Shown piece by piece: positions 1-57,504 of a stretch of 57,504 bases of DNA. Source of the DNA: Propionibacteriaceae bacterium (GTDB lineage Bacteria > Actinomycetota > Actinomycetes > Propionibacteriales > Propionibacteriaceae); contig JADGPA010000074.1 of assembly GCA_017882685.1 (NCBI GenBank), positions 1 through 57,504 of the forward strand. Direction: 5' to 3'. Numbering within the stretch: position 1 is the first letter of the stretch; every line of letters starts with the position of its first letter. Below the pieces are notes generated by a model, which was given only the letters and a program-made list of their open reading frames with translations, ran no database searches and had not been told where the DNA came from. Position numbers and translations under genes: made by a program.

Positions 1-73
1 GATTCGAACCCACGGAGCCGTTAAGCTCGGCCGCTTTCAAGGCGGCTGCACTAGTCCACTATGCGACCTCGCC
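1..73 (-). tRNA. tRNA-Ser(TGA), 3' end cut by window edge
   Basis: Reverse complement GGCGAGG-TC-GCA..TGC-A-GCCGC-CTTGAAA-GCGGC- long variable arm -GGGTTCGAATC; anticodon TGA, class II variable arm, T-loop GGTTCGAATC. Confidence 0.9.
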
Positions 74-117
74 CGTTCGGTTCATCTTACGCAAGCGCGG
101 CGTGACAAGCTGAATCC

Positions 118-1089
118 ATGCGCATTGTCACCGTCACCGCCCCCGGCGGTCCCGAGAACCTGACCCTCAGCGACGCTCCTCGGCCGGTGGCCGGGCCGGG
201 CGAGGTGGTTATCACCGTGCGGGCAGCCGGGGTCAACCGTGCCGACCTGCTGCAGCGACAGGGTCATTATCCGCCGCCTCCGGGCATCAGCGACGTGATC
301 GGCCTCGAGGTCGCGGGAACCATCGAGTCCGTAGGCGGAGACGTCACGGGCTGGAACGTCGGCGACCCCTGCATCGCGCTGCTCGCCGGGGGCGGTTGCG
401 CCGAGCTGGTGAGCGTGCCCGCCGGTCAGGTCGTCGCGCCGCCCGCCGGGGTTGACCTGGTGAGCGCCGCCGGCCTGATCGAGGTCGCCGCAACCGTCCT
501 CTCGAACTTCGACCATGTCCACCTCGGTGAGGGCGAGTCGGTGCTCATCCACGGCGGCGCCGGCGGCATCGGCACCTTCGCCATCCAGTACGCGAAAGCC
601 CTCGGGGCGCGGGTGCTGACCACCGCCGGCTCGGCGGACAAGCTCGACCTGTGCCGGAAGCTGGGTGCCGACGTGGCGATCGACTACCACGACGACTGGG
701 CGGACGCGGTCAAGGCGGCCACGCGCGGCTTGGGCGTCGACGTGATCCTCGACGTCATCGGGGCCAAGTACCTGGAAGCCAACGTCGCAGCGCTGGCCGC
801 CGATGGCCGCCTTGTCGTGATCGGCATGCAGGGCGGAAGCAAGGGCACCCTCGACCTGGGACGGCTGCTGGGCAAGCGTGGCACCGTCACCGCGACGAGC
901 CTGCGCGGCCGTCCGGCCGACCAGAAGGCCGCCATCTGCGCAGCTGTCGCGGAGCGCGTCTGGCCGCTTGTGGAAGCCGGCCAGATCAGGCTGGCCCCAG
1001 AGACCCGCTTCCCGCTCGAGCAGGTCGCGCAAGCCCATCGCCACCTCGAATCCGGCGAGCACACCGGCAAGGTGATCCTCACGCTTTAG
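118..1089 (+). CDS. NAD(P)H-quinone oxidoreductase, zinc-type/PIG3-like MDR family
   Basis: ORF 323 aa; VTAPGGPENL, GVNRADLLQRQGHYPPPPG, GGAGGIGTFAIQYAKALGA. Confidence 0.9.
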   Translation: MRIVTVTAPGGPENLTLSDAPRPVAGPGEVVITVRAAGVNRADLLQRQGHYPPPPGISDVIGLEVAGTIESVGGDVTGWNVGDPCIALLAGGGCAELVSVPAGQVVAPPAGVDLVSAAGLIEVAATVLSNFDHVHLGEGESVLIHGGAGGIGTFAIQYAKALGARVLTTAGSADKLDLCRKLGADVAIDYHDDWADAVKAATRGLGVDVILDVIGAKYLEANVAALAADGRLVVIGMQGGSKGTLDLGRLLGKRGTVTATSLRGRPADQKAAICAAVAERVWPLVEAGQIRLAPETRFPLEQVAQAHRHLESGEHTGKVILTL

Positions 1090-1115
1090 GCGTCCACCTC
1101 CCAACGCGCCACGGC

Positions 1116-1213
1116 GGCCCTTCGGACGCTTGGTTCGCTCCGCTCGCGAAGCTCCTCAGGGACCGTTCGTGCCGCTTCGTTCGCTGCGCTCACGAAGCTC
1201 CTCAGGGACCGTT
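1116..1213. repeat. Two tandem copies of a dispersed palindromic repeat (GGTCCCTGAGGAGC...GCGTCCGAAGGGCC)
   Basis: 34-nt units at 1134-1167 and 1180-1213 match at 32/34 positions; first full copy 1116-1164 has inverted GGCCCTT/AGGGACC ends. Confidence 0.8.
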
Positions 1214-1219
1214 GAGGGG

Positions 1220-3208
1220 TCAGCTGCGCCAGGTGCGCCAGAGGCGGGCGTACTCGCCGTCCCTGGCGATCAGTTCGGCGTGGGAGCCGAGTTCGGCGAT
1301 GCGGCCGTCGATCACCACGGCGATCCGGTCGGCGTCGTGGGCCGTGTGCAGCCGGTGGGCGATCGCGATCACCGTCCGGTCCTCCAGCAGGGCGGCCATC
1401 GAGCCCTCCAGGTGTCGGGCCGTGCGTGGGTCTATCAGCGAGGTGGCCTCGTCCAGCACGAGGGTGTGCGGATCGGCCAGCATCAGCCGGGCCAGCGCCA
1501 CCTGCTGCGCCTGCGCAGGGGTCAGGTGCACCCTGCCGTGGCCGAGCACCGTGTCCAGGCCCTGCGGCAGGCGCTCCACCCAGTCGAGGGCATCGACAGC
1601 CCGCAGTGCCTCTGTGACCGCCGCGTCGACCTCTTCACCCTCGAGCTGCCGGTCGCGGGCCAGCACGATGTTGTCCCGCACCGATCCGACGAACACGTGG
1701 TGCTCCTGGGTCACCAGGGCCACCTCTGTGCGCAGCACGTCCAGCGGCAGCTCCATCACGTCCACCCCGCCGATGTCGACCTCGCCGGTGCGCGGGCCGT
1801 TGATGCCGGCCAGCAGCCGTCCCAGCGTCGACTTGCCCGAACCGGACGGACCCACGATCGCCAACCGCTCACCCGGACGCAGGTCAAGGTCGATGCCGTG
1901 CAGCACGTCCGTGCCGGGCCGGTACGCGAACCTCAGGTCAGAGCCGACCACCTCGGTGCCCTCGGGCAGGTCCTTCCCCGCCGTCCGATCCTCCGGCACC
2001 TCGGCAACGCCGAGCAGCCGGGTGGTCGCGGCAAGGCCCACCTGCAGGGTGTCGAACACCTGGATCAGGCGGTCCATAGGCTCCACAAGGCCCTGAACGT
2101 AGATGGCTGCCGTCGTGATCTGGCCCAGGGTGACCCATCCCTGCGCATAGCCGACCGTCCCGAGCAGCACGACGCCGACCAGCGGAAGCTGGTAGGAGAT
2201 GTCGAGGAAGATGAAGAACAGGTTCCGCAGCGTCATCGTGTAGCGCTCGGCCTGGTTCGACTCGGCGATGTCGGCGTCACCGATGGCGATCCGCCGTCCA
2301 CCCAGCCCCAGCGCCTCCACCGTCCGGGCGCCCTCCACCGTCTCCGTTGTGGTGGAGTTGATCTGGGAATAGGTGCCCGACTCGGTGATGTAGCCCGCCG
2401 CGGCGAACTTCAGGTAGTGCCGGGTCGCGAACCACAGCACGACCAGCGAGCCGACGACAGTCAGGCTCAGGAACGGCGAGTTCAGGACCAGTGCCACCAG
2501 ACTGGCCACGACCAGCACCAGCGACATCACCAGCTGCGGGAACGCCCATCGCACCGATTGGCTCATCTTCGACACGTCGGACGTGATGCGCGTGAGCAGG
2601 TCACCACTGGACGCCGCCTCGACCCGTCCCAGCGGTAGCCGCAGGACGGTGCCGACGATCTCCTCGCGCGCGGCGGCGAGCAGGTCGTAGCCGAGCACGG
2701 TGGACGCGCGGCGGGCGGCGAGCACGAGGCCGGACTGCACCAGCACGATGACGACCACGCCGGCGATGATCGAATCGGCGGCTCCCACGTTGGCGGCCCC
2801 ACCGGTGACCCTGTCGATCAGGTCGCCCAGCATCCGCGGCACGATCAGCCCGGCCATCGCGGCGGCGAGGTTCGTCCCGATGGCGATGGCCAGCATGCCC
2901 CTTCGGGTGGCCAGCAACCGCCTCAGGAACGCCCAGGCTGCGGCGTTGCCGGCCACCGGCAGGCCGCGTTCCGGGTTACGGGACGCAGCGAAGAACACCC
3001 GGGCCCGCTCACCCCGCAGCCGATGCCGTTCGGCGAGCTTGCGGAACCGCTCGCCGATCGGCAGGCCGGCGCGCACCAGTAGGCCCTCGGGGAGACCGGG
3101 GGTCGGGTCGGTGGCTGCCCAGGTGTCGGGCGGCATTCGTGACGCAGGCGGCTCGTTCCTCACCGGCTGCTCCTCAGGCACCGTCCCGGAGCTCGTCGAC
3201 GGCTTCAC
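1220..3208 (-). CDS. ABC exporter half-transporter (TMD-NBD), subunit with intact Walker A/B but degenerate signature
   Basis: GTG start VKPSTSSG; IVGPSGSGKSTL, LVLDEATS, AHRL; signature position reads LTPAQAQQ. Confidence 0.9.
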   Translation of the reverse strand: MKPSTSSGTVPEEQPVRNEPPASRMPPDTWAATDPTPGLPEGLLVRAGLPIGERFRKLAERHRLRGERARVFFAASRNPERGLPVAGNAAAWAFLRRLLATRRGMLAIAIGTNLAAAMAGLIVPRMLGDLIDRVTGGAANVGAADSIIAGVVVIVLVQSGLVLAARRASTVLGYDLLAAAREEIVGTVLRLPLGRVEAASSGDLLTRITSDVSKMSQSVRWAFPQLVMSLVLVVASLVALVLNSPFLSLTVVGSLVVLWFATRHYLKFAAAGYITESGTYSQINSTTTETVEGARTVEALGLGGRRIAIGDADIAESNQAERYTMTLRNLFFIFLDISYQLPLVGVVLLGTVGYAQGWVTLGQITTAAIYVQGLVEPMDRLIQVFDTLQVGLAATTRLLGVAEVPEDRTAGKDLPEGTEVVGSDLRFAYRPGTDVLHGIDLDLRPGERLAIVGPSGSGKSTLGRLLAGINGPRTGEVDIGGVDVMELPLDVLRTEVALVTQEHHVFVGSVRDNIVLARDRQLEGEEVDAAVTEALRAVDALDWVERLPQGLDTVLGHGRVHLTPAQAQQVALARLMLADPHTLVLDEATSLIDPRTARHLEGSMAALLEDRTVIAIAHRLHTAHDADRIAVVIDGRIAELGSHAELIARDGEYARLWRTWRS

Positions 3209-5061
3209 TCGTCCTCCTCCATGCCGCGGCCGACGACGGCGCGATAGGCCGGGTCGGACAGCAGGTCGGCGTGGCGACCGCGCGTGACCTCGCGTCCGTC
3301 GACGAGCAGCGAAACCTCGTCGGCGTAGTGCAGCACCAGCGGCGAGGCGGTCATCACGACGGTGGTGCGTCCGCGCCGGTGCTCCACCAGGCGTCCGGCG
3401 ATCGCAGCCTCGGTGTGGGCATCGACGGCAGAGGTCGGCTCCACGAGCACCAGCACCTCCGGATCGAGCAGCAGGGCGCGCGCCAGCACCACGCGCTGCC
3501 GCTGTCCGCCGGACAGCCCGCGTCCAAGCTCGTCGATGCGGCCCTGCCAGCCGCCGGGCAGTCCGGCGTAGACATCCTCGGCCGCCGCGGTGTGCAGAAC
3601 CGCTTCGGCCTGCTCGCGGGTGTGGGTGCCCCACGGGTCCACAGCCTGCTGCAGCGTGCCGGCGAACAGCTGGCTGCTGGTGTCGCTCACCACCACCGTG
3701 CGCCGCAGGGACGCCAGCGGCAGCCGGGCGAAGTCGACCCCGTCGGCGGTAACGCCCCAGTCGGCCTCGCCCAGCGCGGCGTCGGCCGAAGCGGACGCCG
3801 ACCGGCGGGCCGCCTTCTCTGACCGCGCCTTCCGCGCCGCGCGTCCCTTGAGCCCGGGCTCGTCGGCAGCCACCTCCTCCTGCACCTGCTGGGTCGGCAG
3901 GTAGCGTCCGAGGCGATCGGCGAGGGACGCGGAATCCTCCGGCGTAGCACTGACGACGGCGAGGAACCGTCCCGGCTCGACGTGGACGCCGCTGTCTGCG
4001 TCCACCAGGTGCGGGCGGGCAGCCAGTGGCTCGACGCCCTCGCGGAACGGCACGTCGGCGTCCAGCAGGGCAATGGTCTTGCGGGCGGACACCAGCCCCT
4101 GCACCCACTTCTGGCCGAACTCGAAGAAGGTCTGCATCGGCCACACCATGAACACGGCGTAACCGACGAAGGAGACCAGCTGACCGACGCTGAGCCGTCC
4201 CTCGATCATCTCGTGAGAACCGAGCCAGACCAGGGTGACCAGGAGCATGCCGGATAGCAGCACGCTGATCGTCTCCGTCACCGCCTGCCACGTGCCCGTC
4301 GCGACCCCGAGATGACGGACGCGCTGCGACTGCGCTGCATAGTTGTTGCCGAAGGTCAGCTCGCCGCCGATGCCACGGAGGATCCGCAAGCCGCTGACGA
4401 TGTCGGTGGCCATCGAGGTGAGCTCACCGGTCTGGGTGCGCTCTGCGGTTTGCGCTGTGTTCAGCGGGCGCAGCACCGGCGAGGCCGCAGCGACCAGCAG
4501 CGGCGCGGCCACCAGCACCACCCAGCCGAGCGGCGGTGACGTGCTGAACATCAGGGTGCAGACAAGGATGAATGCTGCGAGCGATCCGATCGCCCGCGAC
4601 AGCACCTCGATGGTCTGGCCGAACGTGTTGGAGTCCGAGGACGAGATGCTCAGCACTTCACCGGTCGGCAGCCGGCGGCTCAGCACGTGGCCGAGCTGGA
4701 CGGCCTTGCGGGTCACCAGCTTCTGCGTGCCGTACAGCGCGATCAACCACGCCCGCACCACCAGCGTGTGCTGCAGGATGCCGGCGGCAGCGCCGATCAG
4801 GATCACCACAGCCAGAAGGCTCGACCACCACAGGCTGGCCCCAAGGTCGCCCTTCAGGATGCCGTCGTCGATCGCCTTGCCCAGCAGCAACGGACTGGTG
4901 GCCGACGGCAGGAACCACAACAGGCCGGCGACAGCCATGGCCCAGACCACGTCCGATTGCACCCGCAGCAGCCAGAACAGGAACCTGCTCGGGCTACGGG
5001 TGTCAGGGCGTGACGTCTCTGCCGGTGTGTAGGCGTCGACGTCTGGTGGGAAGTCATGCAT
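3205..5061 (-). CDS. ABC exporter half-transporter (TMD-NBD), subunit with degenerate Walker A and intact LSGGQ
   Basis: LSGGQRQRVVLARALLLDPEVLVLVEPTSAVD; overlaps the next gene by 4 nt; an upstream TTG at 5070 is also possible. Confidence 0.9.
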   Translation of the reverse strand: MHDFPPDVDAYTPAETSRPDTRSPSRFLFWLLRVQSDVVWAMAVAGLLWFLPSATSPLLLGKAIDDGILKGDLGASLWWSSLLAVVILIGAAAGILQHTLVVRAWLIALYGTQKLVTRKAVQLGHVLSRRLPTGEVLSISSSDSNTFGQTIEVLSRAIGSLAAFILVCTLMFSTSPPLGWVVLVAAPLLVAAASPVLRPLNTAQTAERTQTGELTSMATDIVSGLRILRGIGGELTFGNNYAAQSQRVRHLGVATGTWQAVTETISVLLSGMLLVTLVWLGSHEMIEGRLSVGQLVSFVGYAVFMVWPMQTFFEFGQKWVQGLVSARKTIALLDADVPFREGVEPLAARPHLVDADSGVHVEPGRFLAVVSATPEDSASLADRLGRYLPTQQVQEEVAADEPGLKGRAARKARSEKAARRSASASADAALGEADWGVTADGVDFARLPLASLRRTVVVSDTSSQLFAGTLQQAVDPWGTHTREQAEAVLHTAAAEDVYAGLPGGWQGRIDELGRGLSGGQRQRVVLARALLLDPEVLVLVEPTSAVDAHTEAAIAGRLVEHRRGRTTVVMTASPLVLHYADEVSLLVDGREVTRGRHADLLSDPAYRAVVGRGMEEDE

Positions 5062-5070
5062 AGCCGACAA

Positions 5071-5099
5071 ACACTACGCGCACAGGTGCGCCCTGTCAG
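5071..5099 (-). promoter_or_regulatory. Sigma70-like promoter of the ABC exporter operon: CTGACA-N17-TAGTGT
   Basis: Minus strand -35 at 5099-5094, -10 at 5076-5071, ATG only 9 nt past the -10 (near-leaderless). Confidence 0.6.
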
Positions 5100-5105
5100 G
5101 GCGCA
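5087..5105. promoter_or_regulatory. Perfect dyad TGCGCCCTG-T-CAGGGCGCA overlapping the -35, candidate operator
   Basis: 9-bp perfect arms with 1-nt centre in divergent intergenic region. Confidence 0.55.
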
Positions 5106-5161
5106 AGAATTCCGATCCCTGACGCTTAGACTCGGGCGCAACCCAGTGAGGGAGCCGGTAC

Positions 5162-6283
5162 ATGCTGATCGACTTCGCCCCGTCCGCGCGGTCCAGCGTC
5201 GGGATCGAGTGGGAACTCGCCCTCGTCGACCTCACCAGTGGCGAGCTGATGCCGGCGGCCGGAGAATTGCTCGACGCGTGCGGCGGCGGGGAGGACCGCC
5301 CGATCCGCAAGGAATACCTGCAGAACATGATCGAGCTGGTCTCCGGCGTGCACACCCGCGTTGCGGACGCCGTCGCGGACCTCGCCGGCAGCTTTGCCGT
5401 GGTCCAGGCGGCAGCAGCCGACATGGGCGTCGGCCTGATCGGTTCCGGCACCCACCCGTTCAGCCGCGCCGCAGCCCAGCGCAGGTTCGAGGGACCGCGC
5501 TACGACGTGGTGGCCGACCGCACCCAGTACTGGGGCCACCAGATGGCGATCTGCGGCACCCACGTCCACGTCGGCGTCGACGACCGGGACCTGGCGCTGC
5601 CGATCACCAACGGCCTTGCCCGGTTCTACCCCTACCTGCTCGCGCTGAGCTGCGCTTCGCCGTTCTGGGAGGGCGAGGACTCTGGATACGCCTCGCAGCG
5701 CACCATGCTGTTCCAGCAGCTTCCGACCAACGGCCTGCCGTATCCGATGCGCGCGTGGGCGGACTTTGAGGACTACGCGGAGGAACTGTTCGACTCCGGC
5801 ATGATCAGCACCCCGTCGGAGATCCGCTGGGACGTCCGTCCGTCGCCGAAGTTCGGCACGGTGGAGAACCGGACGGCCGATTCAGTGCCGACCTTTGCTG
5901 AGCTCGGCTGCCTTGCCGCGCTCACCCAGTGCTTCGCCGAGTTCGTCTCGCGCAGCTATGCCCACGACCACACGTATGAGTTGCTGTCGCCATGGCTGGT
6001 GCGGGAGAACAAGTGGCGAGCGGCCCGCTACGGCATGGACGCCTCCGTGATCACGCCCAATCCGGCCCGGCGCCAGGTGCCGCTGCGGGAGGGTCTGGCG
6101 CAGTGGCTGGAGCGGCTCGCGCCCATCTCCCGCGACCTCGGGTGCGAAGCGGAGCTGGCGTTCGCAGCGACCATCGCTGAGAAGGGAGCCAGCTACCAGC
6201 GGCAGCGCGCGGCCGGCGGCGCGGAGCGGGCACTGCGGCTGCTGCTGGCCGAGACCGGCCGGGAATCGCCGTTCGCCCATTAA
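5162..6283 (+). CDS. Glutamate-cysteine ligase family (GCS2/YbdK-type carboxylate-amine ligase)
   Basis: SSVGIEWELALVD, CGTHVHVGVDD, RWDVRPSPKFGTVENR. Confidence 0.9.
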   Translation: MLIDFAPSARSSVGIEWELALVDLTSGELMPAAGELLDACGGGEDRPIRKEYLQNMIELVSGVHTRVADAVADLAGSFAVVQAAAADMGVGLIGSGTHPFSRAAAQRRFEGPRYDVVADRTQYWGHQMAICGTHVHVGVDDRDLALPITNGLARFYPYLLALSCASPFWEGEDSGYASQRTMLFQQLPTNGLPYPMRAWADFEDYAEELFDSGMISTPSEIRWDVRPSPKFGTVENRTADSVPTFAELGCLAALTQCFAEFVSRSYAHDHTYELLSPWLVRENKWRAARYGMDASVITPNPARRQVPLREGLAQWLERLAPISRDLGCEAELAFAATIAEKGASYQRQRAAGGAERALRLLLAETGRESPFAH

Positions 6284-6292
6284 TCTGGCGCC

Positions 6293-7024
6293 GTGAAGCC
6301 CTTCCTAATGCTGGCCACCCGTGACCACGACGAGGCCGCCATGGCCGAATTCCGTTCGGTGCTGCGGCACTCAGGGCTCGCCAGCGGGCTGCTCGAACAC
6401 GTGCGGGTGGAGTCGCGTCCCCTGCCGCCGCTCGACCTGGCCGACTACTCCGGGGTCATCCTCGGCGGCAGCTCGTTCAACATCTCCGACTCGCAGAAGA
6501 CCGACCTGCAGCAGCGCGTCGAGGCCGACCTGCTCGCGCTCGTCGAGCTGATCGTCGACACCGACTTCCCGTTCCTCGGCATGTGCTACGGCGTCGGGGC
6601 CGTCACCACCCATCTCGGTGGGACGGTGGACCGCACCCACGGCGAGGCGGTGGGGGCCGTCGAGATCACGCTGACCGCGGACGGTGTCGCCGACCCGCTG
6701 CTGGCCGGCATCGACGAGCACTTCCAGGCCTTCGTCGGCCACAAGGAGGCGTCCAACGGCACCCCACCGAGCGTGACGATGTTGGCGACCGGCACGCTCT
6801 GCCCCGTCCAGATGTACCGGGTGGGCGCCAACGTCTACGTCACCCAGTTCCACCCCGAGCTGGACGCCGACGACCTGACCGCCCGCATGCGCATCTATCA
6901 GCACGCCGGCTACTTCGACCCCTCCGAACTCGACGACCTGATCGCCATGGCCTACGCCAGCGGCGTCAACGGCCAGCAGCACCTGGTGCTGTCGAACTTC
7001 GTCCGCCGCTACTCGTCCGACTGA
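6293..7024 (+). CDS. Class I glutamine amidotransferase
   Basis: GGSSFNISD, FPFLGMCYGVGAV (nucleophile Cys), VYVTQFHPE. Confidence 0.88.
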   Translation: MKPFLMLATRDHDEAAMAEFRSVLRHSGLASGLLEHVRVESRPLPPLDLADYSGVILGGSSFNISDSQKTDLQQRVEADLLALVELIVDTDFPFLGMCYGVGAVTTHLGGTVDRTHGEAVGAVEITLTADGVADPLLAGIDEHFQAFVGHKEASNGTPPSVTMLATGTLCPVQMYRVGANVYVTQFHPELDADDLTARMRIYQHAGYFDPSELDDLIAMAYASGVNGQQHLVLSNFVRRYSSD

Positions 7025-7785
7025 GCTGGCATCGGAGGCCCACCGCGCAGGTTGTACACGCGGAACAGCACGGCGTTGGCCACGCCGATCGCCTTGCCCT
7101 GCGCCGCGGTGATGCCGCCGATCAGGTCGCGGGGGGCGGGGTGGCCTGGCAGGTCGCCGAGGTAGCCGCCGTGCGCCTCCAGTGAAGCGATGCCGCGCTC
7201 CAACGGTTCCCCGGACACGTCCACGGCGTGGGTCGGCCGGCTGTCACCGGAGACCAGCAACCAGGTCGTGCCCCACTTCGGCAGGCCCTCTACTGCGGCC
7301 AGCTCGGGGAACACCCAGGTGTTGTCGGCGTCGCGCACTGCGTCAATGCAGGCGAGCCCCGCGGCCCTGTGGTCGGCCTGGTTCAGGCCCGCAACGAACT
7401 CCACGTCCCAGGAGCCGCTGACGACGACATCCGGCCTGAACCGCCGGATCTTCCGCGCGATGTCGCGGCGGAGATCGAGGGAGTAGACCAGCATCCCGTC
7501 GGGGTGGTCGAGCATGGTCAGGTCCTTCACACCCACCGCGTCGCAGGCCGCCCGCTGCTCGCCGGCCCGGAGCGCTCGGGTCTCCTCCGGCGGACGCTGC
7601 ATGCCGGCCTCTCCTCCGGTGAGCAACAAGTACGCCACCTCGACGCCGGCCGCCGTCCATTTCGCGATCGCCGCCGACGTGCCGTACTCGACGTCGTCGG
7701 GGTGAGCGACAACGCACAGCACCCGCTGGAAACCCGCGTCGGGGAGGGCTTCCATGCTCGGCCGTTCGATGCTGGGTTGGCTCAT
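7009..7785 (-). CDS. PIG-L family deacetylase
   Basis: CVVAHPDDVEYGTSA; LLLTGGEAG; 16-nt tail-to-tail overlap with the previous gene. Confidence 0.9.
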   Translation of the reverse strand: MSQPSIERPSMEALPDAGFQRVLCVVAHPDDVEYGTSAAIAKWTAAGVEVAYLLLTGGEAGMQRPPEETRALRAGEQRAACDAVGVKDLTMLDHPDGMLVYSLDLRRDIARKIRRFRPDVVVSGSWDVEFVAGLNQADHRAAGLACIDAVRDADNTWVFPELAAVEGLPKWGTTWLLVSGDSRPTHAVDVSGEPLERGIASLEAHGGYLGDLPGHPAPRDLIGGITAAQGKAIGVANAVLFRVYNLRGGPPMPAQSDE

Positions 7786-7895
7786 GACTCACCCTAGGCC
7801 GGTGCCACGTTGGCCAGCAGGTGGCAGCCCTGCCACCGTCGGGGCGTGAAGAAACGTATGGACGCGCCGCTGCGGGTCAGCGCAGGATGGGGCCC

Positions 7896-10598
7896 ATGAC
7901 GCCCGGGAGGGGACCCGAGAGACCGGCCATCCGCACGCCCGACCAACGCCTGCGGGTCTTCGTCTCGTCCACCTTGCGCGAGGTGGAACCGGAGCGCCGC
8001 GCAGCCCGCACGGCCATCGAGCACCTGCGGCTGGCGCCGGTGATGTTCGAGTTGGGCGCCCGTCCGCACCCGCCGAAGGAGCTGTACCGGGCCTACCTCG
8101 AACAGAGCGACGTCTTCGTCGGCATCTATTGGCAGAGCTACGGCTGGGTGGCACCGGGTGAGGAGATCTCCGGGCTCGAAGACGAGTACCGGCTCGCGCC
8201 GGGAGCGATGCCCAAGCTCATCTATTTCAAGCAGCCGGCACAGCGGGAGGAGCGGCTGGCCGGGCTTGCTCGTCGCATCCAGAGCGACGACACCGCCGCC
8301 TACAAGTCGTTCGGCACCGCAGAGGAGCTCGCAGAACTGCTCGAGTCCGACCTTGCCACCATGCTGGCCGAACGGTTCGACGATTCCCGTTCGGCCTCCG
8401 GCGACGGAGTTCCTCCCCCTGTCGACTCAAGCCCCTGGTCACGCGTCCCAGTGCCCTACTCCCGCCTGATCGGACGCGAGCAGGAGGTGGCGGAGGTTGT
8501 CGACCTGCTGGCCAGCCCCGAGAACCGGGTGGTGACCCTGGTGGGGGCCGGTGGTATCGGAAAGAGCCGCCTCGCGATCGAGGTGGCCGACGTCGCCTCG
8601 GCGCAGTTCCCGGACGGCTCGGTGTTCGTCGCGCTGGAGAACGTTCTCGAGCCGAACCTGCTGCTGCCGACGATCGCCTACGCGCTGGGCATCCGGGACA
8701 CCGGCGAGGTGCCGCTGGAGAAGCGGCTCGAGATCGCCTTCGAGGGACGGCGGTCGTTGGTGGTGCTCGACAACTTCGAACAGCTCGTCCAGGCAGCGCC
8801 GGTGCTGGTGCGGCTGTACGAGATCGCCCCCGATGCGGCGTTCCTCGTCACCAGCCGCGCCGTCCTGCGCATTCGTGGCGAACGGGCCTACGAGGTGCCG
8901 CCGCTGGCCACCCATGACCCCGCCTCGCCCACCTCGGTGACACGGGCGATGACCGCTCCGGCTGTCGAACTGTTCGTCGAACGTGCCCGGGCGGTGAAGC
9001 CCGACTTCGAGCTCACCCTCGCAAACGCTCCGGCGGTGACCGGTATCTGCGACGCGCTGCAGGGGCTTCCGCTGGCCATCGAGCTCGCCGCGGCGCGCAC
9101 CCGGGTGTTGTCGCCCGCGTCGATCCTGCAGCGGCTGGACCGGCAGCTGCCGATGCTGGTCGATTCCAGCCGCGACCTGCCCGAGCGCCAGCGCACCCTG
9201 CGCTCCACGATCGAGTGGTCGGCGGCCCTGTTGCTGGAGTCGCAGCGCGCCCTGTTGGCCGACCTCGGCGTGTTCGCCCAGGACTTCACCTTGGAGGCGG
9301 TGGAGGCGCTCGGCGCCGGACGGCTGTGGGACGGCGAGGCGATCGCAGGGCTGGCAGCCCTGGTGGACTCCTCGCTGGTCAGCCAGCGCGACGTCAGCGG
9401 CGAATCGGTGTTCACGCTGCTGGCCACCGTCCGCGAGTACGCGATCGGACGGCTGCAGGACACCGGCGACGAGCGGCGGATGCGGGATGCGCACGCGAAG
9501 TTCTACTCCGAGCTGGCCCGCCGGGAGGCGCGGGGCCTGCAGGGTTCAGGCCAGAAGGGTGCCGTCGCACGGCTGAGCCTCGAACGCGCCAACCTGCGCG
9601 CGGGCGTCCGGCACCTCGTCGACATCGGCGACTTCGCCACAGCCACCGACGTCGCCTGGCGGCTGTACCTGTACTGGTGGGTGGGTGCCTACTTCGGCGA
9701 GGTCAGTGTTTGGATGGCCGACGTCCTCGCCCGCGGCGGCGATCAGCTCACCGACCACCAGCGCGCGGTGGCTCGGTTCTACGTGCTGTGGCGCGAGATG
9801 TGGGACGGCCCGTCGCCGACGATTGCGCAGGACTTGGCTGACCTGGCCGAGCCCTTCGCCCGCACCGCGGACGACCTCGGGGTTGCCATGGCAACGTCGG
9901 CCGCCGGGCTCGCCCAGGTGCAGAGCGGTGACCGCAACTTCGACATCCCGGCCGAGCGGCTGCGACGGGGCGCAGAGCGCTTCCGTGCCTCCGGCTCCTT
10001 CTGGGGCGAGGTGCTGTCGCTGGTGGCGCTGGGCCGCATCGAACACCTTCGGCAGCACCCCGACGCGGCATTGTCCCTGTTCCGGCAGGCGAACGAGGCT
10101 GCTGTCACCGGCGGGGACGGGTTCGGTTCCACCATTGCCACCCACCACCTCGGACGGGAACTGCTGGCATCCGGTCACGTCGAGGAGGCCCGCCGCGTGT
10201 TCCACAGCGGCCTGCAGGTGTCCATCGGGCTGCACCACGACGAGGGCATCGCCTACACCCTTGAGGGCCTGTGCGCGATCGCAGCGCTGCACGGTGACGT
10301 CGACCGGGCCGGGGTGCTGGCAGGCGCAGCCGCGTCCATCCGTCACCGGGTGGGCATGTACGACGTGCCGGAGTTCGTGTTCCACGAGGGCTACGTTGAG
10401 CGGCTGCGGACGCCGGAGAATGCGTCCCGGCTCGATGAAGCCCTGGCCAGGGGCCGGGAGTACGGGGCCATCGAGGCCGCCGAGTACGCGCTGGCCTCCG
10501 AGCCCGGCCCGGACGACGTCGCCGCCGCGGTCAGGCAGCCGGCACTCAGGGCTGCGGCGTCAGCGGGCGACCAGGCGCGCGAGGTCGCCGCCCTGTAG
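7896..10598 (+). CDS. DUF4062 domain - STAND/NB-ARC-like ATPase - TPR-like repeat protein
   Basis: LRVFVSSTLREVEPERRAARTAIE (DUF4062); TLVGAGGIGKSRLAIEVA (P-loop), RRSLVVLDNFEQL, GLPLAIELAAAR; ORF open from 7821, more likely start at 7887/7896. Confidence 0.85.
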   Translation: MTPGRGPERPAIRTPDQRLRVFVSSTLREVEPERRAARTAIEHLRLAPVMFELGARPHPPKELYRAYLEQSDVFVGIYWQSYGWVAPGEEISGLEDEYRLAPGAMPKLIYFKQPAQREERLAGLARRIQSDDTAAYKSFGTAEELAELLESDLATMLAERFDDSRSASGDGVPPPVDSSPWSRVPVPYSRLIGREQEVAEVVDLLASPENRVVTLVGAGGIGKSRLAIEVADVASAQFPDGSVFVALENVLEPNLLLPTIAYALGIRDTGEVPLEKRLEIAFEGRRSLVVLDNFEQLVQAAPVLVRLYEIAPDAAFLVTSRAVLRIRGERAYEVPPLATHDPASPTSVTRAMTAPAVELFVERARAVKPDFELTLANAPAVTGICDALQGLPLAIELAAARTRVLSPASILQRLDRQLPMLVDSSRDLPERQRTLRSTIEWSAALLLESQRALLADLGVFAQDFTLEAVEALGAGRLWDGEAIAGLAALVDSSLVSQRDVSGESVFTLLATVREYAIGRLQDTGDERRMRDAHAKFYSELARREARGLQGSGQKGAVARLSLERANLRAGVRHLVDIGDFATATDVAWRLYLYWWVGAYFGEVSVWMADVLARGGDQLTDHQRAVARFYVLWREMWDGPSPTIAQDLADLAEPFARTADDLGVAMATSAAGLAQVQSGDRNFDIPAERLRRGAERFRASGSFWGEVLSLVALGRIEHLRQHPDAALSLFRQANEAAVTGGDGFGSTIATHHLGRELLASGHVEEARRVFHSGLQVSIGLHHDEGIAYTLEGLCAIAALHGDVDRAGVLAGAAASIRHRVGMYDVPEFVFHEGYVERLRTPENASRLDEALARGREYGAIEAAEYALASEPGPDDVAAAVRQPALRAAASAGDQAREVAAL

Positions 10599-11918
10599 CG
10601 GGGTCGTGCCCCACGCCATGCCGGCGGTGTCGCCGCCGATCCGCAGGTACAGCGTGTGCGGGCTGTCGGTGAACACGAGCCGGACGTCGAGGGCGCCGTC
10701 GGCGCCGCAGCCGGCCGCTGCGGCCACGGGTATCACGACGTCACCGATGTGCGCGTGCTGGCGCACCCAGATGCCGCTGCCGGCGGTCAGCTCGACCGCG
10801 TGTCCGTTGGTGGTGAAGCCGATCCGGAACCCGTCGCTGTCCCGGCGCGCGTGGGCATCAAAGAGTCCTGGCAGGTTGGCCTGCTCGTCGGGCGAGGCGA
10901 CCAGGGTCGCGTCCAGCTGCACAGTGCCTGATGCCGACCAGTCCTGGCCGGGGCCGGTGTCTGCGGGGAGCGGAAGCTGGGTTCCGACGGCCCTTCGTGA
11001 CGGTCGCTGGGCTCCCTCCTCGGGGGCCGTCATGGCGTCCGTTTCGAGCTCGGGAAGGAGCACGTTCCAGACGAGGTCGAGGAGCAACTGGGTGCAGGAC
11101 TGCGCAGAGGTGATCGCGACCACGAGGCCGCGCTCGGGCAGCACCAGCGAGAACTGCCCGAAGGCGCCGTCCAGCCGGTAGCCCTCGCGTCCCAGCCACA
11201 GCTGGTACCCGTAGCCGAAGAGCCATTCGGGGTTCGGCTCGTTGGTGGCGATCTGGGGCTTTGTCGCGCGGGCCACCCAACCCTCGGGCAGCAGCCGGCG
11301 GCCCTGCCAGACGCCGTCGCAGCGGTACAGCTCGCCCATCGCGGCTAGGTCGCGGATGCGGACGTGGATGCCCGACCAACCCAGGCAGCGTCCCAGGGCG
11401 TCGCGGTCCCAGGTGGCGTCGATGCCCAGCGGTGCCAGCAGGCGGGGACGCAGGTAGTCGAGCAGGTCCTCGCCGGTGCGCTTGCGGATCAGTTCGCCCA
11501 GCAGCCAGGACGCGCCGTTGTTGTACACGTGGCGTGACCCGACCGCCGCCTGCGGCGGCGTGGAGAGGAAGATCCGTGCCCAGTCCTGCGGCGGTGCCGA
11601 CTCGAACTCCAGCAGGGTGTCGGCGTCGTGGCCGGTGGACATCGACAACACGTGGTGCACGGTCAGCTGCGCCACTGACGCGGCCTGCTCGGCCACCGTT
11701 GCCCAGGCCTCGGGCAGCAGGTCGACGACCCGGTCGTCGAGCGCGAGCAGGCCCTCCCCGACGGCCAGCGCGATAGCTGAAGCGGTGAAGGTCTTGCTGG
11801 CCGAATACACCAGTGCCCGGTCTTCCGCGACGTACGGCGCCCAGTACTGCTCGAGCACGGGACTGCCCTCGCGCAGCACGACCAGGCCGTGCAGCTCCAG
11901 TTCCGGACGCGCCGCCAC
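10560..11918 (-). CDS. Serine hydrolase, class C beta-lactamase family
   Basis: VYSASKTFTASAIALAVGEG (SxxK), LTVHHVLSMSTGHD; 39-nt tail overlap with the STAND gene. Confidence 0.88.
   Translation of the reverse strand: MAARPELELHGLVVLREGSPVLEQYWAPYVAEDRALVYSASKTFTASAIALAVGEGLLALDDRVVDLLPEAWATVAEQAASVAQLTVHHVLSMSTGHDADTLLEFESAPPQDWARIFLSTPPQAAVGSRHVYNNGASWLLGELIRKRTGEDLLDYLRPRLLAPLGIDATWDRDALGRCLGWSGIHVRIRDLAAMGELYRCDGVWQGRRLLPEGWVARATKPQIATNEPNPEWLFGYGYQLWLGREGYRLDGAFGQFSLVLPERGLVVAITSAQSCTQLLLDLVWNVLLPELETDAMTAPEEGAQRPSRRAVGTQLPLPADTGPGQDWSASGTVQLDATLVASPDEQANLPGLFDAHARRDSDGFRIGFTTNGHAVELTAGSGIWVRQHAHIGDVVIPVAAAAGCGADGALDVRLVFTDSPHTLYLRIGGDTAGMAWGTTPLQGGDLARLVAR
10989..11030 (-). repeat. 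Copy of the dispersed GAGGAG...GTCACGAAGGGCC repeat inside a CDS
   Basis: Reverse complement ACGGCCCCCGAGGAGGGAGCCCAGCGACCGTCACGAAGGGCC. Confidence 0.55.
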
Positions 11919-11935
11919 CGCGTCGATGAACGCGG

Positions 11936-12943
11936 TCAGGGCCGGCCCTTGGGGCTGTTCACGGCCGTCAGCATCGGGTTGCGCATCACGACGTCACCCA
12001 GCGCGTCATCGATCCGTCCCAGCACTTCCGGGCTCAGCACCACACCGGAGGCAGCAACGTTCTCCTTGATCTGGCGGGGCTTGGAAGCTCCGATGATCGC
12101 GCAGGCGACGTTCGGGTTCTGCAGCACCCAGGCGACAGCGAGTTGGGCCATGGTGAGTTCGAGCTCGTCGGCGACCGGACGCAGCCGCTGCACAGCGACC
12201 AGCACCTCCTCGCCCATCAGCCGCTGGATCATGTTGGCGCCGCCCTTTTCGTCGGTGGCGCGGGAGCTCTTCGGCGCCGGCTCACCGGGCAGGTACTTTC
12301 CCGTGAGCACGCCCTGGGCGACCGGTGACCAGCAGATCTGGGAAACCCCGAGCTCCACGGCCGTGGGCACGACCCACTCCTCGATGACGCGGTACAGCAT
12401 CGAGTACTGCGGCTGGTTCGAGACGAGCTGGAAGCCGAGGTCCTTCGCAAGGGCGTGGCCGGCGCGGATCTGCGCGGCGTCCCATTCGCTGACGCCGATG
12501 TAAAGCGCCTTGCCTTGCCGGACGACGTCGGCGAAGGCCTGCATGGTCTCCTCCAACGGCGTCTCCTGGTCGTAGCGGTGTGCCTGGTAGAGGTCGACGT
12601 AGTCGGTCCGCAGGCGCTTCAGCGAACCGTTGATCGACTCCATGATGTGCTTGCGCGACAGGCCGGAGTCGTTGGGTCCGCCCGGCCCGGTGGGCCAGAA
12701 CACCTTGGTGAAGATCTCCAGCGACTCGCGGCGCTCACCCTTCAGCGCTTCGCCGAGCACCTTCTCGGCGACCGTGTTGGCGTAGACGTCTGCGGTGTCG
12801 AAGCTGGTGATCCCCTCGTCGAGGGCAGCACGGACGCACCTGGTGGCCGTCTCGTTCTCCACCTGCGACCCGTGGGTCAGCCAGTTGCCGTAGCAGATCT
12901 CAGAGACCTTCAGCCCGGAGTTACCGAGGTAGCGGAACTTCAC
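11936..12943 (-). CDS. Aldo/keto reductase
   Basis: MKFRYLGNSGLKVSEICYGNW; FDTADVYANTVAEKVLGEAL. Confidence 0.93.
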   Translation of the reverse strand: MKFRYLGNSGLKVSEICYGNWLTHGSQVENETATRCVRAALDEGITSFDTADVYANTVAEKVLGEALKGERRESLEIFTKVFWPTGPGGPNDSGLSRKHIMESINGSLKRLRTDYVDLYQAHRYDQETPLEETMQAFADVVRQGKALYIGVSEWDAAQIRAGHALAKDLGFQLVSNQPQYSMLYRVIEEWVVPTAVELGVSQICWSPVAQGVLTGKYLPGEPAPKSSRATDEKGGANMIQRLMGEEVLVAVQRLRPVADELELTMAQLAVAWVLQNPNVACAIIGASKPRQIKENVAASGVVLSPEVLGRIDDALGDVVMRNPMLTAVNSPKGRP

Positions 12944-14064
12944 GCCTGGCTCTCCTCGACCGCGACCGTGGGCTCGGCATCTCCGACGTCGCCCTCGATC
13001 TCGATCTCGTCCTCCGCCGCTGCCTCGGCGGCGACCGCACCGGGATCGGCATCGTCGTCGGCCACGTCCTCGACCTCTTTTGCTTGTGCGGACCCAACGG
13101 CTGCAGGCCCGGACTTGGGGGCGGCTTCCTCCGGGTCGGCGAGCGGGTTGACGATCGACACGCCACCGAGGGTGGCCAGCATCTGGCGGACGTTGGTGAG
13201 CTGGGCGGTGATCGCGTCCCTGCGGGCCGTGGCGGCCTGCAGTTCGCGCTCGGACTCGCGGCGGATCTTCTCCGCGGTGAGACGGGCGGAATCGACGTGG
13301 TGGCCGGCCTCTTCGCGGGCACCCTTCAGGTGCAGGTCGGCCTGCGCCTTGGCCTCGGCCAGCGTGCGGTCGGCCTCGGCGTCCAGCGATGCCTGGCGCT
13401 CCTGGGCGCGGACGATCGCCTGCTCGTTCACCTGCATCTGGTTGGCGAACTCCTCCGAGGCCTTGTCCCTGCGCTCGGCGAGCGTCTTCTCGAAGTCGGC
13501 TGCTGCGGCGGCGGCGCGGGCGCGCTGGTGCTCGTAGAACGCTTCTGCCTCCTCGCGACGGGCGGTGGCCTCACGATCGGCATAGTCGAGGATCTCGTCG
13601 GACTGGCGCTTGGCGGCCTCGAGGGTGTGGGTCGACTCTGCGTCGGACTTGCTGGTGATGTCGGCGGAGTAGCGGTCGGCAGCGGTCCGGGTGGCGTCGG
13701 CCGCGGCCTGCGCCTCGGTGACCAGCTTCTCGGCCTCAGCCTTCGCCTTCGCGACCAGCTCCGCGGCCTCGTCCTCTGCGAGCTTCAGCATCTTGCCGAT
13801 GCGGGCCCCGAGGTCGGCGTAGCTCGGGACGGCGGTGAAATCCTTCTGCTCCTGCTCCAAGGTGGCAAGGCGAAGCCGGTACGCGTTGGCCTGCTCCTCC
13901 AGCTGGGCCACCTGCGAGCGGAGCTTGGTGAGGGCCACCGAGGTGTCACCGCCTTCGGCGCGCGACTGGTCGAGGGCCTTGCGCAATTCCGAGATTGCAC
14001 GGTCGACCTCGCCGGGCTCGTAGCCGCGCATCACCGTCCGGAAAGCGGTGTTCTGGTGGGTCAT
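12940..14064 (-). CDS. DivIVA-domain coiled-coil protein (FilP/Scy-like)
   Basis: N-term AFRTVMRGYEPGEVDRAISELR (DivIVA-like), long heptad coiled coil, C-term ARRDAITAQLTNVRQMLATLGG. Confidence 0.75.
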   Translation of the reverse strand: MTHQNTAFRTVMRGYEPGEVDRAISELRKALDQSRAEGGDTSVALTKLRSQVAQLEEQANAYRLRLATLEQEQKDFTAVPSYADLGARIGKMLKLAEDEAAELVAKAKAEAEKLVTEAQAAADATRTAADRYSADITSKSDAESTHTLEAAKRQSDEILDYADREATARREEAEAFYEHQRARAAAAAADFEKTLAERRDKASEEFANQMQVNEQAIVRAQERQASLDAEADRTLAEAKAQADLHLKGAREEAGHHVDSARLTAEKIRRESERELQAATARRDAITAQLTNVRQMLATLGGVSIVNPLADPEEAAPKSGPAAVGSAQAKEVEDVADDDADPGAVAAEAAAEDEIEIEGDVGDAEPTVAVEESQA

Positions 14065-15494
14065 ATTTCCTCTTCCGTTTCCTGAATCGTAAAGGGTGTC
14101 GGGCGTTCGGAGACGGCGAGCGCCTCGATCACCCCTGAAAGGTGCCCAAGCTGGGCATTGATGTCGTCCCGGCGTCGGGCAAGGGTGGCTACCTCTGCGC
14201 GGGCACGCTCCATCAGCGCACGTGCCTCGGTGCGGACGGCGTCGGCGTCCTCGCGTGCCTCGTTGAGGAGGGCGACGGCCTCTTCACGCGACGCTCGAGA
14301 CTTCTCATACGTCTCGCGCTGGAGCTTCTCCAGGTCGGCGGCGGTGCGCTCGCGGATCATCTTGGCGCCGGCCTCCGCCTCGACGAGGCGCCGCTCGGCG
14401 CGCTCGATCTGGGCCTGGGCCTCCGAGCGTGTGTGGGCGAGCAGGCGGTCGGCCTCCTCGCGCGCCTGCTGGCTGGTGTTGGTGGCGTCCCGCTCAGCGG
14501 CTTCGAGTACCGCCTTCGCCCGAGCCTGCAGGTCCTCGGCAACAGCCGTCGACTCCGACAGCAGGGCCTGGTTGCGGTGGGCGGTGGTGGTCAGCGCGAG
14601 TTGCGCCCGCTCGCGGACGCCACGAAGGTGCTCGGCCAGTTCGTTGTGCTTCTGGCGGGTGATGGCCTCAGCCTCCGCCTCGGCGCTGGCGCGGAGCTCG
14701 GCCATCGCCTGCTCGGTCCAGGCGACGTGCGAAGCCGCCGCGGCAAGCTGCTCGTCTGCCCGGGCCCGCGCGTCCGCCTCGAGGGCCTCCCGCTCGGCCT
14801 GCGCCTCCGCCTTGGCCCGTTCGGCCTCGGTGTCGAACGTTTCGCGGTCGGCGGCGAGCCCTGCGGCCAGCCGGGTGTGCTCGGCCTCCTGCTCAGCCTG
14901 GAGCCGGGCCAGCTCGTCGGTGACGTGGCCTCGCAGCGCGGACAGCTCGGCTTCGAGCATGTCGCGGCGACGGGCTTCCTCGGACTCGGTGGCCGAGCGT
15001 CGGTCGGCCAGTTCTGCGTCCACGGCGGCGACGCGGGCGTCGAGGCGCTGGCGCACCTCGTCATCGGTGCGCGTGGCGGTGTTCAGCAGGGTGGCCGCCT
15101 TCACCCGTCCGTCATGCAGGATCGCCTCGGCCTCCGCGCGGGCGCTGGCAACGACCTCAGCCGCGGTCGACTCTGCGGTCTGGGTGATCAGGTTGGCCTG
15201 CTCCGTGGCGTCCCCGAGCAGAATCATCGCGTCCTGCCGGGCCTCGTCGAGCCGTGCGGTTGCCGCAGCCAGAGCCGCGTCGATCGTCGCCTGGCGTTCG
15301 GCCACCTCTCGGGCCAATTGGTCGTTCAGCTCACGGTTCTTCGCCGTTTCCGCGCGCAACGCATCGGCCTCAGCCTGGGCCTCGGTGCGGAGCTGATCAG
15401 CCAGGTTCTGTGCCTGGGTCAGGATTTCGGTCGCCTGCCTGGTCAGCTCGTTACCGGCCGGCTGGTTGAACGGACGCGCGGCAGGATCGAGCAC
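14061..15494 (-). CDS. Long coiled-coil cytoskeletal-like protein (Scy/FilP-like)
   Basis: 477 aa almost entirely Ala/Glu/Arg heptads; C-term ARRRDDINAQLGHLSGVIEAL; 4-nt overlap with downstream gene. Confidence 0.7.
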   Translation of the reverse strand: MLDPAARPFNQPAGNELTRQATEILTQAQNLADQLRTEAQAEADALRAETAKNRELNDQLAREVAERQATIDAALAAATARLDEARQDAMILLGDATEQANLITQTAESTAAEVVASARAEAEAILHDGRVKAATLLNTATRTDDEVRQRLDARVAAVDAELADRRSATESEEARRRDMLEAELSALRGHVTDELARLQAEQEAEHTRLAAGLAADRETFDTEAERAKAEAQAEREALEADARARADEQLAAAASHVAWTEQAMAELRASAEAEAEAITRQKHNELAEHLRGVRERAQLALTTTAHRNQALLSESTAVAEDLQARAKAVLEAAERDATNTSQQAREEADRLLAHTRSEAQAQIERAERRLVEAEAGAKMIRERTAADLEKLQRETYEKSRASREEAVALLNEAREDADAVRTEARALMERARAEVATLARRRDDINAQLGHLSGVIEALAVSERPTPFTIQETEEEI

Positions 15495-15635
15495 CTAGCA
15501 ATGATCCAAGTCAGCGTCACCACAACGCAACCCGGCACGGAGTGTCGCCTACAGGGTCTGAGGTGAAGGTCCAGCCTTGTCAGGGTTGGACGAGCACCGG
15601 GCCGACGCGAGGACGTTTCACGTAAGGTTCGTGGC

Positions 15636-17105
15636 GTGCGCTACCTGTCCACCCGCGGTGAGCCCGGCGTCCCCGGGCTCGGCTTCTGCGACATCCTGCT
15701 GGAGGGTCTTGCCCCCGACGGGGGACTCTTCCTGCCCGAGTCCTACCCGAGGGTGGGCGCCGCGGAATTGGCGCGGTGGCGGAGCGTGCTGGAGTCGGAC
15801 GGGTACGCCGCCCTGGCTTTTGCCGTGCTCAGGTTGTTCATCGACGACATCCCCGATGCCGACCTGCGCGGCATCTGCGAGCGGGCCTACACCGATGCCG
15901 TCTTCAGCAGCCCCCAGATCGTGCCGGTCACCGAGATCGAGGGCGGCCTGTGGCTGGCCCACCTGTCCGGGGGCCCGACCGCTGCGTTCAAGGACATGGC
16001 CATGCAGCTGCTCGGCCAGCTGTTCGAGTACGAACTGGAGCGGCGCGGCAGCGAGCTGAACATACTTGGCGCCACCAGCGGCGACACCGGGTCGGCTGCG
16101 GAGTACGCGATGCTCGGGCTGCCCCGCGTCCGCGTGTTCATGCTGACGCCGGCGGGACGGATGACGCCGTTCCAGCAGGCCCAGATGTTCAGCCTCGACG
16201 ACCCGGCGATCGTCAATATCGCGGTCGATGGCGTCTTCGACGACTCCCAGGACCTGGTGAAGGCTGTCGCCAGCGACCTTGAGTTCAAGCAGAGGCACTC
16301 CCTGGGCGCAGTGAACTCGATCAACTGGGCCCGCCTTGTTGCCCAGGTGGTCTACTACGTCGCGGCCTGGCTGCGGGTGACCTCGGCGGAAGACCAGGTC
16401 GTTTCGTTCTGTGTACCCACCGGCAACTTCGGCAACATCTGCGCCGGCCACGTGGCACGGATGATGGGGGTACCGATCGAAACGCTGGTGCTGGCCACCA
16501 ACGAGAACAACGTGCTGGATGAGTTCTTCCGCACCGGCATCTACCGGGTGCGCTCCAGCGCGGAGACCCAGGCCACATCCTCGCCCAGCATGGACATCTC
16601 GAAAGCCAGCAACTTCGAGCGGTTCGTCTTCGACCTGCTCGGACGCGACGCCGCGCGGGTGCGGGAGCTCTTCGCCGTCCAGTTGCTGCGCGACGGCTTC
16701 TTCGACCTGTCGGAGACCCCCGAGTTCGCCGGGCTGCCGGAGCGGTTCGGGTTCGTTTCCGCTGCATCCACGCATGCCGATCGGCTGGCCCACATCGCAG
16801 AGGTTTACCGGCGCGATGGGATCGTCGTCGACCCGCACACCGCCGACGGCATCAAGGTGGCGAGGGACTTCGTGCGTCCCGGCGTCCCGATGATCGTCAC
16901 GGAGACCGCCCTGCCCGTGAAGTTCTCGGCAACGATCGTCGAGGCGATCGGGATGGAGCCGGAGCGTCCAGCCGCCTTCGAGGGCATCGAGGATCTCCCC
17001 CGCCACGTGATCGACCTCCCCAACGACGTGGAAGCGCTCAAGGCCCTGATCGCCGCCCACACCCGACCGGGGACGGTTCCTCTTTCGGTTCAGGAGCCGG
17101 GTTGA
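15636..17105 (+). CDS. thrC: Threonine synthase
   Basis: MRYLSTRGEPGVPGLGFCDILLEGLAPDGGLFLPESYP; GPTAAFKDMAMQLLG; ATSGDTGSAAEYA. Confidence 0.95.
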   Translation: MRYLSTRGEPGVPGLGFCDILLEGLAPDGGLFLPESYPRVGAAELARWRSVLESDGYAALAFAVLRLFIDDIPDADLRGICERAYTDAVFSSPQIVPVTEIEGGLWLAHLSGGPTAAFKDMAMQLLGQLFEYELERRGSELNILGATSGDTGSAAEYAMLGLPRVRVFMLTPAGRMTPFQQAQMFSLDDPAIVNIAVDGVFDDSQDLVKAVASDLEFKQRHSLGAVNSINWARLVAQVVYYVAAWLRVTSAEDQVVSFCVPTGNFGNICAGHVARMMGVPIETLVLATNENNVLDEFFRTGIYRVRSSAETQATSSPSMDISKASNFERFVFDLLGRDAARVRELFAVQLLRDGFFDLSETPEFAGLPERFGFVSAASTHADRLAHIAEVYRRDGIVVDPHTADGIKVARDFVRPGVPMIVTETALPVKFSATIVEAIGMEPERPAAFEGIEDLPRHVIDLPNDVEALKALIAAHTRPGTVPLSVQEPG

Positions 17106-17137
17106 ACCGAACCTGGGGACGGTTCTTCTTTCGGTTC
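17070..17137 (+). repeat. Two direct REP copies upstream of the RAYT gene (17070-17092, 17115-17137)
   Basis: GGGGACGGTTCCTCTTTCGGTTC and GGGGACGGTTCTTCTTTCGGTTC; the second lies in a larger palindrome GAACCGAA...TTCGGTTC. Confidence 0.85.
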
Positions 17138-17278
17138 ATAGGCTTCGGGCGGCCGATGTCATCGGTTATCCACAGGCACGACGGGACGCTGCGCGATTAC
17201 CCACAGATTGGTGTTTGGGGACCGCCGTTCTGACCAAACCTGCTTAGGCTCTTGAGGCGCTTCGAAAGAGGGATCGCC

Positions 17279-18061
17279 ATGCCACGTCACGCCAGACAGC
17301 TCGCAGAGTCCGGGATATACCACGTGATGCTGCGAGGGGTGAACCGGGACGCGATCTTCCTTGACGACGAGGACTGCGCACGATTCCTCCTTGCGCTGGG
17401 CCAAGCCAAAGCTGCGTCCGGTTGCAGCGTCCTTGCTTACTGCCTCATGAGCAACCACGCGCATCTGGTCCTCCGCACCGCCGAGGAACCGATCGGTGCC
17501 GTCGTCAAGCGTCTCGGCGTCCGGTACGCCGGTTGGTTCAACCGCAAATACGGGCGCATCGGGCACCTGTTCCAGGACCGGTTCAAGAGCCTGCCGGTAG
17601 AGGACGACGCGTACTTCGTCACCCTCCTTCAATATGTGTGGAACAACCCGGTTGAGGCCGGGCTGGTCGACCTTCCGGAAGAATATCTCTGGAGCAGTCG
17701 TCGCCTCCTCGGGCACGAATCACCGCTTGTCGACGGGGGCCAGCTGCGCAAGCTGCTGCCCGCGGATCCTCTCGCCTGGGTCGCGCCCACCCTGCAACTG
17801 CCGGGTGGTCCGACCCTGAAACGGCTACGCCAGCCGGGCCATAGCGAGGAGGAGGTGACGGAGCTCCTTCGACGAGCGTGCGGAGCAGGCAACCCTGAGG
17901 ACTACTTCAAGCTCCATGCGACGGCGCAGCAGCGCGCCATCCGAGAGCTGAGAACGCGCTCCGTCGCATACGCGCAGATCGCAAAGGCAACAGGACTCAG
18001 CACTTCGACCGTCAGACGGCTTCACGTCGCCCCGTTGCCTGCGTCACCGATTGCGCAATAG
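17279..18061 (+). mobile_element. REP-associated tyrosine transposase (RAYT, Y1_Tnp/HUH) with C-terminal HTH
   Basis: MPRHARQLAESGIYHVMLRGVNRDAIF; MSNHAHLVLRT (HUH motif); LLQYVWNNPVEAGLV; YAQIAKATGLSTSTVRRL. Confidence 0.9.
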
Positions 18062-18109
18062 CAGGGCCGGCGGCAACCTCGGGCTTCGATGACTGGACGT
18101 GCCGAGCAT

Positions 18110-18178
18110 GAACCGAACCAGGAACCGTCCCCAGGTTCGCGCCAGACGGCGTCCTGAACCGAACCAGGAACCGTCCCC
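18110..18178 (-). repeat. Two direct REP copies downstream of RAYT, inverted relative to the upstream pair (18110-18132, 18156-18178)
   Basis: GAACCGAACCAGGAACCGTCCCC twice, the reverse complement of GGGGACGGTTCCTGGTTCGGTTC. Confidence 0.85.
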
Positions 18179-20238
18179 TAGACCTTCAGGCCGCGGCGGT
18201 CGAGGAGGTGGCGGAGGTCGGGGTCCTGGCCGCGGTAGTCGCGGAAGGAGTCCATGGCGTCCACCGAGCCTCCCTTGGCGAGCAGCCGACGGCGATAGCG
18301 CTCCCCGTTCTCCCTGGTCAGGCCTCCGTTGGACGTGATGAAGGCGGCGGTGTCCGCGTCGAGCACCTCAGACCAGATGTAGGAGTAGTAGCCGGCGTCG
18401 TAGCCGCCCTCGAAGATGTGCCGGAAGTACGCCGACCGGTACCGCGGCGGCACCAGGTCGTAGTCGAGGCCCACCTTCGCCAGCGCAGCCTTCTCGAACT
18501 CCTCTACCTGCGCGGGGTCAGTGGGCAGCTCTTCCAGCGGCGTCGAATGCCACACCTGGTCGAGCAGCGCTGCAGCCAGGTACTCGGTGGTCTTGAAGCC
18601 CTGCTGGAACAGCGTCGATCCGCGCAACGTCGCCACCCACTCTGCCGGCATCGGCTCCCCGGTCTCGTGGTGTACGGCGTAACGGCTGAGGATCCCCTCG
18701 TCCAGCGCCCACATCTCGTTCACCTGCGACGGGTACTCCACGAAGTCGCGCGGGGTCTCTGTGCCCGACTGCGAGCGGTAGCGGGTGTCGGACAGCAGCC
18801 CGTGCAGCGCGTGGCCGAACTCGTGGAACAGCGTGATCACGTCGTCCCAGGTCATCAGCGTCGGCTGTCCGGCCGGCGGCTTCACCAGGTTCGAGTTGTT
18901 CGAGACCACCGGCAGCTGACCGAGAAGGTGGTTCTGGTCGACCAAGTTGTTCATCCACGCCCCACCCTGCTTGCCCGGACGGGTGTAGAAGTCGGCAACG
19001 AACAACCCGATCGGGGTGCCGTCGGCCTCCGCCACCTCGAAGACGCGCACCTCAGGGTTGTAGCCCATCAGCTCCGCGCGCTCCATGAACGTGATGCCGT
19101 ACAGCCCGTTGGCCGCGGCGAACACGCCTTCGTGCAGCACCCGCTCCAGCTCGAGATAGGGACGCAGGACGGACGCGTCCAGCGCGTAGCGCTCGGCGCG
19201 CAACTGCTCGCTCACGAACTGCCAGTCCCAGGCGGCCAGCGGCGCGTCCGGCTCGAAACGGCGCCACACATGCTCCATGTCCACGGCCTCGTCACGGGCG
19301 TTGTCCACGGCGGCGGGCGCGAGCCGGGTGAGCAGGTCCCAGACCGCCTTGACGGTACGCGCGCAGGCGTCGGCGGCGACGTAGGCGGCGTGGTTGGCGA
19401 AGCCCAGCAGGCTCGCCCGCTCAGCCCGGAGCCGGGTCAGCTCGACGATGATGACCCGGGTGTCGTGGGCTCCCCCCAGGCCGCGATTCACCGAGGCGTG
19501 GTGGATCCGCTCCCGCAGCGGGCGGTTCGTCAGCACGTCCAGCGGACGCTGCGCCGAGGTGTTCTCCAGCTCGATCAGCCAGCCGTCCTGCCCGGTCTGG
19601 GTGGCGCGCTCCATCGAAGCGTCGATCTCCGCCAGGCTGAGCCCGTCCAGCTCCGCGGCGTCGGTGACCAGAACCGCGCCCGCGTTCATCCCTGCCAGCG
19701 CCTCCCTGCCGAAGGCTGACTGGAGCTCGGCGATCCGGTGGTTCACGGTGCGCAGCTTCACCTGGTCCTCCTCGGGCAGGTTCACCCCGGAACGCTCGAA
19801 GGCCAGAAGCTTGCGCTCCAGCCAGTAGGCCGAGGCCGGGTCGAGCTGCACCTCGCCGGCCTCCACACGGACGGCGAGCGCGGCCAGCCGGTCATAGAGC
19901 CTGCGATCGAGGTAGATCGCGTCGCCGTGGGCGGCCAGCTGCGGGGCGATCGCCTCGTCCGCGGCGTCCAGCACATCGTTGGTGTCGGCCGGTTGCTTGG
20001 TGTAGAACGCGTTCAGCGCCCTCGTGAACAGCTGCCCGGACGACTCCCACGCCTCGATCACGTTGGCTATGGTCGCCGGCTCGGGATTCGCGGCAAGGTC
20101 AGCGAGCTGCGCGAGCTGTTCTGCCATCCCGGCCTCGATGGCCGGCCGGTAGTGCTCGTCGCGCACCACGGTGTAGTCGGGCAGCTCGTACGGCAGCGTC
20201 GAGACGGTGGCGAGCGGGTTCAGAGCATCAAGCGGCAT
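18178..20238 (-). CDS. M3 family metallopeptidase (Dcp/oligopeptidase A-like)
   Basis: LFHEFGHALHGLLSD (HEXXH), GGYDAGYYSYIWSEVLDAD. Confidence 0.93.
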   Translation of the reverse strand: MPLDALNPLATVSTLPYELPDYTVVRDEHYRPAIEAGMAEQLAQLADLAANPEPATIANVIEAWESSGQLFTRALNAFYTKQPADTNDVLDAADEAIAPQLAAHGDAIYLDRRLYDRLAALAVRVEAGEVQLDPASAYWLERKLLAFERSGVNLPEEDQVKLRTVNHRIAELQSAFGREALAGMNAGAVLVTDAAELDGLSLAEIDASMERATQTGQDGWLIELENTSAQRPLDVLTNRPLRERIHHASVNRGLGGAHDTRVIIVELTRLRAERASLLGFANHAAYVAADACARTVKAVWDLLTRLAPAAVDNARDEAVDMEHVWRRFEPDAPLAAWDWQFVSEQLRAERYALDASVLRPYLELERVLHEGVFAAANGLYGITFMERAELMGYNPEVRVFEVAEADGTPIGLFVADFYTRPGKQGGAWMNNLVDQNHLLGQLPVVSNNSNLVKPPAGQPTLMTWDDVITLFHEFGHALHGLLSDTRYRSQSGTETPRDFVEYPSQVNEMWALDEGILSRYAVHHETGEPMPAEWVATLRGSTLFQQGFKTTEYLAAALLDQVWHSTPLEELPTDPAQVEEFEKAALAKVGLDYDLVPPRYRSAYFRHIFEGGYDAGYYSYIWSEVLDADTAAFITSNGGLTRENGERYRRRLLAKGGSVDAMDSFRDYRGQDPDLRHLLDRRGLKV

Positions 20239-20284
20239 GCCGCCCATCCTTGCCGGTGCCGCCCGCGCAGCCAACCACCAGCGG

Positions 20285-21115
20285 TCAGGAACCTGCCGCC
20301 GGGAGCGATTCTGCTGCCATCGCGCTGCGCAGGGCCACCGCGCGGGCCTCGTCCCAGACGACGTCCGGATCGGGTTCAAGGAACCCGGCGGCGATGCTCG
20401 CGCAGCCCAGCGCCGCCAACGACCAGGGCGCCACCCCGCCCCCGAACGGGTCGGCCTCGAGCCGGTCGGACGCGATCGCGGGGTCGGCCAGCGCCATCAG
20501 CACGAGGCCGCGGACGCTGGCAGAGATCATTGCTGCAAGCGTGTCGAAGGAGGTCACCCCCGCGCGCAGCCGGAAGCCGAGCAGGCCGGCCAGCAGCTGC
20601 CAGCCAGAAGCGATGCCGTCGACGAACCGCTGCTGCGCCGCGGCCAGCGCAGCCTGCACCTCTGCCCGGAGGGCGGGGTCGGTGATGCTCAGGAAGGTGG
20701 CGTTGAGGGCAAGGTACGTGCGCCACTCCGCGGACGCGTGCATCACGGTGAAGTCACCGTCGGCGGCCTGCCGCATCAGTTCCACCCCCAGCGCCCACCG
20801 CTCGGCAGGGTCGGCCAGGCGTTCGGCGTCGGCGAGCACGAGGCCGGCGATCAGCCCCCACGATGCGTTCTCCACCACGGCCCTCGGCGTGGCCGCCCGC
20901 GCCAATTCCCGCACCAGGTCGTTGAGGAACAGTTCCTTGCTCGGCCACTTTCTGTAGGCGCCGGTGCGGGAAACGTCGGCAGCCGAGATGACAGCCTCGA
21001 AGCTCAGGTGGTCGAGGCTGACGGTCAGTCCGGCCGCGTTGATCTGGGTAACCGCAGCCGCCAGCATGCGCTCCTCGGTCTGCCGCTGGGAGATCCTCGG
21101 ACGGCGCTCTGGCAT
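20285..21115 (-). CDS. TetR-family transcriptional regulator
   Basis: RQTEERMLAAAVTQINAAG...VISAADVSRTGAYRKWPSKELFLNDLV. Confidence 0.85.
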   Translation of the reverse strand: MPERRPRISQRQTEERMLAAAVTQINAAGLTVSLDHLSFEAVISAADVSRTGAYRKWPSKELFLNDLVRELARAATPRAVVENASWGLIAGLVLADAERLADPAERWALGVELMRQAADGDFTVMHASAEWRTYLALNATFLSITDPALRAEVQAALAAAQQRFVDGIASGWQLLAGLLGFRLRAGVTSFDTLAAMISASVRGLVLMALADPAIASDRLEADPFGGGVAPWSLAALGCASIAAGFLEPDPDVVWDEARAVALRSAMAAESLPAAGS

Positions 21116-21127
21116 CTACGCTCCTCT

Positions 21128-21167
21128 TGGGACATAATGTTTCAATGACTTGGTACTCAATGTCTCA
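21128..21167. promoter_or_regulatory. Tandem TetR operator candidates overlapping the tetR promoter
   Basis: TGGGACAT-A-ATGTTTCA (21128-21144) and TGGTACTC-A-ATGTCTCA (21151-21167); minus-strand TTGAGT-N17-TTATGT spans both; RBS AGAGGAG before tetR ATG. Confidence 0.65.
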
Positions 21168-21188
21168 TCAGCCTAGCGAGGAGCCAGC

Positions 21189-21692
21189 ATGTCCGTCCTG
21201 ATCGTCGTGGAATCGCTCTTCGGCAACACCATGGCCGTGGCCAGGGCAGTGGCCGCAGGCGTCGCCTCCCGCGGCACCGACGTCACCGTCCTGCGTTGCG
21301 CGGACGCCCCGACAGAGATCCCCGCCGACGTGTCGCTGCTCCTTGCCGGCGCGCCCACCCACAATCTCCACCTGCCCAACCGGGCCAGCCGCACACAGGC
21401 CGTCGGACGCGGCGCCGTCTCCGGTGAAGCTGTCGGGCTTGCGGAGTGGATCGGTACAGCCACGCCACGAAAGGACCTCCGCGTGGTCACGTTCGACACC
21501 ACCACCGGCGGGGCTTTCGCAGGTTCGGCGGCGAAGGCTGCGGCGAAGCTGCTCCGCCGCCGGGGCTTCGGCGCGCCCGAGCAGGGCCCAGGATTCATCG
21601 TCACCGGAACTCCCGGCCCGCTGCGGGACGGCGAGGAGGAGCGCGCCCGCACCTGGGGCGCCGCGCTGGTCAGCGACGCCGTGGCATCGTAG
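21189..21692 (+). CDS. Flavodoxin-like protein
   Basis: MSVLIVVESLFGNTMAVARAVAAG; LLAGAPTHNLHLPN. Confidence 0.85.
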   Translation: MSVLIVVESLFGNTMAVARAVAAGVASRGTDVTVLRCADAPTEIPADVSLLLAGAPTHNLHLPNRASRTQAVGRGAVSGEAVGLAEWIGTATPRKDLRVVTFDTTTGGAFAGSAAKAAAKLLRRRGFGAPEQGPGFIVTGTPGPLRDGEEERARTWGAALVSDAVAS

Positions 21693-22086
21693 CGATCAGC
21701 AGGCCCAACGTGACGACGTTCACGCCCAGTAGCGCCCACTCCAGCCCCGTCATCTGCGCGGTGATGCCGAGCACCACATTGACGGCCACGACGACGATGG
21801 CAACGATGTGCCCCCACCGCTTCTGCACCGCGACCCAGCGCGCAGCCAGCCCGTAGGCCAGCGCGTCGACGAGGTAGAACAGTCCGACGACGGACGCGAA
21901 GGAGCTCGCCATGCCGGCAGGCGGCACCACGTACAAGCGCACCCCGAGGATCGCCCACAACGCCGCCAGCAGCGCGAGCAGCACCACAGCACCCAGGCGC
22001 AACCGGGCCCGGGCCGAGCCGGGGCCGCCGACCCCGGCGGGTTCGGGGGTCTTCGAGGATCGCCTTGCTGCGCTTGGTCTGACCAC
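21670..22086 (-). CDS. Hypothetical integral membrane protein (4 TM-like)
   Basis: Hydrophobic segments; 23-nt tail overlap with flavodoxin gene. Confidence 0.65.
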   Translation of the reverse strand: MVRPSAARRSSKTPEPAGVGGPGSARARLRLGAVVLLALLAALWAILGVRLYVVPPAGMASSFASVVGLFYLVDALAYGLAARWVAVQKRWGHIVAIVVVAVNVVLGITAQMTGLEWALLGVNVVTLGLLIATMPRRR

Positions 22087-22125
22087 GGGCCAACGCTAGC
22101 GGCCCGCTCGGCCTAGGCTGACCGG

Positions 22126-22743
22126 ATGCTGCTCTCACCGGTCGAAGTGATCGGCTACATCGCCTCGGCGCTGGTGGTCGCCTCCCTGGCGATGACGTCC
22201 GTGGTGCGCCTGCGGGTCGTCTCCCTCGTCGGATCGCTGGTCTTCGTCACCTATGGCGTCCTGTTGCCCTCGATCCCGATCATTCTCACCAATGCCGCCG
22301 TCGCCCTGCTGAACGTCTGGTTCCTGCGCAAGGAGTTCAGTCCCAACCGCGACCTCGGCGCAGTGCCGATCGCTTCGGACGCGCCCTTCCTGCTCGACTT
22401 CCTGCGCTCCCACGACGCCGACATCCGCACCTTCCACCCCGGCTTCCAGCCGCCGGCGGCAGGCGACTTCGCCCTGCTGCTCACGCGGGACGGCCTGCCG
22501 GCCGGAGCCCTCATCGGCACCCCGGAGGGCGACGTGCTTCGGCTCCGGGTCGACTACGTGATGCACGCGTACCGCGATTCGCGGATCGGCACCTGGCTGT
22601 ACCGCAGCGGGACCAAGGTGTTCACCGACGCCGGATTCGCAAGCCTCGCCACCGTCCCCGCGTCCGAAGCGCTGCGCCACTACCTTCTTGGCGTCGGCTT
22701 CGTGCGGCGGGACGGGGAACTGGTGCTCGACCTGCGCCCCTGA
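22126..22743 (+). CDS. YgjV-like membrane protein with C-terminal GNAT-like soluble domain
   Basis: VIGYIASALVVASLAMTSVVRLRVVSLVGSLVFVTYG; C-term YRDSRIGTWLYRSGTKVFTDAGFASL..LLGVGFVRRDGEL. Confidence 0.65.
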   Translation: MLLSPVEVIGYIASALVVASLAMTSVVRLRVVSLVGSLVFVTYGVLLPSIPIILTNAAVALLNVWFLRKEFSPNRDLGAVPIASDAPFLLDFLRSHDADIRTFHPGFQPPAAGDFALLLTRDGLPAGALIGTPEGDVLRLRVDYVMHAYRDSRIGTWLYRSGTKVFTDAGFASLATVPASEALRHYLLGVGFVRRDGELVLDLRP

Positions 22744-22747
22744 TCGA

Positions 22748-23395
22748 TCACTCGCAGAAGCTGAGCTCCCCGGCAGAGACCGTGTCGGGCTTGTCCGCAC
22801 CGATGAACCGGAGCTTGTTCGGCAGCGTGAACATGCGGCCGCCGTCGCCCTCACCGAGGTTCAGGTTCTCCTGCTTGCCCTTCGGATACTTCGCCTTGAG
22901 CTGGGCGAAGGTGAGGTTCAGCGGCACCGCGTCCTGCATCTTCAGGGGGGCAGCGAAGGTGTTCTTCAGCGTGAAACCCCATGCGGAAAGGGAGCGCGGC
23001 GACTTCTTCGACTGGTCCTTGGCCGTGTATTGCACCCACAAACCGCCGTAGATCACCGTCTGCGCCCACGGGCTGGCGTCGTTCAGCTCGCAGAGGATCC
23101 CCTGCGAGCTCTCGTCGGGATCGCCCAGGCGGTCGGTGAGCAGGTCGGTCACGTCGACCTGCTTGGCTCCGAACTTGAGCGTGCCCACGCCGTCCCCGCG
23201 CAGTTCGAGGCCGGTGTCGACGGTCGGGGTGGCAGACGACACCGACGGTGTGGGCGTCAATGTGGGGGTTGCCGAGGACACCGTCGGGGTTGGTGCTGCA
23301 CTCGTGGACGGGGCGACCGGCGGCGTCACCCCACACGCGGTGAGGGTGAGCCCCAGCATTGGGGCGAGGACTGCCAGAAGGCGGTGACGGCTCAT
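22748..23395 (-). CDS. Secreted lipoprotein, Thr/Pro-rich linker
   Basis: Lipobox LTLTAC; linker TPTVSSATPTLTPTPSVSSATPTV. Confidence 0.75.
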   Translation of the reverse strand: MSRHRLLAVLAPMLGLTLTACGVTPPVAPSTSAAPTPTVSSATPTLTPTPSVSSATPTVDTGLELRGDGVGTLKFGAKQVDVTDLLTDRLGDPDESSQGILCELNDASPWAQTVIYGGLWVQYTAKDQSKKSPRSLSAWGFTLKNTFAAPLKMQDAVPLNLTFAQLKAKYPKGKQENLNLGEGDGGRMFTLPNKLRFIGADKPDTVSAGELSFCE

Positions 23396-23511
23396 CGGGT
23401 GCTCCTGTCATGGGCGGACGCAGGACAAGCAAAGCATCTGGCATCCACGCCCGTCGCCGCCAGCCCCTGATCGGGCTAGCCTGATGGCCTGCCGAACGAT
23501 AGGGGACGGCC

Positions 23512-24639
23512 ATGGTCCAGGCAAAGAAGCGGATCGGTATTCTCACCGCAGGCGGCGACAGCCCCGGCCTCAACGCCGCCATCCGGGGCTTCGGCAAGGC
23601 AGCCATCGGCCTGGGCATGGACCTGATCGGCTACCGCGACGGCATCCGCGGGCTGGTCGAGAACCGCTACACCCCGCTCGACTCCGGCGCCCTCTCCGGC
23701 ATCCTCACCATCGGCGGCACCATCCTTGGCACCAGCCGCGACAAGGTGCACCGCATGATGATCGACGGCGAGACCCGTGACATGCGTACGCAGGTGGTGG
23801 AGAACTACGAGAAGGAGGGGCTGTCCGGCCTCGTCATGCTCGGCGGCGGCGGGACGGCGAAGAACGCGCTGCGCCTTGCCGGGGCCGGCCTTAACGTGAT
23901 CACGCTGCCCAAGACCATCGACAACGACATCGCCCGCACCGACACCTCCTTCGGCTTCGCCACTGCCATGGAGATTGCGACGGAGGCGATCGACCGTTTG
24001 CACAGCACCGCCCACAGCCACCACCGGATCATCCTCACCGAGATCATGGGCCACAGGGCGGGCTGGCTGACGCTCGCCGCGGGCATCGCCGGCGGCGCCG
24101 ACATCGTCCTGCTGCCCGAGATCCCGTACACGGTCGCCAGCGTGGCGGAGACGATCAAGACCCGGCTCATCAGAGGCAGCACGTTCAGCGTCGTCGCCGT
24201 CGCCGAAGGCGCCCGCGATGTGCAGGACTCCGCCGACATCGAGGCGGCGGAGCTCTTGGTGCACGCGGCGAAGACTCCCGAGCAGATCCGGGCGGCGAAG
24301 GCGCACCTTGCCAACGTGACGGATGAGCAGCGCGAGCACACGTTCAAGCTCGCCCGCGAGCTGGAGGCAGCAACCGGGCTGGAGTCGCGGGTGACGATCC
24401 TCGGCTACGTGCAGCGCGGCGGCATCCCCTGCGCTGCCGATCGGCTGCTGGCCTCCCGGCTGGGGACGGCGGCTGCGCACGCGGTCAGCAAGGGTCAGTT
24501 CGGCATGATGGTGGCCGCCCGCGGCGAGGACACCGACCTGGTACCGCTCACCGAGGTGGCGGGCAACCTCAAGCTCGTTCCGCCCGACCACGAGTGGATC
24601 CAGACCGCCCGCAAGCTGGGCACCGGGCTGGGTGACTGA
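23512..24639 (+). CDS. 6-phosphofructokinase (PfkA superfamily; phosphoryl donor uncertain)
   Basis: [46 protein letters not shown]. Confidence 0.93.
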
Positions 24640-24641
24640 TC

Positions 24642-25466
24642 ATGCATCGGCCGTTCGCGCAGGTCGACGTGTTCGGCGACGGGGCCGCAACCGGGAATCC
24701 GCTGGCCGTCGTGCTCGACGCCGCCGGCGTGGACGATGCGGCGATGCAGGACCTCGCATCCTGGATCAACCTGTCCGAGACCACGTTCCTGTTCCCGCCC
24801 ACCGATCCGGCGGCCGACTACGCCGTCCGTATCTTCACGCCTGTCGGCGAGCTCCCCTTCGCCGGCCATCCCACGTTGGGCAGCGCTCACGCGTGGCTCG
24901 AAGCGGGGGGCCGCCCGCGCCGCGGGGGCCATCTGGTGCAGGAGTGCGGCGGCGGCATCGTTCACGTGCGGCTGGTCGGGGACCGTCCCGCCTTCGCCGC
25001 ACCGCAGCGACGTCGCACGGGGCCGCTGGACGAAGCCCACCTCGCGATCGCCGAGGCCGCCCTCGGCACCCCGCGCACCCATTGGGTGGCCCACGAGTGG
25101 GGCGACAACGGCCCGCCGTGGATGATGATCGAGCTCCCGGACGCCGAGTCGGTTCGCCGCGCGTGGGTGGACCGCACCCAGCTCGGACGCCACGACCACC
25201 TGGGGTTGGTCGGGCGTTTCTCCGGCGGCGAGTACGCGTACGAGGTGCGCGGCATCCTCGCCCACACCGAGGATCCTGTGACCGGCAGCCTGAACGCAGC
25301 CGTCGCGCAGTGGCTGCGCTCCCGCAACGCCGTCCCGGCCTGTTATGTCGCCACCCAGGGCTCACAGGTGGGCCACCACGGCGAGGTGTTCGTCACCGAC
25401 GACGGCACCGACATCTGGATCGGGGGCCGCACGCGGACGATCATCGCCGGCAAGGTCGACCTCTAG
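24642..25466 (+). CDS. PhzF family isomerase
   Basis: FAQVDVFGDGAATGNPLAVVLDA; NLSETTFLFPP; RIFTPVGELPFAGHPTLGSA. Confidence 0.93.
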   Translation: MHRPFAQVDVFGDGAATGNPLAVVLDAAGVDDAAMQDLASWINLSETTFLFPPTDPAADYAVRIFTPVGELPFAGHPTLGSAHAWLEAGGRPRRGGHLVQECGGGIVHVRLVGDRPAFAAPQRRRTGPLDEAHLAIAEAALGTPRTHWVAHEWGDNGPPWMMIELPDAESVRRAWVDRTQLGRHDHLGLVGRFSGGEYAYEVRGILAHTEDPVTGSLNAAVAQWLRSRNAVPACYVATQGSQVGHHGEVFVTDDGTDIWIGGRTRTIIAGKVDL

Positions 25467-26255
25467 ATGGGCGGACTCAGCGGCCGGTTCGCGCTGATCA
25501 CCGGCGTCGGCCGGCGGCGCAGCATCGGATTCGCCATCGCGTCCCGGCTCGTGCAGGACGGGGCCGGGGTGATGATCAGCCACTTCGGCGCCCACGACGC
25601 AGCCCAGCCCTGGGGCACCGACGAACCGGCTGAGGTGCTGGCGGCGCTGCGGGCACTCCGGGCCGACGACCGGCAGCAGGTGCTCGCCGTCGACGCCGAC
25701 CTGACCGGCCCAACCGTGCCCGACGAGCTGACCGACGCTGCAGTCGCCGGCCTCGGCGCGCTCGATATTCTCATCTGCGACCACGCCCGCAGTGGCGGGG
25801 ACGGTGCCCTCGGCGAGCTGGACGCGGCCATGATCGACGGCCATTACGCTGCCAACACGCGTTCGTCCCTGCTGCTGGCGCAGGCGTTCTCACGAGTGCA
25901 CGACGACACTCGTCCCGGCGGCCGGGTGGTGTTCATCACGTCGGGGCAGGGCAACGGCCCAATGCCGGGTGAGGTGGCCTACGCCGCGTCAAAGGCCGCA
26001 CTGGCCGGCATCACCGCCACGATCGCCCACCAACTGGCGCCCAGAGGCATCACCGTGAACACGGTGAACCCCGGCCCCGTCAACACCGGCTATCTGGACG
26101 GGGCAGCCGGCGAAGCGCTGCTGCCCCGGTTCCCGCTGGGACGGCTGGGCGAGCCCGACGACCCGGCCCGGCTGATCGCGTGGCTGGTGAGTGAAGAGGC
26201 CGCCTGGGTGACCGCGCAGGTGATCACCACCGACGGCGGCTTCTCCCTGAGCTGA
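25467..26255 (+). CDS. SDR family oxidoreductase
   Basis: ALITGVGRRRSIGFAIASRL; VAYAASKAALAG; C-term VITTDGGFSLS. Confidence 0.9.
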   Translation: MGGLSGRFALITGVGRRRSIGFAIASRLVQDGAGVMISHFGAHDAAQPWGTDEPAEVLAALRALRADDRQQVLAVDADLTGPTVPDELTDAAVAGLGALDILICDHARSGGDGALGELDAAMIDGHYAANTRSSLLLAQAFSRVHDDTRPGGRVVFITSGQGNGPMPGEVAYAASKAALAGITATIAHQLAPRGITVNTVNPGPVNTGYLDGAAGEALLPRFPLGRLGEPDDPARLIAWLVSEEAAWVTAQVITTDGGFSLS

Positions 26256-26303
26256 ACACCCCACGCTTTTCCCCCGGGTTGTCGGGGGGTGGGGGCGAAA
26301 GGG

Positions 26304-27641
26304 TCAGGGCTGGGGGCGGAGCAGCCCGGCGACTATGTGGGCCCGCTCGACTGTGATCGCCGGGGAGACCGCTGCCGGGAACTCCGGGGTGCCGGCGAAG
26401 CGCGCCCGCACCTGGACGTCGCCGGAGCGGGCGTCGACATCGAGGGTGAAGCCGCCGGACTGGTCGGTGACGGCCTCCGCAAGGGCCGCCCAGACCCGGC
26501 CGTCGGGGGAGGTCTCCACCACAACGGTCTCGGCGGACACCGGTGAGCCGTCCGCGCCCACCAGGCGTCCGGACACCTCAGGGCTGGTGCGCGAGCCGGG
26601 CACCCGTCCCAGGGACAACTTCGGGGGTGTGACCACACGCAGGTACACCTTGTGCCCGGCTCCGCGGCTGTCCTCGTAGACGATCCGGTTGCCGGCGACG
26701 GTCGGGTTGCTGCTCCAGCCGTCGTGACGGGTCACCCGGGTGGTCACGCTGGTGGCAACGTCGTAGAGGTAGATCTCGGTGTTGTCGTGGCCGTCGCGCT
26801 CGTCCATCCAGACGATCCGGCCGTCGGCCACCTCGGCGAACCACTGCACCGAGTCGTCGTCGGTGACCTGCGTCACGGCGGCTGCGGCGAGGTCGTAGGC
26901 GTAGATGTCGCTGTTGGTTGCGGTGATCGCGTCCTGCCAGACCACGAGGCCGTCGTCGATCCGCGGCAGCGTCTGGTCGGTGCCGGTGGTGGTGAGCCTT
27001 GTCTCGCTGCGGGTGCCGAGGTCGTAGGCGTAGATGTCGGCGTCGGTGCCGTTGCGTACGTCCTGCCAGACAACGACGCGTCCGGAGATGTCACAGGCGC
27101 TCGCCGACGCCCCCGCCGGCGAGACCACCAGGTCACGCCCGGTGTTGACGTTGTGGACGTGGATTCGGCCTTCGTACTCATAGCAGAGCAGGTCACCGGA
27201 CAGCTGGGGCTGGGCGCCCGGGCTGGCGTTCAGGCGGCGCTGTTGGCCGGTGGCCAGGTTGCGGTACCAGAAACCAGGGTTGGTGCCGTTGCCGTAGTCA
27301 CTCCACACCACCCGATCGCCGGAGATGGCCGGTCGGCCGAGCGCGGTGTGGTCGGGGGTCAGGTTGAGGTCGGTACCGGTCTTCAGGTCGAGGACCCGGA
27401 CGTCGAAGAGGATCTCCGCGCCGGCGCCCTGCCCGACGGTGCGCTCTCCCGCGTGGTCGGCGTAGGCGAGCTTCGAACCGGAGAGTTGTGGCCAGTCCTG
27501 GGTGGCTGCTCCGGTGGTGAGTTGGCGCTCCTTGCCGAGCCAGTCGGCCGACGCCGGCGACGCGCAGCTGAACATCATGGCGACGGTGGCTGCACCACCG
27601 ACCATGACGAGCCAGCAGGCTCGACCGAACGGATCGATCAC
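26304..27641 (-). CDS. Secreted TolB-like beta-propeller protein
   Basis: Signal peptide; repeated VVWQD...DIYAYDLxTxxxTxxT blades. Confidence 0.8.
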   Translation of the reverse strand: MIDPFGRACWLVMVGGAATVAMMFSCASPASADWLGKERQLTTGAATQDWPQLSGSKLAYADHAGERTVGQGAGAEILFDVRVLDLKTGTDLNLTPDHTALGRPAISGDRVVWSDYGNGTNPGFWYRNLATGQQRRLNASPGAQPQLSGDLLCYEYEGRIHVHNVNTGRDLVVSPAGASASACDISGRVVVWQDVRNGTDADIYAYDLGTRSETRLTTTGTDQTLPRIDDGLVVWQDAITATNSDIYAYDLAAAAVTQVTDDDSVQWFAEVADGRIVWMDERDGHDNTEIYLYDVATSVTTRVTRHDGWSSNPTVAGNRIVYEDSRGAGHKVYLRVVTPPKLSLGRVPGSRTSPEVSGRLVGADGSPVSAETVVVETSPDGRVWAALAEAVTDQSGGFTLDVDARSGDVQVRARFAGTPEFPAAVSPAITVERAHIVAGLLRPQP

Positions 27642-27817
27642 GACATCACCTCAGCTGTTCGCGCAGGAATCCGCGACGCTCACCAACGCTAGACCGCGGG
27701 CCCCCTCTGTCGACATACCCCATCGGGGTGACGCCCACACGGGTGACCGCCGAGATCGCTCCATGAGGAATAGGTGGCGGACTAGGCTGGTTGGGTTCGA
27801 AGAATCGAGGTTCCCGC

Positions 27818-29695
27818 ATGCCTGCACTGCGTTCCCGCACCGTCACCCATGGCCGCAACATGGCCGGCGCCCGCGCCCTCTGGCGCGCCACCGGCATGAC
27901 CGAGTCGGATTTCGGCAAGCCGATCGTCGCGATCGCGAACTCCTTCACCCAGTTCGTGCCGGGCCATGTGCACCTACGCGACATGGGCAGGCTCGTCTCG
28001 TCTGCGGTCACCGAAGCCGGTGGCGTCGGCAAGGAGTTCAACACCATCGCCGTCGACGACGGCATCGCGATGGGCCACGGCGGCATGCTCTACTCGCTGC
28101 CCAGCCGCGAGCTGATTGCCGACTCGGTGGAGTACATGGTGAACGCCCACTGCGCGGACGCCCTCGTCTGCATCTCCAACTGCGACAAGATCACGCCGGG
28201 CATGCTGCTGGCAGCGCTGAGGCTCAACATCCCCACCGTGTTCGTCAGCGGTGGCCCGATGGAGGCCGGCCGCGTCGACCTGCCGCGGCTGGGCAAGACG
28301 GGTCTCGACCTGGTGAACGCCATGACCGCGTCGGCCGACCCGAATGTCTCCGACGAGGAACTGACGGCGATCGAGCAGTCGGCCTGTCCCACCTGCGGTT
28401 CCTGCTCGGGCATGTTCACAGCCAACTCAATGAACTGCCTGCTCGAAGCCCTCGGCCTCGCCCTGCCCGGCAACGGCTCGACGCTGGCCACCGCGTCCGC
28501 CCGCAGGGACCTGTTCCTGAACGCCGGACGGCTCGTCGTCGAACTGGCAAAGCGCTGGTACGACGAGGACGACGCGTCCGTGCTGCCGCTGTCGATCGCC
28601 ACCAAGCCGGCCTTCGCCAACGCGATGCGCCTCGACGTGGCCATGGGCGGCTCAACGAACACCGTCCTGCACATTCTTGCCGCCGCCCGCGAGGCCGGCG
28701 TCGACTTCACCCAGGACGACATCGACGAGATCTCGCGGCACACCCCCTGCGTCTGCAAGGTCGCGCCCAGCTCCCCCAAGTACTACCTCGAGGACGTGCA
28801 CCGCGCGGGCGGCATCGCAGCGATCCTGGGTGAGCTGCACCGCGGCGGCCTGCTGGACACGTCCGTCCACGCCGTCCGCTCCCCCGACCTGGACACCTGG
28901 CTCGGCGCCTGGGACATCCGCTCCGGCACCGCCAGCGACACAGCGATCGAGCTGTTCCACGCCGCCCCCGGTGGGGTGCGCACCACGGAGGCGTTCTCCT
29001 CGACCAACCGCTGGGACACCCTCGACACCGACGCAGAGTCCGGCTGCATCCGCGGCGTCGCCACCCCGTACACCACTGACGGCGGCCTAGCGATCCTGAA
29101 GGGCAACCTCGCCCCCGACGGCTGCATCGTCAAGACCGCCGGCGTCGCCGAGAACATCTGGACCTTCAGCGGCCCTGCCCGGGTCTGCGAGTCGCAAGAG
29201 GATGCGGTCGAGGCGATCCTCGGCAAGCGCATCGTCGACGGCGACATCGTGGTGATCCGCTACGAGGGCCCCAAGGGCGGCCCCGGCATGCAGGAGATGC
29301 TCTACCCGACCTCGTACCTGAAGGGCCTCGGACTCGGCCAGAAGTGCGCGCTGATCACAGATGGCCGCTTCTCCGGCGGCACCTCGGGGCTGTCCATCGG
29401 GCACGTGTCGCCCGAGGCCGCCGCCGGCGGGACCATCGGGCTGGTGGAGGACGGCGACATCATCGAGATCTCGATCCCCAACCGGTCGATCAACCTGCTC
29501 GTCGACGATCAGATCCTGCAGGCCCGCAGGGAGTACCGCGACGCGATCGGCTGGAAGCCGGAGAACCGCGACCGCACGGTCTCCGCCGCGCTGAAGATCT
29601 ACGCCTCGATGGCACTGTCGGCCGACAAGGGCGCCGCACGCGAACTGCCGGGGACGGCACCCGTGCGCACGCCCGCGCCGGTCAGCGTCCACTGA
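27818..29695 (+). CDS. ilvD: Dihydroxy-acid dehydratase
   Basis: [58 protein letters not shown]. Confidence 0.96.
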
Positions 29696-29697
29696 AC

Positions 29698-30312
29698 GTG
29701 GGCGGTGCCGACGCGCCTGTCCGCGCCCTGCTGATGGACGCCGACGGCGTCGTGCAGTACCCGAGCCCCGGCTGGCTGAAGGAGATGGCACGCCTCGGCG
29801 GCCCGGGCTTCATCCCCGAGGCATTCCGTCGGGAGGCGACAACGCTCACCGGCAACGTCGACCTGCGCGAGGAGCTGGCGGGGATCCTGGAGCGCCGGGG
29901 CCGCACCTGCACCGCAGATGACATCCTCGCGGTCTGGTACCGCATCGAGGTGGACGAGCGCATGCTCACCCTCGTCGATCGGGTACGTGCCGCCGGCGTG
30001 GTGACGGCGCTGGCCACCAACCAGCAGAGCTACCGGGGCACCTACATCAAGCAGAACCTGCCCTACGACCAGCACTTCGACCACCAGTTCCACTCCTTCG
30101 AGGTGGGGCTGGCCAAGCCCGACCCGGCCTATTTCGCGCACATCGTCGAGACGATCGGCGTCGAGCCGGAAGAGGCGGTGTTCGTCGATGACGTGCTGGC
30201 CAACGTGCGGGGAGCGCAGGCAGCGGGACTGAGCGCCGTCCACTTCGCGCACACTGACACCTACGGCTCGCTGCGCTGCCGGTTGCGTGCGCTCAGCGTT
30301 CCGGGAGTCTAG
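29698..30312 (+). CDS. HAD family hydrolase
   Basis: GTG start; ALLMDADGVVQYP, VALATNQQ, GLAKPDPAYF, VFVDDVLANV. Confidence 0.88.
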   Translation: MGGADAPVRALLMDADGVVQYPSPGWLKEMARLGGPGFIPEAFRREATTLTGNVDLREELAGILERRGRTCTADDILAVWYRIEVDERMLTLVDRVRAAGVVTALATNQQSYRGTYIKQNLPYDQHFDHQFHSFEVGLAKPDPAYFAHIVETIGVEPEEAVFVDDVLANVRGAQAAGLSAVHFAHTDTYGSLRCRLRALSVPGV

Positions 30313-30367
30313 AACGGTCCCTGAGGAGCTCACGCCGAGGAACGAGGCCGGGAGCGTCACGAAGGGC
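30313..30367 (+). repeat. Dispersed repeat copy AACGGTCCCTGAGGAGCT...GAGGAACGAG...GCGTCACGAAGGGC
   Basis: 18 nt identical (reverse complement) to 1150-1167 and 1196-1213. Confidence 0.7.
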
Positions 30368-30400
30368 AGTCGACTGGATCTGACCGGTAACCTCACCCCC

Positions 30401-30946
30401 GTGCTGGAATTCACCTTGACGCAGGCCGACCTGGCCGCCTTTGCCGCGCATCAGGCACAGGAGTCCGGCGAGGAGGCCGTCCGCGGCAAGCGGTTCCGGC
30501 TGGTCAGTGCGTGGCTGGTCGGGATCGCCGGCTACCTCGTGGTCGTGGTGCTCACCGCCGTCCCGCTGCTGCTGAACCTGCAGCTGGGGTGGGCAGCGGC
30601 GGGCGAGGTGGTCGCGCTGGGGTTCGGGTTCGTGCTCGGGCTGCTGGACTGGCGCAAGGGCGGGGTGCTGACCACGCCGCTCCTGGCCCGGCGGTACCGG
30701 TTCAAGGCCCGCGAGGCGCTCGCTGCCACCGGGGCAGAGCGGCGGCTGACCCTGGACGATTCCGGCTTCACTGTTGCCGCAGGGAAGCGGTCGACCCGGG
30801 TGCCCTGGGCCGGCGTCCTGCGCATCGCCGAGACGCCCGGCCACTACTTCGTCTACACCGGGCCAAGCGAAGCCCATGTGCTGCCCCGACGGGCACGCGA
30901 GACCGAGATGAAGGCCTTCGTCGAGGCGATCCTCGAGCACCTGTAG
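30401..30946 (+). CDS. YcxB-like membrane protein
   Basis: GTG start VLEFTLTQADLAAF; two TMs then LTLDDSGFTVAAGKRSTRVPWAGVLRIAETPGHYFVYT. Confidence 0.7.
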   Translation: MLEFTLTQADLAAFAAHQAQESGEEAVRGKRFRLVSAWLVGIAGYLVVVVLTAVPLLLNLQLGWAAAGEVVALGFGFVLGLLDWRKGGVLTTPLLARRYRFKAREALAATGAERRLTLDDSGFTVAAGKRSTRVPWAGVLRIAETPGHYFVYTGPSEAHVLPRRARETEMKAFVEAILEHL

Positions 30947-30947
30947 G

Positions 30948-32126
30948 TCACCAGTCGAAGGCGCGCCCCAGCCGGGCGAGGCCCTCGGCGATCACGTCGA
31001 CCGGGTTGGTGACGTAGGACAGCCGCATCGTCGAGCGGTCGGGAACGCCCGCGAAGAAGGGCCGGCCGGGCACGTAGGCCACGCCCTCCTCGACGGCCGT
31101 CGGCAGCCGCAGCGCCGTGTCCACTACGCCGCCCAGGCGGGCCCACAGGAACATGCCGCCCTCGGGACGGGTGACGCCGGCGCCTTCGGGCAGGATCCGG
31201 GCGAGGCCGCCGGCCATCGCGTCCCGCCGTTCGCGGTAGACGGCGACCACGCGGGCGATGTGGGCGTCGAGGTCGCAGGTGGCGAGGTAGTGGGCGACGG
31301 CGAGCTGGTCGGTGACGGCGCTCTGCAGCCCGACGGCCTGCTTTGCCACCTCGAGCGAGCGAAGGATGTCGCCTTCCGCCCGCAGCCAGCCGACGCGGAC
31401 GCCCGGGGCCATCACCTTCGACGCGGAGTTCAGCAGCACGGTCTGGGCGGACATGCCGGGCAGGCTCGCCAGTGGCGCTGCCGGCTCGCCCTCGAACCGC
31501 AGCTCGCTGTAGGGGTCGTCCTCGAGCAGCGGGACGCCGGCGGCGAGCAGCACATCGGCGACCGCCCGGCGGCGCTCGGTCGACATGGAGCGGCCGGTGG
31601 GGTTCTGGAAGGTGGGGATCAGGTAAACGAACTTGGGGTGGTGCGCGGCGATGGCCGCGGCGAGCGCGTCCGGAAGCATCCCGTGGTCATCGGTGTCCAC
31701 CGCCACCAGACGCGCTCCCGCGAGCGCGAACGCCTGCACGGCTGCGAGGTAGGTGGGCTGTTCGACCAGCACGACGTCGCCGGGGTCGATCAGGACCTGA
31801 CCCACAAGGAAGATGCCCTCCTGGGAGCCGCTGGTGACCTGCACCTGGTCGGGGTGGGTGGGCAGCGTCCGGGAGAGGCGGGCTGCCACCTGCTCGAGCA
31901 GCTCCGGCTCGCCCTTGGTGGTGGCGTACTGCAGTGCCCGGGCGCCCTGGTTGGTGAGCACATGGTCAAAGGCCGCGCGGAAGTCGTCCAGCTCGAACAG
32001 CGACGCGTCCGGGATACCGCCGGCGAAGGAGATCACGTCACCCCGGCTCACCACGGCGAGGATGTCGCGCACGGGCGACGTGGTGACGCCGGCGAAGCGG
32101 TCGGCCAGCTGGAAGGGACTGCTCAT
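30948..32126 (-). CDS. PLP-dependent aminotransferase (class I/II, LysN/MocR-aminotransferase type)
   Basis: VISFAGGIPDASLF; LQYATTKGEPELLEQ; IPTFQNPTGRSMS; LNSASKVMAPGVRVGW. Confidence 0.9.
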   Translation of the reverse strand: MSSPFQLADRFAGVTTSPVRDILAVVSRGDVISFAGGIPDASLFELDDFRAAFDHVLTNQGARALQYATTKGEPELLEQVAARLSRTLPTHPDQVQVTSGSQEGIFLVGQVLIDPGDVVLVEQPTYLAAVQAFALAGARLVAVDTDDHGMLPDALAAAIAAHHPKFVYLIPTFQNPTGRSMSTERRRAVADVLLAAGVPLLEDDPYSELRFEGEPAAPLASLPGMSAQTVLLNSASKVMAPGVRVGWLRAEGDILRSLEVAKQAVGLQSAVTDQLAVAHYLATCDLDAHIARVVAVYRERRDAMAGGLARILPEGAGVTRPEGGMFLWARLGGVVDTALRLPTAVEEGVAYVPGRPFFAGVPDRSTMRLSYVTNPVDVIAEGLARLGRAFDW

Positions 32127-32203
32127 TGCCGGATCGTGCCACGACTGGTCAGCAATTGGCATCTGTGCGTCCGCACCCCGAGCGAGGCGATAGCCTCGCC
32201 CCC

Positions 32204-33439
32204 GTGTTCGAGTACTCCGTCAGCACCGAGGATCGGGTCTCGTTCGCCCTGTGGCAGCTCGAGCGCACCGGCATGCTCGAGCGCGCACTGCGGCGATTGT
32301 GGTGTACCGGGCTCCTGATCGGCGTCGCCGCCTCCGCGATCGCGACCGCGCTGTTCGTGCTGCGGTCCCGGGGCTGGACGCTGTTCGCGCTCGTGCCCGC
32401 TGTGACGGGCCCGCTGGCCTGGCTGGTGGTGACCGCAGCGTGGCCGGGCATCACCCGCATGTGGGCGACCCGACGGCTCACTGGTGCAGCGAGGCGCAAG
32501 AGCCGAGGTGCAAGGGCGACGACCACCCGGGTGTGGCTGGACGACACGGGCCTCAATCTTGCGGTTGTGGGCGGGGGAAGCAACCACTACTTGTGGACGG
32601 CCCTCGGTGGGTTGGGTGAGACGCCCGAGCACGTGTTCATCCTGACCGGCGATGGGGCAGGGGTCCCTCTGCCGAGGCGTCTCGACCCCGCGATGATCGC
32701 CAGCTTCGCAGATCAGGTTAGGGCCCACCTCGGCCCCCCACCGAGCCCATCGCCGTCCGCGCCCGCTGCGACGCCCCAGCCCATCGCCGTCGCCCCACCC
32801 GGGGATTCAACTGTTCGGCCCGACGTTTGGGTGGCGGCTTCGGGAGTGGTCCCGCTGAGCGGGTTCGCTCCCGGCTCGGCCATGACGAACCCTGTCACTC
32901 CCGTGATTGCCGCGCTCAACTACACCGTCACGACCGAGGACCTGGTCGCGGCGGTGCTCGACAACCCGGGCACGCGAAAGCGGTACGAGGGTCAGGTCTG
33001 GAGAGCGGGCTGGCGACGCAGCCTGCGGACGCTGCCCATCACCCTCGGGGTCGTCCTGCTCGCAAACCTCTTCATGTTCGACCTCGGCGTCGGGTGGAGC
33101 GTGCTGAGCACCGTGCTGCTCGGTGGCCTGTTCGCTGTGGTGCAGTGGTCGCAGATCGACCACACGATCAAGCGAAGGCTGCCGGCGGCGCTGGAGAAGC
33201 AGTCGCTACACGACCTTGCCCTCCGGGGCGACCAGCGTCGGGTCGTGGCAGAACCCGCTGGCCTCACCCTCGTCGATGCTGCCGCCACCGGGCGCTTCGG
33301 GTGGCACCAGGTGCAACTCACGGAGACCGACCGGTACGTCATCGTCACCGCACACCTCACCAGTTGGGCGATTCCCAAGCGATTGGGGCAGCCGTTGGCG
33401 AGCTTCGTGCAGTTCGCTCGGAGCCACGGAGCCAGCTGA
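32204..33439 (+). CDS. Tandem-duplicated YcxB-like membrane protein
   Basis: Halves begin VFEYSVSTEDRVSFALW and LNYTVTTEDLVAAVLDN, each with 2 TMs and a C-terminal YcxB-like domain, joined by a Pro-rich linker. Confidence 0.7.
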   Translation: MFEYSVSTEDRVSFALWQLERTGMLERALRRLWCTGLLIGVAASAIATALFVLRSRGWTLFALVPAVTGPLAWLVVTAAWPGITRMWATRRLTGAARRKSRGARATTTRVWLDDTGLNLAVVGGGSNHYLWTALGGLGETPEHVFILTGDGAGVPLPRRLDPAMIASFADQVRAHLGPPPSPSPSAPAATPQPIAVAPPGDSTVRPDVWVAASGVVPLSGFAPGSAMTNPVTPVIAALNYTVTTEDLVAAVLDNPGTRKRYEGQVWRAGWRRSLRTLPITLGVVLLANLFMFDLGVGWSVLSTVLLGGLFAVVQWSQIDHTIKRRLPAALEKQSLHDLALRGDQRRVVAEPAGLTLVDAAATGRFGWHQVQLTETDRYVIVTAHLTSWAIPKRLGQPLASFVQFARSHGAS

Positions 33440-33456
33440 TCGCGGTGCCGACAAGC

Positions 33457-33471
33457 TCAACCAGCGGTTGA
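33457..33471. terminator. Small hairpin TCAACC-AGC-GGTTGA between convergent genes
   Basis: 6-bp arms with 3-nt loop. Confidence 0.4.
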
Positions 33472-34104
33472 CTAGGGCGCGAGGCGCTCCTTGACCCACG
33501 TCCCGGCGTCCAGGCGGAAGCGGACGCGGTCGTGCAGGCGACTCTTGCGTCCCTGCCAGAACTCCCAGGTGTCCGGCACCAGGCGGTAGCCGCCCCAGTG
33601 GTCGGGACGAGGCGGGTTGAGCCCGAACTTCGCAGACGTCTTCGCAGCGTTGGCCAGCAGCACGCTCCGGGAGCTGATCACCTGGCTCTGCGGCGAGGCC
33701 CAGGCGCCGATGCGGGAATCCAGCGGACGGGTGACGAAGTACGCGTCGGACTCCTCAGCAGAAGTCTTCTCGACCCGTCCCTCCACCCGCACAACCCGCT
33801 CGAGCTCCACCCAGTGGAACTGCAGCGCCGCCTGGGGGTGCACGGCGAGCTCCTGGCCCTTGCGGCTCTCGTAGTTGGTGAAGAACACAAGCCCGCGTTC
33901 GTCGGCGTACTTGATCAGGACGATCCGGGTGGACGGGCGACCGTCGGCCCCGACGGTGGCCACCGTCATCGCGTTCGGCTCGGGCACCTTCGCCGCCACA
34001 GCCTCGGCCAGCCACCGCTGGAACAGCGACACCGGGACGCTGCCGGCCTCCATCTTGTCGAGGCTGCCGCGCTCGTAGCTCTTGCGAAGGTCCTTCAACT
34101 CCAT
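33472..34104 (-). CDS. pdxH: Pyridoxamine 5'-phosphate oxidase
   Basis: [54 protein letters not shown]. Confidence 0.95.
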
Positions 34105-34134
34105 CAGCGCAGCCTATCCCCGGCACCACCCTCC

Positions 34135-34188
34135 CCGACTTGTCAGAACCTCATCCGGCTATGGGCGCATGAGATTCTGACAAGTCGG
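34135..34188. repeat. Long imperfect palindrome at the folP 3' end
   Basis: CCGACTTGTCAGAAcCTCAT (34135-34154) / ATGAGaTTCTGACAAGTCGG (34169-34188), 19/20 paired, 14-nt loop. Confidence 0.85.
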
Positions 34189-35104
34189 TGGGGGGTTCGC
34201 CGCGGCGCGCCACCATGGGTGCGCGCTCGCCCCGGATCGAGGCCACCATGTCCGCCACCTGGCGGGTCGCGACCACGTCGTGGGCCCTGAAGACAGTGGT
34301 GCCCAGCCAGCCGGCGATCGCTGTTGCGGCGAGGGTGCCGAACAGCCGGTCGTCCACCGCCAGGTCGAGCGTCTCGCCGACGAAGTCCTTGCGGGAAAGT
34401 GCCTGCAGCACCGGGAAGCCGAGGCCGGCAACGGCGCCCGTGGCGCGCAGTACCCGCAGCGAGTGCCGGGTGGTCTTGCCGAAGTCGAGCGTCGGGTCGA
34501 CCAGCACCCGCTCGGCCGGGATGCCGGCGACGACAGCCCGCGACGCACCGGCAGCAAGGGCGGTGAGCACGTCATGCACAACGTCGTCGGGATCGGACCC
34601 GTAACTGATGTTCACCGGGTCGGTGCGCGGCGGCAGCCCGCCGGTGTGGGACACCACGTAGCCGGCGCCCAGTTCCGCGGCGACGGCCAACAGCTCCGGG
34701 TCGGCGCCCGCCCAGGTGTCATTGACCAGATCCACCCCCGCCGGCGCGCACGACGCGGCCACCTCCGAGCGCCACGTGTCCAGGCTGAGGATCACGTCCG
34801 GGTGCCGCTCACGCACCGCCAGCAGGAAGGGCCGCACGCGCTCGATCTCCTCCGCAACGCCGACCTCCCCACCCTGCTGCCCCGCCCGGACGCCGCCGAC
34901 GTCGATCAGGTCAGCGCCCTCCGCGAGCAGCCGGTCGACTGCGGCGAGCCCCGGCGCCAGGTCGGTGTAGCGGGCTGCGGCGTAGAACGAGTCGGGGGTG
35001 CGGTTCACGATTCCCATCACGGCAGGGTGGGCAGCGTCGAAGCGGCGTCCGCGAAGCACAAGGGACGCGGCGGCGATCGGCGGGCTCGGCCAGGTTTCGG
35101 TCAC
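34151..35104 (-). CDS. folP: Dihydropteroate synthase
   Basis: GIVNRTPDSFY; GADLIDVGGVRAG; LDTWRSEVA; VLVDPTLDFGKTTRHSL. Confidence 0.92.
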   Translation of the reverse strand: MTETWPSPPIAAASLVLRGRRFDAAHPAVMGIVNRTPDSFYAAARYTDLAPGLAAVDRLLAEGADLIDVGGVRAGQQGGEVGVAEEIERVRPFLLAVRERHPDVILSLDTWRSEVAASCAPAGVDLVNDTWAGADPELLAVAAELGAGYVVSHTGGLPPRTDPVNISYGSDPDDVVHDVLTALAAGASRAVVAGIPAERVLVDPTLDFGKTTRHSLRVLRATGAVAGLGFPVLQALSRKDFVGETLDLAVDDRLFGTLAATAIAGWLGTTVFRAHDVVATRQVADMVASIRGERAPMVARRGEPPTDLSESHAPIAG

Positions 35105-35191
35105 GCTCCTACTGTGCCCCACGGTGTGGAACGGCGGGCGGACCTGCGGGTACGTTGCTGGCGTGCGCCACCTGCGCAGTGAGGAGGCTCG

Positions 35192-36172
35192 ATGATCCGC
35201 CTGGTTCTCGACTGCGACCCCGGCACCGACGACGCCTTCGCGATCATGCTCGCTGCGCTCCATCCCGCCACGGAACTTATGGCGGTGTCGACCGTCAACG
35301 GCAATGTCGCACTGCCGCACACCACAGAGAACGCCCTGCGGGTGCTCGACCACATCGGCGCGCAGGTCCCGGTATTCGCCGGCGCTGACCGTCCGCTGGT
35401 CCGCGCTGATCTTCCGATCCCGCGGGACGTGCTGAACGCCGACAACCCCAAGTTCCAGGTCGCCGAGCTCGCCCTGCCACCGTCCCGCACACCGGTGCAG
35501 GACGTCCCGGCGGTCCGGATGCTCATCGACACCTTCCTCGACCCTGCCAACGCCGACGTCGCGCTCGTCGCGATCGGACCGCTCACCAACGTCGCGCTCG
35601 CGCTGGAGCAGGAGCCCCGCCTGGCCGAGCGCATCCCCCGGCTGGTGCTCATGGGTGGCGCCCACGTTGGCGGCAACGTCACATCGACGGCCGAGTTCAA
35701 CCTGTGGGCCGACCCAGAAGCTGCCCGTGCCGTCTTCACCGCCGGGCTGCGCGAGATCGTCGTCCTGCCGCTGGACGCGACCCACAGCGCACCGCTGACC
35801 TGGGCTGACTGCGACGCGTTCGCCGACCTGGGCACGCCGGCTGGCGAGGCTGCGGCGATGTTCCTGCGGCACCGCATCGCGCAGGACCAGACCCCGGACG
35901 GCCTCAAGGCCGAGCCGTCCGCGCCCGTCCACGACCCGCTGTGCGTTGCTTACCTGATCCGGCCCGACGTGATCACGTCCGGGGGAGCCTTCCCGGTGAC
36001 CGTGGAAACCACCGGAGAACTGACGCTCGGCCAGCTGATCGTCGACACCCGTCCGTGGTCGAAGGCCCCGGTAACGGCAACGGTGGCGTTCTCCGCCGCG
36101 GTCGAGGTGTTCCGCGAGGTCCTGATGGAGGCGTTCGCTCACGACCTCGGCACGGGCCCGACACCACCGTGA
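35192..36172 (+). CDS. Nucleoside hydrolase (inosine-uridine preferring type)
   Basis: LVLDCDPGTDDAFAIMLA; ALVAIGPLTNVALAL; STAEFNLWADPEAA. Confidence 0.92.
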   Translation: MIRLVLDCDPGTDDAFAIMLAALHPATELMAVSTVNGNVALPHTTENALRVLDHIGAQVPVFAGADRPLVRADLPIPRDVLNADNPKFQVAELALPPSRTPVQDVPAVRMLIDTFLDPANADVALVAIGPLTNVALALEQEPRLAERIPRLVLMGGAHVGGNVTSTAEFNLWADPEAARAVFTAGLREIVVLPLDATHSAPLTWADCDAFADLGTPAGEAAAMFLRHRIAQDQTPDGLKAEPSAPVHDPLCVAYLIRPDVITSGGAFPVTVETTGELTLGQLIVDTRPWSKAPVTATVAFSAAVEVFREVLMEAFAHDLGTGPTPP

Positions 36173-36273
36173 GAGAAATCTGCACAGGGACACCTCGAGC
36201 CCGCCGGAATCGGCGCGAACGGGCGATCCGGGTGCCGATTCTCTCCACACGGCCCGGACGGTGCCTACCGCGC

Positions 36274-36315
36274 GCAACGCTCGGGCGCGAGAATCGTTGC
36301 AACGCCCGAGGAGGC
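36274..36315 (+). promoter_or_regulatory. Structured leader with two mutually exclusive helices next to the RBS
   Basis: GCAACG(36274-36279)/CGTTGC(36295-36300) versus CTCGGGCG(36280-36287)/CGCCCGAG(36303-36310); GAGGAGG RBS at 36309-36315. Confidence 0.45.
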
Positions 36316-36318
36316 CCA

Positions 36319-37749
36319 ATGAACCACGCGGTAGTGCCCACCACCGAGTCGCGGGGCTTCCGCTCCGTGCGCGAGTCCGGCATCAGCCGTCCGGAGCGGT
36401 TCGCGCTCGGCGAGGCGTTGCGCGAGCAGGTGCCGTACGAGCGCCTGGGTAACTGGTCGGCATCGTCGGCCCGCTTCGACCCGATCGCCCTGATTGCCAT
36501 GAGCCACGTCGGCCGGGTGCAGGACCTTGTCGGCATCCGCGTGGCCCGGATGGCCACCACGCCGTACGGCTTCCTGCGGGGGTCGGCTGCCGTGATGGCC
36601 GCTGACGTCGCGTCCTTGCCGTCCACCGGCATCCACCCTGTGATCTGCGGTGACGCCCACCTTGGCAACTTCGGCTTCTACCGATCGCCGGAAGGCGCAC
36701 AGGTCATCGACCTCAACGACTTCGACGAGGCTCACCCCGGCGCCTGGGAATGGGACCTGCGCAGGCTCGTCGCCAGCGTCTGGGTGGCCGGACGCGAGAA
36801 CAACTACAGCGAACAGGCCTGCGCGGCCTCCGCCCGGTCATGCGTGCTGGAGTACGCAGCGGAGGTCGGCCAGCTGGCCACTGAGCCGCTGCTGGCGCGC
36901 TCCTTCAACCGGTTCGACGTCTCCCGGCTCAAGGACTCGGTGAAGCAGAAGGGCCTGCGCCGGGAGATCAAGCGCGCGGTCAAGGATGCCCGCAAGCGCA
37001 CCAGTGACCGGGTGCTGCCCAAGCTCACCGGCGACATCGACGGGCACCGCCGGATCATCGCAGAGCCGCCCATCACCACCTCCGTCGACGAGGCGGAATC
37101 CGCCGCTCTCGGTGCCGGACTCGACGACTACCTGGGCACCCTCGCGCCGCACTGGCGCCGGGTGGTGGCCGGCTACACCCTCGAAGATGTGGCCCACCGG
37201 GTCGTCGGCGTCGGCTCGGTGGGGCTGCGGGCCTACGTGGTGCTGCTGGTCGGCTCCAGCCCGGACGACGTGCTGTTCCTGCAGCTGAAGGAGGCCCGCC
37301 GGTCGGTGCTGGCCCGCTTCGTGCACGGCGACGATGCCTGGCACCAGCACCAGGGCCAGCGCGTGGTCGAGTACCAGCAGGCCCTGCAGACGGTCAGTGA
37401 CCCGCTGCTCGGCTGGACGACCATCGACGGCCGCGACTACTACGTGCGCCAGTTCCGCAACATGAAGGGGACGGTGCCGCTGAACGCCATCCACGAGGAG
37501 GCCCTGAGCGACTACGCCGGTATCGTCGGTCGGCTGCTGGCGAAGGGCCACGCCCGCACGTCCGGGGCGTCGATGATCGCCGGCTACCTCGGGGACGGAG
37601 AGGGCGCGGGTGACGCCCTCGCCCGTTTCGCGCGGCTCTATGCCGACCAGACCGAGGCCGACTGGGCCGCCCTCGTGGCCGCAGCGAAGGCGGGCAAGCT
37701 TCCGATCTCCGACGACGCCTACATGAGCTCGGCGTTCCGTCCGGGCTGA
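36319..37749 (+). CDS. DUF2252 family protein
   Basis: ICGDAHLGNFGFYRSPEGAQVIDLNDFDEAHPGAWEWDLRRLVAS. Confidence 0.9.
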   Translation: MNHAVVPTTESRGFRSVRESGISRPERFALGEALREQVPYERLGNWSASSARFDPIALIAMSHVGRVQDLVGIRVARMATTPYGFLRGSAAVMAADVASLPSTGIHPVICGDAHLGNFGFYRSPEGAQVIDLNDFDEAHPGAWEWDLRRLVASVWVAGRENNYSEQACAASARSCVLEYAAEVGQLATEPLLARSFNRFDVSRLKDSVKQKGLRREIKRAVKDARKRTSDRVLPKLTGDIDGHRRIIAEPPITTSVDEAESAALGAGLDDYLGTLAPHWRRVVAGYTLEDVAHRVVGVGSVGLRAYVVLLVGSSPDDVLFLQLKEARRSVLARFVHGDDAWHQHQGQRVVEYQQALQTVSDPLLGWTTIDGRDYYVRQFRNMKGTVPLNAIHEEALSDYAGIVGRLLAKGHARTSGASMIAGYLGDGEGAGDALARFARLYADQTEADWAALVAAAKAGKLPISDDAYMSSAFRPG

Positions 37750-37751
37750 CC

Positions 37752-38555
37752 TCAGATCCGCTTTCTGCCGGCCACCAGCAGGTGCGGGGAGCCGCCGAGC
37801 ACGGACGGGTCGCGCTCCAGCCGCCGGATCGCAGCGAGCGCCGTCTCCTGCTTCGCCGCGCCGCCCAGCAGGTTCGCGTGCACCGGCCAGGGCCCCTCGA
37901 CAGCCACCGGGCCATCGACCTCGAAACCGGCGGCCGCCACCTCGGCTGCGAGTTCGTGGGGAGTGTGGAAGTAGGCGGTCGTGAACCAGCCCGGGTGCGC
38001 GTCCGGATTCCTGTGCACGCCGGTGGCTACGTCCGCGGCAACGATCGCTGGAAACGGCTCCTCGCCGAGGTAGCCGAGCATCAGTCCATCTGCGGTGGAT
38101 GCCCACCGTCCGATCGCTGCGGCAACCACCACCCCGCCGTGACGCAGCACCCGCCACGCCTCCTCCAGTGCCCTTCGCCGGTCGACGGACTCGGTCAGGT
38201 GGTAGAGCGGACCGAGCAGCAGCACGACGTCCACGCTCGCGTCGGCGGCGACCAGTGCACGGGCGTCACCGACCTGAGCGGTGCGCAGCGGGCTGGCGGC
38301 GCGACGGGAGGCGTCGAGGGCCTGGGCGATGTGCTTGGGCATCGCGTCCACCAGGTCGACGGTGTAGCCCAGCCCGGCGAGCCACAGCGCGTACACGCCC
38401 GCACCGCCACCGACGTCCAGCACCTCTGCCGGCGCGGACGGTAGCCAGGCTGCGAGCAGCGCGCGGGTGCGCAGGAGCTCGACCTGATCGGTCCCCAGGC
38501 GGCCCTGCTCGTCGCTGCGTTCGTAGTAGCCGCTCATCGCGTCATCGACAGCCAT
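37752..38555 (-). CDS. Class I SAM-dependent methyltransferase
   Basis: VLDVGGGAGVYALWLAGLGYTVDLVDAMP. Confidence 0.88.
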   Translation of the reverse strand: MAVDDAMSGYYERSDEQGRLGTDQVELLRTRALLAAWLPSAPAEVLDVGGGAGVYALWLAGLGYTVDLVDAMPKHIAQALDASRRAASPLRTAQVGDARALVAADASVDVVLLLGPLYHLTESVDRRRALEEAWRVLRHGGVVVAAAIGRWASTADGLMLGYLGEEPFPAIVAADVATGVHRNPDAHPGWFTTAYFHTPHELAAEVAAAGFEVDGPVAVEGPWPVHANLLGGAAKQETALAAIRRLERDPSVLGGSPHLLVAGRKRI

Positions 38556-38653
38556 CTGCGCGCTTCCTCCTCTCCTTGCCGCCACCGCCCTTCACCGTCG
38601 TCCCGCAAGCCCGCGCTCGTCTGAGGTCCAGAAAGTCGCAGCACCTCATGGGG

Positions 38654-41600
38654 TCAGCTGATCTCGAGCAGCAGGTCGCCACCCTCGACGGCCTGGGCGT
38701 GCCCGATCGCCAGCCGCTTCACCGTTCCCGAGACCGGCGAGGTGATCGCCGCCTCCATCTTCATGGCCTCGATGGTGGCCACCTGGTCACCGGCCGCGAC
38801 CTCGTCGCCCACGTCGACAACAAGCGTAACCACGCCGGCGAACGGCGCCGGCACCTGGCCGGGCAGCTTCTGGTCGGCCCGCTCGACGACAGCCACCGTC
38901 GACTGGACGCCTTCGTCGCGCACAGGGACCACACGCATCTGGCCGTTGACGGTGCACACGACCTGGCGCATGCCGCGGTCGTCCGGTTCGCCGATCGCAG
39001 AGATGGCCAGAAGCAGCGACTTGCCGCGTTCCAGATCGACCTCGATTTCCGAACCCTGCTTCAGTCCGTGCAGGAACTCCCGCGTCGGCACGACGGACAG
39101 CTCCGAGTAGGCCTCCACCGCCTCCTCGTAGTCCCGAAGTGGCCCGGGGAAGAGCAGCCGGTTCAACGTGCGGCGCGGCTCGCTGGCAAGGGCAGCGGTG
39201 TCCTCCTCGGACAACTCGGTCATCACCGGCTTGGTCACCCGTCCGGCAAGGGCCTTGGTGCGGAACGGCTCCGGCCAGCCACCGGGCGGATCGCCCAGGT
39301 CGCCATTGAGGAAGCCGATCACCGAGTCCGGGATGTCGTACTTCTCAGGGTTTGCCTCGAAGTCGGCCGGGTCGGCGTTGCGGCCCACCAGGGCCAGCGC
39401 GAGGTCGCCGACCACCTTCGATGACGGCGTCACCTTCACGATGTTGCCAAGGATCCGGTTCGCAGCCGCGTACATGTCCTCGATCGCCTCGAACCGGTCA
39501 CCCAGCCCTAGAGCGATCGCCTGCTGGCGAAGGTTCGACAGCTGACCGCCGGGGATCTCGTGCACGTACACGCGTCCGGTGGGGCCGGGAAGTCCGGACT
39601 CGAACGGCCCGTACAGCTTTCGCATGCCCTCGAAGTAGGGCTCAAGGGCTGTCACGGCGGCGAGGCTCAACCCGGTGTCCCGATCCGTGCCCTCCAGCGC
39701 TGCCACCAGGGCGGACATCGACACCTGCGAGGTCGTGCCGGCCATCGCTGCCGAGGCCACGTCCACGGCGTCCACGCCTGCGTCGATCGCGGCCAGCAGG
39801 GTGCCCAGCTGGCCACCGGCGGTGTCGTGGGTGTGCAGGTGCACCGGCAGGTCGAAGTTGCTACGCAGCGCCGCCACCAGCTGCGCGGCCGCGGGAGCCC
39901 GCAGCACCCCAGCCATGTCCTTGATCGCAAGGATGTGAGCCCCCGCCTGCACAAGCTGCTCGGCCAGCCGCAGGTAGTAGTCGAGCGTGTAGAGCCGCTC
40001 GGCCGGCGATGTCATGTTGCCCGTGTAGCAGAGTGCTGCCTCCGCGACGGCGTGGTCGGTCTCCAGCACGGCCTCGATCGCCGGACGGATCTGGTCGACG
40101 TTGTTGAGGGCATCGAAGATGCGGAACACGTCCAGCCCCGACCGGGCTGCCTCTGCCACGAAAGCCTTCGTGACCGCCAGCGGGTAGGGCGTGTAGCCGA
40201 CGGTGTTGCGGCCTCGCAGCAGCATCTGTAGCGGAAGGTTCGGCATCGCGGCGTGCAGCGCGTCCAGCCGGTTCCACGGATCCTCCTTGAGGAACCGCAG
40301 AGCGACGTCGTAGGTAGCCCCGCCCCAGGCCTCGATGGTGAACAGCTGCGGCAACGTCCGGGCGATCACCGGTGCGACGTGCAGCAGGTCGCGGGTGCGC
40401 ACCCGGGTGGCCAGCAGCGACTGGTGAGCGTCCCGGAAGGTGGTGTCGGTGACCGCGACGGCGCTCTGCACACGCAGCTCGGCAGCCCACTGGGCCGGGC
40501 CCACTTCGAGCAGCCGCTGGCGCGAGCCGGACGGCGGTGGCGCGGACGCCACCTCCGGCGGCAGCACAGGCAGCTTCTTCCGCGGACGCAGGTAGGTGCG
40601 TGGCTCGCCGTTGGGACGGTTGACGCTCATCTCCGCGAGGTAGGTGAGCAGCTTCGTGCCTCGGTCGGCAGGAATGTGGTAGCGCAGCAGGTGCGGGCGC
40701 TCATCGATGAATGACGTTGTAGTACGTCCGGCGAGGAAATCGGGGTCGGAGATGACCGCCTCCAGGAACGGGATGTTGGTGGAAACGCCCCGCACCCGGA
40801 ACTCGGTGAGCGCCCGGTAGGCCCGACGGGCCGCGCTGCGCAGGTCGGAGCCGCGGCAGGTCACCTTCACCAGCATCGAGTCGAAGTGCGCCCCGACCGT
40901 CGCCCCGGCGAACACGACGCCGCCGTCCAGCCGGATACCCGCACCGCCGGGTGTGCGGTACACCGAGATGATGCCGGTGTCGGGCCGGAAGCCGTTGGCC
41001 GGGTCCTCGGTGGTGATCCGGCACTGCAGGGCAGCGCCGCGCACCTGCACGGAGTCCTGGGTGAGCCCGAGCTCGGCAAGGGTCTCGCCGCCGGCGATCC
41101 GGATCTGCGAGCTGACCAGGTCGATGTTGGTCACTTCCTCTGTGACCGTGTGCTCCACCTGGATACGCGGGTTCATTTCGATGAAGACGTAGCGGCCGTC
41201 CTCGCCGAGCAGGAATTCCACTGTGCCGGCGTTGAGGTAGTTGATGTGCCGGGCGAACCTGACCGCGTCATCGCAGATCTGCTGCCGCAGGTCGGGGTCA
41301 AGGTTCGGGGCGGGAGCGATCTCGACGACCTTCTGGTGGCGACGCTGCACCGAGCAGTCCCGCTCGTACAGGTGGATCACGTCACCGGTGGCGTCTGCCA
41401 GCAGCTGCACCTCGATGTGGCGCGGGCGCAACACCGCCTGCTCCAGGTACATCCGGGAATCGCCGAAGGCCGACTCGGCCTCGCGCATCGCCTCAGCGAG
41501 CGCGTCTGGCAGCGCCGAGCTGTCCTCGACCCGCCGCATGCCGCGTCCGCCGCCGCCGCTGACGGCCTTGACGAAGACGGGGAACCCCACGTCATCGGCC

Positions 41601-42040
41601 GCAGCAACGAGGGTGTCGATGTCGTCGCTGGGGTCGGAGCCCTTCAGGGTCGGCAGGCCCGCCTCCCGCGCAGCCTCGATCGCGCGCGCCTTGTTGCCGG
41701 TGAGTTCCAGGATCTGGTGAGTCGGCCCGATGAAGGCGATGCCGGCGTCCTCGCACGCCTGCGCGAGGTCGGGGTTCTCGGAGAGGAAGCCGTAGCCGGG
41801 GTACACCGCGTCCGCGTCGGCATGGCGGGCGGCCGCGATGATCCCGGCCACGTCCAGGTACGCACGTACGGGGTGGCCATGCTCGCCGATCTCGTAGGAC
41901 TCGTCTGCCTTCGCCCGGTACTCGGCGTGCCGGTCCTCGTAGGGGAACACCGCGACCGTTGTGATCCCCAACTCGGTGGCGGCCCGGAAGGCCCGGACGG
42001 CAATCTCTCCCCGATTGGCAACCAGGATCTTGCGAAACAT
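38654..42040 (-). CDS. pyc: Pyruvate carboxylase
   Basis: BC domain MFRKILVANRGEIAVRAFRA; CT domain TFRDAHQSLLATRVRT; BCCP EAMKMEAAI. Confidence 0.97.
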   Translation of the reverse strand: MFRKILVANRGEIAVRAFRAATELGITTVAVFPYEDRHAEYRAKADESYEIGEHGHPVRAYLDVAGIIAAARHADADAVYPGYGFLSENPDLAQACEDAGIAFIGPTHQILELTGNKARAIEAAREAGLPTLKGSDPSDDIDTLVAAADDVGFPVFVKAVSGGGGRGMRRVEDSSALPDALAEAMREAESAFGDSRMYLEQAVLRPRHIEVQLLADATGDVIHLYERDCSVQRRHQKVVEIAPAPNLDPDLRQQICDDAVRFARHINYLNAGTVEFLLGEDGRYVFIEMNPRIQVEHTVTEEVTNIDLVSSQIRIAGGETLAELGLTQDSVQVRGAALQCRITTEDPANGFRPDTGIISVYRTPGGAGIRLDGGVVFAGATVGAHFDSMLVKVTCRGSDLRSAARRAYRALTEFRVRGVSTNIPFLEAVISDPDFLAGRTTTSFIDERPHLLRYHIPADRGTKLLTYLAEMSVNRPNGEPRTYLRPRKKLPVLPPEVASAPPPSGSRQRLLEVGPAQWAAELRVQSAVAVTDTTFRDAHQSLLATRVRTRDLLHVAPVIARTLPQLFTIEAWGGATYDVALRFLKEDPWNRLDALHAAMPNLPLQMLLRGRNTVGYTPYPLAVTKAFVAEAARSGLDVFRIFDALNNVDQIRPAIEAVLETDHAVAEAALCYTGNMTSPAERLYTLDYYLRLAEQLVQAGAHILAIKDMAGVLRAPAAAQLVAALRSNFDLPVHLHTHDTAGGQLGTLLAAIDAGVDAVDVASAAMAGTTSQVSMSALVAALEGTDRDTGLSLAAVTALEPYFEGMRKLYGPFESGLPGPTGRVYVHEIPGGQLSNLRQQAIALGLGDRFEAIEDMYAAANRILGNIVKVTPSSKVVGDLALALVGRNADPADFEANPEKYDIPDSVIGFLNGDLGDPPGGWPEPFRTKALAGRVTKPVMTELSEEDTAALASEPRRTLNRLLFPGPLRDYEEAVEAYSELSVVPTREFLHGLKQGSEIEVDLERGKSLLLAISAIGEPDDRGMRQVVCTVNGQMRVVPVRDEGVQSTVAVVERADQKLPGQVPAPFAGVVTLVVDVGDEVAAGDQVATIEAMKMEAAITSPVSGTVKRLAIGHAQAVEGGDLLLEIS

Positions 42041-42160
42041 CGGGTCTCCTCAGCTGTCGGCGTCCCGAAACTGTATTGCGCGGACCGGCTCCCCCGGCAC
42101 CCCCTTGCCATCAGCTCGCGTGGAGATAGGCGAATACTCACACGCGGCCACAGGTGCGGT

Positions 42161-42985
42161 TCACTCTGCGGACCACGCAGCGATGGCTGCCGCGCACTGG
42201 CGTGTGCCTGCAGCCACCCCCGCAGCGAATGCGCGGTCGGTTCCCTCTGGTGCCAACAGATCCGGACCCAAGGCAATCTTCCCGGCGAGACTCGGCTCGA
42301 TCAGCACCACGCGGGCACCGGCCTTGGCCAGGTGCGCGGCCTGGTTGACGGGCCGCCGATTCGCCCGGACGGCGCCGGAGAACGGCGCCACAGCGATCAC
42401 CGCGTCCGCGCCGGCCGCGACGTCCAGATTCGCCGGGGAGCGCAGCCCGCCGTCGAAGTGCAGCCGCCCATCGATCCGGACCGCCGGGAACACCCCCGGC
42501 AGGGCGCAACTTGCAGCCACCGCAGCCGCCAGGTCGGCCGGCTGCCCGGCGGAGAAGAACGCGGGACGGCCGGACGTCGCGTCGGTTGCGACGATCACGA
42601 GGTTCGAGGGCCACGCCAGTCCGGAAAGACCCGGCGCGACCCTCTCGACCCACTCGGCCTCCGCCGACGCCGTCCATGCCCTGGTGGCGCGACCACCCAG
42701 CCAAGCAACGGCGTGCCGTCGGCTCGGATGCAGCTGCGCTGCCACAAGGCGCGCAACGTGGGCGGCCCGGATGCGGCCCGCACGCTCCCGCTGTGCCTCG
42801 TCCAGTTCGGGCACAGCACCGGACGTGGTCAACCACGCAGCAACGAGCGCGCCGGCAGAGGTGCCCACCACCAGGTCCGCGTCCAGCGACAGGCCGGCGC
42901 GGGACAGCCCTGCGAGCACTCCCAGCTCCCAGGCGATGCCGGTGGCGCCGCCGCTGCCCAACACGAGGGCCCTGCGCAAACTCAT
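42161..42985 (-). CDS. Patatin-like phospholipase family protein
   Basis: LVLGSGGATGIAWELGVL; VGTSAGAL; DGGL dyad. Confidence 0.9.
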   Translation of the reverse strand: MSLRRALVLGSGGATGIAWELGVLAGLSRAGLSLDADLVVGTSAGALVAAWLTTSGAVPELDEAQRERAGRIRAAHVARLVAAQLHPSRRHAVAWLGGRATRAWTASAEAEWVERVAPGLSGLAWPSNLVIVATDATSGRPAFFSAGQPADLAAAVAASCALPGVFPAVRIDGRLHFDGGLRSPANLDVAAGADAVIAVAPFSGAVRANRRPVNQAAHLAKAGARVVLIEPSLAGKIALGPDLLAPEGTDRAFAAGVAAGTRQCAAAIAAWSAE

Positions 42986-43098
42986 CCCCCGATTCTGCCC
43001 CTTCCCGGCCAGCGAATTCTTCGCAAGCTCTCAGCAAGATAGTTGCCGCCGGCGGCAGACTCACCCCCAGAGACCCATCAACGAATGAGGAGCTTCGG

Positions 43099-43734
43099 TT
43101 GCGCGGAGCTGGCGTCATCGGGGTGGTTCTGCTGTCCCTGCTGACGGGGTGCGTCGGCGCAGCGCAGGCGTGGACGCCCGGCCCGATCATCACCGAGTCT
43201 GTCACTCCGCCCCCGGTCACACCGGGCACCGTAACCCCCTCGCCCACCGTGACCACGCCGGCCAAACCCACCGTTCCAGACTCCGCGGGCGCCCTTGACG
43301 TGAGTTCGTTCGAGTCCGCCCACTTCGCCAGCCCCACCGGACGCATCTGGTGCGCGCTGGCCGGTGACTGGGCGCTGTGCCACTTCCCGCGCGACATGAA
43401 CACCAGCAAGGTGCCCAAGCCGTCGAAGGTCTGCCCCGGCGCAGGGATCGATGTCACCGGGGTATCGGTGACGACAAAAGGCGCGGACTACTTCTGCAGC
43501 GGCGGGGCCGAGTCCCTGCCACAGACAACTGGCATCTACACCGGCTGGTGGAAGCCCACCGGCTACCCCGCGGTCACCTACGACGGGCAGAAGATGGCCA
43601 CCCTTCCCTACGGTCGCAAGCTGGTCCACGGGAAGCTCATTTGCCTCAGCGAGCAGTCCGGGATCACCTGCGGCAACACGAGCACGGGGGTCGGCTTCAA
43701 GATCTCCCGGGCGGGTGTGACCTTCATCAAATGA
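43099..43734 (+). CDS. Secreted lipoprotein (probable TTG start)
   Basis: Lipobox LLSLLTGC; TP-rich linker; four or more paired Cys in mature domain. Confidence 0.7.
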   Translation: MRGAGVIGVVLLSLLTGCVGAAQAWTPGPIITESVTPPPVTPGTVTPSPTVTTPAKPTVPDSAGALDVSSFESAHFASPTGRIWCALAGDWALCHFPRDMNTSKVPKPSKVCPGAGIDVTGVSVTTKGADYFCSGGAESLPQTTGIYTGWWKPTGYPAVTYDGQKMATLPYGRKLVHGKLICLSEQSGITCGNTSTGVGFKISRAGVTFIK

Positions 43735-43737
43735 GCA

Positions 43738-43773
43738 TGGCGCCGGCACCGTGGGGGGTGGGTGCCGGCGCCA
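43738..43773. terminator. Strong hairpin without U-tract
   Basis: TGGCGCCGGCACC (43738-43750) / GGTGCCGGCGCCA (43761-43773), 13-bp perfect arms, 10-nt loop, 4 nt after a stop codon. Confidence 0.75.
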
Positions 43774-43824
43774 GTCCTCGGGCGGGCGGTCATCGGCGCA
43801 GGGTGGCCTCGGTATCGTGTCGGC

Positions 43825-46326
43825 ATGTCCGCGACGGCGTCCGAGCATTCCAGCCCGCTCGTCGACGCCTACCGGGCGCATCCGTCGAGAGCAGGGGTCG
43901 ACGAACTCGTCGACGACAACGGCGTCCGTCCGCACGCACAAGCCCTCGCAGCCACCGTTGAGGGCATGGGCATCGGGGGCCTACTCGCAGCCCGGGCCGA
44001 GGCGGTCAACCAGGTGGCAGACGAGGGCATCAGCTACGGCGCGGCCGCGTCCGGCGTTCGTCAGCCCTGGCTGGTTGACCCGCTCCCCTTGCCGCTGGAC
44101 GGGGCCGACTGGCTCACCCTCGAGCGTGGCCTCGGGCAACGCGCTGCGCTGCTGGACGCCGTGCTGGCCGACCTCTATTCCGACCGGACGCTGCTGCGCC
44201 GCCGGGTACTACCCGCTGCGGCCGTGCTCAGCCATCCCGGGTTCACCCGCACCGCTGACCACATCGGCACGTCCAACCGTCGCCAGCTGGTTCTGACCGC
44301 CACCGACATCGGCAGGGACGCGTCGGGCACGTGGCGGGTCATCTCCGACCGGACCCAGGCACCGGCAGGGGCGGGCTATGCGATGGCCACCCGCCGCATC
44401 GTCAGCCGGGTGCTCGCCGGCCTGCACCGCACCAGCGACCTGGCCCGGCTGCGGAGCTTCTTCCACGCCATGACCGGCGCCCTCCTTGACGCCGCCCCTG
44501 GCGGCACGGAGATTCCACGGGTCGTGCTGCTTTCCCCGGGCGCAGCCAGCGAGACCGCGTTCGACCAGGGCTTCCTCGCCACCATGCTGGGCTTTCCGCT
44601 GGCGGAGGCCGACGACCTCGTTGTCAGCAAGGGACGGGTGTGGCTGCGGGCCGGCGGTGAGCTGGAGCCGGTGGACGTGATCCTGCGCCGGGTCGAGGCG
44701 ATGCTGAGCGACCCGCTGGAGTTCCGGGGCAACTCGGAGGTCGGGCTTCCCGGCATGGTGGAGACCGCCCGGCAGGGTGCGGTGACCGTCGTGAACCCGG
44801 TCGGCGCCGGCGTCCTGGACAACCCTGCCCTGATCGCCCACCTACATCCGGTCGCGCGGGCCCTGCTCGGCGAGGACCCGTTGCTGGACTCCCCCGACAC
44901 CTGGTGGTGCGGCGACCCGGCGCAGGCCAGCCATGTGCTGGCCAACCTGGAGAACCTCGTGATCAAGCCGGTTGCGCGCACCGGCGGGACCGCCGTCCGC
45001 TACGGCTGGCTGCTCGACGTCGCCGAACGGGCGGAGCTCGCCGACCGCATCAGCGACGAGCCGTGGGCATGGTGCGGGCAGGAGCCGATCGAGCTGTCGA
45101 CGGCCCCCGTCGTCACCCCGGCAGGGCTGGAACCGCGACGCTTCGTGCTGCGCACCTTCGGGGTCGCCACCGGCGACGGGTACACCTTCCTGCCCGGCGG
45201 CCTCGGTCGTGTCGCTGCAGGGGTCGACGAGCGAACCGTCTCCAGCGCCGCCGGCACGCTGGCCAAGGACGTCTGGGTGCCAGCGGCCACGCAGGAGCGG
45301 GCAGAGCCGGCAGAACGCGTGCGGCGCCGGCTGCTCACCCTCGCGCCGCGGGAAACCGCCGTTCCACCCCGGGTGGCGCACACCCTGATGACGATCGGCC
45401 GGTTCGCCGAGCGGGCGGAGTCGACCGCCCGCCTGGTGAAGGTGGCCGATGACCTCAGCGAGGACTTCAACTCCCGGCCCGGGACGCCCGGCGCGGAGGC
45501 AGCCGCAGCGCTGCTGGCAGCGGTCACCCGCATCACCGGCATCGATCGCTGGTACGCAGAAACACCGCTGGGCTACCTCACCCGGGTGGCGCTCGACCCG
45601 TCCGCGCCCGGTGGCGTTCACCACAGCGCCGGCCGCCTCACCGCGGAGGCGCAGGAGGTGCGTGACCTGATGAGCGTGGACGTCTGGAGCGTGTTCAACC
45701 GCCTCGAACGCACCCTCGGACGGCGACCGGCGGAGGACGACCAGCTCCAGCCGGTGCTGGCCGACGTGCTGGAATCGCTGCTCGCCTACGCCGGGATCAT
45801 GGCCCAGAGCATGGTGCGCGACTCGTCCTGGGCGTTCCTCGACGCCGGCAGCCGGCTCGAGCGGGCGCGGCACACCGTCTCGCTGCTGCGGCAGGCCATG
45901 GTGGACCAGGCCGGGGACGCGACAGCTGACCTGGTTGCCGACGCGGTCCTGCGTGCCGGCGAGAGCATCATCACCCACCGCCGCAGGGCGGCTTCGGGCA
46001 CCGGCCCGGCCAGCGCCGCCGAGTCGGTGCGCCAACTGCTGGTGCACGACCCGGCCAACCCGCGATCGGTGGCCCACCAGCTCGCGGCCCTGGCCGCCGA
46101 CCTGCGCCTGGTCGGAGACGATCGGCTGGCCGACCAGGCTGCCGCCCTGCTCGCCGAGGTGGACGCCGCCGCCGACGCCGCTCCCGTCGACGCCCCGCAG
46201 CAACTCCAGCAGCTAGCGCGGGCGCTGGACGGCCTGGGCGAGCGGATCGCTGCCCGTCACTTCGTTCGCCAGGCCACCCGCCGGACGGCGGAAACCAGCT
46301 GGTCGACCCCCTGGCAGGTGGGCTGA
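43825..46326 (+). CDS. Circularly permuted ATP-grasp type 2 fused to alpha-E domain
   Basis: DVILRRVEAMLSDPLEFRGNSEVGLPGMVETARQGAVTVVNPVGAGVLDN (CP ATP-grasp); MTIGRFAERAESTARLVKVADDL and DSSWAFLDAGSRLERARHTVSLLRQ (alpha-E). Confidence 0.9.
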   Translation: MSATASEHSSPLVDAYRAHPSRAGVDELVDDNGVRPHAQALAATVEGMGIGGLLAARAEAVNQVADEGISYGAAASGVRQPWLVDPLPLPLDGADWLTLERGLGQRAALLDAVLADLYSDRTLLRRRVLPAAAVLSHPGFTRTADHIGTSNRRQLVLTATDIGRDASGTWRVISDRTQAPAGAGYAMATRRIVSRVLAGLHRTSDLARLRSFFHAMTGALLDAAPGGTEIPRVVLLSPGAASETAFDQGFLATMLGFPLAEADDLVVSKGRVWLRAGGELEPVDVILRRVEAMLSDPLEFRGNSEVGLPGMVETARQGAVTVVNPVGAGVLDNPALIAHLHPVARALLGEDPLLDSPDTWWCGDPAQASHVLANLENLVIKPVARTGGTAVRYGWLLDVAERAELADRISDEPWAWCGQEPIELSTAPVVTPAGLEPRRFVLRTFGVATGDGYTFLPGGLGRVAAGVDERTVSSAAGTLAKDVWVPAATQERAEPAERVRRRLLTLAPRETAVPPRVAHTLMTIGRFAERAESTARLVKVADDLSEDFNSRPGTPGAEAAAALLAAVTRITGIDRWYAETPLGYLTRVALDPSAPGGVHHSAGRLTAEAQEVRDLMSVDVWSVFNRLERTLGRRPAEDDQLQPVLADVLESLLAYAGIMAQSMVRDSSWAFLDAGSRLERARHTVSLLRQAMVDQAGDATADLVADAVLRAGESIITHRRRAASGTGPASAAESVRQLLVHDPANPRSVAHQLAALAADLRLVGDDRLADQAAALLAEVDAAADAAPVDAPQQLQQLARALDGLGERIAARHFVRQATRRTAETSWSTPWQVG

Positions 46327-47249
46327 TGGTCACCCAGTTCGGACCGCGCCGCTACCGGGTCAGCCACGTCACCCGGTACTCCTACGACGACGTCCTCGAG
46401 GCCTGCTACAACCGTGGGCTGCTACGTCCGCGAGAGACGCCGCACCAGCAGGTACTGTCCAGCACGGTGGTGGCCACCCCGCCATCGGACGAGGTGAGCA
46501 CGCACACCGACTACTTCGGCAACCACTCCGTGTACCTGGAGTCCCGCGCCCCCGCGACGGAGCTGACCATCTCTGCCACCAGCGTCGTCGCGGTCGACTG
46601 GGTAGCCCCCGACCTGGCGGGCCTGGACGCCTGGACCGTGTCGGACGCCGCAGAAGCAATCCTCGGGAGCGCCGACCCGGTTGAGCTCGCCGAGTTCACG
46701 CTGCCGTCCCCGTTGGTGGCGATCGGGCCGATGATCCGGGACTACGCCGGCGAGGTGCTGGCCCCGGACCGTCGGTTCGGTGAGGCGGTGGCCGCGCTGC
46801 TGCACCGGATCCACGCCGACTTCAGTTATCGGCAGGGCGCCACGTCGGTGAAGACGACGCTCTCGGAGCTGCTGGAGCTGCGCCAGGGAGTCTGCCAGGA
46901 CTTCGCGCACCTCGCCGTCGGCTGCCTACGAGCGGCCGGGCTACCGGCCCGGTACGTCAGCGGCTATCTGGAGACGATCCCGCCCCCAGGCAAGGAGAAG
47001 CTGCGGGGCGCCGACGCCACCCACGCCTGGGCCTCCGTGCTCACCCCCACCGGCGAGTGGGTCGACCTGGATCCGACCAACGACAACTTCGCCGACTCCC
47101 GCTACATCGTCACGGCCTGGGGGCGGGACTTCTCCGACGTTTCCCCGCTGCGCGGCGTTGTCTTCACAGAGGCGGGCAGCTCCGACCTCGTTGTGGAGGT
47201 CGACGTCCAGCCGTTACCGCTCGACGACCCGGAGTTGCCGGCCATCTGA
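46326..47249 (+). CDS. Transglutaminase-like family protein
   Basis: RQGVCQDFAHLAVGCLRAAGLPARYVSGYL, DATHAWASVL, WVDLDPTND; TGATG overlap with preceding gene. Confidence 0.93.
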   Translation: MVTQFGPRRYRVSHVTRYSYDDVLEACYNRGLLRPRETPHQQVLSSTVVATPPSDEVSTHTDYFGNHSVYLESRAPATELTISATSVVAVDWVAPDLAGLDAWTVSDAAEAILGSADPVELAEFTLPSPLVAIGPMIRDYAGEVLAPDRRFGEAVAALLHRIHADFSYRQGATSVKTTLSELLELRQGVCQDFAHLAVGCLRAAGLPARYVSGYLETIPPPGKEKLRGADATHAWASVLTPTGEWVDLDPTNDNFADSRYIVTAWGRDFSDVSPLRGVVFTEAGSSDLVVEVDVQPLPLDDPELPAI

Positions 47250-47255
47250 GGCCGG

Positions 47256-47330
47256 TCAGCCGAGCCCGTACTCCTGGCTGTAGGCGGTCTCGGTGTCGGT
47301 GATCCGCACAGTGGCGAGACCGGCAACCCA
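47256..47330 (-). pseudogene. Possible C-terminal remnant of a degraded gene
   Basis: Minus frame WVAGLATVRITDTETAYSQEYGLG* with no intact upstream ORF in that frame. Confidence 0.25.
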
Positions 47331-47531
47331 GCCCCTCGAGCCTTTCCGTCTTCAGGAGCGATACCCACAACCGGGACCTGCCGAATGTCCGGGGCACCGC
47401 CCCGCCACGCGCCTGACCACGTCGTGACTGCGTATGGATCACAGATCGCCAGCAGTTGCTGCCACATGAACGCAGGGTGACAATCCTCCGGTTCGCCGGA
47501 CGCGGCGACCAAGCTGGAGGAAGATTGGGGC

Positions 47532-48059
47532 ATGTTCTCGGTGATCGGCGGATCCAGCGCGCCGTGCGCAGTGTGCCGCCAGGTACACCGCGACCTGCCG
47601 CGCGTGCTGGGTACCTCGGCGCCGGATGACTGGCTCGCCGTCAGCCCGGGAGAGCGGCTCGAGGCCGAACTCACGCCCGACGTCTGCATCCTCCCCCACG
47701 GCGGCGCCACCCGACATTTCATCCGTGGCCACATCCAGCTGCCGCTGCTCGTGCCCGACCCGGAGATCTTCGTCTGGTCGGTGTGGGTGGAGGTGGAGGA
47801 GGAGTCGATGTCCTCCATCGCCCAGAGCTGGAGCGACCCCAATCGCGCGGCGATCGCCCCGATCACGGGCTGGCTCGCAACGGAGCTGCCCTACGAGCAG
47901 CCGACCAAGGGCCTCGAGGTGGTCGTCCACACCCGGGATCCCGGACAGGTGCCGCTGCTGATGGTGGCGTCGGGTGCCACCCACACGCTCGCCGCCGAAC
48001 AGCACAACGGCGTGGGCCTGCACCGCGTCGCGGAGTTGGCGGAGCTGTTGAAGCGTTGA
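47532..48059 (+). CDS. DUF2199-like protein
   Basis: CAVCRQVHRDLP; HFIRGHIQLPLLVPDPEIFVWSVWVEV. Confidence 0.7.
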   Translation: MFSVIGGSSAPCAVCRQVHRDLPRVLGTSAPDDWLAVSPGERLEAELTPDVCILPHGGATRHFIRGHIQLPLLVPDPEIFVWSVWVEVEEESMSSIAQSWSDPNRAAIAPITGWLATELPYEQPTKGLEVVVHTRDPGQVPLLMVASGATHTLAAEQHNGVGLHRVAELAELLKR

Positions 48060-48066
48060 AGCAGTC

Positions 48067-48273
48067 ATGAGCGACTTCTTCGAGATCTTCAACCCCGGTC
48101 AGCGCTACACGCGCGAGCAACTGGAGACGGAGAAGCTGCTCGTCGTGCAGGACGCACAGGGCGGCAACGGGCCGGATCCGCTCGACCTCGATTCGGGCTC
48201 TGTTGTGCTGCGGATGCCACTGCTCGCTGCCGACGTCGAGGACGAAGACGGGGAACCGCCCGACGGACGCTAG
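48067..48273 (+). CDS. Small DUF6191-like protein
   Basis: EIFNPGQRYTREQLETEKLLVVQD...GPDPLDLDSGSVVLR. Confidence 0.6.
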   Translation: MSDFFEIFNPGQRYTREQLETEKLLVVQDAQGGNGPDPLDLDSGSVVLRMPLLAADVEDEDGEPPDGR

Positions 48274-48668
48274 CCGCGGGCGCGCGGGCCCCCTGCGCGG
48301 CGCAGGAACCACAGGTTGGCGACGAGCAGGATCACCAGGAGGATGGCCGCGCCGATCAATCGGGAAACCCGCACGAGCGAGGCGTCGGGATCATCGCCGA
48401 GGACGTAGATCACAGCCCAGACCAGGTTGAAGAAGGTGGGCACAACCAGCAGGGATGCCACGACCCACCGCAGCCACCGCCAGGGTGGGGGGCGCCGCTG
48501 GCCTCCCAGCGGCTCGACCAGTTCCATCGGGACCGGGCCGACCAGCGTGACCTCTGCTGTCGAGGGGTCCGACATCAGGTCCTCGAGCTCAGGGTCGGGT
48601 GGCATCAGGATCGGGCGCCGGGCTGGCACCGGCCCCATCGGCTGCTGGTCGAACATCGGCATCGACAT
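48270..48668 (-). CDS. Hypothetical membrane protein (2 TM)
   Basis: MSMPMFDQQPMGPVPARRPILMPPDPELEDL; C-terminal two TM helices. Confidence 0.6.
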   Translation of the reverse strand: MSMPMFDQQPMGPVPARRPILMPPDPELEDLMSDPSTAEVTLVGPVPMELVEPLGGQRRPPPWRWLRWVVASLLVVPTFFNLVWAVIYVLGDDPDASLVRVSRLIGAAILLVILLVANLWFLRRAGGPRARG

Positions 48669-48721
48669 TCCTCCTGAATGCGGCGGCGCCGCCGGCTTCA
48701 GAGTAGCCATAGGATCCCGGA

Positions 48722-49141
48722 ATGGACCTGGAATTCCGGCTCTCACTGGTTGCGGAGAATATCGATCGCGATCTTGTTCACCACTGGCTGAGCGACCTCT
48801 CCTACTGGGCGAAAGGTCGCCCAGCCGAACTGCAGGACGCCGCCATCGACGCGTCACGCAACTACAGCGTCCACGAGGTCGGAAGCGGACGGCAGGTCGG
48901 CTACGCCCGGGTGGTCACCGACGGGGTGACCTTCGCATGGTTGTGCGACGTGTTCGTCGCCCCGGACGCGCGGGGCGCGGGGGTGGGCAAGCTGCTGGTT
49001 GACGGCGTCCTCGCCGACCTGGACGCGCTCGGGGTGCGGCGCACTCTCCTTGCGACTGCGGATGCCCACGGCCTGTACGCGCAGTACGGCTTCGAACCTC
49101 TGGCCGAACCCGCGCGCTGGATGGGCCGGGGAACGGTCTAG
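48722..49141 (+). CDS. GNAT family N-acetyltransferase
   Basis: VGYARVVTDGVTFAWLCDVFVAPDARGAGVGKLLVDGVL. Confidence 0.9.
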   Translation: MDLEFRLSLVAENIDRDLVHHWLSDLSYWAKGRPAELQDAAIDASRNYSVHEVGSGRQVGYARVVTDGVTFAWLCDVFVAPDARGAGVGKLLVDGVLADLDALGVRRTLLATADAHGLYAQYGFEPLAEPARWMGRGTV

Positions 49142-49539
49142 ACCCCGGTGTCCCGGTTGAACCGCCACACCAGCCAGCCACCAACCAGGACGGCGAGCAG
49201 GCCGGCGATCGCGAACGGCCACGGGCTCATCAACTCGGAGCAGCCGGAAGAGGTCGCGTCGGACCAACACCGCTGTCCCGGTCCACCAAGGTTGTTGAGC
49301 GCGACCACGAGCGGCAATACCCCCAGTCCGGGGATGATGGCGAGGACAGCTGTCGAGCGGGACGCGGGGAGCGCGATACCCACGATGGCGAGGACGATAG
49401 CGATTCCCAGCGCAAACGGGCCCACGGTCAACGCCCCCACCACTCCGAGTCCGGTCAGCACACCGACGCCGGCCCAAAGAGCGTAGGTCCACGCCGGTCG
49501 TGCGATGGCCTCGGGCATAAGGACGACCTCCGCTGCCAA
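49138..49539 (-). CDS. Hypothetical membrane protein
   Basis: Four hydrophobic segments, C-term VWRFNRDTGV. Confidence 0.6.
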   Translation of the reverse strand: MAAEVVLMPEAIARPAWTYALWAGVGVLTGLGVVGALTVGPFALGIAIVLAIVGIALPASRSTAVLAIIPGLGVLPLVVALNNLGGPGQRCWSDATSSGCSELMSPWPFAIAGLLAVLVGGWLVWRFNRDTGV

Positions 49540-49555
49540 CGCTACTGCGCCAGCG

Positions 49556-50323
49556 CTAGTCCTCTATGGCCCGCACCCAATCGGCGACGAAACGGAAGCT
49601 GTCCTGCTCGGCCGCGTGATAGCGGAAGAGGACCTGCTGACCCTCGCGCAATGCGCGAAAGCCCTCTGCTTCGATCATCGAGAAATGCGCCCACGCGTCG
49701 CGTCCGGCCGGGAGTTCCGCGCTGCTGATGGCGCCCCAGCCCTTGTCGGTCTTCCAGAACTTCACCACTCCACGCGCAACGCCGGGGTCATCGGCCGTCA
49801 GGTCCGCGCCGAAGAGCAGCCCCGTGCCGGTGAAGCTGACCCCAGGGAAGTCGAGGTTCTCCGCGCTGAGCCTGAACCCGAACTCGGTGTGCAGGTCGAT
49901 CGAGGCCTGGTTTGCGCTGCTCACGAAGTACCAGACCCGGTCGGTGCGTCCGTGGAGCCAGCGCAGGCGCTCGGCGGTGAGCCGGCGACCGACGCCGAGC
50001 CGGCGGAAGCTCGGGTCGACGACGAGCCCGAGCAGGTACCACCCGTCCTGCGCTGCCGATTTCGGATGACCGATCGCGGGAGCGAGCCAGGCGATCGTTG
50101 AGTAGCCGACAAGTTGCCCGTCGACCAGCCCGACGAAGGTGGCCCGGTCGGTCGCGTCCAGGCCGCTCTCCAGCACCGTCCGCCATGCCGTCGGGTCGCC
50201 ACCCTCCCGCTGCACGGCGAGGGCAACGCACGCGTCCAGGTGGCGCTGGGCCAGCGGCTCAACCACAACCTCGGTCCGGTGGCCGTGCACTTCTGGCTCG
50301 TACGCGGCGAAGAGTGATTCCAC
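49556..50323 (-). CDS. GNAT acetyltransferase fused to C-terminal cold-shock-like domain
   Basis: GNAT: LLGLVVDPSFRRLGVGRRLTAERL; CSD: GVVKFWKTDKGWGAISS...DAWAHFSMIEAEGFRALREGQQVLFRY. Confidence 0.82.
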   Translation of the reverse strand: MESLFAAYEPEVHGHRTEVVVEPLAQRHLDACVALAVQREGGDPTAWRTVLESGLDATDRATFVGLVDGQLVGYSTIAWLAPAIGHPKSAAQDGWYLLGLVVDPSFRRLGVGRRLTAERLRWLHGRTDRVWYFVSSANQASIDLHTEFGFRLSAENLDFPGVSFTGTGLLFGADLTADDPGVARGVVKFWKTDKGWGAISSAELPAGRDAWAHFSMIEAEGFRALREGQQVLFRYHAAEQDSFRFVADWVRAIED

Positions 50324-50393
50324 CCGCCCAAACCTAGCCGCCGACCGAGCCCGCGGATGCGCCGCTCGTGGAGCCTGCGCCTATCCTGTGCCG

Positions 50394-50930
50394 ATGGAAA
50401 CACCGCTGGCCCAACCGGATCCCGAGGACAAGGACTGGACGTTCGTCCTCGACCGCCCCTGCCCCGAGTGCGGCTTCGCCGCCGCCGACGTGGACGTGAC
50501 CGACCTGCCCGACCTCGTGCTGGCAGCGACCGCGCCGTGGGCGCAGGTGCTCGCCGGCCCGAACGCGACCGTCCGGCCGGCACCTCAGGTGTGGTCGCCA
50601 CTGGAGTACGCCTGCCACGTGCGCGACGTGCTGCGGGTCTTCAGCGGCCGGGTCGAGTTGATCCGAACGCAGGATGACCCGCTGTTCCCCAACTGGGACC
50701 AGGACGCCACCGCCATCGAGGACCGCTACTGGGAGCAGGATCCGGCGGTAGTCGCGGCAGAGCTCCACCACGCTGCCCGCGCGATCTCCGCGGACTGGGC
50801 AGATGTCCGGGCCGACGAATGGAGCCGGCCGGGCACCCGCAGCAACGGCTCGAAGTTCACCCTCGACACCCTCGGCAGGTACTTCCTGCACGACATCACC
50901 CACCACCTGATCGACGTCGGGGTCCACTGA
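50394..50930 (+). CDS. DinB family protein
   Basis: WSPLEYACHVRDVLRVFSGR; YFLHDITHHLIDVG. Confidence 0.82.
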   Translation: METPLAQPDPEDKDWTFVLDRPCPECGFAAADVDVTDLPDLVLAATAPWAQVLAGPNATVRPAPQVWSPLEYACHVRDVLRVFSGRVELIRTQDDPLFPNWDQDATAIEDRYWEQDPAVVAAELHHAARAISADWADVRADEWSRPGTRSNGSKFTLDTLGRYFLHDITHHLIDVGVH

Positions 50931-50933
50931 GGA

Positions 50934-51992
50934 TCAGTCGGCTGCTGGCACGTCCGCGGTGATCTCCGGCAGCCGGACCCCCGATTCGAGCTCGAGCTCG
51001 AGCTGCGCTTCCGCGTCCCCGTCGGCGAAGGCCTCGTCGAGCGCGGCCTCGGTGAGTCGCCGCCCGATCGCGATCAGCTCCTCGGCCCGGTGGAAGTCCA
51101 TGGTCTTCGCCGCACCGCCCGGCACCGTCACCAGCACGTCCGGGGGCAGCGCGGCCAGCCGGAACCGCGTGATCAACGAACCCATGGTGTCCAGCGCCAT
51201 CGCGGTCACGTCGGTGATCCGCACTCCGGGAGGCGGTGGCTCGAAGGCCGGCGGGGACGGGGCCCGCTGCGGCTCCTCGTCCTCGTGCGACTTGCCACCG
51301 AAACGGGCGAGGATAGAGGCGACGACGTCGTTCTCCCACACCCCCGCAGCACTCCTCACGAAGCGGTCGAGCCATTCGTTCGGCGGACGCTGGGCCGAGG
51401 TCTCCTTGGCCGGATGGGTCGCGAAACTGCGCGGCCTGTCCCCGGCAAGAGCGACCGCCATCGTGAAGTCGGCGTCCACAGCGGTCACCGGTTCCATGGG
51501 GACGGGGTTGAGCACCGCGCCGTCCACCAGCAGCCGCCCGTTGACCATGATCGGGGTGATCATGCCGGGGATGGCGATCGATGCCCTGATGGCGACGTCC
51601 AGCGGTCCGCTCTGGAACCACACCTCGCGGCGTGCCCCGATGTCGGTGGCAACGGCGGTGTAAGGAATCGGCAGGTCCTCGATCAGCGCGCCGTCGAGGA
51701 TCTCGCTCATTCGCGCGAGCACCCGCTCCGCCCGGATCGCGCCCGGCCCCCCCAGCGCCGGGTCAAGCAGGCGGATCACGTCGCGTTGCGACAGCCCGGT
51801 GACCCACTCGGTGTACTCCTCGAGCTTGCCTGCTGCCATCAGTCCACCGACGAGTGCGCCCATCGACGTGCCGGCGACGGCGACCACCTCGTAGCCGCGT
51901 TCCGCCAGTACCTGCACGGCGCCGATGTGCGCGTAGCCCCGCGCTCCACCGGAGCCGAGCACGAGGGCGACCCGTTTACCTTGGGCAGTCAT
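50934..51992 (-). CDS. Patatin-like phospholipase (RssA-type)
   Basis: ALVLGSGGARGYAHIGAVQVL; VAGTSMGALVGG; LLVDGAVLNPVP. Confidence 0.92.
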   Translation of the reverse strand: MTAQGKRVALVLGSGGARGYAHIGAVQVLAERGYEVVAVAGTSMGALVGGLMAAGKLEEYTEWVTGLSQRDVIRLLDPALGGPGAIRAERVLARMSEILDGALIEDLPIPYTAVATDIGARREVWFQSGPLDVAIRASIAIPGMITPIMVNGRLLVDGAVLNPVPMEPVTAVDADFTMAVALAGDRPRSFATHPAKETSAQRPPNEWLDRFVRSAAGVWENDVVASILARFGGKSHEDEEPQRAPSPPAFEPPPPGVRITDVTAMALDTMGSLITRFRLAALPPDVLVTVPGGAAKTMDFHRAEELIAIGRRLTEAALDEAFADGDAEAQLELELESGVRLPEITADVPAAD

Positions 51993-52036
51993 GAGGCCAT
52001 TATCCGGCACCGCCGGAACCGGGTGGGCCGAACCCC

Positions 52037-53464
52037 TCAGGCTGTCCGACCCAGCAGCCAGGCGACGGCCTGCCCTGCGGTCCAGCCATCCGGGTAGACG
52101 CCGATCAGCCGACGCGCGCCTTCGAGGTCCTGGCCGAGGGTCACCGCGGCCTCCTCGACGTAGCCGCTGCGGCGCACCTGGCTGAGGCCGACGTTGGCGA
52201 ACAGGGCGTTGCACAGGCACTTGCGGCCGACAGCGTCGGCCTCCGCACCACCCTTCTTGAGGTACATGTGGGTGGGTTCGGACGCGCAGCGGTAGGCGAT
52301 CGAGCCGTCAGGACGCTCGGCAGGCGTGCGCAGGTAGCCGAGGTCGCAGATCCGCTCGCGCGCCTGGTAGTTGCTCTCCTCGGACAAGGTGCCCGCGAGC
52401 TCTGCCACCTTGAACGGGAACCCGGTTGGCGAGGCGCGCGGGTCGTTGCGGACCACGAGGGTGCCGTCCGCCAACTGGGAGACGAGTTGCGCCTTCAGGT
52501 CCGGACGCAGCCCCGACTCGCTCGACATCGCGAACAGGGTGCCGATCTGGACGCCGGCGGCACCGGCTGCGAGCGCCTCGGCCACCTTCTCCGGCGTTGC
52601 GTAGGCACCGGCCAGCCAGAACGGCAGTCCGGTCTCCGCGACCTTGGCCAGGTCGGCGTCGTCCCTGGGGCCGTAGACCGGCTCACCGTCGTCGTCGAGG
52701 ACCATCTTCCCGCGGGGTGGCGCACTGTGCCCACCCGCGCGCGGGCCTTCGACGACGAAGCCGTCCGGCCGGATCTCCGGATCCTTGTTGAGGTAGGTGG
52801 CGAGCACGTGGACCGAGACGATCGCAAGGAACTGCGGACGCCGCAGCGTGGGCAGGTCGTCGCCGAGGTAGGTCACCGGGTCGAGGGCAGCCCGGTGCAC
52901 CTTGGTCGAGCCGGCGACGTCGACCGTGAGGTGGCCGGTGCGGCCTTCGGCAAACTCGGTGAGCAGGCGCGGGATCTCGCGCGGGACGCCGGCGCCCATG
53001 ATCACGTAGTCGACGTCGGCCAGCATGGCCCCGAGGATCGCGGAGGCATTGGCCGTCTGGATCTTCTCCAGCATGTTGATGCCGACGACGCCGTCGTGGC
53101 CCTCCTTCGCCAACCAGACCTCTGCGAAGTTGCCGACAAGGCTCAGCTCGACGGCGGCCCTGCCGGGGGAGATGGTGAGCGTCGGGTGCGGCCGGTAGGG
53201 CTTGTCGGCCTCGCGCCCGCCCTCGATGAAGTAGGTGTCCAGGACGTGCTGCGCCATGGCAGGAGACGGGAAGTGGGCCATGGCTCGACGCATGTGGCCG
53301 CCCACGTCGCCGTCGGCGAGGGTGCGGGCGAGGACGCCGTCGAGGGCAGTGCCGGAGACCACACCGAGCTGGCCGGCAAGGGATACCTCCCTGGCCAACT
53401 GCCACGAGGAGACGGCAATACCCATGCCCCCTTGAATCACCACTGGCGGGTTCGGCTGGGGCAC
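52037..53464 (-). CDS. Nitronate monooxygenase / 2-nitropropane dioxygenase family
   Basis: VVIQGGMGIAVSSWQLA; EGPRAGGHSAP; AAGAAGVQIGTLFAMSSESG; RBS AGGAGG. Confidence 0.9.
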   Translation of the reverse strand: MPQPNPPVVIQGGMGIAVSSWQLAREVSLAGQLGVVSGTALDGVLARTLADGDVGGHMRRAMAHFPSPAMAQHVLDTYFIEGGREADKPYRPHPTLTISPGRAAVELSLVGNFAEVWLAKEGHDGVVGINMLEKIQTANASAILGAMLADVDYVIMGAGVPREIPRLLTEFAEGRTGHLTVDVAGSTKVHRAALDPVTYLGDDLPTLRRPQFLAIVSVHVLATYLNKDPEIRPDGFVVEGPRAGGHSAPPRGKMVLDDDGEPVYGPRDDADLAKVAETGLPFWLAGAYATPEKVAEALAAGAAGVQIGTLFAMSSESGLRPDLKAQLVSQLADGTLVVRNDPRASPTGFPFKVAELAGTLSEESNYQARERICDLGYLRTPAERPDGSIAYRCASEPTHMYLKKGGAEADAVGRKCLCNALFANVGLSQVRRSGYVEEAAVTLGQDLEGARRLIGVYPDGWTAGQAVAWLLGRTA

Positions 53465-53493
53465 CGGACCTCCTAAGATAAATGGTTCGATAT

Positions 53494-53525
53494 CCTACGG
53501 TAACGTAACCTACTGTTCCGTAGGT
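53494..53525. promoter_or_regulatory. Clustered dyads in divergent promoter (candidate TetR-type operator)
   Basis: CCTACGG(53494-53500)/CCGTAGG(53518-53524); ACCTAC-N6-GTAGGT (53508-53525); GGTAACGTAACC (53499-53510). Confidence 0.5.
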
Positions 53526-53573
53526 AATCGGTCAGCCACGGGCGTCGGTTCATCACCGGGTATCGTGCAGCCC

Positions 53574-54482
53574 ATGACGCAGCCGCCGGTGGCCTACCCC
53601 TGCTATCGCCACCCGGGCACCGCGACCTACATCAGGTGCCAGCGCTGCGGTCGTCCGATCTGTGGTGAGTGCATGATCAGCGCAGCCGTTGGCTTCCAGT
53701 GCCCCGAGTGCGTCGCGGAGGGTGCGAGGCAGACAAGGCAGAACGAGGGTCCCTACGGTGGCCGGCGCAGCCGCAACGCCCGCACGACGACGCTGGTGCT
53801 TATCGGCCTTAACGTGGCCGTCTGGCTCGCGATATTCCTGACGGGCGGAAGCAACAGCTTCCTGGTGAGCCGTCTGGCGCTGTTCTCCGTCGGCCCCTGC
53901 TTGCTCCCGATCCCCGGAATGGGTGCATCGGAGTACGTCTGTGGAATCGGCGGCGGTCTCGCGCATTACTGGGCGGCGAACGGCGGTTACTGGCAGCTGC
54001 TGACCAGCGCGTTTACGCACATCGAGATCCTGCACATCGGCATGAACATGCTCGTGCTCTGGTTCCTGGGCCCGTCGCTGGAGGCCGCCCTCGGTCGTGC
54101 CCGGTTCCTCGCGGTCTATTTGGTATCCGCCCTCGCCGGGTCGGTGTCAGTCTTCTGGTTCTCACCAGTCGGCACCTTCACACTCGGCGCGTCCGGGGCA
54201 ATCTTCGGCCTCCTCGGAGCCCTCCTGGTTCTCGCCTACAAGGTGCGCGGGGACGTGCGCAGCATCCTGATCTGGCTAGGTATAAACGTGGCCTACACCT
54301 TCCTAGGCCCGGGCAACATCTCCTGGCAGGGCCACCTGGGTGGGCTGGTTGGCGGCGCCCTCGCCACGGCGATCATCGCTTACGCGCCTCGGGAAGGTCG
54401 GCAACGCAAGCAATGGATCGCGGTTGGCGCGATGGCAGTGCTGCTACTGCTGAGCGTTGCAGTACCGGTGCAACTGGCCTGA
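53574..54482 (+). CDS. Rhomboid family intramembrane protease with N-terminal zinc-binding module
   Basis: CYRHPGTATYIRCQRCGRPICGECM...CPEC; HIGMNMLVLWFLG; LGASGAIFGLLGAL; WQGHLGGLVGG. Confidence 0.93.
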   Translation: MTQPPVAYPCYRHPGTATYIRCQRCGRPICGECMISAAVGFQCPECVAEGARQTRQNEGPYGGRRSRNARTTTLVLIGLNVAVWLAIFLTGGSNSFLVSRLALFSVGPCLLPIPGMGASEYVCGIGGGLAHYWAANGGYWQLLTSAFTHIEILHIGMNMLVLWFLGPSLEAALGRARFLAVYLVSALAGSVSVFWFSPVGTFTLGASGAIFGLLGALLVLAYKVRGDVRSILIWLGINVAYTFLGPGNISWQGHLGGLVGGALATAIIAYAPREGRQRKQWIAVGAMAVLLLLSVAVPVQLA

Positions 54483-54509
54483 TTTCAACCAGGGACGCAG
54501 GATAGTTCC

Positions 54510-55529
54510 ATGGAATACCGACTCCTCGGCCGCAGCGGCCTCGCCGTCTCCCGGCTCTGCCTTGGCACGATGACGTATGGGAAGGAGACCGACCTCGCCG
54601 GTGCCTTCGACCAGCTCGACGCCTTCCTCGATGCCGGCGGCAACTTCATCGACACCGCCGACGTCTACTGCAAGGGGGTCTCCGAGGAGATCATCGGCGC
54701 GTGGCTGGCCAACCGTCCTGGCGTCCGCGACCAGGTGGTGATCGCGACCAAGGGACGGTTCCCGATGGCGGCCCACGCCAACGGGGTCGGGCTCTCGCGC
54801 CGCCACCTCAGCGATGCCCTGAACGCCAGCCTGAGCCGGCTCGGCGTGGACAGCGTCGACCTTTACCAGCTGCACTCCTGGGACCCGCTGACTCCGATCG
54901 ATGAGTACCTGCGCTTCGTCGACGACGCGGTCACCGCCGGCAAGGTGCAGTACTTCGGCCTGTCGAACTTCACCGGCTGGCAGCTCACCGCTGTCTCCGA
55001 GCGGGCCAGCGCCCACGGCTGGACCGCGCCGGTCTCGCTGCAGCCGCAGTACAACCTGCTCACCCGCCACATCGAACTTGAGATCACCGGGGCGTGCGCG
55101 GAATACGGGCTGGGGCTTATCCCGTGGAGCCCGTTGGCTGGTGGCTGGCTGTCCGGCAAGTACTCCCGCGACCACGCCCCCGAGGGCGCGACGCGACTCG
55201 GCGAGAACCCGTCCCGCGGCATGGAGGACTACCACCGCCGCAATACCGACGCGACCTGGCGCATCCTCGACGTTGTCGCAGAGGTCGCGGACGCGTCCGG
55301 GCTGACCATGGCGCAGGTGTCGCTGGCATGGCTGGCCGACCGTCCGCTGGTCACCGCACCGATCCTCGGTAACCGCACGCTCGACCAGCTGTCCGGCTCG
55401 CTGGCGATCGCCGACACCCACCTCGACCCGGCGCTAACGGCTCGGCTGGACGAGGTCAGCGCCCCGGTGATGCCCGACTACCCGTATGGAGAACTGGGCC
55501 TCGACCAGCGCAACCGCACGCTGCCCTGA
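54510..55529 (+). CDS. Aldo/keto reductase
   Basis: MEYRLLGRSGLAVSRLCLGTMTYG; FIDTADVYCKGVSEEIIG. Confidence 0.94.
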   Translation: MEYRLLGRSGLAVSRLCLGTMTYGKETDLAGAFDQLDAFLDAGGNFIDTADVYCKGVSEEIIGAWLANRPGVRDQVVIATKGRFPMAAHANGVGLSRRHLSDALNASLSRLGVDSVDLYQLHSWDPLTPIDEYLRFVDDAVTAGKVQYFGLSNFTGWQLTAVSERASAHGWTAPVSLQPQYNLLTRHIELEITGACAEYGLGLIPWSPLAGGWLSGKYSRDHAPEGATRLGENPSRGMEDYHRRNTDATWRILDVVAEVADASGLTMAQVSLAWLADRPLVTAPILGNRTLDQLSGSLAIADTHLDPALTARLDEVSAPVMPDYPYGELGLDQRNRTLP

Positions 55530-55567
55530 CCGTCCCTGGGGAGCGAAGGGCGACGCGTCACGAAGGG
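55522..55567 (+). repeat. Degenerate dispersed repeat copy CCTGACCGTCCCTGGGGAGC...GCGTCACGAAGGGC
   Basis: Shares GCGTCACGAAGGGC and the GTCCCTGxGGAGC core with 30313-30367. Confidence 0.5.
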
Positions 55568-55640
55568 CGCGAGCTAGACTCGCACTGCGGTCCAGGCCGG
55601 TATTCGGGAGACCCGAATCGCGCCGTCGAACGGAATCGCG

Positions 55641-56561
55641 ATGTTCTACTTCGTTGCCGTCATCCTCGTGGCACTGGTCCTGCTGGGCCTGTCGCTGCGG
55701 ATCGTCAAGCAGTACGAGCAGGGCGTCCTGTTCAGGTTGGGCCGGGTGGTCGCGATCATGCAACCCGGCCTACGGCTCATCATTCCCTTGGTCGACGTGC
55801 TGCACCGGGTGTCGCTGCGGATCGTGACCATGCCGATCCAGTCCCAGGGGATCATCACCAAGGACAATGTGAGCGTCGACGTCTCCGCCGTCGCCTACTA
55901 CCGGGTCACCGACGCCAGGAAATCAGTGATCGCCATCGAGAACATCCGGGCTGCGATCGACCAGATCGCCCAGACCACCTTGCGGAAGGTCGTCGGCCAG
56001 CACACGCTCGACGAGACGCTGTCGGAGACCGACCGGATCAACCTCGACATCCGCGAGATCCTCGACATGACCACGCTCGAGTGGGGCGTCGAAGTCACCC
56101 TGGTTGAGCTCAAGGACATCCAGCTGCCCGAAGGCATGAAGCGCGCCATGGCCAAGCAGGCCGAGGCCGAACGGGAGAAGCGGGCGAAGATCATCAACGC
56201 CGAGGGCGAGTTCAAGGCGGCTGCCGCGCTCGGCGACGCTTCCGACATCATGATGGCTCACCCGCTCGCACTGCAGTTGCGAAACCTGCAGAGCCTTGTG
56301 GAGATCGGGGTCGACAAGAACACCACCGTCGTCTTCCCTGCCCCCATCATGACAACCATCAGCGAACTGGGCGCCTTCATCGAGCGGGAGAAGGTGGCCG
56401 CCGCTGCCGCCCCCGCCTCCAATGGCGCCCAGGGCGGTGACGCCGACCCGCAGGACGAAACGCCCGCCCTGGAACGGTCCGCCCCCCTGGCTCTGCCGGA
56501 AAGTAGTGCTGCACCCGAGACCGCACCGCAGCCCGCTGAGTGGCCGACCGTTACCCGCTGA
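55641..56561 (+). CDS. SPFH/stomatin-like (slipin) protein
   Basis: [76 protein letters not shown]. Confidence 0.93.
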
Positions 56562-57504
56562 CCGAGGCCTTGCGCCTGTTCGAGACCAGGCTTGTGGTGA
56601 TGACGATCGCGAGGATGCCGACGATCACGCCGAGGGAGAACAGGGTGTCCATCTCGGGCACCCAGCTCCAGACCCCGTGCGCCCAGTGCATGGCCAGCTT
56701 GGCGCCGATGAATGCGAGGATTGCCGCCAGTCCGTAGCCCAGGTGCACAAGCGCGCCGAGGACACCCTCGAGCACGAAGTAGAGCGCCCGCAGGCCGAGC
56801 AGGGCGAAGGTGTTGGTGACGAACACCAGGTAGGCATCCCCGGTGATGCCGTAGACGGCGGGCACGGAGTCGACGGCAAAGACCACGTCGGTGGCAAGGA
56901 TCGCAAGGGCGGCCAGGGCGAGCGGGGTGATTGCGCGCCGTCCGTCCTCCAGCACGCTCATGCGCGGACCGCGGTAGCCGTCCGAGACCGGGAAGAAGCG
57001 GCGCACCAGCTTCACGATCCGCAGGTCGTTGGGGTGGATCTCGTGTTCGGAAGGCTGAAGGGTGTCGCGCAGCACTTTCACCGCAGTGGCCAGCAGGATC
57101 AGGCCGAAGAGCAGGAACGTCCACGCGAAGTTGGCAAGCATCGCCGCACCGAGGGCGATGAACACCCCGCGCAACACCAGCGCCCCCGCGACGCCGATCA
57201 GCAGCACGCGCTGCTGCAGTTCACGCGGGACGGCGAACGAGCTGAGCAGAAGCATGAACACGAACAGGTTGTCCACGCTCAGGGACTTCTCCACCAGGTA
57301 GCCTGCGTAGAACTCCAGGCCGCGCTGGGAGCCGAACACCTGCCAGATCCAGACGCCGAAGGCCAGCGGCAGCGCGATGTAGAAGGCCGACCAGCCGATG
57401 GCCTCCTTCATGGCGACTTCGTGGGGCTTGCGGGTGATCAGGAAGTCGAGGCCGAACAGCGCCAGCACGGCGGCGATGCTGATGGCCCACAGCTCCGGTG
57501 AGCC
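56551..57504 (-). CDS. TerC family integral membrane protein, 5' end beyond window
   Basis: [40 protein letters not shown]; frame stays open to the window edge ([22 protein letters not shown]). Confidence 0.9.

Follow-up and report, generated by a model that had tools for sequence, protein, structure and literature searches.

ABC transporters assemble each of their ATP sites from the Walker motifs of one subunit and the signature motif of the other. A pair of half-exporter genes from a Propionibacteriaceae bacterium therefore raises the question of what an exporter can be when one of its two sites seems to have lost both of these contributions, Walker A included. The pair lies in a stretch of 57,504 nucleotides (assembly GCA_017882685.1, contig JADGPA010000074.1), hereafter the window, and had been predicted from the letters to encode one full site and one fully dead site. 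Here, we describe the motifs of the pair, the distribution and selective constraint of its relatives in Actinomycetota, and the known transporters to which it can be compared, and we weigh the readings that this evidence allows.

Complementary motif losses in the window's gene pair

The two reading frames named in the original prediction are present and lie on the minus strand, with P0002 (3205..5061, 618 aa), the pseudo-NBD half-exporter, first and its catalytic partner P0001 (1220..3208, 662 aa) after it. They overlap by four base pairs, GTGA (3205..3208, minus strand), in which the stop codon of P0002 meets the GTG start of P0001, and an RTGA-type stop/start overlap likewise occurs in 4 of 7 orthologous loci inspected. 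In both proteins ABC_membrane (PF00664) is fused to ABC_tran (PF00005), each scoring above its Pfam cut-off, the arrangement of type IV (exporter-fold) half-transporters. The ABC_tran match of P0002 starts at profile position 43, past Walker A, indicating that the Walker A part is unrecognisable. P0001 carries an N-terminal extension of about 90 aa (residues 1-90), whose length is variable and whose constraint is weak (dN/dS 0.74); in another locus (L031), the extension of this type holds a repeated VPEEQPVRNEPGASR unit.

All motif strings previously quoted for the pair were recovered, namely GPSGSGKST, VTQE, LVLDEATS, AHRL, and LTPAQAQQ in P0001, and AVVSATPEDSASLADRL, VVVSDTSSQ, VLVLVEPTS, VVMTASPLV, LSGGQRQ, and a basic insert in P0002. 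In an alignment with its relatives and P0001, the SATPEDSAS of P0002 sits gaplessly over GPSGSGKST of P0001. The Walker A replacement, VSATPEDSA (residues 370-378; 3929..3955 on the minus strand, as derived from the residue numbers), leaves the length of the loop unchanged but is acidic and contains no Lys. The P0002 NBD has neither the P-loop glycines nor the Walker A Lys, also lacks the A-loop strand, and carries Thr for the Q-loop Gln, Val for the Walker B Asp, and Ser for the switch His. What it retains is the LSGGQRQR signature (residues 516-523; 3490..3513, minus strand), which would complete the partner's canonical site, together with the Walker B Glu (VE) and the D-loop SAVD, both within VEPTSAVD (residues 540-547; 3418..3441, minus strand). 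In P0001, every Walker-side motif is intact and LTPAQ occupies the signature position instead of LSGGQ.

Judged by these motifs, P0001 and P0002 can form exactly one complete composite ATP site, from the Walker side of P0001 and the signature of P0002, and the opposite site, in which an acidic loop would face TPAQ, lacks both halves. A homodimer of either subunit would have no complete site. This core claim of the original prediction holds for the window and for the 128 complete pairs described below.

The basic insert had been noted as a further peculiarity of the dead NBD. It is indeed present in P0002, between the pseudo-Walker A and the pseudo-Q-loop (about residues 389-435; approximately 3757..3897, minus strand), and includes a basic GLKGRAARKARSEKAARR stretch. 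Such an insert is found, however, in only 15 of 131 relatives, all of Propionibacteriaceae type, where it extends the spacing from Walker A to Q-loop to 74-77 residues against a median of 33. Its absence from 115 of the 131 and a dN/dS of 0.62, the weakest constraint inside the dead subunit, led us to reject it as an element of the core mechanism; it is a lineage-specific and weakly constrained feature.

Distribution, conservation, and history in Actinomycetota

Among the relatives that genome collections name are Propionicimonas and further metagenome-assembled genomes of Propionibacteriaceae. Within the genus, 10 of 25 genomes, among them that of the window, contain the P0002 gene at 73-100% identity. 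When 247 genomes from across the class were sampled with a 13-member profile, the family was detected in 117, frequently in two to four copies per genome, and it also occurs in a few genomes from other classes of the phylum. Actinomycetota loci fetched with their flanks provided a census of 131 dead subunits and 128 downstream partners; of the three dead subunits without an adjacent partner, two share their locus with a different ABC gene and the third is located at a contig end.

Motif states in this census are nearly uniform. None of the 131 dead subunits has the Walker A Lys, and all of them have Ser at the switch position, S-G-G in the signature, and Asp in the D-loop. Conversely, Walker A Lys and Q-loop Gln are found in 128/128 adjacent partners, Walker B DE and switch His in all 127 whose sequence covers that part, and S-G-G in 0/128. 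The losses described for P0002 accordingly extend to its orthologues where the Walker A Lys and the switch His are concerned, but not throughout for the Walker B Asp, the least uniform of them (Val in 74, Asp in 27, and His in 15 of 131). The Walker A replacement is nine residues long in 130 of 131 sequences, with freely variable letters, and its net charge is 0 in 19 and negative in 112, never positive, compared to +1 in all 128 partners. Dead subunits have 9-12 residues fewer than partners between the membrane domain and the Walker A position, and the A-loop Tyr of 127 of the 128 partners has no alignable counterpart there. Altered positions at which dead subunits carry a fixed residue include the switch Ser and a Pro (128/131). 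The partner D-loop Asp is lost in 20 partners, mostly as AEAGS or ADAGS and in the clade nearest TetB (see below); because this D-loop would face the dead site, its loss adds to the erosion there.

The census thus indicates that erosion is concentrated on one site and conservation on the other, and the parts that the dead NBD has kept, signature and D-loop, are those serving the partner's site. Given 131/131 and 128/128, the motif pattern of the window's pair is not due to chance, and the Walker-A-less pair is a conserved family rather than a single-genome oddity. A search for orthologues with normal motifs, a finding that would have spoken against the original prediction, returned none among the 131 relatives and 128 pairs; the profile used was seeded with Walker-A-less members, and intact ones could score lower against it. 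Full-length family members examined score at least 362 bits, versus at most 318 bits for the matches below the family. The latter belong to ordinary heterodimers; they carry GxxGxGKST and LDDATSAVD, and their partners have no canonical signature; such Walker-A-bearing matches form separate groups in the tree and are the expected less-eroded relatives.

The evolutionary history was examined with a quick tree (SH-aLRT support only) of 45 dead subunits and 44 partners, members from other classes included, which was built from membrane-domain columns only and is hence independent of the lost motifs. Dead subunits form one clade (SH-aLRT 99) and partners another (99). The dead subunits group with intact-Walker-A, signature-bearing subunits of ordinary heterodimers (97), the nearest outside heterodimers retain Walker A, and ordinary intact-Walker-A pairs of the same genomes fall outside the Walker-A-less clade. 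A single dead clade and a single partner clade, with Walker A present in the nearest outsiders, place the loss at one early event, after which both halves were retained throughout Actinomycetota. Pairwise membrane-domain distances of dead subunits and partners are correlated at r = 0.93, a value reached by 0 of 2000 permutations. Within the genus, median dN/dS is 0.19 around the Walker A replacement, 0.24 in the rest of the dead NBD, and 0.12 in the partner NBD, values to be read relative to one another only, as NG86 dS is biased in GC-rich genes; purifying selection acts on the dead NBD.

In the genus, the pair is usually located between genes for a quinone oxidoreductase and a GCS2 (glutamate-cysteine-ligase-like) protein, with class-I glutamine amidotransferase and PIG-L deacetylase genes coming next; the two flanking genes occupy 118-1089 (quinone oxidoreductase) and 5162-6283 (GCS2) in the window. 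In genus genomes without the exporter (G006, G007, G014, G018, G002, and G022), GCS2 directly adjoins the oxidoreductase, leaving an empty site, which suggests that the pair is an accessory two-gene block. A functional link to these two neighbours was considered and rejected, since adjacency is weak evidence and the spot is conserved without the pair too. Across the wider family, neighbours are mixed, with no dominant class beyond an apparent synteny with GMP synthase in some lineages. The PIG-L deacetylase gene (7009-7785, minus strand) co-occurs with the exporter in the genus, being present in 9 of 10 genomes with it and in 0 of 15 without; the two lie on different contigs in two genomes, and shared ancestry may explain the co-occurrence. 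Next to it, 7821-10598 on the plus strand encodes a 925-aa STAND-type ATPase with DUF4062, NB-ARC/AAA, and a helical-repeat-like C-terminus. In nine other loci (L157, L158, L161, L163, L164, L166, L168, L171, and L172; genus code g27, family code f22), the Walker-A-less pair is immediately preceded, on its upstream side, by an ordinary heterodimeric exporter pair that retains Walker A and has LVLDDPLS / LILDEATS, placing exporters of differing degeneracy in tandem.

Comparison with known asymmetric transporters

TetAB from Corynebacterium striatum (pTP10) likewise consists of adjacent half-exporters, a signature-only and a Walker-only subunit, encoded in one operon. TetA resembles P0002 in keeping LSGGQRQR and having no Walker A, and TetB resembles P0001 in keeping GTSGAGKST, TQD, LDEAT, and AHRL, with IPPEVEQQ replacing LSGGQ; the TetB NBD is approximately 50% identical to partners of one clade of the Walker-A-less family. 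On the other hand, TetA shows only approximately 26-31% identity, has lost the whole Walker A region and not just its letters, and differs in its Walker B (LDDPTT) and in having no basic insert, whereas TetB departs from P0001 in its D-loop (AEAGS). The NCBIfam models tet_ABC_AB_A and tet_ABC_AB_B gave 71 and 134 bits, below their cut-offs of 1025 and 999. On sequence grounds, the window's pair can be assigned to the TetAB kind, although it is not TetAB itself. In the pTP10 tetA/tetB locus (L202:4566-7691), signature and D-loop of TetB are both degenerate.

TetAB has been described as an efflux pump for tetracycline and beta-lactams (PMC8304765), and a reported exporter with the matching partition of motifs indicates that this kind of transporter works. 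No discussion of its motif losses was found in the literature searched, which did not extend to the original TetAB papers, and TetAB, the best-known transporter of this kind, is apparently an unrecognised member of the Walker-A-less type. Likewise, our literature search, with most subscription papers outside its scope, found no description of a Walker-A-less exporter family and yielded nothing usable on it for RamA/RamB, StrV/StrW, or missing Walker A. A profile search of the PDB matched ordinary exporters only, with no solved member of the family, and AlphaFold2 models of the two subunits, from shallow alignments of 8 and 7 sequences, reached pLDDT values of 53 and 48, too low to be of use.

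Among fungal PDR (ABCG-type) transporters, Pdr5 also combines one canonical with one degenerate site, with losses of Walker A, Walker B, and H-loop in one NBD and of the signature in the other (PMC7756269, PMC8421411). However, it is a single chain in which NBD precedes TMD, its TMD fold is a different one, and the two systems are not homologous as pairs. P0001 and P0002 are separate TMD-NBD half-transporters and not a full-length NBD-TMD-NBD-TMD chain of the PDR subfamily. Moreover, Walker A of Pdr5 keeps its glycine-rich loop (Lys to Cys), and its degenerate site still binds ATP. TM287/288, BmrCD, and MsRv1273c/72c share with the window's pair the type IV fold, tandem genes, and one consensus plus one degenerate site, but Walker A is present in both of their subunits, and ATP is bound at the degenerate site (for MsRv1273c/72c, PMC12038006). 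The loss had originally been judged more extreme than the usual Walker B Glu substitution of exporters such as TM287/288 and BmrCD; in kind, an erosion of almost every motif at a single site has precedents in Pdr5 and TetAB. Degenerate-site exporters are already known; what is new here is a heterodimeric one in which Walker A itself is gone.

A proposed one-site transport cycle and its alternatives

We consider it probable that the pair works as an obligate heterodimer, a type IV ABC exporter powered at a single ATP site, in which the second site has become a nucleotide-free protein contact. By sequence, P0001 supplies the A-loop, Walker A, Q-loop, Walker B, and switch His to the sole canonical site, to which P0002 contributes the LSGGQ signature and the D-loop. 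From its motifs, the pseudo-site is predicted to hold no nucleotide, and the two NBDs may remain in direct protein contact there, as at a hinge, while opening and closing at the canonical site, so that one ATP would be bound and hydrolysed per cycle. Transport by P-glycoprotein survives mutation of one Walker A (PMC4846820), and in one state of MsRv1273c/72c the NBDs are joined at a degenerate site that is empty (PMC12038006); both observations suggest that a nucleotide-free hinge is workable. By analogy with TetAB, the pair most likely performs efflux of a small hydrophobic or amphiphilic compound.

The precedent that counts against a nucleotide-free pseudo-site comes from the degenerate sites studied so far, which bind ATP even in the heavily altered case of Pdr5 (PMC8421411, PMC7756269). 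The second site could accordingly be an ordinary degenerate one that still holds ATP non-canonically, as stationary glue, like that of Pdr5 or MRP1, and the fixed switch Ser and Pro could form a new ligand pocket as well as a packing surface. Yet Pdr5 keeps most of its P-loop, where the present family has an acidic loop of variable sequence; this family also has no A-loop strand and no signature opposite the pseudo-site, and the fixed residues are small or rigid and not phosphate-binding. We therefore regard retained ATP as unlikely.

Somewhat less likely still is a role as an exporter-fold importer or in signalling, like IrtAB or YbtPQ, for which the asymmetry would be an adaptation. Exporter-fold importers are known in actinobacteria (IrtAB, PMC10246721), and two FecCD transport proteins and one lysine/ornithine monooxygenase occur among the 71 neighbouring genes scanned; the window's neighbourhood, however, contains no siderophore genes, the family has no consistent class of neighbour, and TetAB, the relative with a reported function, is an efflux pump. 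The number of lost motifs and the variation of the Walker A replacement among relatives might also be taken to mean that the pseudo-NBD gene is decaying, its partner acting as a homodimer or with another subunit. A partner homodimer would, however, have a signature at neither site, and 128 of 131 loci across the class have the two genes intact and side by side, with co-evolving membrane domains, an invariant signature, and dN/dS well below 1; on conservation and dN/dS, this reading was rejected as highly improbable. Returning to the one-site exporter, we also lean, with less assurance than for the pair itself, towards a widespread and ancient family using one ATP per heterodimer, whose second site would have turned into a permanent nucleotide-free hinge once, in an early actinobacterial ancestor.

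These results bear on why a second site that hardly hydrolyses ATP persists in many ABC exporters. The degenerate site is currently viewed as a stably ATP-filled hub (PMC7756269); if the proposed mechanism is true, a large, natural, and strictly paired family would show that such a hub can do without ATP. Evolution appears to have produced pumps driven from one ATP site only, which suggests that this is also how many pairs annotated merely as "ABC transporter ATP-binding protein" work, perhaps including TetAB itself and several per Streptomyces genome. Members of the family would then be ready-made proteins for determining the stoichiometry of one-ATP transport and for testing the role of the second site elsewhere.
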